In this document: piece after piece, positions 1 to 27,461 of the stretch
Layout: every line of letters begins with the position of its first letter
Numbering within the stretch: position 1 is the first letter of the stretch
From: a virus
IMG/VR virus record: IMGVR_UViG_3300024327_000031
Location: 1 to 27,461 of that record
Length of the DNA stretch: 27,461 nucleotides
Direction: 5' to 3' (one strand)
The notes under the pieces: generated by a model
Told to the model about the DNA's origin: nothing
Databases searched by the model: none
Seen by the model: the letters and a program-made list of their open reading frames with translations, nothing else
Translations under genes and position numbers: made by a program

Positions 1-2
1 CA

Positions 3-1070
3 TTATTCATCCATGTTAAGGGCTTCATCATAAATATTCTTTAATAACTTCTTTACTTTAACCTTCTCATCCGTCTTACTACCATCCATAGCATCTACAT
101 ATTCATCTAAGAAATCTGATGTATTGCCAATCTCTACATCCTCATCGTCACCTTCAGCATACCTAGCACTATACTCTGATAAGTCTTCAAGTATAGTGAA
201 ATCTGCTAAATCTGATTCATATAGTCTATCAACAAATGATTCATATTCACCTGTATTATTTTTATTCTCTACTATAAGTTTTACAATCTTACTCTTATAA
301 TACTGTGTATCTATTGTTGAATAATCTGTATTTTCATCATCATAATAGATTTTCTCAAACAACCTAAACTTGTTACGGATAAACTCTAGCTCTCTGGTTT
401 CAGTATCAAACACATGAAAACCTCTAGGGTCATCATAGTCGTTCCAAGTGATTTCATAAGGAGCTCCAAGATAATGTATATTCTCTTTGCTTGACTTATG
501 ATGATAATGTCCAGAACATACTACTTCATATTTGTTGAATATATCTTTTGAGATACCATCCTCAGAATTATATCCTTTGTACATTGCAAATCCAGCAATT
601 TCTAAATGTCCTAATGCAACTTGTGATTTAGAATTCTTAATAAACTTTACAGTATTATCATAGTTCTCTGAATTTATCCAAGGGATTAAATCAATATCAA
701 TTTCACCCACATGAATTGTTTCGGCTTCTGGATATACTGAAACATTATCATAATGCCCATAAAGTAATTCAGAACTATTAACAGAATTTGTATTTCTATA
801 ATAAGTAGAATGATTGCCTACAATAGAATGTAATTTAATATCACGTTCTAAATAAATATCAAAATAGAACTGTCTGACTTTATCAAGTGTATTAAAATTA
901 ACAAATTTTCTGCGATCAAAAGTATCGCCAAGATCAATAACAGTACAAATATTATTTTCAGACAAATATGGAAAAAATTGTTCACGGTAAAAGGTCTCTA
1001 TGTGATTCAAAAAGTTTTGACTGTCCTGCTTCCCTCCGAAATGTTGATCTGTTATCAGAGCGATTTTCAT
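3..1070 (-). CDS. 47: gp47-like recombination endonuclease subunit (SbcD/Mre11 family)
   Basis: This is the nuclease subunit of the gp46/gp47 complex, which in T4 resects DNA ends for recombination-dependent replication. The calcineurin-like phosphoesterase motifs are all present: D8-x-H10, G48-D49-x-x-D52, G85-N86-H87, G154-H155 and G187-H188-x-H190. The block LGAPYEITWNDYDD near residue 201 is typical of the T4 family. The open frame extends upstream to 1211, but I place the start at 1070 because the protein then begins MKIALITDQHFGG, as family members do, and the codon is preceded by GGGAG at good spacing. This gives 355 residues, close to T4 gp47 (339). The upstream part of the frame is better explained by the overlapping zinc-ribbon gene. 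The gp46 ATPase partner is expected just outside the window. Confidence 0.93.
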   Translation of the reverse strand: MKIALITDQHFGGKQDSQNFLNHIETFYREQFFPYLSENNICTVIDLGDTFDRRKFVNFNTLDKVRQFYFDIYLERDIKLHSIVGNHSTYYRNTNSVNSSELLYGHYDNVSVYPEAETIHVGEIDIDLIPWINSENYDNTVKFIKNSKSQVALGHLEIAGFAMYKGYNSEDGISKDIFNKYEVVCSGHYHHKSSKENIHYLGAPYEITWNDYDDPRGFHVFDTETRELEFIRNKFRLFEKIYYDDENTDYSTIDTQYYKSKIVKLIVENKNNTGEYESFVDRLYESDLADFTILEDLSEYSARYAEGDDEDVEIGNTSDFLDEYVDAMDGSKTDEKVKVKKLLKNIYDEALNMDE

Positions 1071-1233
1071 AATGTTTCTCCCATTTAAACTTGCACCTGC
1101 TACATTGAAAAGATTGTACTGTTGAGCCATCTTCATTGTGAGATATGGAAAATCCACAATTTCTAAAACTATGGTCTGGCTCAAACTGTTTACATCTGGA
1201 ACATTCTTCAAAAGCCATAACGTGATAATCCAT
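982..1233 (-). CDS. Small zinc-ribbon protein overlapping the start of gp47
   Basis: This 83-residue protein has no function I recognise. It carries two CSRC knuckles (near residues 11-14 and 44-47) separated by about 29 residues with another Cys between, which is a typical zinc-ribbon spacing. That pattern makes the frame credible even though its last 89 bases lie inside gp47 in another frame. The start at 1233 has GGGGAAG just upstream; an internal ATG at 1221 is an alternative. It is the first gene behind one of the three conserved TTGTAT promoters, with a leader of about 20 bases. The C-terminal half that overlaps gp47 is polar and probably unstructured. A nucleic-acid or RNA polymerase binding role is possible but is only inference. 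Confidence 0.6.
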   Translation of the reverse strand: MDYHVMAFEECSRCKQFEPDHSFRNCGFSISHNEDGSTVQSFQCSRCKFKWEKHYENRSDNRSTFRREAGQSKLFESHRDLLP

Positions 1234-1259
1234 TACTTCCCCATTAAAGAAACATTAGT

Positions 1260-1300
1260 AGTATACTAAATTATAGACTATAATACAAGGAAAAACTTTA
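1260..1300 (-). promoter_or_regulatory. Conserved TTGTAT promoter, copy 1 (zinc ribbon + gp47)
   Basis: On the minus strand a TTGTAT hexamer (1288-1283) is followed after exactly 17 bases by TATACT (1265-1260). The hexamer is preceded by the box AAAGTTTTTCC, which abuts the gp55 stop codon. The same box and spacing recur at 4530-4570 and 5191-5230. Predicted transcription starts about 20 bases before the zinc-ribbon gene. It resembles a host-sigma promoter with an added upstream element. Confidence 0.72.
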
Positions 1301-1822
1301 CTACCCGAAATAAAACTCCAAATTAGGCTTCTTTTTCTTCTTTTTAGTAGGATTTACAGCATATTTTTCATGGGTTCTAAGATAATCTACCCAATCCTTA
1401 GTGATTTTTTTGTTATCTTCACCAGCTGTATGAATTTCATTTAGTATACCTTCACGTTCAACTAGCAGATACTTAATGTGCATCAGCTTTCGTTCTTTAA
1501 CTATTCTTCTCACATATGCATGATGTATAATCTGTGTAAAATATGAAAAAGGATTCTTCGATTTATCTGGATTGAAATTGTGAGCATACAGCAAACAATT
1601 CTCGATTCCATCAGAAATTAAATCATCGCGGAATGTGTAATTTATAAAATTAGGACGCATAGCAAGATGTTCACAAATCTTCAAAAAACACTCACCCATA
1701 TATTCTGTAGTAGGTGGGTCATTTTCTTCAACTTCACGATTATCTAAAACTCTCTGCTTCCATTTTTTCATCTCAGTAAAAAATAATTCATTATCAACGT
1801 AATGTTTTCTTTTATCAGTCAC
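1301..1822 (-). CDS. 55: gp55-like late-transcription sigma factor
   Basis: gp55 replaces the host sigma factor on RNA polymerase and reads the TATAAATA late promoters, which are present elsewhere in this window. The stretch around residues 63-113 (DLISDGIENCLLYAHNF, then NPFSYFTQ and an RRIVKERK basic patch) corresponds to the sigma region 2-like core of T4 gp55. The C-terminus ends PNLEFYFG after a lysine-rich linker, matching the hydrophobic sliding-clamp-binding tail that couples late transcription to replication in T4. Length is 173 residues against 185 in T4. The start is GTG at 1822; its GTGA overlaps the dUTPase stop codon, implying translational coupling, and AGGA lies just upstream. 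Confidence 0.92.
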   Translation of the reverse strand: MTDKRKHYVDNELFFTEMKKWKQRVLDNREVEENDPPTTEYMGECFLKICEHLAMRPNFINYTFRDDLISDGIENCLLYAHNFNPDKSKNPFSYFTQIIHHAYVRRIVKERKLMHIKYLLVEREGILNEIHTAGEDNKKITKDWVDYLRTHEKYAVNPTKKKKKKPNLEFYFG

Positions 1823-2283
1823 TTTCCTGTACTCCCTAATCCACCTTCACCACGTTCCGAATCAGAAAGTTCTGCAACTTCTGTAAGGGTTGCAGTTGTT
1901 ATAGGAGCTACAACCATCTGTGCAATACGTTCACCTTTTTTAACATCATAAGCATGATGGTCATGGTTATGTAATATAACTTTTATTTCACCACGATAAC
2001 CAGAGTCAATTGTGCCTGGGCTGTTCAATACACAAATACCATGTTTAGCAGATAATCCAGACCTAGACCTTATTTGTACTTCATAACCTTCTGGAATTTC
2101 TAAATATAATCCAGTAGGAATTACTGCCCAATTAAATGCCTTTAATCTAACATCTTCAGCTGCACATATATCCATACCAGCATCACCTTCTCTTGCATAG
2201 TGTGGTAATGGATTTTCACTTTTATTCACTATCTTAATATTCATAGTATTTCTCAAACCAAGTGTAAATTGATTCCCTTTCAT
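1819..2283 (-). CDS. dut: Trimeric dUTPase
   Basis: The enzyme hydrolyses dUTP to dUMP and pyrophosphate, keeping uracil out of phage DNA and feeding dTMP synthesis. All five motifs of the trimeric family are present: motif I GDAGMDICA (33-41), II RSRSGLSAKHG (72-82), III NSPGTIDSGYRGEI (87-100, with catalytic D93 and Y96), IV GERIAQMVVAPI (117-128) and V RGEGGLGSTGK (144-154). The 154-residue length is normal. I keep the start at 2283 because GAGG sits five bases before it; an internal ATG at 2244 would give the more usual N-terminus MNIKIVN but has only a weak GAGA upstream. T4 itself uses a different dCTPase/dUTPase, so this is a marine-type replacement. Confidence 0.95.
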   Translation of the reverse strand: MKGNQFTLGLRNTMNIKIVNKSENPLPHYAREGDAGMDICAAEDVRLKAFNWAVIPTGLYLEIPEGYEVQIRSRSGLSAKHGICVLNSPGTIDSGYRGEIKVILHNHDHHAYDVKKGERIAQMVVAPITTATLTEVAELSDSERGEGGLGSTGK

Positions 2284-2304
2284 AATATCCTCAAAGATTA
2301 ATAA

Positions 2305-2499
2305 TTAATAACCGTTAGTATTAATACAATAAATTGTTTCATGTTTTGGTAAACCAATTTTCTTGAAACAATTTACAGCACCACAACTACAAGTAAAATC
2401 GTTATAGTATACAGTTCCACCAAATCCTTCACTCGTCTTTTCCTGCTCCGTCTTCTTTTCGCACTTGTGACAATGCTTCAAGCTCTTCTTCATTTTCAT
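2305..2499 (-). CDS. Small zinc-binding protein of unknown function
   Basis: This 64-residue basic protein has a CHKC knuckle (residues 10-13) and a CSCG knuckle (37-40), the layout of a minimal zinc ribbon, plus two further cysteines. I do not recognise a specific family. The first ATG (2499) is very close to a GAGGA sequence, so the second ATG at 2493 may be used. Its beginning overlaps the end of the 53-residue gene upstream, and it lies in the uvsY-uvsW-dut-55 run, so it is probably co-transcribed with replication and recombination genes. Confidence 0.62.
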   Translation of the reverse strand: MKMKKSLKHCHKCEKKTEQEKTSEGFGGTVYYNDFTCSCGAVNCFKKIGLPKHETIYCINTNGY

Positions 2500-2590
2500 C
2501 GTCCTCTATAAAAAGTTTTTTCTGTTTAAGAATATGAAGTTTCTTTTTTTCAAATTTATTCTTCACTACTTTCTTGTATGTCTTACCCAT
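2429..2590 (-). CDS. 53-residue charged small protein downstream of uvsW
   Basis: A short frame starts at ATG 2590 (MGKTYKKVVKNKFEKKKL) and ends at TGA 2429. It has a lysine-rich first half and an acidic middle (IEDDENEEELEAL). It is preceded by AAGGAAATTGAG, a usable ribosome binding site, and fills the otherwise empty 100-base gap between uvsW and the zinc-ribbon gene, overlapping the latter by 71 bases. I do not recognise the family. Its tight packing into the gap and the ribosome binding site support it, but its small size keeps confidence moderate. Confidence 0.5.
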   Translation of the reverse strand: MGKTYKKVVKNKFEKKKLHILKQKKLFIEDDENEEELEALSQVRKEDGAGKDE

Positions 2591-2601
2591 CTCAATTTCC
2601 T

Positions 2602-4089
2602 TTATAAAGTTATTTCTCTAATGTTATAATCAAACTTTTCACCAGTATATGTTTTAACTCGCTCCTTCCAATGTTTAATGCCATAGTTCTGGTGTTTCTT
2701 CCATGATAAATCATCGACAATATCAAATAATATAGCTTTATTGTCTTTATCATCCAACCTCAAAACCCTACCAATGGATTGAAGATTTCTTATTTTTCCT
2801 TTGTAGGGGTGTGAAAATATCAAGGTTTGTAGATTTTTGATATTAACACCTGTAGATAAAACACCCGATGATGCTACGATAATAGAGTTTTCAATTTCAG
2901 TTACCTGTCGTATCTTCTCTCTATCTTCAACTGATGTCTCACCAGCTATAAAGAAAATATTTCTATCTGTCTTTAATTTAGACCGTAATATTCTCTCTAA
3001 AACCTTACCATGCTTCTCTACATAATTAAACAATACTAGAACATTACCTTTCCTAGCTAATGCTAACTCACATATAAATTCATTCCGTTTTTTACTGGAA
3101 ACTATAAAGTCAATCTCTTCCTGATATGTGGCTGTTTTTAGTTGTTTTCTCTCATCATCATCGTATTTCAACATCAAACACTCAATCTTTAAGTCGGATA
3201 TATGTTTATCATCCATTAACTCTTTTGATGTTACTGCTTGGTATGTCTTACCAAATAAACCCTCTAATACTAGCTTATTTGTCTTGGAATCTGTAAGAGT
3301 ACCAGTAGTACCAAACCGATATCTACAAGTAGTCATTTTCTCTAAGATACCTTTAAGACTCTGGGCATTACATAGGTGCGCTTCGTCACCAATAACCATA
3401 CCAAATTTCTTGAAGTATTGGGGCCCTAAACGAAATAATGATTGCCATGTACTTATGTATATCTGCTTCTCTGTTTCTTTTTCTTTACCAGAATATATCA
3501 TGTGACATTGATCTTCTACATTCCAATCAGGTAGAGCTGATGAATAATCTTTAAAATCATTATACATCTGTGTTACCAGATTTGTAGTAGGTACTAATAT
3601 CAGTATCTTATCATTCTCTATAAACTGTTGATGCCATCTAATTAATGAATATATAACTAGACTCTTACCTGATGATGTAGGTGACAACAACAACGCACGT
3701 TCCTGTTTTGCACAATGTATAAACGATGATATCTGATAATCTCTAGGGGCAATAGGAACATTCTTACAATGGAGTTTTAACGAATCGAAAAACTCTTTTA
3801 TTTCTGCAACACCCATACCCTTTAACTTCTGAGCCTCTACGATGTCAGATTGTAATTTGTAAGAATGTTTCTCTGCCCAATCTTTTAAATATGGGTATAG
3901 TCCAAAATACATCTGTCCTGTTTGTATATTAAACAAACGGATTTTTCCATCCCACATCTTTGCTCGAACTTTAGGATGAAACTGTGCATTAGGTACTTTG
4001 AATGAAAAAAATTCATTCAGCTCATAAGCAATATGTCTCTCACAAGAAACTTGTAAGAATGATTCATTTAATTTACCTACAACAATCAT
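2602..4089 (-). CDS. uvsW: UvsW-like recombination helicase (superfamily 2)
   Basis: UvsW unwinds R-loops and branched DNA intermediates and helps T4 switch from origin-driven to recombination-driven replication. Visible motifs are Walker A SPTSSGKS (136-143), DEAH (235-238), the TGT-type motif III near 262-264, ASSGVLSTGVN near 406-416 and motif VI QSIGRVLR (437-444). The N-terminal 100 residues, with KMWDGKIRLFN, match the UvsW N-domain that feeds substrate DNA. Length is 495 residues, close to T4 (about 503). Its ATG overlaps the uvsY stop codon (ATGA), indicating translational coupling, so it is expressed from the promoter in front of uvsY. Confidence 0.95.
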   Translation of the reverse strand: MIVVGKLNESFLQVSCERHIAYELNEFFSFKVPNAQFHPKVRAKMWDGKIRLFNIQTGQMYFGLYPYLKDWAEKHSYKLQSDIVEAQKLKGMGVAEIKEFFDSLKLHCKNVPIAPRDYQISSFIHCAKQERALLLSPTSSGKSLVIYSLIRWHQQFIENDKILILVPTTNLVTQMYNDFKDYSSALPDWNVEDQCHMIYSGKEKETEKQIYISTWQSLFRLGPQYFKKFGMVIGDEAHLCNAQSLKGILEKMTTCRYRFGTTGTLTDSKTNKLVLEGLFGKTYQAVTSKELMDDKHISDLKIECLMLKYDDDERKQLKTATYQEEIDFIVSSKKRNEFICELALARKGNVLVLFNYVEKHGKVLERILRSKLKTDRNIFFIAGETSVEDREKIRQVTEIENSIIVASSGVLSTGVNIKNLQTLIFSHPYKGKIRNLQSIGRVLRLDDKDNKAILFDIVDDLSWKKHQNYGIKHWKERVKTYTGEKFDYNIREITL

Positions 4090-4523
4090 CCAAGCTCACC
4101 ATTTAAAAATTTCTTCCACTTTATTGCATTACCAATATTAAACGACAAATTCATAATAGACTTGACTTGATCTGTTAATAGATTCAGTTTCTCTTCCTGT
4201 GCCTTTACTTTTAAATGACAAACATTTAAAGCACCATCGGCCTCTAAGAATTTATCTATATCTGCTTTTAATATATTAAGATTAAATGGTTCTTTTTCGT
4301 ATACTTCGGGGTCAGCTTTTCCTGTATAATATATCCATCTATCTCTTTTTAAAACTTTATATTCAGTTCTAAAATACTCTAGCGCAAGTTTTTCTTGGTA
4401 GATTAGTTGATGGTATCTTGCACACAGCTCTGGCACTCGGAGAGATGCAATATCAATATTACATTCCTCTTTCAAGAAGGCTGCGTCCTTGTCAATCATT
4501 TGATTTATCTCTTCAATTTTCAT
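4086..4523 (-). CDS. uvsY: UvsY-like recombination mediator
   Basis: UvsY loads the UvsX recombinase onto single-stranded DNA coated with gp32. The 145-residue protein is helical and charged. The segment with YYTGKADPEVYEKEPF resembles the conserved YYSGRGD-type region of T4 UvsY, and the C-terminal segment SFNIGNAIKWKKFLNG corresponds to the T4 end RGFAIKHIQDMRAFE. Position directly before uvsW matches T4-like gene order. No ribosome binding site precedes the ATG: the TATAAT of the upstream promoter ends only six bases before it, so the mRNA may begin at the start codon itself. Confidence 0.88.
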   Translation of the reverse strand: MKIEEINQMIDKDAAFLKEECNIDIASLRVPELCARYHQLIYQEKLALEYFRTEYKVLKRDRWIYYTGKADPEVYEKEPFNLNILKADIDKFLEADGALNVCHLKVKAQEEKLNLLTDQVKSIMNLSFNIGNAIKWKKFLNGELG

Positions 4524-4529
4524 ATACTA

Positions 4530-4570
4530 ATTATAACAAAAAATTATGCAATATACAAGGAAAAACTTTA
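4530..4570 (-). promoter_or_regulatory. Conserved TTGTAT promoter, copy 2 (uvsY-uvsW)
   Basis: On the minus strand AAAGTTTTTCC leads into TTGTAT (4558-4553), then 17 bases, then a perfect TATAAT (4535-4530). The upstream box overlaps the gp3 stop codon. The ATG of uvsY starts six bases after TATAAT, which is where transcription itself would be expected to begin. Confidence 0.75.
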
Positions 4571-5083
4571 AGTGATTTTTTCTATGGAAAATGAGCCTGT
4601 GTAAGCAAAGGAAACATCCAATATAATGGGCTCTAGCGATGTAGCTGCAGCATCTAATTCAATACTTCCAAGTGATACTGGGAAAGCATCTCTAAATGTA
4701 ATGCTGTAATTTGGGTTGGATTTATTAGTATTTATTATGATATTCATATCTGATCTTAGATTTTCAGTTGGTTCAACATTACTATTATTTAAGTTAAACT
4801 GTGTGTCATTCTCTGGAAAACCTATAGAAATAAGCCAATTATATATTTCTAAATAATTTGACAAATCTTCACTAACTATAAAATTTAAAGTTAGCTGCTC
4901 AAAAAGAAGTTTATCGCCTAATACTGGTATATCTGAAAATGGAGTAGCTTGACTAGCTAATCCTAAACCTATTGATGGTATATTTATTCGCTGACAAAAG
5001 AAATTAACATTAGGCAAACGGGTAAAGTTAGTTTCAAACGAAACTACATTTAATTGATTTATCTCATTCGGCTGTAATGGCAT
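4568..5083 (-). CDS. 3: gp3-like tail tube terminator / tail completion protein
   Basis: In T4, gp3 caps the tail tube and stabilises the sheath. This 171-residue protein (T4 about 176) has the pattern I associate with gp3 and tail-tube-fold proteins: a central INIPSIGLG segment, then LTLNFIVSEDLSNYLEIYNW (residues about 65-84), then a C-terminal strand with DVSFAYTGSFSIEKI. The position between gp23 and uvsY is where marine T4-like phages carry gene 3. An exact late promoter lies 38 bases upstream and the third TTGTAT promoter farther upstream, so it may be made both before and during the late phase. A general gp19/gp54-like tube protein is the alternative. Confidence 0.7.
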   Translation of the reverse strand: MPLQPNEINQLNVVSFETNFTRLPNVNFFCQRINIPSIGLGLASQATPFSDIPVLGDKLLFEQLTLNFIVSEDLSNYLEIYNWLISIGFPENDTQFNLNNSNVEPTENLRSDMNIIINTNKSNPNYSITFRDAFPVSLGSIELDAAATSLEPIILDVSFAYTGSFSIEKIT

Positions 5084-5121
5084 TTAATAATACTCTAAAG
5101 AATTAATATAAGTTATATAGC

Positions 5122-5129
5122 TATTTATA
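5122..5129 (-). promoter_or_regulatory. T4-type late promoter before gp3
   Basis: Exact TATAAATA on the minus strand, 38 bases upstream of the gp3 start, in a non-coding gap. It is the T4 gp55-dependent late promoter sequence. A second TATAAATA at 5242-5235 lies inside the last codons of the nuclease gene and may be chance. Confidence 0.75.
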
Positions 5130-5190
5130 ATACTTATTAAAAAGAAGTAAATATATAAACAATTAGTTATCTGAACCAACCCACATATCA

Positions 5191-5230
5191 ATAATAACAC
5201 ACTAGAAACAGCAATACAAGGAAGAAGTTA
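5191..5230 (-). promoter_or_regulatory. Conserved TTGTAT promoter, copy 3 (upstream of gp3)
   Basis: On the minus strand AACTTCTTCC leads into TTGTAT (5219-5214), then 17 bases, then TATTAT (5196-5191). The box overlaps the nuclease stop codon. Two bases of the upstream box differ from copies 1 and 2. It would give a leader of about 100 bases before gp3 that contains the late promoter. Confidence 0.65.
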
Positions 5231-5644
5231 AGAATATTTATATCCCCTATGAGATAGCTGTGTTCTATTAAATAGGTGTTCTTTTTCAATGTCCATCTTA
5301 GATTGGCCATGATAAGCAACAGCAAGGTTTTCTTCAATCATTTGTTCATTTAGGTTGACTTTATTGACTATAAGTTCACCTAGAATACGTCCAAACTTGC
5401 CCTTTTTATCTAAATGGGTTCTAAGGGTTATATACGACCCTTTAGGACAATAATCGTTTAAAAACTGTTTAGATATGTTTCCGTAAAACTTTTCTTCCTT
5501 ATCCCTAGTTCTGGACTCTGGTGTATCTATGCCGAATAATCTTATAGTCTGATTAGCCATTACTATGTCGAATCCTAAATCAATATCACAACGAATGGTA
5601 TCACCATCAATAATCTTCGTTACTTTAGCTTTGTATTCATGCAT
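5228..5644 (-). CDS. Staphylococcal-nuclease-like endonuclease
   Basis: This 138-residue protein belongs to the SNase (thermonuclease) family of calcium-dependent nucleases. The catalytic set is intact: the DGDT motif at 13-16, R35, D40, T41, E43 in IRLFGIDTPES, and R86 in KFGRILGE, matching the spacing of Staphylococcus R35/D40/E43/R87. No signal peptide is present, so it should act in the infected cell or, less likely, be packaged. Plausible roles are host DNA degradation or nucleotide recycling. It sits between gp23 and gp3, where T4-like marine phages normally have no nuclease. A strong terminator lies between gp23 and this gene, and GGAG precedes its ATG right after the terminator's T-run, so it is probably fed by read-through. 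Confidence 0.9.
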   Translation of the reverse strand: MHEYKAKVTKIIDGDTIRCDIDLGFDIVMANQTIRLFGIDTPESRTRDKEEKFYGNISKQFLNDYCPKGSYITLRTHLDKKGKFGRILGELIVNKVNLNEQMIEENLAVAYHGQSKMDIEKEHLFNRTQLSHRGYKYS

Positions 5645-5662
5645 ATAAAAACTCCAAAAAAA

Positions 5663-5692
5663 AAGAGGGACAGGGAAATCCCCATCCCTCTT
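5663..5692 (-). terminator. Rho-independent terminator after gp23 (nested hairpin)
   Basis: AAGAGGGA (5663-5670) pairs with TCCCTCTT (5685-5692), enclosing an inner GGG/CCC pair. On the minus strand the stem runs into an uninterrupted T-run of ten. It lies between gp23 and the nuclease. The same nested layout recurs at 19006-19036. Confidence 0.88.
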
Positions 5693-5713
5693 GATTTAAA
5701 CAAAAAACAGAAA

Positions 5714-7000
5714 TTACATCAAGTTTGCAACGCGAACTTTTCTGTAGTACTGATTAGTACCACTTGCTAAGGCTCCAGAACCATCACCTACAAATGGATT
5801 AGCAACCATACCATAACGGGTCTTAAAACCGATTTTTGGTTGGAATGTGTTCTCGCCCATAGCACGAACCATCTGTAGAGGAACGTAAGGACAGTAGAAC
5901 ATACCAGCATCATAAGGTGAAGAACCCTTATAACCAAGTACATAGAACTGACCAGCACCGGCTGTGTAGTAAGGATCAACATAAACTTTCAGACCGTTCA
6001 TTGTACCAGCGAAAGTTGACATTGTATCGTCTACATTCAGTGCGTGTCCAGTTTCCAACATACCTGCCATTGACATAGCAGAAGCAACGTCAGCAGAACA
6101 GATCATAAAGTTTGCTTTGCCGCGTCGAGTTGCATGACCAATTTCATTTCGGTCTCGCTCGATCTGGAACATCAAACCTTTAAACTTCTCAACTGACCAT
6201 CGACCGTTAGAGTCTGTGTCAAGATCAAAAATACCACCGTTAGTAGTATCTGACTGCGCACCATATTGGGCAATTGAATAAATTGTACGAATAACTTCTC
6301 GGTTGATTTCCTGAAGGATTTCAGTTGAGAGGATATTTGCCAATTCTGTTTCAGCGTCCAAACCGTGAACTGCTTTCAAGTCTTGAGCCAACTCCGTAGA
6401 GTATTCAGCTTTCAGAGCTCGAGAACGTGCAGTTACGGAAATTTTGTCGATACTGAAAGCCATCTCTGCAAAAGCATTACTTGCTTCAACATCACCAAGA
6501 GCTTCAGCATTAGCTGTTGTCATACCCTCACCACTAACGTGATTAGTAATACCAGCCTCAGCACCAAAAGGATTAACTGTATCTGTCAAACCCGTTTGTG
6601 TTGAATTAGCATTACTATTACCACCAGCATTGCCAGAGAAATCAGTTTCAGATTCATTAAAGAGTGCTTCTGAACGAACACCATTTCGGACATATTGTGA
6701 TTTCATTGCGAAAATCAAACCCGTAGGGCCTGTCATTGGTTGAACACCACAAACATCATAGGCAATCATCTGAGGCATAGATCGGCGAACCAAAGAAATT
6801 AAAATTGGATCCCAGCCATCAATGTTAGAACCAGCAGGTGCAACACCAGAGTTTGTTGGTGCAGCTTCTTGAAGAAACTTCTCTTGGTTTTCCAACAAAC
6901 GCAATGTAACATCACGCTTATATGAATCTTTGATTTCTGGAAGATCGCCATGTTCCATTACAGGCTTCCACTTCTCAGAAATATTTTCGGATAAATACAT
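5714..7000 (-). CDS. 23: Major capsid protein gp23
   Basis: This is the main head-shell protein of T4-like phages (428 residues; marine relatives are usually 430-470, T4 521). Recognisable blocks are GWDPILISLVRRSMPQMIAY near residues 63-82, MTGPTGLIFAMKSQY near 87-101, and FKTRYGMVANPF close to the C-terminus. The N-terminal region contains LQE|A at residues 43-46, which fits the gp21 protease consensus (L/I-x-E|A/G), so the mature protein should start at A46. AAAGGAG precedes the ATG. It is followed by a strong terminator. No exact TATAAATA is visible directly upstream; the nearest AT-rich candidate is ATTAAATA at 7028-7021. Confidence 0.97.
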   Translation of the reverse strand: MYLSENISEKWKPVMEHGDLPEIKDSYKRDVTLRLLENQEKFLQEAAPTNSGVAPAGSNIDGWDPILISLVRRSMPQMIAYDVCGVQPMTGPTGLIFAMKSQYVRNGVRSEALFNESETDFSGNAGGNSNANSTQTGLTDTVNPFGAEAGITNHVSGEGMTTANAEALGDVEASNAFAEMAFSIDKISVTARSRALKAEYSTELAQDLKAVHGLDAETELANILSTEILQEINREVIRTIYSIAQYGAQSDTTNGGIFDLDTDSNGRWSVEKFKGLMFQIERDRNEIGHATRRGKANFMICSADVASAMSMAGMLETGHALNVDDTMSTFAGTMNGLKVYVDPYYTAGAGQFYVLGYKGSSPYDAGMFYCPYVPLQMVRAMGENTFQPKIGFKTRYGMVANPFVGDGSGALASGTNQYYRKVRVANLM

Positions 7001-7056
7001 TTTCTTACTCCTTTAAAATTTATTTAATTAATTTAAGTTTAACTTCACTCAGTCCA

Positions 7057-8121
7057 TTATTTTTTTGATAAGTGAGAAATTGCACTCATTACACTATCCA
7101 TACGACTATCACTTGTTCCATCTACAACTGGATTATTAGTGCCTGCAGTTTTCTTGTTATCTACAACATCTTCTTTTGTGTCTGATTTGAAATAACTGTT
7201 CTTAATTGTGTTCAGTTTTTCCGCATACTGGTCATCAGTATCGTAGTCAACGTCTTCAGTCAATTCAGTAAATTTTTCAACATCAGTATCAACCATTCCT
7301 TCTGAAACGGTCTTGAATACAGAAGCAGCCTTATATGTATTTAATTCTTTCACGGTATCCATGTGCTTCTCGGTTTGTGAGTCTAGTTTTTCTTCAAGTT
7401 CTGCAACTTCAACAACTAGACTTTCAAAAACATCTTCCTTCTCTTCGGGAACATCAATATAATGCTCTTCAAACAACTTCTTCAAACCAGTAATGAAACT
7501 CTCTGTAACTTCGTTACGAACACCAGTTTCTACTGATAGTTTATTTTCTTCCATCCATTCTTTTGTAGCATAAGAGAGGTACTTATCCATGTTCTCTGTC
7601 ATCTCTTCTTGCATGGACTCAATACGCTCGTCTTGCTCTTTCTTAGACTCTTCACGAATCTGTTTACGAATCTTGGAAATCTTAGACTTAACTGCAGCTT
7701 CAAAAATTGTAGAAGCTTTTGTTTTGAACTCTTCGGAAAGTTCTTCGCCATCTACTAGAGCAGCAACGTCTTCGTCAACATTAACTTCGATTTCTTCTTT
7801 CTTCTCTTCGTCTTCATCTTCGTCTTCATCTTTACCCTTTTTAGCGTCGATAGCTTTTTTCAAGGCAGGGGGAAGTTCACCCTCTTCTACTTCTTTAGCT
7901 TCTGCTTTTGCAGATGCTTTAGACTTCTTTGTTTTAGGATCAGAAGCTTTAGATGTTCCACCTTCTCCATCTTCCTCTGATTCTTCTCGACCATCATCAG
8001 CATCTAGTGCTGGAAGACCTAGTTCTTTATTAGAATCTTTTGCTTGCTCTTCGATTTCTTTCTCAATTTCACTGTCTTCCATCATATCTGCTTCTTCAAC
8101 TTGTCCATTTTCTTTAGCCAT
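7057..8121 (-). CDS. 22: gp22-like prohead scaffold core protein
   Basis: In T4, gp22 forms the internal core on which the head shell assembles and is cut to small peptides by gp21. The 354-residue protein is strongly acidic and coiled-coil-like, with an Asp/Glu run at about residues 98-118 and long helical segments after residue 125. It lies between gp21 and gp23 as in T4. A protease consensus site IFE|A occurs at 139-142. It is longer than T4 gp22 (269); the extra length is the low-complexity acidic and Ala/Lys-rich first third. Identification rests on position plus composition, since scaffolds diverge fast. AAAGGAG lies before the ATG. Confidence 0.85.
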   Translation of the reverse strand: MAKENGQVEEADMMEDSEIEKEIEEQAKDSNKELGLPALDADDGREESEEDGEGGTSKASDPKTKKSKASAKAEAKEVEEGELPPALKKAIDAKKGKDEDEDEDEEKKEEIEVNVDEDVAALVDGEELSEEFKTKASTIFEAAVKSKISKIRKQIREESKKEQDERIESMQEEMTENMDKYLSYATKEWMEENKLSVETGVRNEVTESFITGLKKLFEEHYIDVPEEKEDVFESLVVEVAELEEKLDSQTEKHMDTVKELNTYKAASVFKTVSEGMVDTDVEKFTELTEDVDYDTDDQYAEKLNTIKNSYFKSDTKEDVVDNKKTAGTNNPVVDGTSDSRMDSVMSAISHLSKK

Positions 8122-8139
8122 CTTAATACTCCTTTAAAT

Positions 8140-8147
8140 TACTTATA
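8140..8147 (-). promoter_or_regulatory. Possible late promoter before gp22 (one mismatch)
   Basis: TATAAGTA on the minus strand differs at one base from TATAAATA and lies 18 bases upstream of the gp22 ATG, overlapping the gp21 stop codon. Distance and position are right for a late promoter, but a single eight-base near-match in AT-rich DNA is weak. Confidence 0.35.
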
Positions 8148-8766
8148 AGTTTTTAATAAAATTTTGAAATAGTTTAATCTTCTTTTCTTCTAATCTAGAC
8201 TTTACGGTATTCTTAATTTCCTTCCGAATGTGATACTCAACTTCACCTGTCAAACTAAACTCTTTACCTTCCATGATGCCATTAACAAATGCGTCAGGAG
8301 CAGATGGGTCAGAAACAATATCAACTGTAGAAAGTACAAAATCATCTTGTACTTCATTTACACCAGACTTATTTGTTTTTATTGAACCAAGTCCTCTTGA
8401 ACTAACACCCAAACGAACACCAGACTCAAGAAGATTTTTTACAATCTTACCATTTGGTGTATCAATAATTTTTGCTTTACCAATGAAATTTTTTCCATCT
8501 TCGTGCAATTCTGTGATGATATGAGAAACCCTATCAAGATTAACAGAGGGGCCTGAAGGATGTCCAAGTTCACCTAATGCTCTATCTTGTTTTACAAATT
8601 TCTCATTAAATTCTTTTACTTGTTTTTTGAGAACAGAAAAAGGATATACTCTGCCATTCTGATTCTGAATATCAGACTGCATAAAAATACCTTTAATATA
8701 TTGTTGTTTGTTTTTACCTTCAACAATATACTCTACTTCATTAGTATGTTCTGTTATTAGTTTCAT
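8143..8766 (-). CDS. 21: gp21-like prohead maturation protease
   Basis: gp21 is the serine protease inside the prohead that degrades the core and trims gp23. Of 207 residues (T4 212), the key signatures are GELGHP (65-70, catalytic His69), LGVSSRGLGS (119-128, catalytic Ser at 122 or 123) and DIVSDPSAPDAF (149-160), as in the S77 and herpesvirus-like protease fold. FMQSDIQNQNGRVYP near 28-42 is also typical. The ATG lies directly after the stop of the basic 110-residue gene, with AAAGGAG within that gene's last codons, so the two are translationally linked. Confidence 0.94.
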   Translation of the reverse strand: MKLITEHTNEVEYIVEGKNKQQYIKGIFMQSDIQNQNGRVYPFSVLKKQVKEFNEKFVKQDRALGELGHPSGPSVNLDRVSHIITELHEDGKNFIGKAKIIDTPNGKIVKNLLESGVRLGVSSRGLGSIKTNKSGVNEVQDDFVLSTVDIVSDPSAPDAFVNGIMEGKEFSLTGEVEYHIRKEIKNTVKSRLEEKKIKLFQNFIKNL

Positions 8767-9099
8767 TTATTTCTCCTTTAACTTTTTAAATCTTTCTACT
8801 TCTTTTTTTCTAATCTGTGGTAAAAGTTTCTTTGCTATTTTGTTAATTACACCTTTTTTCTTACCAAGTTTTTTTTCTAAATTCTCCCTACTTGATAATG
8901 ACAATTCGCTTTTATCTCTACCTTGCAACATCTTTTTAGCAATAATATTTCTAGCAGTTTTTTGTGCTCTTTTTTGTAATGTCTTGGAGTCAGCTTTTCT
9001 ATTTAATGCTCTTTCACGTTTTCGTGCAATAATACCACTTTTAGCTTTCATCACACGAGAACGCTTCATTCTTTGTTGTATTGTTAGAGCCTCTTCCAT
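8767..9099 (-). CDS. Very basic prohead-region protein (gp68 position)
   Basis: The 110-residue protein has Lys or Arg at 38 positions (35%) and looks wholly helical. It sits between gp20 and gp21, where T4 has the minor prohead core genes 67 and 68, so a core component or internal DNA-contacting head protein is plausible; I cannot show sequence homology. Its strong positive charge contrasts with the acidic gp22 core, suggesting an electrostatic partnership (inference). No clear L/I-x-E|A cleavage site is visible. It lies one base after the 68-residue gene and directly before gp21. Confidence 0.72.
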   Translation of the reverse strand: MEEALTIQQRMKRSRVMKAKSGIIARKRERALNRKADSKTLQKRAQKTARNIIAKKMLQGRDKSELSLSSRENLEKKLGKKKGVINKIAKKLLPQIRKKEVERFKKLKEK

Positions 9100-9100
9100 T

Positions 9101-9307
9101 TTACTTTTCCTTTTTTTCTACTTCCTTTTCAGATGCAGCTGCTTCTGCTTCTTTTTTCTGAATTGCAACATACTGAAATGCATTCTTAAAATCATCAATT
9201 GCAGAATATGCTTTATCTCTCATAAGATTTGCAAAATCTGAATTCGCACGCGAAAACTTTTTATCAATAACATTCTGTACCAAGCTTGCTTTTATTTCAT
9301 CACTCAT
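9101..9307 (-). CDS. Small prohead core protein candidate (gp67 position)
   Basis: This 68-residue protein is predicted helical, with a C-terminal run rich in Ala, Glu and Lys (AEAAASEKEVEKKEK). T4 gp67 is a small core protein with a charged tail encoded in the same interval between gp20 and gp21, so this is the positional counterpart; similarity is by size and composition only. SDFANLMRDKAYSAIDDFKNAF looks like an amphipathic helix and resembles short segments of other phage head-region proteins. It overlaps the gene before it by eight bases. Confidence 0.65.
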   Translation of the reverse strand: MSDEIKASLVQNVIDKKFSRANSDFANLMRDKAYSAIDDFKNAFQYVAIQKKEAEAAASEKEVEKKEK

Positions 9308-9542
9308 TGTAATTCCTTTCGTCTAATATAAATGATTCATCGTTTATTTTTTCTCTTATTACATTTTCATCAATCTTGAATTCAACAGAAGCTTCTAGGA
9401 TTGATTTGTTTATTTTTTCAATACCATACAAATCTGTAAGTCTGAAAGCATACTTTATTGCTTCATTGATTTTTTCTGAATTATCAGCTGAAACAATTTT
9501 GTTCTTATAATTATTTAGAAAACTAGATTTAGAAATACTCAT
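9300..9542 (-). CDS. Hypothetical protein between portal and prohead core genes
   Basis: I do not recognise this 80-residue, probably all-helical protein. It starts two bases after the portal stop codon, with GGGAG located inside the end of gp20, and overlaps the next gene by eight bases, so it belongs to the head assembly operon. A role as a minor head or assembly factor follows only from context. Confidence 0.62.
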   Translation of the reverse strand: MSISKSSFLNNYKNKIVSADNSEKINEAIKYAFRLTDLYGIEKINKSILEASVEFKIDENVIREKINDESFILDERNYNE

Positions 9543-9544
9543 TA

Positions 9545-11074
9545 TTAATCTCCCTGATAATCCAATAAGTCTGGATTAATTGTTGCATCATCTGGCTCAA
9601 CACCAGTTTCAATTTTAATCTGTTTATCCATTTCATCAATTTCATCTTCAGATTGTCGGAGAACATTTTTTCTAACCCATTCGTTAGAATAATATTTTCC
9701 AATGTATTCATCCAATGATGAAAGAACTTCTAGTCGCTCTCTAAGAATTTCATTTTGTTTTAACTCTGCAAAATGAGAATCTCTTGTCCAAACATATTCT
9801 ATTGAATCTTTAATTTCATACCAATCATCTTCTTTAATAATATTTTTAAGAAGTAATTGGACTCTGAGCAAATCTGTAAATAAAGATGAAAATCTTTGTC
9901 GTAATCTTGAAATAAACTTAGAAAACTTTACTTCATCTCTGTTAATCTCTGTACTTCGGCCGAGATTAAAGGCAGTTGAATCAGTTCCCTCAATCCTTGA
10001 AATAGGAATATTAAGAGACTGATAAAGTTTCTTTCTAAAATATTCTATATCGTCAATCTCACCAAGATTCTGTCCAGAAGGCAAAGTATTAATTTCAGTA
10101 CCCCGTCCACCCTCTCTTCTTGGTAGCCAGAAATCTTCTAGCATTGACATTTGTTTTTTCTGGTCTTCTACTTCACCAGTTGATGCATTGTAAACAACTT
10201 TCTGTTTATACTTATCCATAACAGAACGCAAGTATTGTTCTGCTTTTAATTTGGGTAAGTTACCAACATCAATATAAAAAATTCTACGTTCTGGAGCTCT
10301 TGCTAAACGATAGATAACAAGTGAATCCTCAATCATCCTTAATTGGTTATAAGGTTTAATTGATTTATATAGATAACCTATAACAACTTGTTTCTCTGCG
10401 TCAATCATTCCAGAATGAACATAAGAGATAGCATCAGTCTGAACTTTTACTTCTTCATTATGTTGTCTACCGCCAGGAGTAAACTGTCCTGTTGCTTGGT
10501 CTGGTTTATAAATAAAATATTCTTCTATTTCTTTTACAAACTCAACACCCGTAACCGTATCTTTTTCTTTTTTTATTTCACGAATTTTTTTAATATCAAG
10601 TGCATCAACTGAAATTAAATGTTTAATTCCTTCTTTTGGTTTTGTTTTATCAATAACAATATGATGATAAAGTTTACCATCAATATACCATTTTCTAAAA
10701 GTATCATAACCAGTTTTATTAAAATCTAAAAGCTTTACGATATTTTTAAATTCATCAGAAATCTTTTTCTTAATTGCATCACTTTGATCTGATTTTTCTA
10801 AAGATAAATTTACGGATGCTTTTCCAGTTTCATGCAACACGGCTTCGTTGATAACATCTGTAATGGCTAAGTCAACTTCTTGTGTCATTGCCATTTCCCG
10901 ATATTTCTGAATAAGAACATTTTCGTCCCTTGCATCAATATCAGTATTTAGATATGTACCTACAAATCCTCCACCTTCGACATATGTAATTGCACCATCA
11001 TCATTCTCTGGTGTTACAAATGTTTTTTGTGTTTTCTTTTTTGAAACTGAAAAACCAAATAAATCAAAAGCCAT
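9545..11074 (-). CDS. 20: Portal protein gp20
   Basis: The portal forms the dodecameric ring at the unique head vertex, nucleating head assembly and serving as the DNA channel. The 509 residues (T4 524) carry the well-known conserved blocks: FRKWYIDGKLYHHIVID near 125-141, VIYRLARAPERRIFYIDVGN near 255-274, VVYNASTGEVEDQKK, MSMLEDFWLPRREGGRGTE, and the RDEVKFSKFISRLR segment. The C-terminal residues (EIDEMDKQIKIETG) match the acidic tail of T4 gp20. Start at 11074 is preceded by AAAGGATAAGAAT. It lies downstream of the terminator after gp19, so it depends on read-through or on an unrecognised promoter. Confidence 0.97.
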   Translation of the reverse strand: MAFDLFGFSVSKKKTQKTFVTPENDDGAITYVEGGGFVGTYLNTDIDARDENVLIQKYREMAMTQEVDLAITDVINEAVLHETGKASVNLSLEKSDQSDAIKKKISDEFKNIVKLLDFNKTGYDTFRKWYIDGKLYHHIVIDKTKPKEGIKHLISVDALDIKKIREIKKEKDTVTGVEFVKEIEEYFIYKPDQATGQFTPGGRQHNEEVKVQTDAISYVHSGMIDAEKQVVIGYLYKSIKPYNQLRMIEDSLVIYRLARAPERRIFYIDVGNLPKLKAEQYLRSVMDKYKQKVVYNASTGEVEDQKKQMSMLEDFWLPRREGGRGTEINTLPSGQNLGEIDDIEYFRKKLYQSLNIPISRIEGTDSTAFNLGRSTEINRDEVKFSKFISRLRQRFSSLFTDLLRVQLLLKNIIKEDDWYEIKDSIEYVWTRDSHFAELKQNEILRERLEVLSSLDEYIGKYYSNEWVRKNVLRQSEDEIDEMDKQIKIETGVEPDDATINPDLLDYQGD

Positions 11075-11102
11075 ATTCTTATCCTTTATTCATTATGAAA
11101 GT

Positions 11103-11128
11103 TAAGGGGGAGAATAAACTCCCCCTTA
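11103..11128 (-). terminator. Hairpin terminator after gp19
   Basis: A perfect 10-base stem, TAAGGGGGAG (11103-11112) pairing with CTCCCCCTTA (11119-11128), with loop AATAAA, lies between gp19 and gp20. The T-run on the minus strand side is short, so termination may be partial, which would grade gp19 above gp20 expression. Confidence 0.75.
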
Positions 11129-11136
11129 TCAAAAAA

Positions 11137-11736
11137 TTAAGTACCAATACTAACACCAACACCACCAATATTACCTCTAACTTGGAAGTCAATATCAAGA
11201 CCACTACCCTGTCCATTAGGTTCAGGATTAGAAGAACTATACCAATTATTAACTGCGAAAGTAACCTGAAATTCTTCAACTGAATCATTAGTATCAAATC
11301 CCAAATCAATTGCAGCTACATTCGTTGGATAAATGTCTTCCATTGTGTATGTTGCAATTGCTGTACCTGTTCGTGATAACTGTTGAACAACAGCATTACC
11401 ATAAACATCAGTTGCAGCTACACTTCTAACAGGTTCTCTATGACCTTGAAGAACTTGCATCCATTTTTCAAAATATGACCTAGCAGACCATTCTCCATCA
11501 TTGAAAACTGTTAATGTCCAATCTTCAAAAGTTCTGTCGCCAGGAACTTTCAGTTGACGGCCTCGGTAAGGAACATCAACATTTCCGATGGTAGAAGCAG
11601 GAATACTTGCTGCTTTTCCCAAGAATGAAAAGTTTTTCGTACCAATACCATTAGGGCCTTTTGACATGAAAACTCTGAATTGATTAGGTCTTACACCACC
11701 TTGAAACTGACTCTTAAATTCTGCGATATTACTCAT
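11137..11736 (-). CDS. 19: Tail tube protein gp19
   Basis: gp19 hexamers stack to make the inner tube of the contractile tail. The T4-family signature GDRTFEDWTLTVFND lies at 66-80, followed by DIYPTNVAAIDLGFDTND and EEFQVTFAVNNWY (154-166), which aligns with the end of T4 gp19. Beyond this the protein has an extra 33 residues (167-199) rich in Gly and Ser, absent from T4 (163 residues). An exact late promoter sits 25 bases upstream, with AAAGGAGTAAC as ribosome binding site, and a hairpin terminator follows, so this gene can form its own abundant late transcript. Confidence 0.95.
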   Translation of the reverse strand: MSNIAEFKSQFQGGVRPNQFRVFMSKGPNGIGTKNFSFLGKAASIPASTIGNVDVPYRGRQLKVPGDRTFEDWTLTVFNDGEWSARSYFEKWMQVLQGHREPVRSVAATDVYGNAVVQQLSRTGTAIATYTMEDIYPTNVAAIDLGFDTNDSVEEFQVTFAVNNWYSSSNPEPNGQGSGLDIDFQVRGNIGGVGVSIGT

Positions 11737-11761
11737 TGTTTGTTACTCCTTTATTTTATTA

Positions 11762-11769
11762 TATTTATA
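11762..11769 (-). promoter_or_regulatory. T4-type late promoter before gp19
   Basis: Exact TATAAATA on the minus strand, 25 bases before the gp19 ATG, in the short gap after the sheath gene. Expected leader is under 20 bases and contains AAAGGAG. Confidence 0.8.
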
Positions 11770-11773
11770 AGAC

Positions 11774-13534
11774 TTAACCACCAATTTCTGAGAAAGATAC
11801 ATCAGAACGAGCAGCAATAAAGTTAAGTTGAATGAAGTTAATAGACCTGTTTGGTTTGATATAAATATCACCAACAAAATTATTAGTATCAATAACCTGA
11901 CCTGTATTGTTTGAACTATCACAAACTACTTTGAAGTCTGTGAGTCCTCTACGTCCCTGTACTTCCCTCAAAAAAGGAGTAACAATATTAACAAATTGTG
12001 ACCTTGTGAATTCATCATTGAATTCAAACAACATTGCTTTAGCAGCAATCGCGATTGCTTTTTCAAGAACAATGAACAACCTACGAACATTGATTCTATC
12101 AAATGCTGATGGAACTGCTAACATAGTCTTATCACCAAACAATATATTACCAGCTCCTAATTGTGTAGTAATAGGGTTAATACCACCTTTATAAAGTTCA
12201 TCTCTATCACCTTGGGATGCATCCCAAGAAGGTCTTACAATATTTTTAATAACACCTCTGTTTAGACCTGCTGGTGAAAACCATGCATCGTTAGTGAAAT
12301 CAGTTCTTGCACAAAGACCAGCAATATCACCGTTCATTGGTACATTAATAAAAACATCACGGTAACGATCATATTGGTATTTCCATGCATTATCCATAAC
12401 ACCATAACTAGAAGAACCAATAGCATTTTTCTGAGAAACAATAGAAGCAGTTTGACTATCTACAGCTGCATTAACTACTGATGCTTTAGTAGGTGAAACA
12501 AATGCTATACAATCTTTTCGATTTTCTGCTATGGTTAAAACAAGATGTTGTGCAGTAGCCTGTAGAGCAGGGCCACCTATAAGTAGTGATATATCTACTG
12601 TTTCAGCATCTGCAAACATATTATATGCTATTTGTTCTTTAGCAGGTGTAAGAGGATAAGTTCCATCAGAACCACCAGCAAGAGAACCACCGATAATCTT
12701 ATCTGCATCAGACGCTGCATTTATTAATTTAAAAGTGTTTCCAGCTTTTAATGAACCAGCATCAACTTCTGAACCTGAATCAGTTGTTGATTCAGTAATT
12801 TTAAGTACTTCTCCCAACCAAATATATCGTGATTCATTTTTCAAAACATTTTTAACGTAATTTGATGAACCATCAATCTTTTTTGCGTCACTTGCTTTAC
12901 TTACGAAAGCATGAGCTTCTAATATTTCACCAGCTACACCACTAAACAAACCATTTTCATCTATAACAAGAACGTGCATCTCATCATTAGAACCACCTGA
13001 TGCAGCAACATCAGTTGATGTGCCGGGTGCTCTATCAAAATTAGCAAATAATAATTTTTGGTCTGGTGTTCTTGCACTATTAGCAAGACCTGAAAATGAT
13101 GCCCAACCAGCACTATCTACAGCAATAGCTTTCAAACTACTGCCTCTTGCGCCAGGATACTTGGCAATAAACAATTGATCGGTAAAATCTGAAGTTCCAT
13201 CATAATCATCTATGTTATCAATTTTTTTTGCTGTACCAGCATTATCATCACCAACTACTGCGTTTATTGCATTAGCTTCAGTGTTTCTTACTACTAATAG
13301 ATTATTTGAATATGCTAGGTAATTGGCAGCTGACCAAAAATATTCTGCTGTATCCGCAGTCGGCTCACCAAATGTTTGTACTAATTCGTTTTCTGTTTCA
13401 ATTCTAACTCTTTGTAATACTGGGCCCCATTGAAATGCTCCAGCAAAAGCACCAATGCTTGTTGATACATTGGGCACTACTGTAGTCAAATCTCTTTCTG
13501 TAACTACGACGCCTGGGCTAACTTGAAATGGCAT
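11774..13534 (-). CDS. 18: Tail sheath protein gp18
   Basis: The sheath protein contracts to drive the tube through the host envelope. The N-terminus MPFQVSPGVVVTERDLTT and the C-terminal half (LFIVLEKAIAIAAKAMLFEFNDEF, then DFKVVCDSSNN, then a GDIYIKPNRSINFIQLNF strand) are diagnostic of contractile sheath proteins. At 586 residues it is somewhat shorter than T4 gp18 (659), the difference lying in the variable outer domains of the middle region. AAAGGAGAAT precedes the ATG; TATAAAAA 27 bases upstream is one base off the late-promoter box. Confidence 0.96.
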   Translation of the reverse strand: MPFQVSPGVVVTERDLTTVVPNVSTSIGAFAGAFQWGPVLQRVRIETENELVQTFGEPTADTAEYFWSAANYLAYSNNLLVVRNTEANAINAVVGDDNAGTAKKIDNIDDYDGTSDFTDQLFIAKYPGARGSSLKAIAVDSAGWASFSGLANSARTPDQKLLFANFDRAPGTSTDVAASGGSNDEMHVLVIDENGLFSGVAGEILEAHAFVSKASDAKKIDGSSNYVKNVLKNESRYIWLGEVLKITESTTDSGSEVDAGSLKAGNTFKLINAASDADKIIGGSLAGGSDGTYPLTPAKEQIAYNMFADAETVDISLLIGGPALQATAQHLVLTIAENRKDCIAFVSPTKASVVNAAVDSQTASIVSQKNAIGSSSYGVMDNAWKYQYDRYRDVFINVPMNGDIAGLCARTDFTNDAWFSPAGLNRGVIKNIVRPSWDASQGDRDELYKGGINPITTQLGAGNILFGDKTMLAVPSAFDRINVRRLFIVLEKAIAIAAKAMLFEFNDEFTRSQFVNIVTPFLREVQGRRGLTDFKVVCDSSNNTGQVIDTNNFVGDIYIKPNRSINFIQLNFIAARSDVSFSEIGG

Positions 13535-13597
13535 TTTATTCTCCTTTACAATTAATTACATTTTTTATATTAATATAGTTTTCATCAATTGCATAAT

Positions 13598-15214
13598 TTA
13601 ATTTATTGTTTCCCATACTGTCCCATCAGAATCTATCTCATATTCTTTCTTGTTTAACCCATTATCAATAACACCAAAAGGTGTCGTTAAATCTTCTAAT
13701 TGGCTCATTTGATTTTGATATAAATTATCTCTTATATTTTGATTGCTTAAATCTTTAAAATATTGTTGGTCTATTAACCAAGCGAATAATACTAATGTTA
13801 TTACTAAATCATCATTAGTTCCATCTTCACCAGCAAAAGATTCACCAATAGCAATAAATGTTGTTAGCTCTGTTATAATATCGTAGTCGTTGAATAAGAG
13901 TTTGTTTTCTTCAATCAGTGATTTTAAATTTGAACAACCTATTTTTTTCATAGATTTGGTTGTTCTTACACCAAATGCAGATTCCCTCTTTGCACCACTA
14001 CTCAATTGTTGGCCGTGTCTTCCATACCACGATGTTGAATATAAATGTTCATACTCTAAATCATGGTGTAAAACGTCAGCAACCTGTGAACCAATGTCAT
14101 TTATTTCTATTAAAAGATATGCATAATTATATCTCTTTCCAACAGTATTTATAATATTCGGAAAGTGTAGGGGTGCTACGGTGTTATTTCGGTATTTTGC
14201 AACGATTTTGTACGGAATTTCAGTAATATCGAACACCGAAAAGGCAGAATAGTCCTGTCCCTGCCCTCTAGCCACGTCAACGGTGATAGTATATGTATGT
14301 CCATCAACCGGCTCTTCATGCACATCTAATCCCTCTCTGGAGAATAATGGCTCATTATATGACATTTCTTGCAGTCTTTCGGTAGAAATCAGAGTATTTG
14401 TGGAGCCCAAAAACTCTGCCTCATACTCCTGTCTGAAAGCATCTTCACCGATTGTCGATACAGTTCTTTTATGCCATGCTTCATCTCGGCCGGGAACATT
14501 TGACCAATGTACTTTGAACGGGTAAAATGTATTATTTCCAGCTTCTGCATCATTCCAGAATTTGTAAAAAAGATTAAATCCATTTGGAGTAGATACAATA
14601 ATAACTTTGGTTTCTTTACCAGATGAAATCGTAGGATAAACTGAGCGTATGAATTCGGAAGCGATGTGTCTCTGAACGTGAGCAAACTCATCAAGGAGAA
14701 TACAGGAAAATGAAAATCCACGGATTGCACTTGAAGATGTGGAAGAAGCAATAACCTTACTTCCATTCTCAAGTTCCATAGAACCTTTATTCCATTCTCT
14801 TAAACCTTGCTGAAGAAATTTGGGGAGATGCTGATAGGATGTTTGAATTCTACCGAGGATTTCACGAGCAGTGATTGCTTTGTTAGCTAGAACACCAACA
14901 ATTTTTTCTTGATTGAAAAGAATATAATGTAACAACCAACCGATAGTAGTTGTAGTTTTACCAACCTGTCTACCTGTCTTTACAATAACATTTCTATTTT
15001 CAGTTATTGCTTCTACTAATTTTCTTTGAAAGTCATACATCTTAAAAGGAACAAGCCCTTCATCAACGTGTACAATCTTCACATAGTTTTCCAAAAAATA
15101 GATTGGATCATCTTTACACTTGATGTATTCCTCTATTTCTTTCTTAGTAAACTTATGTGGTACACCTACACCTTTTAAAAGGTTATTTCCTAAATAGGAA
15201 TTATCTTCTGGCAT
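13598..15214 (-). CDS. 17: Large terminase subunit gp17
   Basis: gp17 is the packaging motor: an ATPase that pumps DNA into the prohead and a nuclease that cuts concatemers. The ATPase domain shows Walker A GRQVGKT (81-87), Walker B CILLDEF (171-177) and coupling motif VSTPNG (207-212). The RNase H-like nuclease shows TVDVARG with D313, IEINDIG with E370, and NDDL with D468/D469. Length is 538 residues (T4 610). It begins one base after the gp16 stop codon. A TATAAATA at 14153-14146 lies inside the coding region. Confidence 0.97.
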   Translation of the reverse strand: MPEDNSYLGNNLLKGVGVPHKFTKKEIEEYIKCKDDPIYFLENYVKIVHVDEGLVPFKMYDFQRKLVEAITENRNVIVKTGRQVGKTTTTIGWLLHYILFNQEKIVGVLANKAITAREILGRIQTSYQHLPKFLQQGLREWNKGSMELENGSKVIASSTSSSAIRGFSFSCILLDEFAHVQRHIASEFIRSVYPTISSGKETKVIIVSTPNGFNLFYKFWNDAEAGNNTFYPFKVHWSNVPGRDEAWHKRTVSTIGEDAFRQEYEAEFLGSTNTLISTERLQEMSYNEPLFSREGLDVHEEPVDGHTYTITVDVARGQGQDYSAFSVFDITEIPYKIVAKYRNNTVAPLHFPNIINTVGKRYNYAYLLIEINDIGSQVADVLHHDLEYEHLYSTSWYGRHGQQLSSGAKRESAFGVRTTKSMKKIGCSNLKSLIEENKLLFNDYDIITELTTFIAIGESFAGEDGTNDDLVITLVLFAWLIDQQYFKDLSNQNIRDNLYQNQMSQLEDLTTPFGVIDNGLNKKEYEIDSDGTVWETIN

Positions 15215-15215
15215 A

Positions 15216-15629
15216 TTATTTTTTCTTTTTCATATCAAGAAGTTTTTGAAGTTCGGAAGTGCTACCAATGAAAAGATTATTTTCATTCTTCGTAAGTTTA
15301 GATGTTCCTTCAACTTCTTTCTTGGTTTTTTGTAATATCAAAAGTTCTTTAGTAGTTGCAGCTAAAGAATTCATAAGTTGGGTTGCAACCTCAAATGCTC
15401 TTGGTTGTTCGCCTTCCTTTGCAATAGCTAATAATTCTACTAGTGCCTCATTACCTTTTTCAATAATGTTATGGTATTGATCTCTTGAGAAATCATAGTC
15501 ACTTGTTAAGTCAGTAGTATCTGTATCAACTACTTGTGCTTGTTGTATTTCTAATGGTTCATCAATATCAATAATATCATCTGCAATATCTAAAATATCA
15601 TTCAGTTTTTTTACAGTTTCTTTTTTCAT
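15216..15629 (-). CDS. 16: Small terminase subunit gp16
   Basis: gp16 recognises phage DNA and stimulates the gp17 motor. The 137-residue protein (T4 164) has the family layout: an acidic N-terminus with LDIADDIIDID, a central pair of helices (RAFEVATQLMNSLAATTKELLILQK, about residues 77-101) that form the oligomerisation coiled coil, and near the end the conserved FIGSTSELQKLL, matching VFMGSPTELMDEI of T4. It is encoded directly before gp17. A clear ribosome binding site is not visible before the ATG. Confidence 0.88.
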   Translation of the reverse strand: MKKETVKKLNDILDIADDIIDIDEPLEIQQAQVVDTDTTDLTSDYDFSRDQYHNIIEKGNEALVELLAIAKEGEQPRAFEVATQLMNSLAATTKELLILQKTKKEVEGTSKLTKNENNLFIGSTSELQKLLDMKKKK

Positions 15630-15638
15630 ATAGTTTCA

Positions 15639-16721
15639 TTATAAGTCAGTTATAGTTGTTGTTGTATTTATTGGTGCATCATCAGGGTCAGCTGTTGTTG
15701 GGTTTGGTACAACATTAACATTAACTACTGGATCATCAATAATAAAATTTGTTCCAGTATTAACATCAACTTCCCTAATAATTCCTTGGTCAGAGGTTGG
15801 GCCATACAAATAACCCTGTACTGTAAATGATAGAGTATGAACTAAAGACCTTCTTGAAAGAAAATCACCTTCATAATCATCTTCCGTTGACATACTATTT
15901 AAAATAATTGGTATATCTCTTTTTATTCCCAATGATTTCATTTCGTTCATTGTCACATGAAACTCTGGTGTAAAGTACGGCAAAATCTGTTCAAGTATTT
16001 GTGAACCATCATCACTATTTAAAACCATAATGGATAAATCAATTTCAAAGTTATATGGGACAGGTGTATAAATAGTTTGTAATGTAGTAGTATTTGCATC
16101 AACATTAGCTGTTACTGTTGCTGGGAATATTGAACTGTTAGTTGGTTCACTTGTATTATTTTTAATTGTAACATTTGGTATTGATGTATAACCAGTTCCA
16201 GCATTAGTTAATGTAATACTTGTAACAACACCATTTTGCAAACCACTTACAATATTATTTTCTGAATCAGCTACTGTAATTACTGCTGTTGCCTGTGTGC
16301 CACCTGTTGGTGGAGCATCTATCTCAACAGTAGGAATTAAAGTATAACCAGAACCACCATTAGTTATTTCAATACTTTCTAATGGGCCAAGCATTTTTAC
16401 TTCTCTTATTTTTTTTGTTGATTGTAATTTCCTTGTCGTGTCATATGTCATCGTAGTTATTTCAAACGACATTCTTGGAAGAACCATTCCAACGTTTTCT
16501 TTTAAATCAGCATTACCTTGAGAATCATTAGCAGAAAATAGTTCACCTTGATCTAATTTAGATAAATACTTTTGCGCAGGGCCATACGCAATAGGAACTT
16601 TCAATGTGTTTTGAATAGTACCATTAGACAATGTTCTTTTTATAGTTATATCATTAAATACAGTTCCAAATAAAATAACTATATTTCTTATATTCTTATT
16701 GTAGAAATATTTTCCAAACAT
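15639..16721 (-). CDS. 15: gp15-like tail sheath terminator with inserted beta-repeat module
   Basis: gp15 caps the tail and joins it to the head. The N-terminus (MFGKYFYNKNIRN, then ITIKRTLSNG, KVPIAYGP) and the block YFTPEFHVTMNEMKSLGIKRDIPI with FLSRRSLVHTLSFTVQGYLYGP (about 249-307) align with T4 gp15. The protein has 360 residues instead of about 272. The excess sits mainly at residues 112-216: two copies of a motif (GGSGYTLIPTVEI and AGTGYTSIPNVTI) each followed by Ala/Thr-rich strands, a type common in phage adhesins. The C-terminal 40 residues are a Pro/Thr/Asp tail. Its ATG overlaps the gp14 stop (TAATG). Confidence 0.9.
   Translation of the reverse strand: MFGKYFYNKNIRNIVILFGTVFNDITIKRTLSNGTIQNTLKVPIAYGPAQKYLSKLDQGELFSANDSQGNADLKENVGMVLPRMSFEITTMTYDTTRKLQSTKKIREVKMLGPLESIEITNGGSGYTLIPTVEIDAPPTGGTQATAVITVADSENNIVSGLQNGVVTSITLTNAGTGYTSIPNVTIKNNTSEPTNSSIFPATVTANVDANTTTLQTIYTPVPYNFEIDLSIMVLNSDDGSQILEQILPYFTPEFHVTMNEMKSLGIKRDIPIILNSMSTEDDYEGDFLSRRSLVHTLSFTVQGYLYGPTSDQGIIREVDVNTGTNFIIDDPVVNVNVVPNPTTADPDDAPINTTTTITDL
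15665..15672 (-). promoter_or_regulatory. Possible late promoter before gp16 (one mismatch)
   Basis: AATAAATA on the minus strand, 35 bases upstream of gp16, inside the end of gp15. One mismatch to TATAAATA; the same variant occurs before the fibre gene at 20290. Weak on its own. Confidence 0.25.
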
Positions 16722-17593
16722 TATAAATCTCCCTCACTCCAAGGATCAATTTCACTAAAATCTAAAATGTTATCACCCTCTGTTTCAAATATTTTATTAT
16801 CATCATATTCAGATGTTGAAATAACTTGGTCATCCTGTGATTGAATAGTATTTGTATGGTCACTACCTCTACTGTTTACGCCTACACCTTGAATAGTTTC
16901 ACCATCTTGAAATGCACCAGAAACACGATAAACATCTAATAAAGTACCAGCCATTGATGAAACTTTAGCAGTAGCACCAGATGATTGTCCAGTAATAGTT
17001 TCACTAAGTACAAATTTTTCACTATCATTAAATGCTGTACCTACTGAAAATCTTCTTGTTACTGCATTTTGTCTTTCAATCTTATCAAATACAGCACCCA
17101 TCTCATCTACAGAAACATCAAATAACTGATTGTTATAACGAAACAATTCACAATTTAATTCATATACAGTATTTTTTCCTAATGTGTAAAATGGTTTTTC
17201 GTGTTCGACAAATTTAATTTCATATAAACCTTTACCTAATGGAAGATAAATTAAATCACCCTCTCTTGGAACGCGAAGGCTTACTTCTTCTAAAAATCTT
17301 TCTTTGTTTACAATTAAATTTAATTCGTCTTGTATATCTAAACCAAATTTAGAAACTGCATCACCAGAACCTTCAAATCCTTCTGGTGTATTAATATACA
17401 TTTCTACTTTTCTAACAGAAATAAATCTTGATGTTGGTTCTTCATTATATATTGTATCTTTCTCAGAAGTCGATTCTCGTACAACATACATTATTTCAAT
17501 TCCATTTATTTCAATTACTTCTTTAGTTAAAGCGTTAAGCAATTCCTGTTGTGGAAATGAATTAAAATTTCTAAAATAGTTATTAACTGGCAT
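16721..17593 (-). CDS. 14: gp14-like neck protein with inserted module
   Basis: gp14 and gp13 form the neck that completes the filled head. Conserved family blocks include MYINTPEGFEGSGDAVSKFG (65-84), PREGDLIYLPL (109-119), LYEIKFVEHEKPFYTLG (123-139), YELNCELFRY and the C-terminus ILDFSEIDPWSEGD (276-289). Between the core and this C-terminus, residues 192-237 contain a duplicated motif (FVLSETITGQSSGATAKV, then FQDGETIQG) that looks like an inserted small beta module. Total length is 290 against 256 in T4. The gene begins one base after the gp13 stop. Confidence 0.9.
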   Translation of the reverse strand: MPVNNYFRNFNSFPQQELLNALTKEVIEINGIEIMYVVRESTSEKDTIYNEEPTSRFISVRKVEMYINTPEGFEGSGDAVSKFGLDIQDELNLIVNKERFLEEVSLRVPREGDLIYLPLGKGLYEIKFVEHEKPFYTLGKNTVYELNCELFRYNNQLFDVSVDEMGAVFDKIERQNAVTRRFSVGTAFNDSEKFVLSETITGQSSGATAKVSSMAGTLLDVYRVSGAFQDGETIQGVGVNSRGSDHTNTIQSQDDQVISTSEYDDNKIFETEGDNILDFSEIDPWSEGDL

Positions 17594-17594
17594 A

Positions 17595-18362
17595 TTAACC
17601 TACATATCCGTCTGCTGGAAGTTCATAAGATAAACTCATTTGTTCTTCTATCTTTGCAATTTCTTCAACTGCTTCATCATATATACTTTTACCATCAAGT
17701 GTAATACCACCCGGCAATACAACTCCTTGAAACTTTTTCAAGTTCTCACCCCATTGTCGTTTAATTAAAGCTGTTGTATATTTCTTTAGAAACATATCAT
17801 TCCATACTTCACCATACTGTGAAGGGTCTAATGCACGATATGCTTCAATAACTAAAACATCGTTCACATTAAATTTTTCATTCCAATCAGCTTCTAAATA
17901 AACTCTGTTTTGTTTTCTATTAAACATCATTGTTGGTGCAATAGAAAATAATTGTTCAACTAATGAAAAATTCTGTTGTGTCATTTCCCATTGAATCAAA
18001 GAAGAACCAGAAAAACTATTTAAATCATTTAGTCTTAATTGATATTCTTCATTAAAAAATCCACCTTGAAATGAATCAAAACTAGGAATAGGTAATACCC
18101 TAACAACACTAATAACAGGCCCACCTACAGGAGAAGCAGGATCACCCATAGGAATATATTCATTAGTTATATCTTCAGCTGTTATCAGGTGTTTGAGAAA
18201 AACTTTTTCTACACCATCAAAATGATATTCTTGAAAATATTCTAATGCATCATCAACTCTTTCTTCAAGTTGATCTTCATCAATGTTTATTTCAATTACA
18301 GGTTGTCCTAACCTTCTTAAACAATAATCTATTAATCCCTGTCTTGAGTTTACACTAGCCAT
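17595..18362 (-). CDS. 13: gp13-like neck protein
   Basis: This 255-residue protein is the head-completion partner of gp14 (T4 gp13 309 residues). Family features are the N-terminus with SRQGLIDYCLRRLGQPVIEI, the acidic helix DEDQLEERVDDALEYFQEYH (about 28-47), and the C-terminal part with FLKKYTTALIKRQWGENLKK and LPGGITLDGKSIYDEA, all characteristic of marine gp13. AAGGAAAAT precedes the ATG. It is the first of the contiguous gp13-gp20 block. Confidence 0.92.
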   Translation of the reverse strand: MASVNSRQGLIDYCLRRLGQPVIEINIDEDQLEERVDDALEYFQEYHFDGVEKVFLKHLITAEDITNEYIPMGDPASPVGGPVISVVRVLPIPSFDSFQGGFFNEEYQLRLNDLNSFSGSSLIQWEMTQQNFSLVEQLFSIAPTMMFNRKQNRVYLEADWNEKFNVNDVLVIEAYRALDPSQYGEVWNDMFLKKYTTALIKRQWGENLKKFQGVVLPGGITLDGKSIYDEAVEEIAKIEEQMSLSYELPADGYVG

Positions 18363-18377
18363 ACTATTTTCCTTTTA

Positions 18378-18644
18378 TTATTGTGGGGCAATTCCCATTG
18401 GCTCAAGTTGTTTCAATATATTTTCTTTATCTTCTGCTGCGATTTGAAGACGAGCCTCAAGTTGAACAACTACTCCGTTAGCTTCATTGACTTTACCTTG
18501 AAGAACATTAATTATTTTTTGTGCATAGTTAAGTTGTGCCTGCACTTGTTCAACAGTAACATCAGGATCAACTGGTGCTGGTTTTGCTAATGGTGTCGTT
18601 TTTGGTTTTTCTTCCTTTGCTTCTTCTTTTACTTCATCAGTCAT
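18378..18644 (-). CDS. Small coiled-coil protein before gp13
   Basis: This 88-residue protein has a charged, Lys/Glu/Pro-rich N-terminus (to about residue 30) followed by a heptad-like helix from about 31 to 80. I do not recognise the family. AAAGGAG lies before its ATG, and it is packed between the holin-like gene and gp13. It might be a minor virion or assembly protein. Confidence 0.65.
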   Translation of the reverse strand: MTDEVKEEAKEEKPKTTPLAKPAPVDPDVTVEQVQAQLNYAQKIINVLQGKVNEANGVVVQLEARLQIAAEDKENILKQLEPMGIAPQ

Positions 18645-18675
18645 TTCATAGACTCCTTTAATATAGAATTATTAA

Positions 18676-18963
18676 TTACTTTCTTTTTTTCTTCGATGGT
18701 TCATCAGCACGTTCTATTCTATTCTCATCAACTTCTAATCCATAACGTGTTCGTATCATCGTATCCAGCTTTAAAATATCTGTCTGTAATACTCTAATAC
18801 GATCTATAAGTTGGATAAGTATATCTGTTTGATACCCTATCTTCCCTGTAAGTGAATCTTGTAGCCACTTCACAATTTTCCAAAAACCCCACCCAATCAA
18901 TAACAAACCTACGATTGGCACGCCTAATTTTTCAATTAGTTCGGCAGTCTGGTCTAATTGCAT
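18676..18963 (-). CDS. Single-span membrane protein, holin-like (BhlA/UviB type)
   Basis: The 95-residue protein has one hydrophobic segment at about residues 13-31 (LGVPIVGLLLIGWGFWKIV), followed by a long amphipathic charged helix and a Lys/Arg-rich C-terminus. This topology matches small class III-like or BhlA/UviB-type holins, which permeabilise the inner membrane to release the endolysin. No endolysin gene is visible nearby, so function is inferred from architecture only; a membrane anchor for another complex is possible. AGGTAGGT precedes the ATG. Confidence 0.58.
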   Translation of the reverse strand: MQLDQTAELIEKLGVPIVGLLLIGWGFWKIVKWLQDSLTGKIGYQTDILIQLIDRIRVLQTDILKLDTMIRTRYGLEVDENRIERADEPSKKKRK

Positions 18964-19005
18964 TTATTTACCTACCTATTTGTATGTATACTACTAAAAA
19001 AAACA

Positions 19006-19036
19006 AAGGGGGACAGGGAAAACCCCCATCCCCCTT
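19006..19036 (-). terminator. Rho-independent terminator after the 403-residue fibre gene (nested hairpin)
   Basis: AAGGGGGA (19006-19013) pairs with TCCCCCTT (19029-19036), enclosing an inner GGG/CCC pair; on the minus strand it leads to TTTGTTTTTTTT. It has the same nested layout as the terminator after gp23, with the shared core ATGGGG-TTT-CCCTGT. Confidence 0.87.
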
Positions 19037-19078
19037 CAGTGAATCTACTACTATGTTGTTTCTAAGTTAAAAATAACC

Positions 19079-20290
19079 TTAGAAAGTACCGCCGTCAACT
19101 TCATCAGACCACACTGGAGCTCCACCAGAAGAAACCATAAGTTTCTGACCAGCTGAACCGATTGTGAGAACTGTCATGTCAGCTGTACCAGCACCAACTA
19201 GGATACCTTCAGCAGTAACAGCTTGAAGACCAGTACCACCAAGGGTAACAGGCATTTCAGACTGAACAGACCATGTTCCACCTGATACTGTACCAACACC
19301 AGTTGAGCTAGATGTATCAATACCAAATCCACCATATGTTGATGTAATGATATCTGCGTTCCATGTACCAGCTGTAATCGTACCAAGACCTGTGATAGCT
19401 GTCTGTGAAGCAGTTGTCAATGTACCGTCAATGCTTCCGAAAGCAGCATCACCCAAAGAACCAGTCATTACTTCGCCGGTATTGGTTGCATCTTCGATGA
19501 ACTTAAATTTCTTGTCGGTATCATCCATACCCATCCAAGAGAACTTTGCAGCTGCGCCATATTTCATTGCAACACCACGATCTTTACTATCAGCTGCGTT
19601 AGCACCCAATGTAAAGATAGGATCAGCAACTGTAACAACAGTTGAATCAACTGTTGTGGTTGAACCTTGAACAGTCAAGTTACCAGAAATTGTAACATTA
19701 CTTGAAAGATCAATTTGAACAGCAGCACTTTCTGTACCACTTGATTGAATATTCAAGTTGTTGTCTACGTTAGACAATGTTGCAACGTAGTTACCAGTTG
19801 TATCTGTTCCCAGAGCAACAGCGTTAGCTGCAACACCATTTACAGTTGCAGTACCATCAGCACCAATTGAAACATCACCAGAAAGTGATTTATTATCCCA
19901 AGAATTTGTACCATCATAAATTAGAACCTGTGCAGTCGATGGGTTAACAATATCTGTATCAGATGCCTGTGAGATAGGATTAGTATTAGCAAGAAGTTCT
20001 TGCTGGACAAATGCAGTTGTTGCGAGTTGAGTTGTGCTTGTAGTTGTTGCAGCTGTAGGAGCTGTTGGAACACCCGTCAATGGAGTATTGTTCAAGATAT
20101 CATCAGCGAAAGCAGATGTTCCTGTACCACCGATTGTACGAACAACAGCACCAGCTGATGTCATATCACCGATATACAAAACACCTTCTCCACCACCTGT
20201 ACCATGATCTACCCATGCCAATTCACCTTTAGCAAGACCAGTAGGTGCTGCATTAGCGGAGGATCGTTTAATTTGAATTGTATTAGCCAT
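19079..20290 (-). CDS. Fibre-like virion protein with MANxIxIKRS N-domain
   Basis: This 403-residue, Thr/Ala/Gly-rich protein is typical of marine T4-like adhesins. The N-terminus (MANTIQIKRSSAN, then LAKGELAWVD and GVLYIGD) is a small virion-attachment type domain also seen at the start of phage tropism determinants. Then come TTQLATTAFVQQ, a VLIYDGTNSWDNKSLSGDV element, and beta-rich repeats such as VTVADPIFTLGANA and ITGLGTITAGTW. The C-terminus has the common GQKLMVSSGGAPVWSDE module and ends DGGTF, an ending shared with the small protein at 20417-20641. A terminator follows and an AATAAATA box lies 20 bases upstream. It likely forms a trimeric fibre or baseplate decoration. Confidence 0.8.
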   Translation of the reverse strand: MANTIQIKRSSANAAPTGLAKGELAWVDHGTGGGEGVLYIGDMTSAGAVVRTIGGTGTSAFADDILNNTPLTGVPTAPTAATTTSTTQLATTAFVQQELLANTNPISQASDTDIVNPSTAQVLIYDGTNSWDNKSLSGDVSIGADGTATVNGVAANAVALGTDTTGNYVATLSNVDNNLNIQSSGTESAAVQIDLSSNVTISGNLTVQGSTTTVDSTVVTVADPIFTLGANAADSKDRGVAMKYGAAAKFSWMGMDDTDKKFKFIEDATNTGEVMTGSLGDAAFGSIDGTLTTASQTAITGLGTITAGTWNADIITSTYGGFGIDTSSSTGVGTVSGGTWSVQSEMPVTLGGTGLQAVTAEGILVGAGTADMTVLTIGSAGQKLMVSSGGAPVWSDEVDGGTF

Positions 20291-20310
20291 TTTTATTATT
20301 TCCTTTTAAA

Positions 20311-20318
20311 TATTTATT
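20311..20318 (-). promoter_or_regulatory. Probable late promoter before the 403-residue fibre gene
   Basis: AATAAATA on the minus strand (one mismatch to TATAAATA), in a 126-base non-coding gap and 20 bases before the start codon. Together with the terminator at 19006-19036 it would make this gene a single transcription unit. The rest of the gap (20319-20416) shows nothing further. Confidence 0.45.
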
Positions 20319-20416
20319 GTTAGGTTTGTCACTTTAAAAAACATTGTAATCATTAAATAAAATTCACATCCTACTCCATTGTCATTGTATATTTTAAACC
20401 CACCACTTATAATTTT

Positions 20417-20641
20417 TTAGAATACACCACCATCATTATCGTTGATAACTTCTATATCTATTGGAACGAATTTTTCTGTTGTAGAGTCATATACTAAAAC
20501 ATCATTATCGTTCAAACCAATTTTATTTACGTCTGATAAATCCACCAATGGCGGTGTAACACCAGACCCAGTAGCTGCAGCTGTGCCTAATGCGGGTGAA
20601 AATATTGGATTTCCGTTATTAAAATTTACTTGTATAGGCAT
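20417..20641 (-). CDS. Small fibre-associated protein sharing the DGGxF ending
   Basis: This 74-residue protein carries LNDNDVLVYDSTTEKFVPID (43-62), the short 'DVLVYDSTTGKW' type motif that recurs in marine phage fibre proteins and appears as VLIYDGTNSWDNKSL in the neighbouring 403-residue protein. It ends NDNDGGVF, like that protein's DEVDGGTF. Its start overlaps the stop of the preceding gene (TAATG). It may be a cap, connector or adaptor of the fibre, inferred only from the shared modules. Confidence 0.6.
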   Translation of the reverse strand: MPIQVNFNNGNPIFSPALGTAAATGSGVTPPLVDLSDVNKIGLNDNDVLVYDSTTEKFVPIDIEVINDNDGGVF

Positions 20642-21246
20642 TAGATTATTGTTACCTCTGGTCTAATTGTTATAATACCGTCAATAACTCTTTCTTTGGG
20701 TATTGAAACATAATCACTACCACCAGCATCAACTGTTATAGAATTTACTATTCCATTCGCATCAATAGTTGCAGTAGCAGTTGCACCAGAACCTCTTACA
20801 TCACCAGCACCAAGAACTCTTGTATCAGTAATAGTTACAGCAGGTGCTGATGTATAACCAGTACCAGCATTTTCAATAGTTATCTCTGATATAGCACCGT
20901 CTGCATTAACTTTTGCAAAACCAACAGCACCAGAACCACCACCACCTGTTATGGCAACAATAGAGCCTGTTCTATTAGTCAACTCAACATCATACACCCA
21001 TTTTCCATTTTTTAAATTAGATGTTTGAATTGGTGTTAATCTCAGCTGTATTTTACCAGTAGCAGCATCCATAACAACAACTGTAATGTTTTCTTTAGGA
21101 GAAACAGATTTATAATGTCTTCTTATTTGTGACGCAAGAGTGTGTCCTGTTATATCCCTTGTCGAACCATTTGTATTCATCAAGTTAATATCAGCCATCC
21201 AATTTTGTCCAGCATTTAAATCTTGATTCCATTTTACTGAAGCCAT
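20641..21246 (-). CDS. Baseplate/fibre-type beta protein with inserted GTGYT module
   Basis: The outer parts of this 201-residue protein, residues 1-96 and 185-201, together look like one beta-sandwich similar to the N-terminal domain of baseplate upper (BppU-like) proteins: VKWNQDLNAGQNWMADINL, DITGHTLASQIR, GKIQLRLTPIQTSNLKNG, YDVEL and finally DGIITIRPEVTII. Between them residues 97-184 hold an insertion with AGTGYTSAPAVTI and a second, degenerate copy AGGSDYVSIP, plus GSGATATATI strands. The same repeat family is inserted into gp15. No clear ribosome binding site beyond AAGGTAAAT is visible before the ATG. Confidence 0.65.
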   Translation of the reverse strand: MASVKWNQDLNAGQNWMADINLMNTNGSTRDITGHTLASQIRRHYKSVSPKENITVVVMDAATGKIQLRLTPIQTSNLKNGKWVYDVELTNRTGSIVAITGGGGSGAVGFAKVNADGAISEITIENAGTGYTSAPAVTITDTRVLGAGDVRGSGATATATIDANGIVNSITVDAGGSDYVSIPKERVIDGIITIRPEVTII

Positions 21247-21277
21247 ATTATTTACCTTAGTGCATTATACTTTATAT

Positions 21278-21526
21278 TTACAGTTTAGCTCGTTCAGTTG
21301 CAATCAACGCTTCTTGTGCATCAAGCCAAGTTGAGTCTGCGTGTGCTTCACGCAATCGTCTTTGAGTTACTTGCCCTTCTAATTCACTTATTTCTTTAAG
21401 AGCATTGCGTGTCGTTTCGCCATCTACCCACTCCTGTTCTTCCAAGTCCCTAGCATCATTCTCTTCTTTTGTTAGCTCGACTGTGATGCTACCTGCTGGC
21501 CCTGCTATTACTTTAGTTCTAGTCAT
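21278..21526 (-). CDS. Small charged protein in the fibre cassette
   Basis: This 82-residue protein begins with a short beta-like part (TKVIAGPAGSITVELTKEE) followed by helical, charged sequence ending LDAQEALIATERAKL. Comparable short proteins lie near tail-fibre genes in other marine phages, where an assembly role has been suspected; I cannot assign a function. Its start region is the second copy of a 29-base tandem duplication, so a ten-codon leader frame with its own AAGGATATT and ATG lies immediately upstream and stops in an ATGA overlap with this gene's start. Confidence 0.62.
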   Translation of the reverse strand: MTRTKVIAGPAGSITVELTKEENDARDLEEQEWVDGETTRNALKEISELEGQVTQRRLREAHADSTWLDAQEALIATERAKL

Positions 21527-21573
21527 TTATAATATCCTTTTTTAGTTTTAGTCATTTATAATATCCTTTTTTA
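21513..21573. repeat. 29-base tandem duplication containing a translation start
   Basis: Positions 21513-21541 and 21542-21570 are the same 29-base unit with one mismatch (C at 21519, T at 21548), and the match continues a few bases further. Each copy contains the ribosome binding site AAGGATATT, an ATG and the first codons MT(R/K)T. The farther copy ends within the stop codon of the 250-residue gene. Confidence 0.92.
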
Positions 21574-22323
21574 TGCGTGGGCTATGCCGTAAACTGACAG
21601 TCTTCCAGAGATTATGTTGCCGGCAGCAAAAAGAAACTGTATTCGATCAAGCGTGATAGCTGTAGTCCTAGCACCAACTCCCCAATTAGATGAAAATCGA
21701 CCTGCCGCACTGACATTTATACCGACCCCGCTAAACGTTGAGAAGGCACTCGCATCATTTGGGGAATGTAGATACCACATACCCCCATAAGTTTTTCCAG
21801 AAGAGTTGCCGTTGTCAGCAGACAATCTTATTTTACTACCCGATGTAGCTTGGTCAGTCCCTACAACGGCCGTAGAATCTAGGCGGTTCACCATACTGTA
21901 AGAATAACCCGACTCGTCTATGCCAGAACTGTCGCCACACCGTAACCAAGCGTCCCTACCATTAGTCGCAGGGGCCAGAGCCGACATTGCAATAGCATAG
22001 GTATCGTAAGTAGCATCTAGACCCGTTATCGTAAGAGATGCTGAATTACTTGCTTCAGCAGTCCCTATCAAATTCCAAGAACCACCACCAGCTTCCGCAT
22101 ACGTCTGATCGCCTCTCAAAAAAGTACTGGAGGAAGCCGTTCCTGTTCCAAGCCTAGCTGTGGGTACTGTGCCACTTCCTATATTAGTAGCGTTTAAAGC
22201 TGTGAGATTAACCCCACTACCAGCAGGAAGTGTGGCAGGGAATCTTGCATCAGCTATAGTCCCAGTTAACTTACTTGCCGCCAAACCTTCTATTGAATTA
22301 TCTACTACTTTTGATAAAGCCAT
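21571..22323 (-). CDS. Fibre-like adhesin with FLRGD module
   Basis: The first 80 residues of this 250-residue protein are a linker of fibre-type repeats (LSKVVDNSIEGLAASKLTG, GTVPTARLG) ending TGTASSSTFLRGDQTYAEAG, a near copy of the segment TGTASNSTFLRGDGVWAAPA at the end of the large fibre at 23336-26446. The remaining 165 residues (from SWNLIGTAEAS) look like one compact beta-sandwich, plausibly the receptor-binding tip. This C-terminal part has about 45% GC in sampled lines, against under 30% in parts of the neck genes, consistent with exchange. AAAGGAG precedes the ATG. Confidence 0.72.
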   Translation of the reverse strand: MALSKVVDNSIEGLAASKLTGTIADARFPATLPAGSGVNLTALNATNIGSGTVPTARLGTGTASSSTFLRGDQTYAEAGGGSWNLIGTAEASNSASLTITGLDATYDTYAIAMSALAPATNGRDAWLRCGDSSGIDESGYSYSMVNRLDSTAVVGTDQATSGSKIRLSADNGNSSGKTYGGMWYLHSPNDASAFSTFSGVGINVSAAGRFSSNWGVGARTTAITLDRIQFLFAAGNIISGRLSVYGIAHA

Positions 22324-22357
22324 TTATCTTTTCTCCTTTAGTTTTTATTTCTTAACT

Positions 22358-22894
22358 TTAACCCAATGCAATTGCCATTGTTACAGCATTTGATTCAGCA
22401 GGTGCTGTTGACATTGTAGTTCCATCTGCAAATGTAATTTTATTTCCAGACATTATGTGAATACCATCACCCTTGATTTGTATAACAGCTCCACTTGAAC
22501 CAGCTTCTTGAACATGAAACTCTATGATAGCATCTTCACTTGAAGCTGATGCATCTGCAATCTTACTTGTTATCTTTGCAAAAACAACTTTATCACTATT
22601 ATCATTCTCACCTTGAAATTTAATTTCTCCGATTGCATCAGAGTCAAAGGGTGAAAAAGAATTTCTATATAAATCTAATACTGGCCCTGCAGCTGCACTA
22701 GTATCAGTAGATATTAATTCCAATACCGTCTTACCTACAACAGCATCAGATACCGTAACAATTGAATCATCTGATTTTCTAGTGTATAACTTCTGATCTG
22801 CAATGTTCATGCAAATCTCACCAACTGCAATATCACTTGTAGTAGGTATAGAATTAGATGTTTCGCTTCTTTTTATTTTTATAATGTTCGCCAT
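22358..22894 (-). CDS. Short fibre-like protein combining IKRS N-domain and AVTMAIALG ending
   Basis: The 178-residue protein opens with MANIIKIKRSETSNS and GEICMNIADQKLY, the same small N-domain as the 403-residue fibre. Its middle has strands such as VLDLYRNSFSPFDSDAIGEI with EIKFQGENDNS, a type seen in marine fibre proteins carrying per-object property domains. It ends MSTAPAESNAVTMAIALG, and the last nine residues are identical to the end of the 1036-residue fibre. It is therefore a mosaic of its neighbours and probably a virion appendage protein. Confidence 0.68.
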   Translation of the reverse strand: MANIIKIKRSETSNSIPTTSDIAVGEICMNIADQKLYTRKSDDSIVTVSDAVVGKTVLELISTDTSAAAGPVLDLYRNSFSPFDSDAIGEIKFQGENDNSDKVVFAKITSKIADASASSEDAIIEFHVQEAGSSGAVIQIKGDGIHIMSGNKITFADGTTMSTAPAESNAVTMAIALG

Positions 22895-22922
22895 ACATAA
22901 CCATCATCTCATTTAAAATAAA

Positions 22923-23255
22923 TTAAAGCCAAGAAGGCTGTGAGTCACGATTAATGTGATCTTCTGTGACGATATATTTATCTAAATTATTTTTATATTT
23001 ATTATAGAATTCTTCTGTGCATCTAAGATTTGCAAAGAACCCGTGATAATATTTTTTATGTTCGATAATATGTCCTCTTGCATGATACCTAGCAGGCGAC
23101 TTAATTAACTTTGAAAATGGATTTAAATCATATTCTGCAGCTGCAATACACCATCTTTCTTTTTTTGTATTAACATCTTTCTCAGTTAAAAATGGAAGAT
23201 ATGTCAATAAATCTAATTCTCCACGGGTACTTCTTAAAAGAAACTCTTTCCTCAT
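22923..23255 (-). CDS. Hypothetical 110-residue protein with its own late promoter
   Basis: I do not recognise this protein. It is mixed alpha/beta and rich in Lys, Tyr and His, with a central KSPARYHARGHIIEHKKYYH stretch; it is not fibre-like, unlike its neighbours. AAGGGAATT precedes the ATG and an exact TATAAATA lies 30 bases upstream, directly after a strong terminator, so it is the first gene of a late transcript. Being placed between two fibre genes suggests a fibre assembly chaperone or modification enzyme, but this is only inference. Confidence 0.65.
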   Translation of the reverse strand: MRKEFLLRSTRGELDLLTYLPFLTEKDVNTKKERWCIAAAEYDLNPFSKLIKSPARYHARGHIIEHKKYYHGFFANLRCTEEFYNKYKNNLDKYIVTEDHINRDSQPSWL

Positions 23256-23285
23256 TGTTTAATTCCCTTTTTAATTGTTATCAAG

Positions 23286-23293
23286 TATTTATA
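23286..23293 (-). promoter_or_regulatory. T4-type late promoter before the 110-residue gene
   Basis: Exact TATAAATA on the minus strand, five bases past the terminator stem and 30 bases before the start codon. The pairing of terminator and promoter resets transcription between the large fibre and the smaller fibre genes. Confidence 0.8.
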
Positions 23294-23298
23294 AGGTC

Positions 23299-23331
23299 AA
23301 AATAGGGGGATAATAAATATCCCCCTATTTT
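23299..23331 (-). terminator. Strong hairpin terminator after the 1036-residue fibre gene
   Basis: A perfect 14-base stem: AAAATAGGGGGATA (23299-23312) pairs with TATCCCCCTATTTT (23318-23331) around a five-base loop. It ends in T-runs on both strands, so it could work in either direction. It begins four bases after the fibre stop codon. Confidence 0.9.
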
Positions 23332-23335
23332 TAAA

Positions 23336-26300
23336 TTAACCGAGAGCAATTGCCATTGTAACAGCTGTTGGATCAGACTCAACCATAGCAGGTGCTGCCC
23401 AAACTCCATCACCTCTTAGGAATGTAGAGTTACTAGCAGTTCCTGTTGCTGACAACATTGTAGGTGTAACGACACCAGCTGCGATTGAAGCATTTGCAAC
23501 TGTACCTGATAACATTCCACCGACTGCTGTTGTTCCAACATTGGTTGAATCAGCTGCCCATGAAGGATCGTTTGCACCCATTGTGAGAACTTGACCAGAA
23601 GAACCTTTTGCCAATCGAGCATAATCCGTTCCATTGTAATAAAGGATATCACCACGAGCATCACTACCCATTGCAATCTTCGCACCCGTTACAGCATTGT
23701 CTTGAAGTTCTGCAACCGTGATTGCATTGTTGGCAATGTCTTCAGCAACGATAACATCTGCTGCAATCATTGCTGTTGTAATGGTATTGTTAGGAATCGT
23801 AATGTTAGAAATCGTACCCGTAACATCACCACCAACTGCTGCATCACCGATAGTTGTATCAGTATCATCAATGAATGACAATACACCAGCACCATTGGTA
23901 GAAAGTACTTGACCATTTGTACCGTCTGTTACTGCAAGTTTTCCAATTGTGATTTGATTATCAGCAACTTTAGTTGTAGTTATTGCATTTGATTGTATGT
24001 TTGTGTTACTAACTGATAATCCTGCAAGCTTACCATTTGTTATTGCACCATTAGCAATTTTTGGTTCGGTAACATTCAAATCAACAATACTTGCTGTTAC
24101 TACTGCGTTTGAAGCAAGTTTATCAGCAGTTACTGCATCATTGATAAGTTTAGTTTCCGTTACCGCATTAGATTTGATATGGTTAGCATCAACTGCGCGC
24201 AATGTATCATTAGAAGCATGGTCAGCCAATTTAGTAGATGTTACTGCATCGTTATTAAGTTTGTCTGTTGTAACATTCAAATCAACAATACTTGCTGTTA
24301 CTACTGCGTTTGAATCAAGTTTAGCAGCAGTTACTGCATCATCAGCAAGTTCAGCAGTATCAACTGCGAGTGCAACAATCTGTGCATTTGAAACAGAACC
24401 AGATAAATCACCACCAACTGCGGAAGCAGCAACATTTGTTGGGTCAGTAATAAAAGATAGAACACCAGAACCGTCCGTTGATAGAATCTGTCCTGCTGAA
24501 CCATCAGTAACACTCAATTCAGTTATACCAACTGAATTTTGATTTATTTCAGTTGCTGTGATTGAATTAGCAGCAATCTCATTTGCACCAATTGCATTTG
24601 CAGCAATTTGAATATTGGAAACTGTACCTGTAACATCACCACCAACTACTGTACCACCAACGTCTGTAGAATCTGCAGCCCATGAAGGTGCAGTTGCACC
24701 ACCATTCATAGTAAGTACTTGACCAGCTGTACCTTTAGCAAGTCTTACCCAATCAGCACCATCGTAGTACATTGTGTCACCAGTTGCTTCACTTGCAAGT
24801 GAAATCTTAGTACCATCAACAGCATTGGTAGCAATCTTAGAACCTATAACTGCATTGTCTTGGAGTTCTGAAACCGTGATTGCATTAGCAGCAATGTCTT
24901 CAGCAACGATAACATCAAGACCTAAATGTGCTGATGTAATAGAGTTAGCAGCAATTTCTGTTCCACCAACTGCACCAGCACCAATCAATGCTTGTGTGAT
25001 CTGATCGTTACCAATATTTCCTGTTTGAATTGTACCAGCAGCAATGTCACCAGAAACAATTGTTCCATCAGCAATTTTTCCAGATGTAACAGCATCGTCA
25101 CTAAGTTTCAAGTTAGTAATAGAACCATCAATAACCTGAACAGCATTTATTGCAAGAGAATTTGAATCCTGATGCTTACGGAAAGAAAGATTTTGTAGCT
25201 CCATGTCTGTAACAACATTAGAATAAAGTCTAAAGTTTGACAACCAACCACTACCAGAAGTTAAACCAGTTCCGTGAAAAAACTTAATTGTAAATTGACT
25301 GGCTGAACTATTTGTAGGAACAGTAACAGATGTATCAGGTAGAGCAGAAGACAAACTACCATTCTGTGCCATATGAAGTCTATTAGATTTTATTGCCATA
25401 ACATTTCTAAAATCTTCATGTCTTGTATTTGTAAAACCAGAAGATAAAGGACTAGATGCCAACTGTGAAGAACCATTGGTAGTAACATTAATACTTGCAT
25501 TACTCAATAGTGAAATGTAGTTTGCATTAGTAGCATCTTGGTAATGATAGATGGGTGTAACTGTTTCAGTAGTATTCAATGGAGTTGCATCAATCCAAAT
25601 TGACATACCAACATACCAGTTCCACATATTCTCTGTATCTTCAATGTATGCAACGTCTGCTGTTCTTGTAACAGAAACAGTAGTAGTTGGGATATATGAA
25701 GTTGCATAAGCTAGTTCTTCAACTTGTGCTCCCCATAGATACATACCAGAACTAGATACAACTGTATAGTCATTAGAAACAGCATCATCAGGGCGTGATT
25801 TGAAATAAACGTCTGTAGTTGTACTTGCACCAGCTGTGAAAGATACTTGACAACGATACCAACCATTAGCATACTCTTCAATAGAAGCTGCATCAACTGT
25901 TCCACCACTAGCACCAGTTGCACCAGTTGCTAAGTTGAATACCTGTGAGTATGTTCGACCTGCACCATCATCATCTTCATTAGAAATTTCTAGAAAGTTA
26001 TGTACATTCTTTTTAGCCCAAACTGAAACTGTGTAAGAAGTTCCACTTGTAAAAGTAAAACCCTGTTGTCGAACCGCAACAATTTTATTATCACCAGAAG
26101 CACTAGCAACAACACCGTCTGCGTTTGTTGTTCCATCAGGAGACTTAACAGCATTCGTATTAACTGTTGTAGCATTTGTCAATGTTGATGTTGATGTAAT
26201 CCAAGTTGTTCCAAAATCAGCTGACTGAAGACAAGTATTGGTTGATGATTCTTCAAGTAACCAACCTCTTAATCTACCCGTATTCGCAGGATCAGAATGA

Positions 26301-26446
26301 TAATCTTGTCTAATAGTATTAGCTGCAAGCGTCTCAACCAATCCAATACTATTGATTCTTGTAGCAGAAGAACTACGGGAAAAATTCAATTGTGATGGGA
26401 CTGCACCAGTAGAATTTAATGATAAAGTACTTTTTACTGTTGACAT
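23336..26446 (-). CDS. Large tail fibre / adhesin (1036 residues)
   Basis: The N-terminal 280 residues contain a beta-sandwich of the phage 'head spike/fibre' carbohydrate-binding-like type: LNFSRSSSATRINSIG, RGWLLEESSTN, the WAKKNVHNFLEI strand, NGWYRCQVSFTA, and YLWGAQVEELAYATSYIPTT. Residues about 280-440 look like a second lectin-like domain. From about 445 to 1000 the protein is a fibre shaft of short repeats (AVTxxKLADDAVT, DNAVxGxKI) interrupted by two copies of the module RLAKGxxGQVLTM...PSWAADST. The end repeats TGTASNSTFLRGD and closes with AVTMAIALG, identical to the short protein at 22358. It has its own late promoter and terminator. It probably binds host surface sugars. Confidence 0.85.
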   Translation of the reverse strand: MSTVKSTLSLNSTGAVPSQLNFSRSSSATRINSIGLVETLAANTIRQDYHSDPANTGRLRGWLLEESSTNTCLQSADFGTTWITSTSTLTNATTVNTNAVKSPDGTTNADGVVASASGDNKIVAVRQQGFTFTSGTSYTVSVWAKKNVHNFLEISNEDDDGAGRTYSQVFNLATGATGASGGTVDAASIEEYANGWYRCQVSFTAGASTTTDVYFKSRPDDAVSNDYTVVSSSGMYLWGAQVEELAYATSYIPTTTVSVTRTADVAYIEDTENMWNWYVGMSIWIDATPLNTTETVTPIYHYQDATNANYISLLSNASINVTTNGSSQLASSPLSSGFTNTRHEDFRNVMAIKSNRLHMAQNGSLSSALPDTSVTVPTNSSASQFTIKFFHGTGLTSGSGWLSNFRLYSNVVTDMELQNLSFRKHQDSNSLAINAVQVIDGSITNLKLSDDAVTSGKIADGTIVSGDIAAGTIQTGNIGNDQITQALIGAGAVGGTEIAANSITSAHLGLDVIVAEDIAANAITVSELQDNAVIGSKIATNAVDGTKISLASEATGDTMYYDGADWVRLAKGTAGQVLTMNGGATAPSWAADSTDVGGTVVGGDVTGTVSNIQIAANAIGANEIAANSITATEINQNSVGITELSVTDGSAGQILSTDGSGVLSFITDPTNVAASAVGGDLSGSVSNAQIVALAVDTAELADDAVTAAKLDSNAVVTASIVDLNVTTDKLNNDAVTSTKLADHASNDTLRAVDANHIKSNAVTETKLINDAVTADKLASNAVVTASIVDLNVTEPKIANGAITNGKLAGLSVSNTNIQSNAITTTKVADNQITIGKLAVTDGTNGQVLSTNGAGVLSFIDDTDTTIGDAAVGGDVTGTISNITIPNNTITTAMIAADVIVAEDIANNAITVAELQDNAVTGAKIAMGSDARGDILYYNGTDYARLAKGSSGQVLTMGANDPSWAADSTNVGTTAVGGMLSGTVANASIAAGVVTPTMLSATGTASNSTFLRGDGVWAAPAMVESDPTAVTMAIALG
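24069..24314. repeat. 45-base direct repeat within the fibre shaft
   Basis: Positions 24069-24113 and 24270-24314 are identical, 201 bases (67 codons) apart, and the match continues with scattered mismatches for about 25 bases more. They encode the repeated peptide SNAVVTASIVDLNVT of the shaft. The in-frame spacing means recombination between copies would remove exactly 67 residues. Confidence 0.85.
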
Positions 26447-26489
26447 ATTATTCGATCCTTTGTTCTAAATATTTATGAGTATATGTTTG

Positions 26490-26497
26490 TATTTATA
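26490..26497 (-). promoter_or_regulatory. T4-type late promoter before the large fibre gene
   Basis: Exact TATAAATA on the minus strand, 43 bases before the ATG, in a 139-base gap. A near-match CATAAATA lies at 26477-26470, 23 bases before the ATG. AAAGGATCG serves as ribosome binding site. Confidence 0.75.
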
Positions 26498-26585
26498 ATA
26501 ATGTGTGTACTCAATTGTGTGTTAAACTTTTTTATTATTGTTGTTTGATGGTTTAGTGTTGTTGACCATTTGATTATCATACTTG

Positions 26586-27461
26586 TCACACTTGCTGTCC
26601 ACCCGATAATTCCCTACCAACAGTCAAATTCCCCACATCGGTAGCGTCACCGTCTGAGCTGAAACTAAACTTGTCTATGATATTGTAGGTAGTGTATCCA
26701 CCACTAGTATATCCGCTAACTGTCGAAGACTGCCCAGCTAAAGAATACCTACCCACCGTTAAATTACCTATGTCGGTAGCGTTATTATCAGAAGAAAAAG
26801 AAAATTTATTAATTACATTAGCCGCAGATGATTTTCCCCCCGAATTATACCCATTGGTAAATGATGATTGACCAACACCATGTTCCATCGTAATCGAAAG
26901 ATCGCCTACATCAGTGGCATCTCCATCCGAACTAAAACTAAACTTATCAATGACATTTGAACCTACGCCTCCGCAAGTATAGCCATGCGTTGGTGAGGAT
27001 TGCCCCCCACAGTACGCCCTAGAGACAGATAAATTGCCTACGTCTGTCGCATCATTATCTGCAGCAAAAGTAAATTTGTCGATAACATCCACTCCAGCGT
27101 TACCACCAGACGTATAACCATGAGTTTCATATGATTGACCCGCCATGTATCTTCTCGCAAGGGTTAAATCGGCTATGTCTGTCCCATTACCATCAGTAAT
27201 GAAACTAAATTTATCTATATCAACGACAATTCCCGCCTTCACCCCACCAGTATTGTACCCGTTAGTGGAGGACGAATTTGAAGACCCTTGTCTTGTGGCT
27301 GTAGATAAATCACCAACGTCAGTAGCGTCACCGTCTGAGCTGAAACTAAATTTATCTATTATATTATAATTACTACTAGAAATTTGCCCACCACTTGAGT
27401 AACCAGAAATTGTGCCGGGAAACGTCCAAGGCTGTACATCACCATCACCACCACCAACATT
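26586..27461 (-). CDS. Kelch-like repeat adhesin (5' end outside the window)
   Basis: The frame is open to the window edge; the GTG at 27242 is internal to the repeats and not a start. About 290 residues are visible. They contain six copies of a roughly 43-residue unit built as I-D-K-F-S-F-SSDGDATDVGNLTVGR, then GQSS, then HGYTSGG. The Gly-Gly ending and the spacing of strands resemble kelch beta-propeller blades. The array starts with SGYSSGG but lacks the preceding part of that unit, and ends at GRELSGGQQV lacking the GY..GG part, so the two ends would complete one blade. The visible N-terminal part before the array is a Gly/Asp linker (GGGDGDVQPWTFPG). A receptor-binding role is likely from the setting. 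Confidence 0.8.
   Translation of the reverse strand, partial: NVGGGDGDVQPWTFPGTISGYSSGGQISSSNYNIIDKFSFSSDGDATDVGDLSTATRQGSSNSSSTNGYNTGGVKAGIVVDIDKFSFITDGNGTDIADLTLARRYMAGQSYETHGYTSGGNAGVDVIDKFTFAADNDATDVGNLSVSRAYCGGQSSPTHGYTCGGVGSNVIDKFSFSSDGDATDVGDLSITMEHGVGQSSFTNGYNSGGKSSAANVINKFSFSSDNNATDIGNLTVGRYSLAGQSSTVSGYTSGGYTTYNIIDKFSFSSDGDATDVGNLTVGRELSGGQQV

Follow-up and report, generated by a model that had tools for sequence, protein, structure and literature searches.

Middle promoters have been described in T4 for genes 43, 46, 47, 61 and uvsY (PMC2988021). The MotA box of these promoters, (a/t)3TGCTTtA, is centred at -30, replaces the -35 element and lies 12 +/- 1 bp from the -10, and TGn is found in about half of them (PMC2988021). 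T4 oriF is composed of a middle-mode promoter and an A+T-rich unwinding element (PMC3016281) and is driven by PuvsY (PMC2988021). In phage Mu, the Mor element of Pm is centred at -43.5 (PMC4390567). T4-like middle promoters, along with motA and/or asiA, have been described as missing from marine T4-like cyanophages (PMC5780444), and the middle and late promoters of pelagimyophages escaped detection by published methods (PMC7029224). No middle promoters could be identified in the methylophage Melnitz, for which the authors prefer an explanation by simplified regulation and name promoters too divergent for detection as the alternative (PMC9004378). The element analysed here is very probably an early/middle-gene promoter class of an uncultured marine T4-like lineage, predicted to give leaderless messages at some genes and to be read at its upstream box by a putative phage factor. 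No description of the motif was found among titles and abstract openings, including literature with CCTTGTAT; these cover the literature in part, so that absence of an earlier description is unproven.

Three copies of the element in the window

The window is the whole stretch of 27,461 nucleotides that was analysed. It had earlier been noted to contain three minus-strand copies of TTCCTTGTAT-N17-TATNNT, and all three are present as described, each on the gene strand. Copy 1 reads AAGTTT-TTCCTTGTAT-N17-TATACT (box from 1298, -10 at 1265-1260), copy 2 AAGTTT-TTCCTTGTAT-N17-TATAAT (box from 4568, -10 at 4535-4530) and copy 3 AACTTC-TTCCTTGTAT-N17-TATTAT (box from 5229, -10 at 5196-5191). A search of the window with spacers of 15-19 bases returned exactly these three copies; 0.02 were expected, and three or more copies were seen in 0/100 shuffles. 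The features of the three loci are as follows.

3..1211, minus strand: gp47 (SbcD-like) ORF (phrog_100, E 1.8e-109)
982..1233, minus strand: zinc-ribbon-like ORF, first gene after the 1260-1298 promoter (ORF; no PHROG match)
1260..1265, minus strand: -10 hexamer TATACT of the predicted zinc-ribbon/gp47 unit promoter (17-base spacer)
1283..1288, minus strand: -35 hexamer TTGTAT of the predicted zinc-ribbon/gp47 unit promoter (sequence)
1289..1298, minus strand: upstream box AAGTTTTTCC of the predicted zinc-ribbon/gp47 unit promoter, at predicted -45 to -36 (sequence and consensus)
1301..1822, minus strand: gp55-like late sigma factor, gene before the first promoter (phrog_234, E 1e-52)
2602..4089, minus strand: uvsW helicase, second gene of the PuvsY unit (tblastn against annotated phages)
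4086..4523, minus strand: uvsY, predicted leaderless message (phrog_231, E 1e-34)
4530..4535, minus strand: -10 hexamer TATAAT of PuvsY; the +1 expected from it, 4523, is the A of the uvsY ATG
4553..4558, minus strand: -35 hexamer TTGTAT of PuvsY (sequence)
4559..4568, minus strand: upstream box AAGTTTTTCC of PuvsY, overlapping the gp3-like stop codon (sequence)
4568..5083, minus strand: gp3-like / tail-tube-like ORF with box promoter and late-type promoter (phrog_45; Syn9 counterpart)
5122..5129, minus strand: late-type promoter TATAAATA of the gp3-like ORF, separate from the box promoter
5191..5196, minus strand: -10 hexamer TATTAT of the predicted gp3-proximal promoter; predicted +1 at 5184, G-rich start GTGGGTTGGTTCAG, then A+T-rich
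5214..5219, minus strand: -35 hexamer TTGTAT of the predicted gp3-proximal promoter (sequence)
5220..5229, minus strand: upstream box AACTTCTTCC of the predicted gp3-proximal promoter (sequence)

The contact between box and stop codon claimed earlier was seen at all three copies. Each box overlaps the stop of the preceding gene or starts at most 2 bases from it, these genes ending at 1301 (gp55), 4568 (gp3-like ORF) and 5228 (nuclease ORF). The gene names were likewise correct, UvsY, gp47/SbcD and gp55 being identified through PHROG and UvsW through tblastn against annotated phages. The label 'gp3' also fits: ORF 4568-5083 has a tail-tube PHROG as its match, and the Syn9 gene in the corresponding position bears the annotation 'tail completion and sheath stabilizer, T4 gp3-like'. 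The late-type TATAAATA at 5129-5122 is a second, separate element of this ORF and lies 38 bases 5' of its ATG. At the zinc-ribbon/gp47 promoter the +1 predicted from the -10 is at 1253, which would give a 20-nt leader with GGGGAAG before the ATG at 1233.

Consensus, gene content and distribution

The wider consensus of the element is AACTTY-TTCCTTGTAT-N12-TnTGn-TATAAT. It possesses the features of a sigma-70-type promoter, namely -35 and -10 hexamers, a dominant 17-base spacing, an extended -10 and a purine at the predicted +1. In 35 distinct uvsY upstream regions anchored on the ATG alone, C is found at -37 in 33 and at -36 in 33, TTCCTT or TCCCTT is present in 34, and the extended -10 shows T at -15 in 34 and G at -14 in 30. 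Only locus L161 among the distinct uvsY regions was without the box. Sites with the exact core (n=56) have a purine at the predicted +1 in 52 cases and T at -1 in 47. A matrix partly trained on the same contigs that it scanned gave, at score 15 over 341 kb in 8 contigs, 44 sense sites, 4 antisense sites and none on the reversed sequence. Gene interiors make up 83% of the bases, although 42/44 sites fall outside them; the other two lie inside coding regions, so the matrix does have false positives.

The original prediction turned on whether the box also stands before other replication genes of this genome or its relatives, and it does. Among replication and recombination genes, uvsY, gp43, gp47 and the primase unit are headed by it. 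The wider consensus stands before uvsY, gp43 and the gp47 unit, and also before queE, small ORFs and the CobS- and CobT-like genes. Among the 8 clade contigs examined, the box heads uvsY in 6/6 contigs holding this gene, and gp43, the CobS-like gene, the CobT-like gene, queE and the ORF before the gp61 primase in 3/3 each. It heads gp47 in 3/5 clade contigs, the remaining 2/5 having no adjacent box. The box is kept downstream of unrelated preceding genes. No box was found before gp17, gp18, gp20 or gp23 in the 8 clade contigs, and gp45, gp44, gp62, regA, gp32 and gp59 have no box of their own in the clade contigs, though they are expected middle genes. Several structural genes, gp19 above all, carry the T4-type late TATAAATA in place of the box; (T/A)ATAAATA is found separately from the box, for example before gp19 in 6/6 contigs. 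Box and late promoter divide the genes of the clade contigs between them. The consensus itself is not of the T4 late type, having TATAAT as its -10 with a -35 present.

The element showed a narrow distribution. Close and far loci were sampled from among the matches listed. In 40 close loci, 3 of them without a usable uvsY start, the decamer TTCCTTGTAT occurs 60 times, 60/60 on the gene strand, and 51/60 have TATNNT at exactly 17 bases, whereas the other spacings between 13 and 21 bases count 0-7 each. The 40 sister-lineage loci contain the decamer three times, never with TATNNT. In one check of nine loci, two did not fit the search pattern. The strict form was found in 93 stretches of viral contigs and in 2 stretches of 84,980 cellular (GTDB) genomes, both in Clostridium. 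A strict match is missing in two clade contigs, of which G002 has the variant TTCCTTACAT and G004 has TCCCTTGTAT at its locus. Among isolates, matrix sites scoring at least 15 number one in 140 kb of Mosig (score 15.3), none in 31 kb of Melnitz and none in 40 kb of AG-345-L05; the full 149 kb of AG-345-L05 contain no instance of the strict pattern.

A sister-lineage promoter class, TTTAC(A/T)-N17-TATAAT, was found before uvsY in related marine phages. It counts 75 instances at spacing 17 in 40 sampled far loci vs 0-3 per simulated set. With TATAAT it is absent from the 341 kb of the clade and from Mosig; a looser -10 gives 18 and 19 matches, respectively. Where uvsY starts were compared, 33/40 far loci gave a match, 5 of those 33 being without a usable start, and in 13/28 far loci with a uvsY start TATAAT lies 6-11 bases 5' of the ATG without a Shine-Dalgarno sequence. 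The sister class resembles the element described here in its position before uvsY, its 17-base spacer and its frequent TGTGnTATAAT, but has another -35 region and no TTCC box.

Compared with T4 middle promoters, the element heads orthologous genes (uvsY, 43, 47, primase unit) and joins a phage-specific element to a sigma-70 -10, with late genes on a separate promoter. It differs in having AACTTYTTCC at -45 to -36 and in retaining a sigma-like -35, TTGTAT. The consensus does not correspond to a MotA box, as its positions -35 to -30 are occupied by TTGTAT and its spacer varies. The T4 early promoter consensus has an upstream box that differs from AACTTYTTCC. Early promoters of T4 share with the element both -35 and -10 and an extended -10 (PMC2988021), whereas the box here is attached to genes of the T4 middle type. 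Pm of phage Mu is similar in having an upstream element next to or over the -35 that is used by sigma-70 holoenzyme, but Mor binds inverted repeats and no dyad is evident in the present consensus.

Predicted leaderless messages

For uvsY, queE, gp43 and one gene before the primase, the ATG lies at -1 to +3 nt from the predicted +1, and leaderless mRNAs are therefore predicted for these four. The predicted leader length is 0 in 39/42 uvsY sites and 5/5 queE sites, and +3 in 12/14 gp43 sites; of the 224 sites, the 31 lacking an ORF within 260 nt did not enter the leader counts. From the resulting 193, 64 leaders of -1 to 3 nt, representing four gene families (42, 14, 5 and 3 sites), were compared with 84 of 15 to 70 nt. 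Shine-Dalgarno cores were found at 0/64 predicted leaderless sites vs 72/84 leadered sites, an absence partly forced because the search window overlaps the -10. Leaderless phage transcripts have been called frequent, so they are not new as such (PMC5312081). The predicted leaderless uvsY message and the odd anatomy of the gp3-proximal copy go beyond what had been noticed earlier on this DNA.

Proposed mechanism, candidate activator and possible origin

The element would act as a sigma-70-type promoter, with TTGTAT as -35, a 17-base spacer, TGnTATAAT and a purine +1, to which the fixed box AACTTYTTCC at -45 to -36 is added. The -35 and -10 would be read by host RNA polymerase with its primary sigma factor, and the box by a phage-made factor or a phage-modified polymerase in the role of MotA, about one helical turn further upstream than the T4 MotA site. 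The earlier point that an activator could touch DNA here agrees with the box position. Box promoters would serve replication, recombination and nucleotide genes, and gp55-type TATAAATA promoters the structural genes. At uvsY, queE, gp43 and the gene before the primase, transcription would start on the AUG or at most 3 nt from it, while most other box genes would have a longer leader, usually with a Shine-Dalgarno sequence. This reading builds on sequence conservation, spacing, strand, gene partition and distance to the ATG; promoter activity, timing, the activator and leaderless translation are inferred from these. Boxes at replication genes favour the proposed early/middle class distinct from MotA, as does the lack of enrichment of MotA boxes: TGCTT(T/C)A-N11..13-minus-10 occurs once in sense and 12 times in antisense in 8 contigs, without gene-strand enrichment.

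MotA (PF09114) was found in 0/11 records at E <=1, in a search run without a T4 positive control, and AsiA (PF09010) was above cut-off in 0/11; 7 of the 11 are fragmentary clade contigs, and since these are fragments, the missing MotA and AsiA are no proof of absence. One AsiA match below cut-off occurs in Mosig (E 0.011, stop inside). A search for sigma region 4 domains in 10 records gave nothing above cut-off. A 166-aa protein encoded directly after queE in four records (G001, G003, G007 and L272) is a candidate activator of the box, though a weak lead. It shows a ribbon-helix-helix hint below cut-off (PF12651, E 0.044), and its model (mean pLDDT 61.6) has strand-helix-helix order. Its fold search gave nothing at E <=0.001 and one Arc match at E 2.3. 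No match at E 1e-3 was found in Mosig, Syn9 (28 kb), Melnitz (31 kb) or AG-345-L05 (40 kb), and nothing at E 0.01 in the phage collection.

A chance or coding repeat with no role in regulation is a scarcely credible reading of the motif. A few matrix matches do lie inside coding regions, but the 60/60 strand bias, the fixed 17-base spacing, the 42/44 sites outside gene interiors and the conservation after unrelated upstream genes already contradict such a reading. Much more room, although somewhat less than an even chance, is left for unmodified host sigma-70 polymerase acting alone as at T4 early promoters, in which case no phage activator would exist and the box would be a UP-type contact or an extension of the -35. 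The host polymerase may itself prefer promoters with such a box. Small phage ORFs without a family match are often early, and some box promoters head such ORFs. Classic sigma-70 promoters share the TTG of the -35, the TGn, the TATAAT and the 17-base spacer, and no MotA, AsiA or sigma region 4 protein was above cut-off in the records searched; yet specific C residues are kept in the box (33/35 each at -37 and -36), unlike in an A+T-rich UP element, the strict form is nearly missing from cellular genomes (2 stretches), and the sister lineage uses a different -35 region, TTTACW. Host polymerase acting alone differs from the preferred reading, in which a phage factor reads the box, in mechanism alone; the promoter class is common to both.

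The gp3-proximal copy may additionally be viewed as an origin like T4 oriF, in which a G-rich transcript start and an A+T-rich unwinding stretch would yield an R-loop that primes the leading strand. This is unlikely, though not far-fetched. The site combines a predicted promoter with an A+T-rich stretch, and like T4 oriF, ori(uvsY), it has a middle-type promoter and an A+T-rich downstream stretch near uvsY, but it sits one gene upstream of PuvsY and its origin activity is putative. Sites picked for their location (upstream of gp3 and 300-2500 nt before uvsY) contain 5.6 G at +1..+15 vs 2.9 elsewhere (40 sites vs 177 others, p 4e-10), although 5/40 are without a GT start. The GC content of +16..+75 is at the median 3rd percentile for 36 GT-start, G-rich sites in the same 34 loci vs the 49th for 63 other sites; two of the 36 are actually gp47 and uvsY sites, and intergenic DNA is A+T-rich in any case. 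A convergent ORF of at least 150 aa ends within 60 nt of the start at 16/36 of these sites. In other members gp3 begins 54-101 nt downstream of the site, which could be no more than a promoter for that gene. A GC-skew switch was rejected as an origin marker, as no sign change was seen at the gp3-proximal site in 6 contigs.

A broader proposal, quite unlikely, is that marine T4-like phages repeatedly swapped the MotA system for lineage boxes read by phage factors of their own, make leaderless replication messages from these boxes and use one copy beside gp3/uvsY as an R-loop origin. If true, the promoter class (AACTTYTTCC here, TTTACW in the sister lineage) would couple expression to the start of replication, as in T4 with different parts. 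Direct tests are possible for the oriF-like site and for the leaderless messages predicted at uvsY, gp43 and queE. The promoter class may serve as a marker for annotating uncultured genomes and as bait for the factor that took the place of MotA. Since its lineage is related to the pelagimyophages, Melnitz and the marine T4-like cyanophages, so clear a class would also give a handle on gene timing in ocean phages.

A proposed promoter element in the window and its relatives

The three copies of the promoter element described in the window, before the zinc-ribbon/gp47 unit, before uvsY/uvsW and before the gp3-like ORF, were checked on the sequence and agreed with the original prediction in bases, spacing and stop-codon positions. 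Shuffling gave an expected copy number of 0.02 against the 3 seen, and the pattern read backwards had no match in the window. The search scope ends with the record behind it, a 27,461-base viral fragment identical to the window. UvsW relatives in viral contigs formed two tiers: close loci, sharing 68% identity or more (at least 40), and far loci, sharing 46-50% (at least 40). No annotated phage exceeded 60%; the best among the matches listed was Pelagibacter phage Mosig (47%), followed by Melnitz and then cyanophages. We infer that the window phage belongs to an uncultured lineage, sister to pelagimyophages and cyanomyophages.

The TTCCTTGTAT decamer occurred 60 times in the close loci (362 kb), always on the gene strand (60/60). 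TATNNT was found exactly 17 bases past it in 51 of the 60, and other spacings from 13 to 21 were represented 0-7 times each. Five control decamers occurred 2-9 times each in these loci, and each of 20 simulated sets had an element count of 0. In the far loci (433 kb), only 3 decamers were present and none had TATNNT at spacings 13-21. The element is a feature of this lineage. A matrix trained on exact element matches, partly from the contigs scanned, gave 44 sense, 4 antisense and no reversed-sequence sites at score 15 in eight contigs (341 kb including the window); 42 of the 44 were situated outside gene interiors, though interiors represent 83% of bases. Because of this training, 35 distinct uvsY upstream regions aligned by ATG only were used as an unselected test. 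They showed C at -37 and at -36 (33/35 each), G at -33 (29/35), T at -15 (34/35) and G at -14 (30/35). TTCCTT or TCCCTT was present in 34 of the 35, and no box was found upstream of uvsY in the remaining locus, L161.

The 56 exact-core sites gave the wider consensus AACTTY-TTCCTTGTAT-N12-TnTGn-TATAAT; 52 of them had a purine at predicted +1, and 47 had T at -1. The strict pattern was matched in 9 of 20 longer records. It was absent from clade contigs G002 and G004, which carry the variant boxes TTCCTTACAT and TCCCTTGTAT, respectively, both with the -10 at spacing 17. Matrix matches also fell within a conserved coding region, presumably resembling proline dehydrogenase, in L295, L148, L150, G003 and G007, and are probably false positives.

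The far loci showed a parallel pattern, TTTAC(A/T)-N17-TATAAT, often carrying TGTGnTATAAT. At spacing 17, 75 copies were counted over 40 loci (L170-L202) vs 0-3 in simulations. The pattern was not found in clade contigs or Mosig; with a looser -10, they had 18 and 19 matches, respectively. Judged by sequence, it appears to be a second lineage-specific promoter class.

Genes headed by the box and predicted leaders

Gene labels in clade contigs were assigned from Mosig proteins. The box preceded uvsY in all 6 contigs holding this gene and gp43 in 3/3. It also headed the CobS-like gene, the CobT/peptidase-like gene, queE and the ORF preceding primase (3/3 contigs each), gp47 in 3/5, and several small ORFs. 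Family labels of the downstream genes were DNA polymerase, QueE-like, porphyrin biosynthesis (CobS), peptidase and tail tube, and the family search gave no label for several small box-headed ORFs. The 366-369-aa gene before primase presumably encodes a saccharopine-dehydrogenase-type protein. The first ORF after the gp47-unit promoter (window 982-1233) is small and zinc-ribbon-like, has CxxC pairs, and belongs to a cluster of 17 box-downstream ORFs. It resembles TFIIS-type ribbons; its relative had no Pfam match above cut-off. In Mosig (L223), TAGGAT lies within ~15 bases upstream of the ATG of UvsY, CobS and CobT genes; it may represent either a -10 or a Shine-Dalgarno.

No box headed gp17, gp18, gp20 or gp23 in the clade contigs scanned. 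(T/A)ATAAATA was situated 25-27 bases upstream of gp19 in 6/6 contigs, and the gp3-like gene has both the box and a promoter of this type. Against expectation, gp45, gp44, gp62, regA, gp32 and gp59 had no adjacent box in clade contigs; they may be read from upstream promoters, or this lineage may have fewer genes in the class than T4 does. For T4, PMC2988021 lists middle promoters for genes 43, 46, 47 and 61 and presents PuvsY as a MotA-dependent middle promoter also driving an origin.

Leaders were predicted among 224 distinct sites at matrix score of at least 22, of which 193 had an ORF within 260 nt; far loci had no site at this score. The predicted leader was 0 nt at uvsY in 39/42 and at queE in 5/5, and +3 at gp43 in 12/14; the gene preceding primase had predicted leaders of 0, 0 and +1. 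A leader of -1 to 3 was predicted at 64 sites, every one in these four families. Shine-Dalgarno cores were present in 0/64 of them vs 72/84 sites with leaders of 15 to 70, an absence partly forced because the tested stretch overlaps the -10. The spacer from -10 to ATG at uvsY varies in letters and is nearly constant in length. Leaderless starts are predictions from the -10 position; phage transcripts are called often leaderless in PMC5312081. TATAAT was situated 6-11 bases before the uvsY ATG, without Shine-Dalgarno, in 13 of 28 far loci having a uvsY start. Therefore the short distance is common to the lineage and part of the far set, and the -35 region is changed.

The gp3-proximal copy

Sites near gp3 were picked by position (300-2500 nt before uvsY, upstream of gp3; n=40). 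The window feature and its relatives are as follows.

Window 5184-5122, minus strand: gp3-proximal promoter, G-rich initial transcribed sequence and A+T-rich stretch; relatives in L119, L136, L143, L144, L148, L162 and G003

G count in +1 to +15 was 5.6 at the 40 sites vs 2.9 at 177 others (p 4e-10), and 35/40 start with GT or TGT, typically GTnGGTTGGTTCA. A GT-start, G-rich rule in the same 34 loci gave a second set of 36 sites, 2 of which in fact belong to gp47 and uvsY. In this set, GC of +16 to +75 had its median at the 3rd percentile vs the 49th at 63 other sites, and 16/36 faced a convergent ORF of at least 150 aa ending within 60 nt. The convergent ORF opposite the gp3-proximal promoter spans ~800 bases in 7/9 loci, the other 2 not matching the pattern; the one ORF searched (L136) is a fatty-acid desaturase by Pfam. 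In many relatives the promoter is aimed into a convergent gene. As it is kept in place though facing an opposing gene, a role other than making gp3 is suggested. PMC3016281 describes T4 oriF as combining a middle-mode promoter and an A+T-rich unwinding element, and as forming R-loops. The gp3-proximal copy pairs a putative middle-type promoter with an A+T-rich downstream stretch, and possibly acts as a replication origin; GC skew had no sign change at this site in 6 contigs.

Candidate readers and promoter class

The strict element was found in 93 stretches of viral contigs, and a slightly looser pattern in only 2 stretches, both Clostridium, of a genome collection of 84,980 species. Therefore it is not a common host promoter, with the proviso that the collection may not include the true host. 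MotA and AsiA profiles, run without a T4 positive control, had no match above cut-off in any of 11 records (seven lineage contigs, G005 of uncertain placing, and three phage records), and one AsiA match below cut-off in Mosig has a stop inside. The sigma region 4 profile had no match above cut-off in 10 records. MotA boxes with a -10 were matched once in sense vs 12 times in antisense in eight contigs. The window's gp55-like sigma belongs to the T4 type, which recognises TATAAATA without a -35, so it is an unlikely reader of the element. A 166-aa protein was situated directly after queE where both were seen (L207:843-1340; relatives in L211, L204, L039 and L239). It occurs in clade contigs with a weak ribbon-helix-helix signal, had no match in the phage collection, and can be held only as a weak candidate for a putative factor that would read the box, AACTTYTTCC.

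At the level of sequence, lineage conservation, spacing and gene partition favor the early/middle promoter reading first proposed for the element, and support it as a phage middle-type promoter, a variant of that known kind.

Follow-up and report, generated by a model that had tools for sequence, protein, structure and literature searches.

A dispensable, fast-evolving GSGYT-type beta-domain in the gp15 sheath terminator of a marine T4-like phage

Among described tail terminators, the nearest point of comparison for the protein considered here is gp15 of phage T4 (PF16724; PDB 3j2m, 4hud, 9mkb), in which the conserved hairpin ends in a short turn at K100/G101, and residues 203-245 are in contact with residues 178-256 of gp14 (PMC12270204); the opening of the T4 ring is only 5-10 A (PMC3004832). 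In phage P1, a hairpin of the terminator gp24 (residues 128-150) enters a groove of the tail tube (PMC10304247), and in the phage 812 terminator gp99 (8qkh, 8q01), an outer beta-sandwich clamps sheath domain I against the tube, an arrangement called unique in that study, which also reports frequent neck breakage in 812 particles that have lost their neck decoration proteins (PMC12886913). The grafting of an accessory beta-domain onto a virion protein is of an already-known kind. In 936 lactococcal phages, accessory domains are carried on several virion proteins (Dit, MTP and the neck passage structure), some of which have been shown to bind the host, and the carbohydrate-binding module of the neck passage structure shows weak binding to host cells (PMC6669499); the carbohydrate-binding module of the A-1(L) neck fibres did not bind the host (PMC10966104).

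The window analysed here is a virus record of 27,461 bases, whose terminase shares ~55% identity with the terminases of Synechococcus phage S-B05 and of the Methylophilales phages Melnitz, and which by sequence is therefore a marine T4-like phage, distant from the cultivated ones. Its neck genes follow the usual order, gp13-gp14-gp15-gp16-gp17, with gp15 placed between gp14 and the terminase genes (Table 1). Likeness to the T4 terminator extends over the full length of the core, including the conserved hairpin and the C-terminal part: PF16724 (E 6.8e-69) and phrog_227 (E 3.3e-75) each match in two stretches flanking the middle; phmmer recovers T4 gp15 at E 2.6e-28, again split (query 1-97 aligned with T4 1-88, query 210-349 with T4 101-247); and the top Foldseek match of the whole gp15 model is T4 gp15 (9mkb_AB, E 9.7e-14). 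These split matches bear out an earlier sequence-only reading, which had proposed a GSGYT module inserted in the middle of gp15 with T4 gp15 recognizable on both sides. Where T4 has its short turn, the window protein has 100 additional residues, which alignment with insert-free relatives and with T4 places between the residues matching K100 and G101, in the hairpin turn that links the strands LPRMSFEITTM and YTPVPYNFEIDL. The interval originally given for the module, 16074-16388 (residues 112-216), lies near the insert as delimited here, but takes in about seven core residues of the next strand and misses two residues at the start.

Table 1. Features of the gp15 and gp14 genes, in coordinates of the window.
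Feature	Position	Residues	Strand	Basis or remarks
gp15, tail/sheath terminator (T4 gp15 family)	15639..16721		-	360 aa; PF16724, phrog_227, phmmer, Foldseek
gp15 core strand leaving hairpin	16023..16061	221-233	-	AlphaFold2 secondary structure; conserved YTPVPYN
Inserted domain, two GSGYT-type units, in beta-hairpin turn ('site A')	16095..16394	110-209	-	Alignment with insert-free relatives and T4; six-strand fold
Unit 2 (...AGTGYTSIPNVTI...), three strands	16101..16232	164-207	-	AlphaFold2 strands 164-173, 184-187, 202-207
Unit 1 (...GGSGYTLIPTVEI...), three strands	16269..16382	114-151	-	AlphaFold2 strands 114-121, 131-134, 145-151
gp15 core strand entering hairpin	16443..16475	83-93	-	AlphaFold2 secondary structure; conserved LPRMSFEI
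gp14 neck / head-closure protein, without GSGYT units	16721..17593		-	290 aa; PF11649 E 3.6e-35; phrog_460 E 2.8e-62
gp14 hypervariable non-GSGYT module (SETITGQSSGATAKV...GETIQG)	16844..17053	181-250 (gp14)	-	phrog_358 match 188-244

Both halves of the insert are repeated GxGYxxxPxV units of ~40 residues and three strands each, and the two GxGYxxxP motifs that had been noticed at first sight are found in it (16332-16355 in unit 1; 16176-16199 in unit 2). In an AlphaFold2 model of whole gp15 (43 sequences; mean pLDDT 70.6, pTM 0.47), most blocks of the insert score ~80, with values under 50 in the linkers at 106-108 and 210-215, while the insert modelled alone (28 sequences) reaches pLDDT 83.4 and pTM 0.73, with six strands arranged as two units of three. 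According to these predictions, the insert is a separate, independently folding domain which, in the single-chain model, lies outside the core fold, in line with the sequence-only reading. Fibre and neck profiles (PHROG) give E-values of 1e-10 to 1e-12 on the segment, which, together with the presence of a same-site domain in 36 distinct gp15 proteins, argues that the insert is not a product of chance. Foldseek searches of the insert against BFVD returned 12 matches at E < 1e-3; the predicted phage proteins recovered include an endosialidase and a long tail fibre, and also, with a weaker match, the neck protein of cyanophage S-RIM32. Against PDB folds there was no credible match (best E 1.5). 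Nor did the insert match any entry in Pfam, NCBIfam or PDB sequences, PF16724 being the only Pfam match in gp15. The label 'adhesin-type' thus holds as a resemblance, and no known adhesin or carbohydrate-binding family was found for the insert in Pfam, NCBIfam, PDB sequence or PDB fold. A literature search for the GSGYT motif found nothing relevant, and one scan of GTDB genomes, with patterns drawn from the insert of the window, gave no bacterial relative, which is a weak negative.

The insert is dispensable, as judged from its distribution. When a tblastn search with the insert removed from the query was sampled at even spacing down a ranking of 2,365 phage records, the insert was absent from all 60 of the 60 gp15 matches, each of which formed one unbroken piece; T4 gp15 also lacks the segment, which is hence not universal in T4-like phages. 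Of the 277 distinct gp15 proteins fetched, 36 have it, nearly all of these being from uncultivated phages. In the marine clade surrounding the window, the hairpin insert is found in 36 distinct proteins, while 38 are without the module and a single one bears it at another place; well-supported branches force at least four gains or losses at the hairpin site, and the domain also persists throughout a large clade. One insert-free protein (L037) is nested in a well-supported insert-bearing group, and the gp15 cores of L201, which has the insert, and L237, which lacks it, are 91% identical. A mis-joined contig or assembly artefact was rejected as the source of the insert, since the 36 distinct proteins that carry it include some that are identical on independent contigs.

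Rates of change also set the domain apart. Across 26 insert-bearing proteins, identity averages 53% in the insert vs 76% in the core, and dN in the insert is about three times that of the core at similar dS, giving, by a crude Nei-Gojobori estimate, dN/dS mostly of 0.3-0.9 in the insert vs 0.1-0.3 in the core, and below 1 in nearly every pair. Fast evolution is a tendency of exposed surfaces, which this pattern fits; it can alternatively reflect relaxed constraint, given that dN/dS is mostly 0.3-0.9 and not above 1. The GxGY..P core is nonetheless retained across the aligned copies with the reading frame intact, the invariant columns of the insert alignment (A3) being G20, G22, Y23, P27, G72 and P79. 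The window's insert is 41-67% identical to other gp15 inserts (98% in one near-copy). Two pairs of records depart from uniform divergence in opposite directions: the cores of L035 and L036 are 99.5% identical vs 81% for their inserts, with the first 360 bases of gp15 identical and the next 120 diverging by 23-28%, whereas L018 (4280-4573) and L022 (4283-4576) have dS of 0.04 in the insert vs 0.49 in the core. The latter pattern looks as if the module had recently been exchanged between lineages, and both patterns would follow from local recombination of the module.

The GSGYT module is widespread in marine phage virion proteins. It had been described from the window sequence as usual in fibres, which the Foldseek and PHROG fibre matches uphold, but this was too narrow: the module matches baseplate wedge as well as fibre families, and occurs in gp14 and in the sheaths of two myophages. 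In the latter, Stenotrophomonas phage Ps15 and Salmonella phage PT1 (L088, L089), a pair of GSGYT-type units is inserted mid-protein in an otherwise normal contractile-tail protein, as here, although the protein is the sheath rather than the terminator and the phages belong to other groups. Cyanophages S-T4, P-TIM68 and S-SKS1, and many viral contigs, have units like those of the window on the adjoining neck protein, before the C-terminal end of gp14 (phrog_460), and a gp15 without them; the window has the reverse arrangement, and a search of its gp14 for the module gave no match. In no case among the 277 distinct gp15 proteins is the module present in gp14 and gp15 together; where gp14 is in view, it is in gp15 only in 35 cases, in gp14 only in 18 and in neither in 197, although these groups are phylogenetically clustered, so that the exclusion is no independent test. 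A 201-aa reading frame of the window (20641-21246, minus strand) joins a fibre-assembly-like N-terminal part (phrog_1084, phrog_3304) to C-terminal GSGYT units, an unusual combination of an assembly-type domain and a virion-surface module. Recent copying of the gp15 insert from this reading frame is not favoured, identity between the two being only 44% over 50 residues.

Mean pairwise identity along gp13-gp16 has two low points, the gp15 insert (55%) and residues 181-250 of gp14, other regions being at 65-84%; the gp14 segment varies more than any other in the neck genes (43% vs 68-71% in its flanks), and occupies the part of gp14 where other phages (S-T4, P-TIM68) have GSGYT units. The hairpin site of gp15 holds unrelated inserts in L093-L095 and L099. 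A second gp15 site lies near the C-terminus, in the region corresponding to T4 gp15 203-245, where the gp14 arm makes contact; GSGYT units are found there instead in L096 and L099, and unrelated additions in L001, L003, L142, L157, L158, L160 and others. In L157 and L158, gp15 is 450 aa long and has an extended LLED/ENG-type repeat as an insert close to its C-terminus, and the gp15 of L214 (1679-2719) has an in-frame tandem duplication of ~100 residues spanning the hairpin region.

We lean, somewhat to the probable side of even, towards the insert being a surface decoration that is dispensable and exchangeable and that probably binds weakly. The hexameric gp15 ring would end the sheath, with one two-unit beta-domain per subunit in the core-hairpin turn, and we infer six copies surrounding the ring as decoration, forming no part of the terminator machinery. 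As six copies of ~10 kDa would hardly fit inside a ring like that of T4, an outer position is the natural expectation, and one to which both the evolution of the domain and analogy point. The main helix of the terminator core follows the hairpin, and it likewise follows the P1 hairpin and, by reading of the sequence, the 812 beta-sandwich; the T5 and A-1(L) terminators have a tube-directed loop that is apparently similarly placed. Foldseek relates gp15 to both 8q01_M (812; E 4.7e-5) and 8jan_A (P1; E 2.6e-4), and the equivalence of the sites was judged by eye, hhalign against the 812 and P1 terminators giving non-significant E-values of 0.63 and 0.45. If the hairpins are equivalent, then by analogy this one probably faces the tail sheath rather than the head, and the domain would most likely lie on the outside of the ring at its tail-side edge, next to the sheath top. 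Projection at the level of the T4 whiskers, as first suggested, is accordingly doubtful, because the hairpin apparently corresponds to the one that reaches the tube in P1 and bears the sheath clamp in 812. Like ancillary virion modules elsewhere, the domain may through an exposed face take part in weak, accessory binding, for which glycans of the host surface or the environment are the most plausible partners, and a putative contact of the gp15 insert with the host is possible. The 936 phages offer a precedent in a different family, where binding was measured for a separate neck protein, whereas the window's domain is part of the terminator and is known from sequence and model.

The main rival is that the domain grips the top sheath ring, or gp14, and strengthens the joint of neck and tail with no host contact. 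Phage 812 gp99 likewise adds a further beta-domain to the terminator core, apparently at the same hairpin, and its clamping of sheath domain I, the broken necks of undecorated 812 particles, the Foldseek ties, and the position of the 812 domain and the P1 hairpin ahead of the same strand and helix, all lend weight to such a role. The 812 domain differs in sequence, however, and the window's is of fibre type and dispensable; close relatives lack it, few segments of the neck genes are more variable, and its module recurs in gp14 and fibres, where gripping of sheath domain I is not expected. The equivalence with the 812 and P1 sites is also not significant by sequence. We consider a gripping role less likely than decoration, but a serious alternative. 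A further alternative, that the domain is a docking site, holding a neck appendage or the long tail fibres in place or restraining them in the manner of T4 whiskers, with its variability tracking that of the appendage, seems improbable. A loop of T4 fibritin has been reported to touch gp15 (PMC3004832), although newer work places fibritin on gp13 (PMC12270204), and the collar spikes of XM1 bind gp4 and gp5, its neck-2 and terminator proteins (PMC10457771). The window itself encodes a 403-aa structural/fibre-like protein (19079-20290, minus strand) upstream of gp13, where T4 has wac, that could be a neck appendage; no partner of the domain was identified, however, and L037 and other relatives manage without the domain. 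Finally, repeated gain and loss, and the unrelated inserts at the same site, would suit a functionless mobile module tolerated in a permissive loop, but the conserved GxGY..P core and intact frame, dN/dS below 1 in almost all pairs, and retention through a large clade make this very improbable.

No description of a hypervariable insert that toggles in a sheath terminator and is paired with a hypervariable gp14 module was found in the literature searched, and terminator rings are usually regarded as conserved plumbing. The natural gp15 pairs identified here, one with 91% identity with and without the domain and another with 99.5% identical cores and 81% identical inserts, are ready comparisons for the role of neck decoration. 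Further, the GSGYT module has no solved structure or Pfam family in the libraries searched, and one structure would inform many proteins. More broadly, we tentatively propose, as possible though short of probable, that the gp14 and gp15 rings of marine T4-like phages act as a display platform, in which a few fixed sites accept exchangeable, fast-evolving beta-modules (GSGYT, SGATA, LLED-type and others) and provide a second, neck-level binding zone. The decoration of gp15 described here suggests that, in this group of uncultivated marine T4-like phages, the neck is a place for the display of exchangeable modules.
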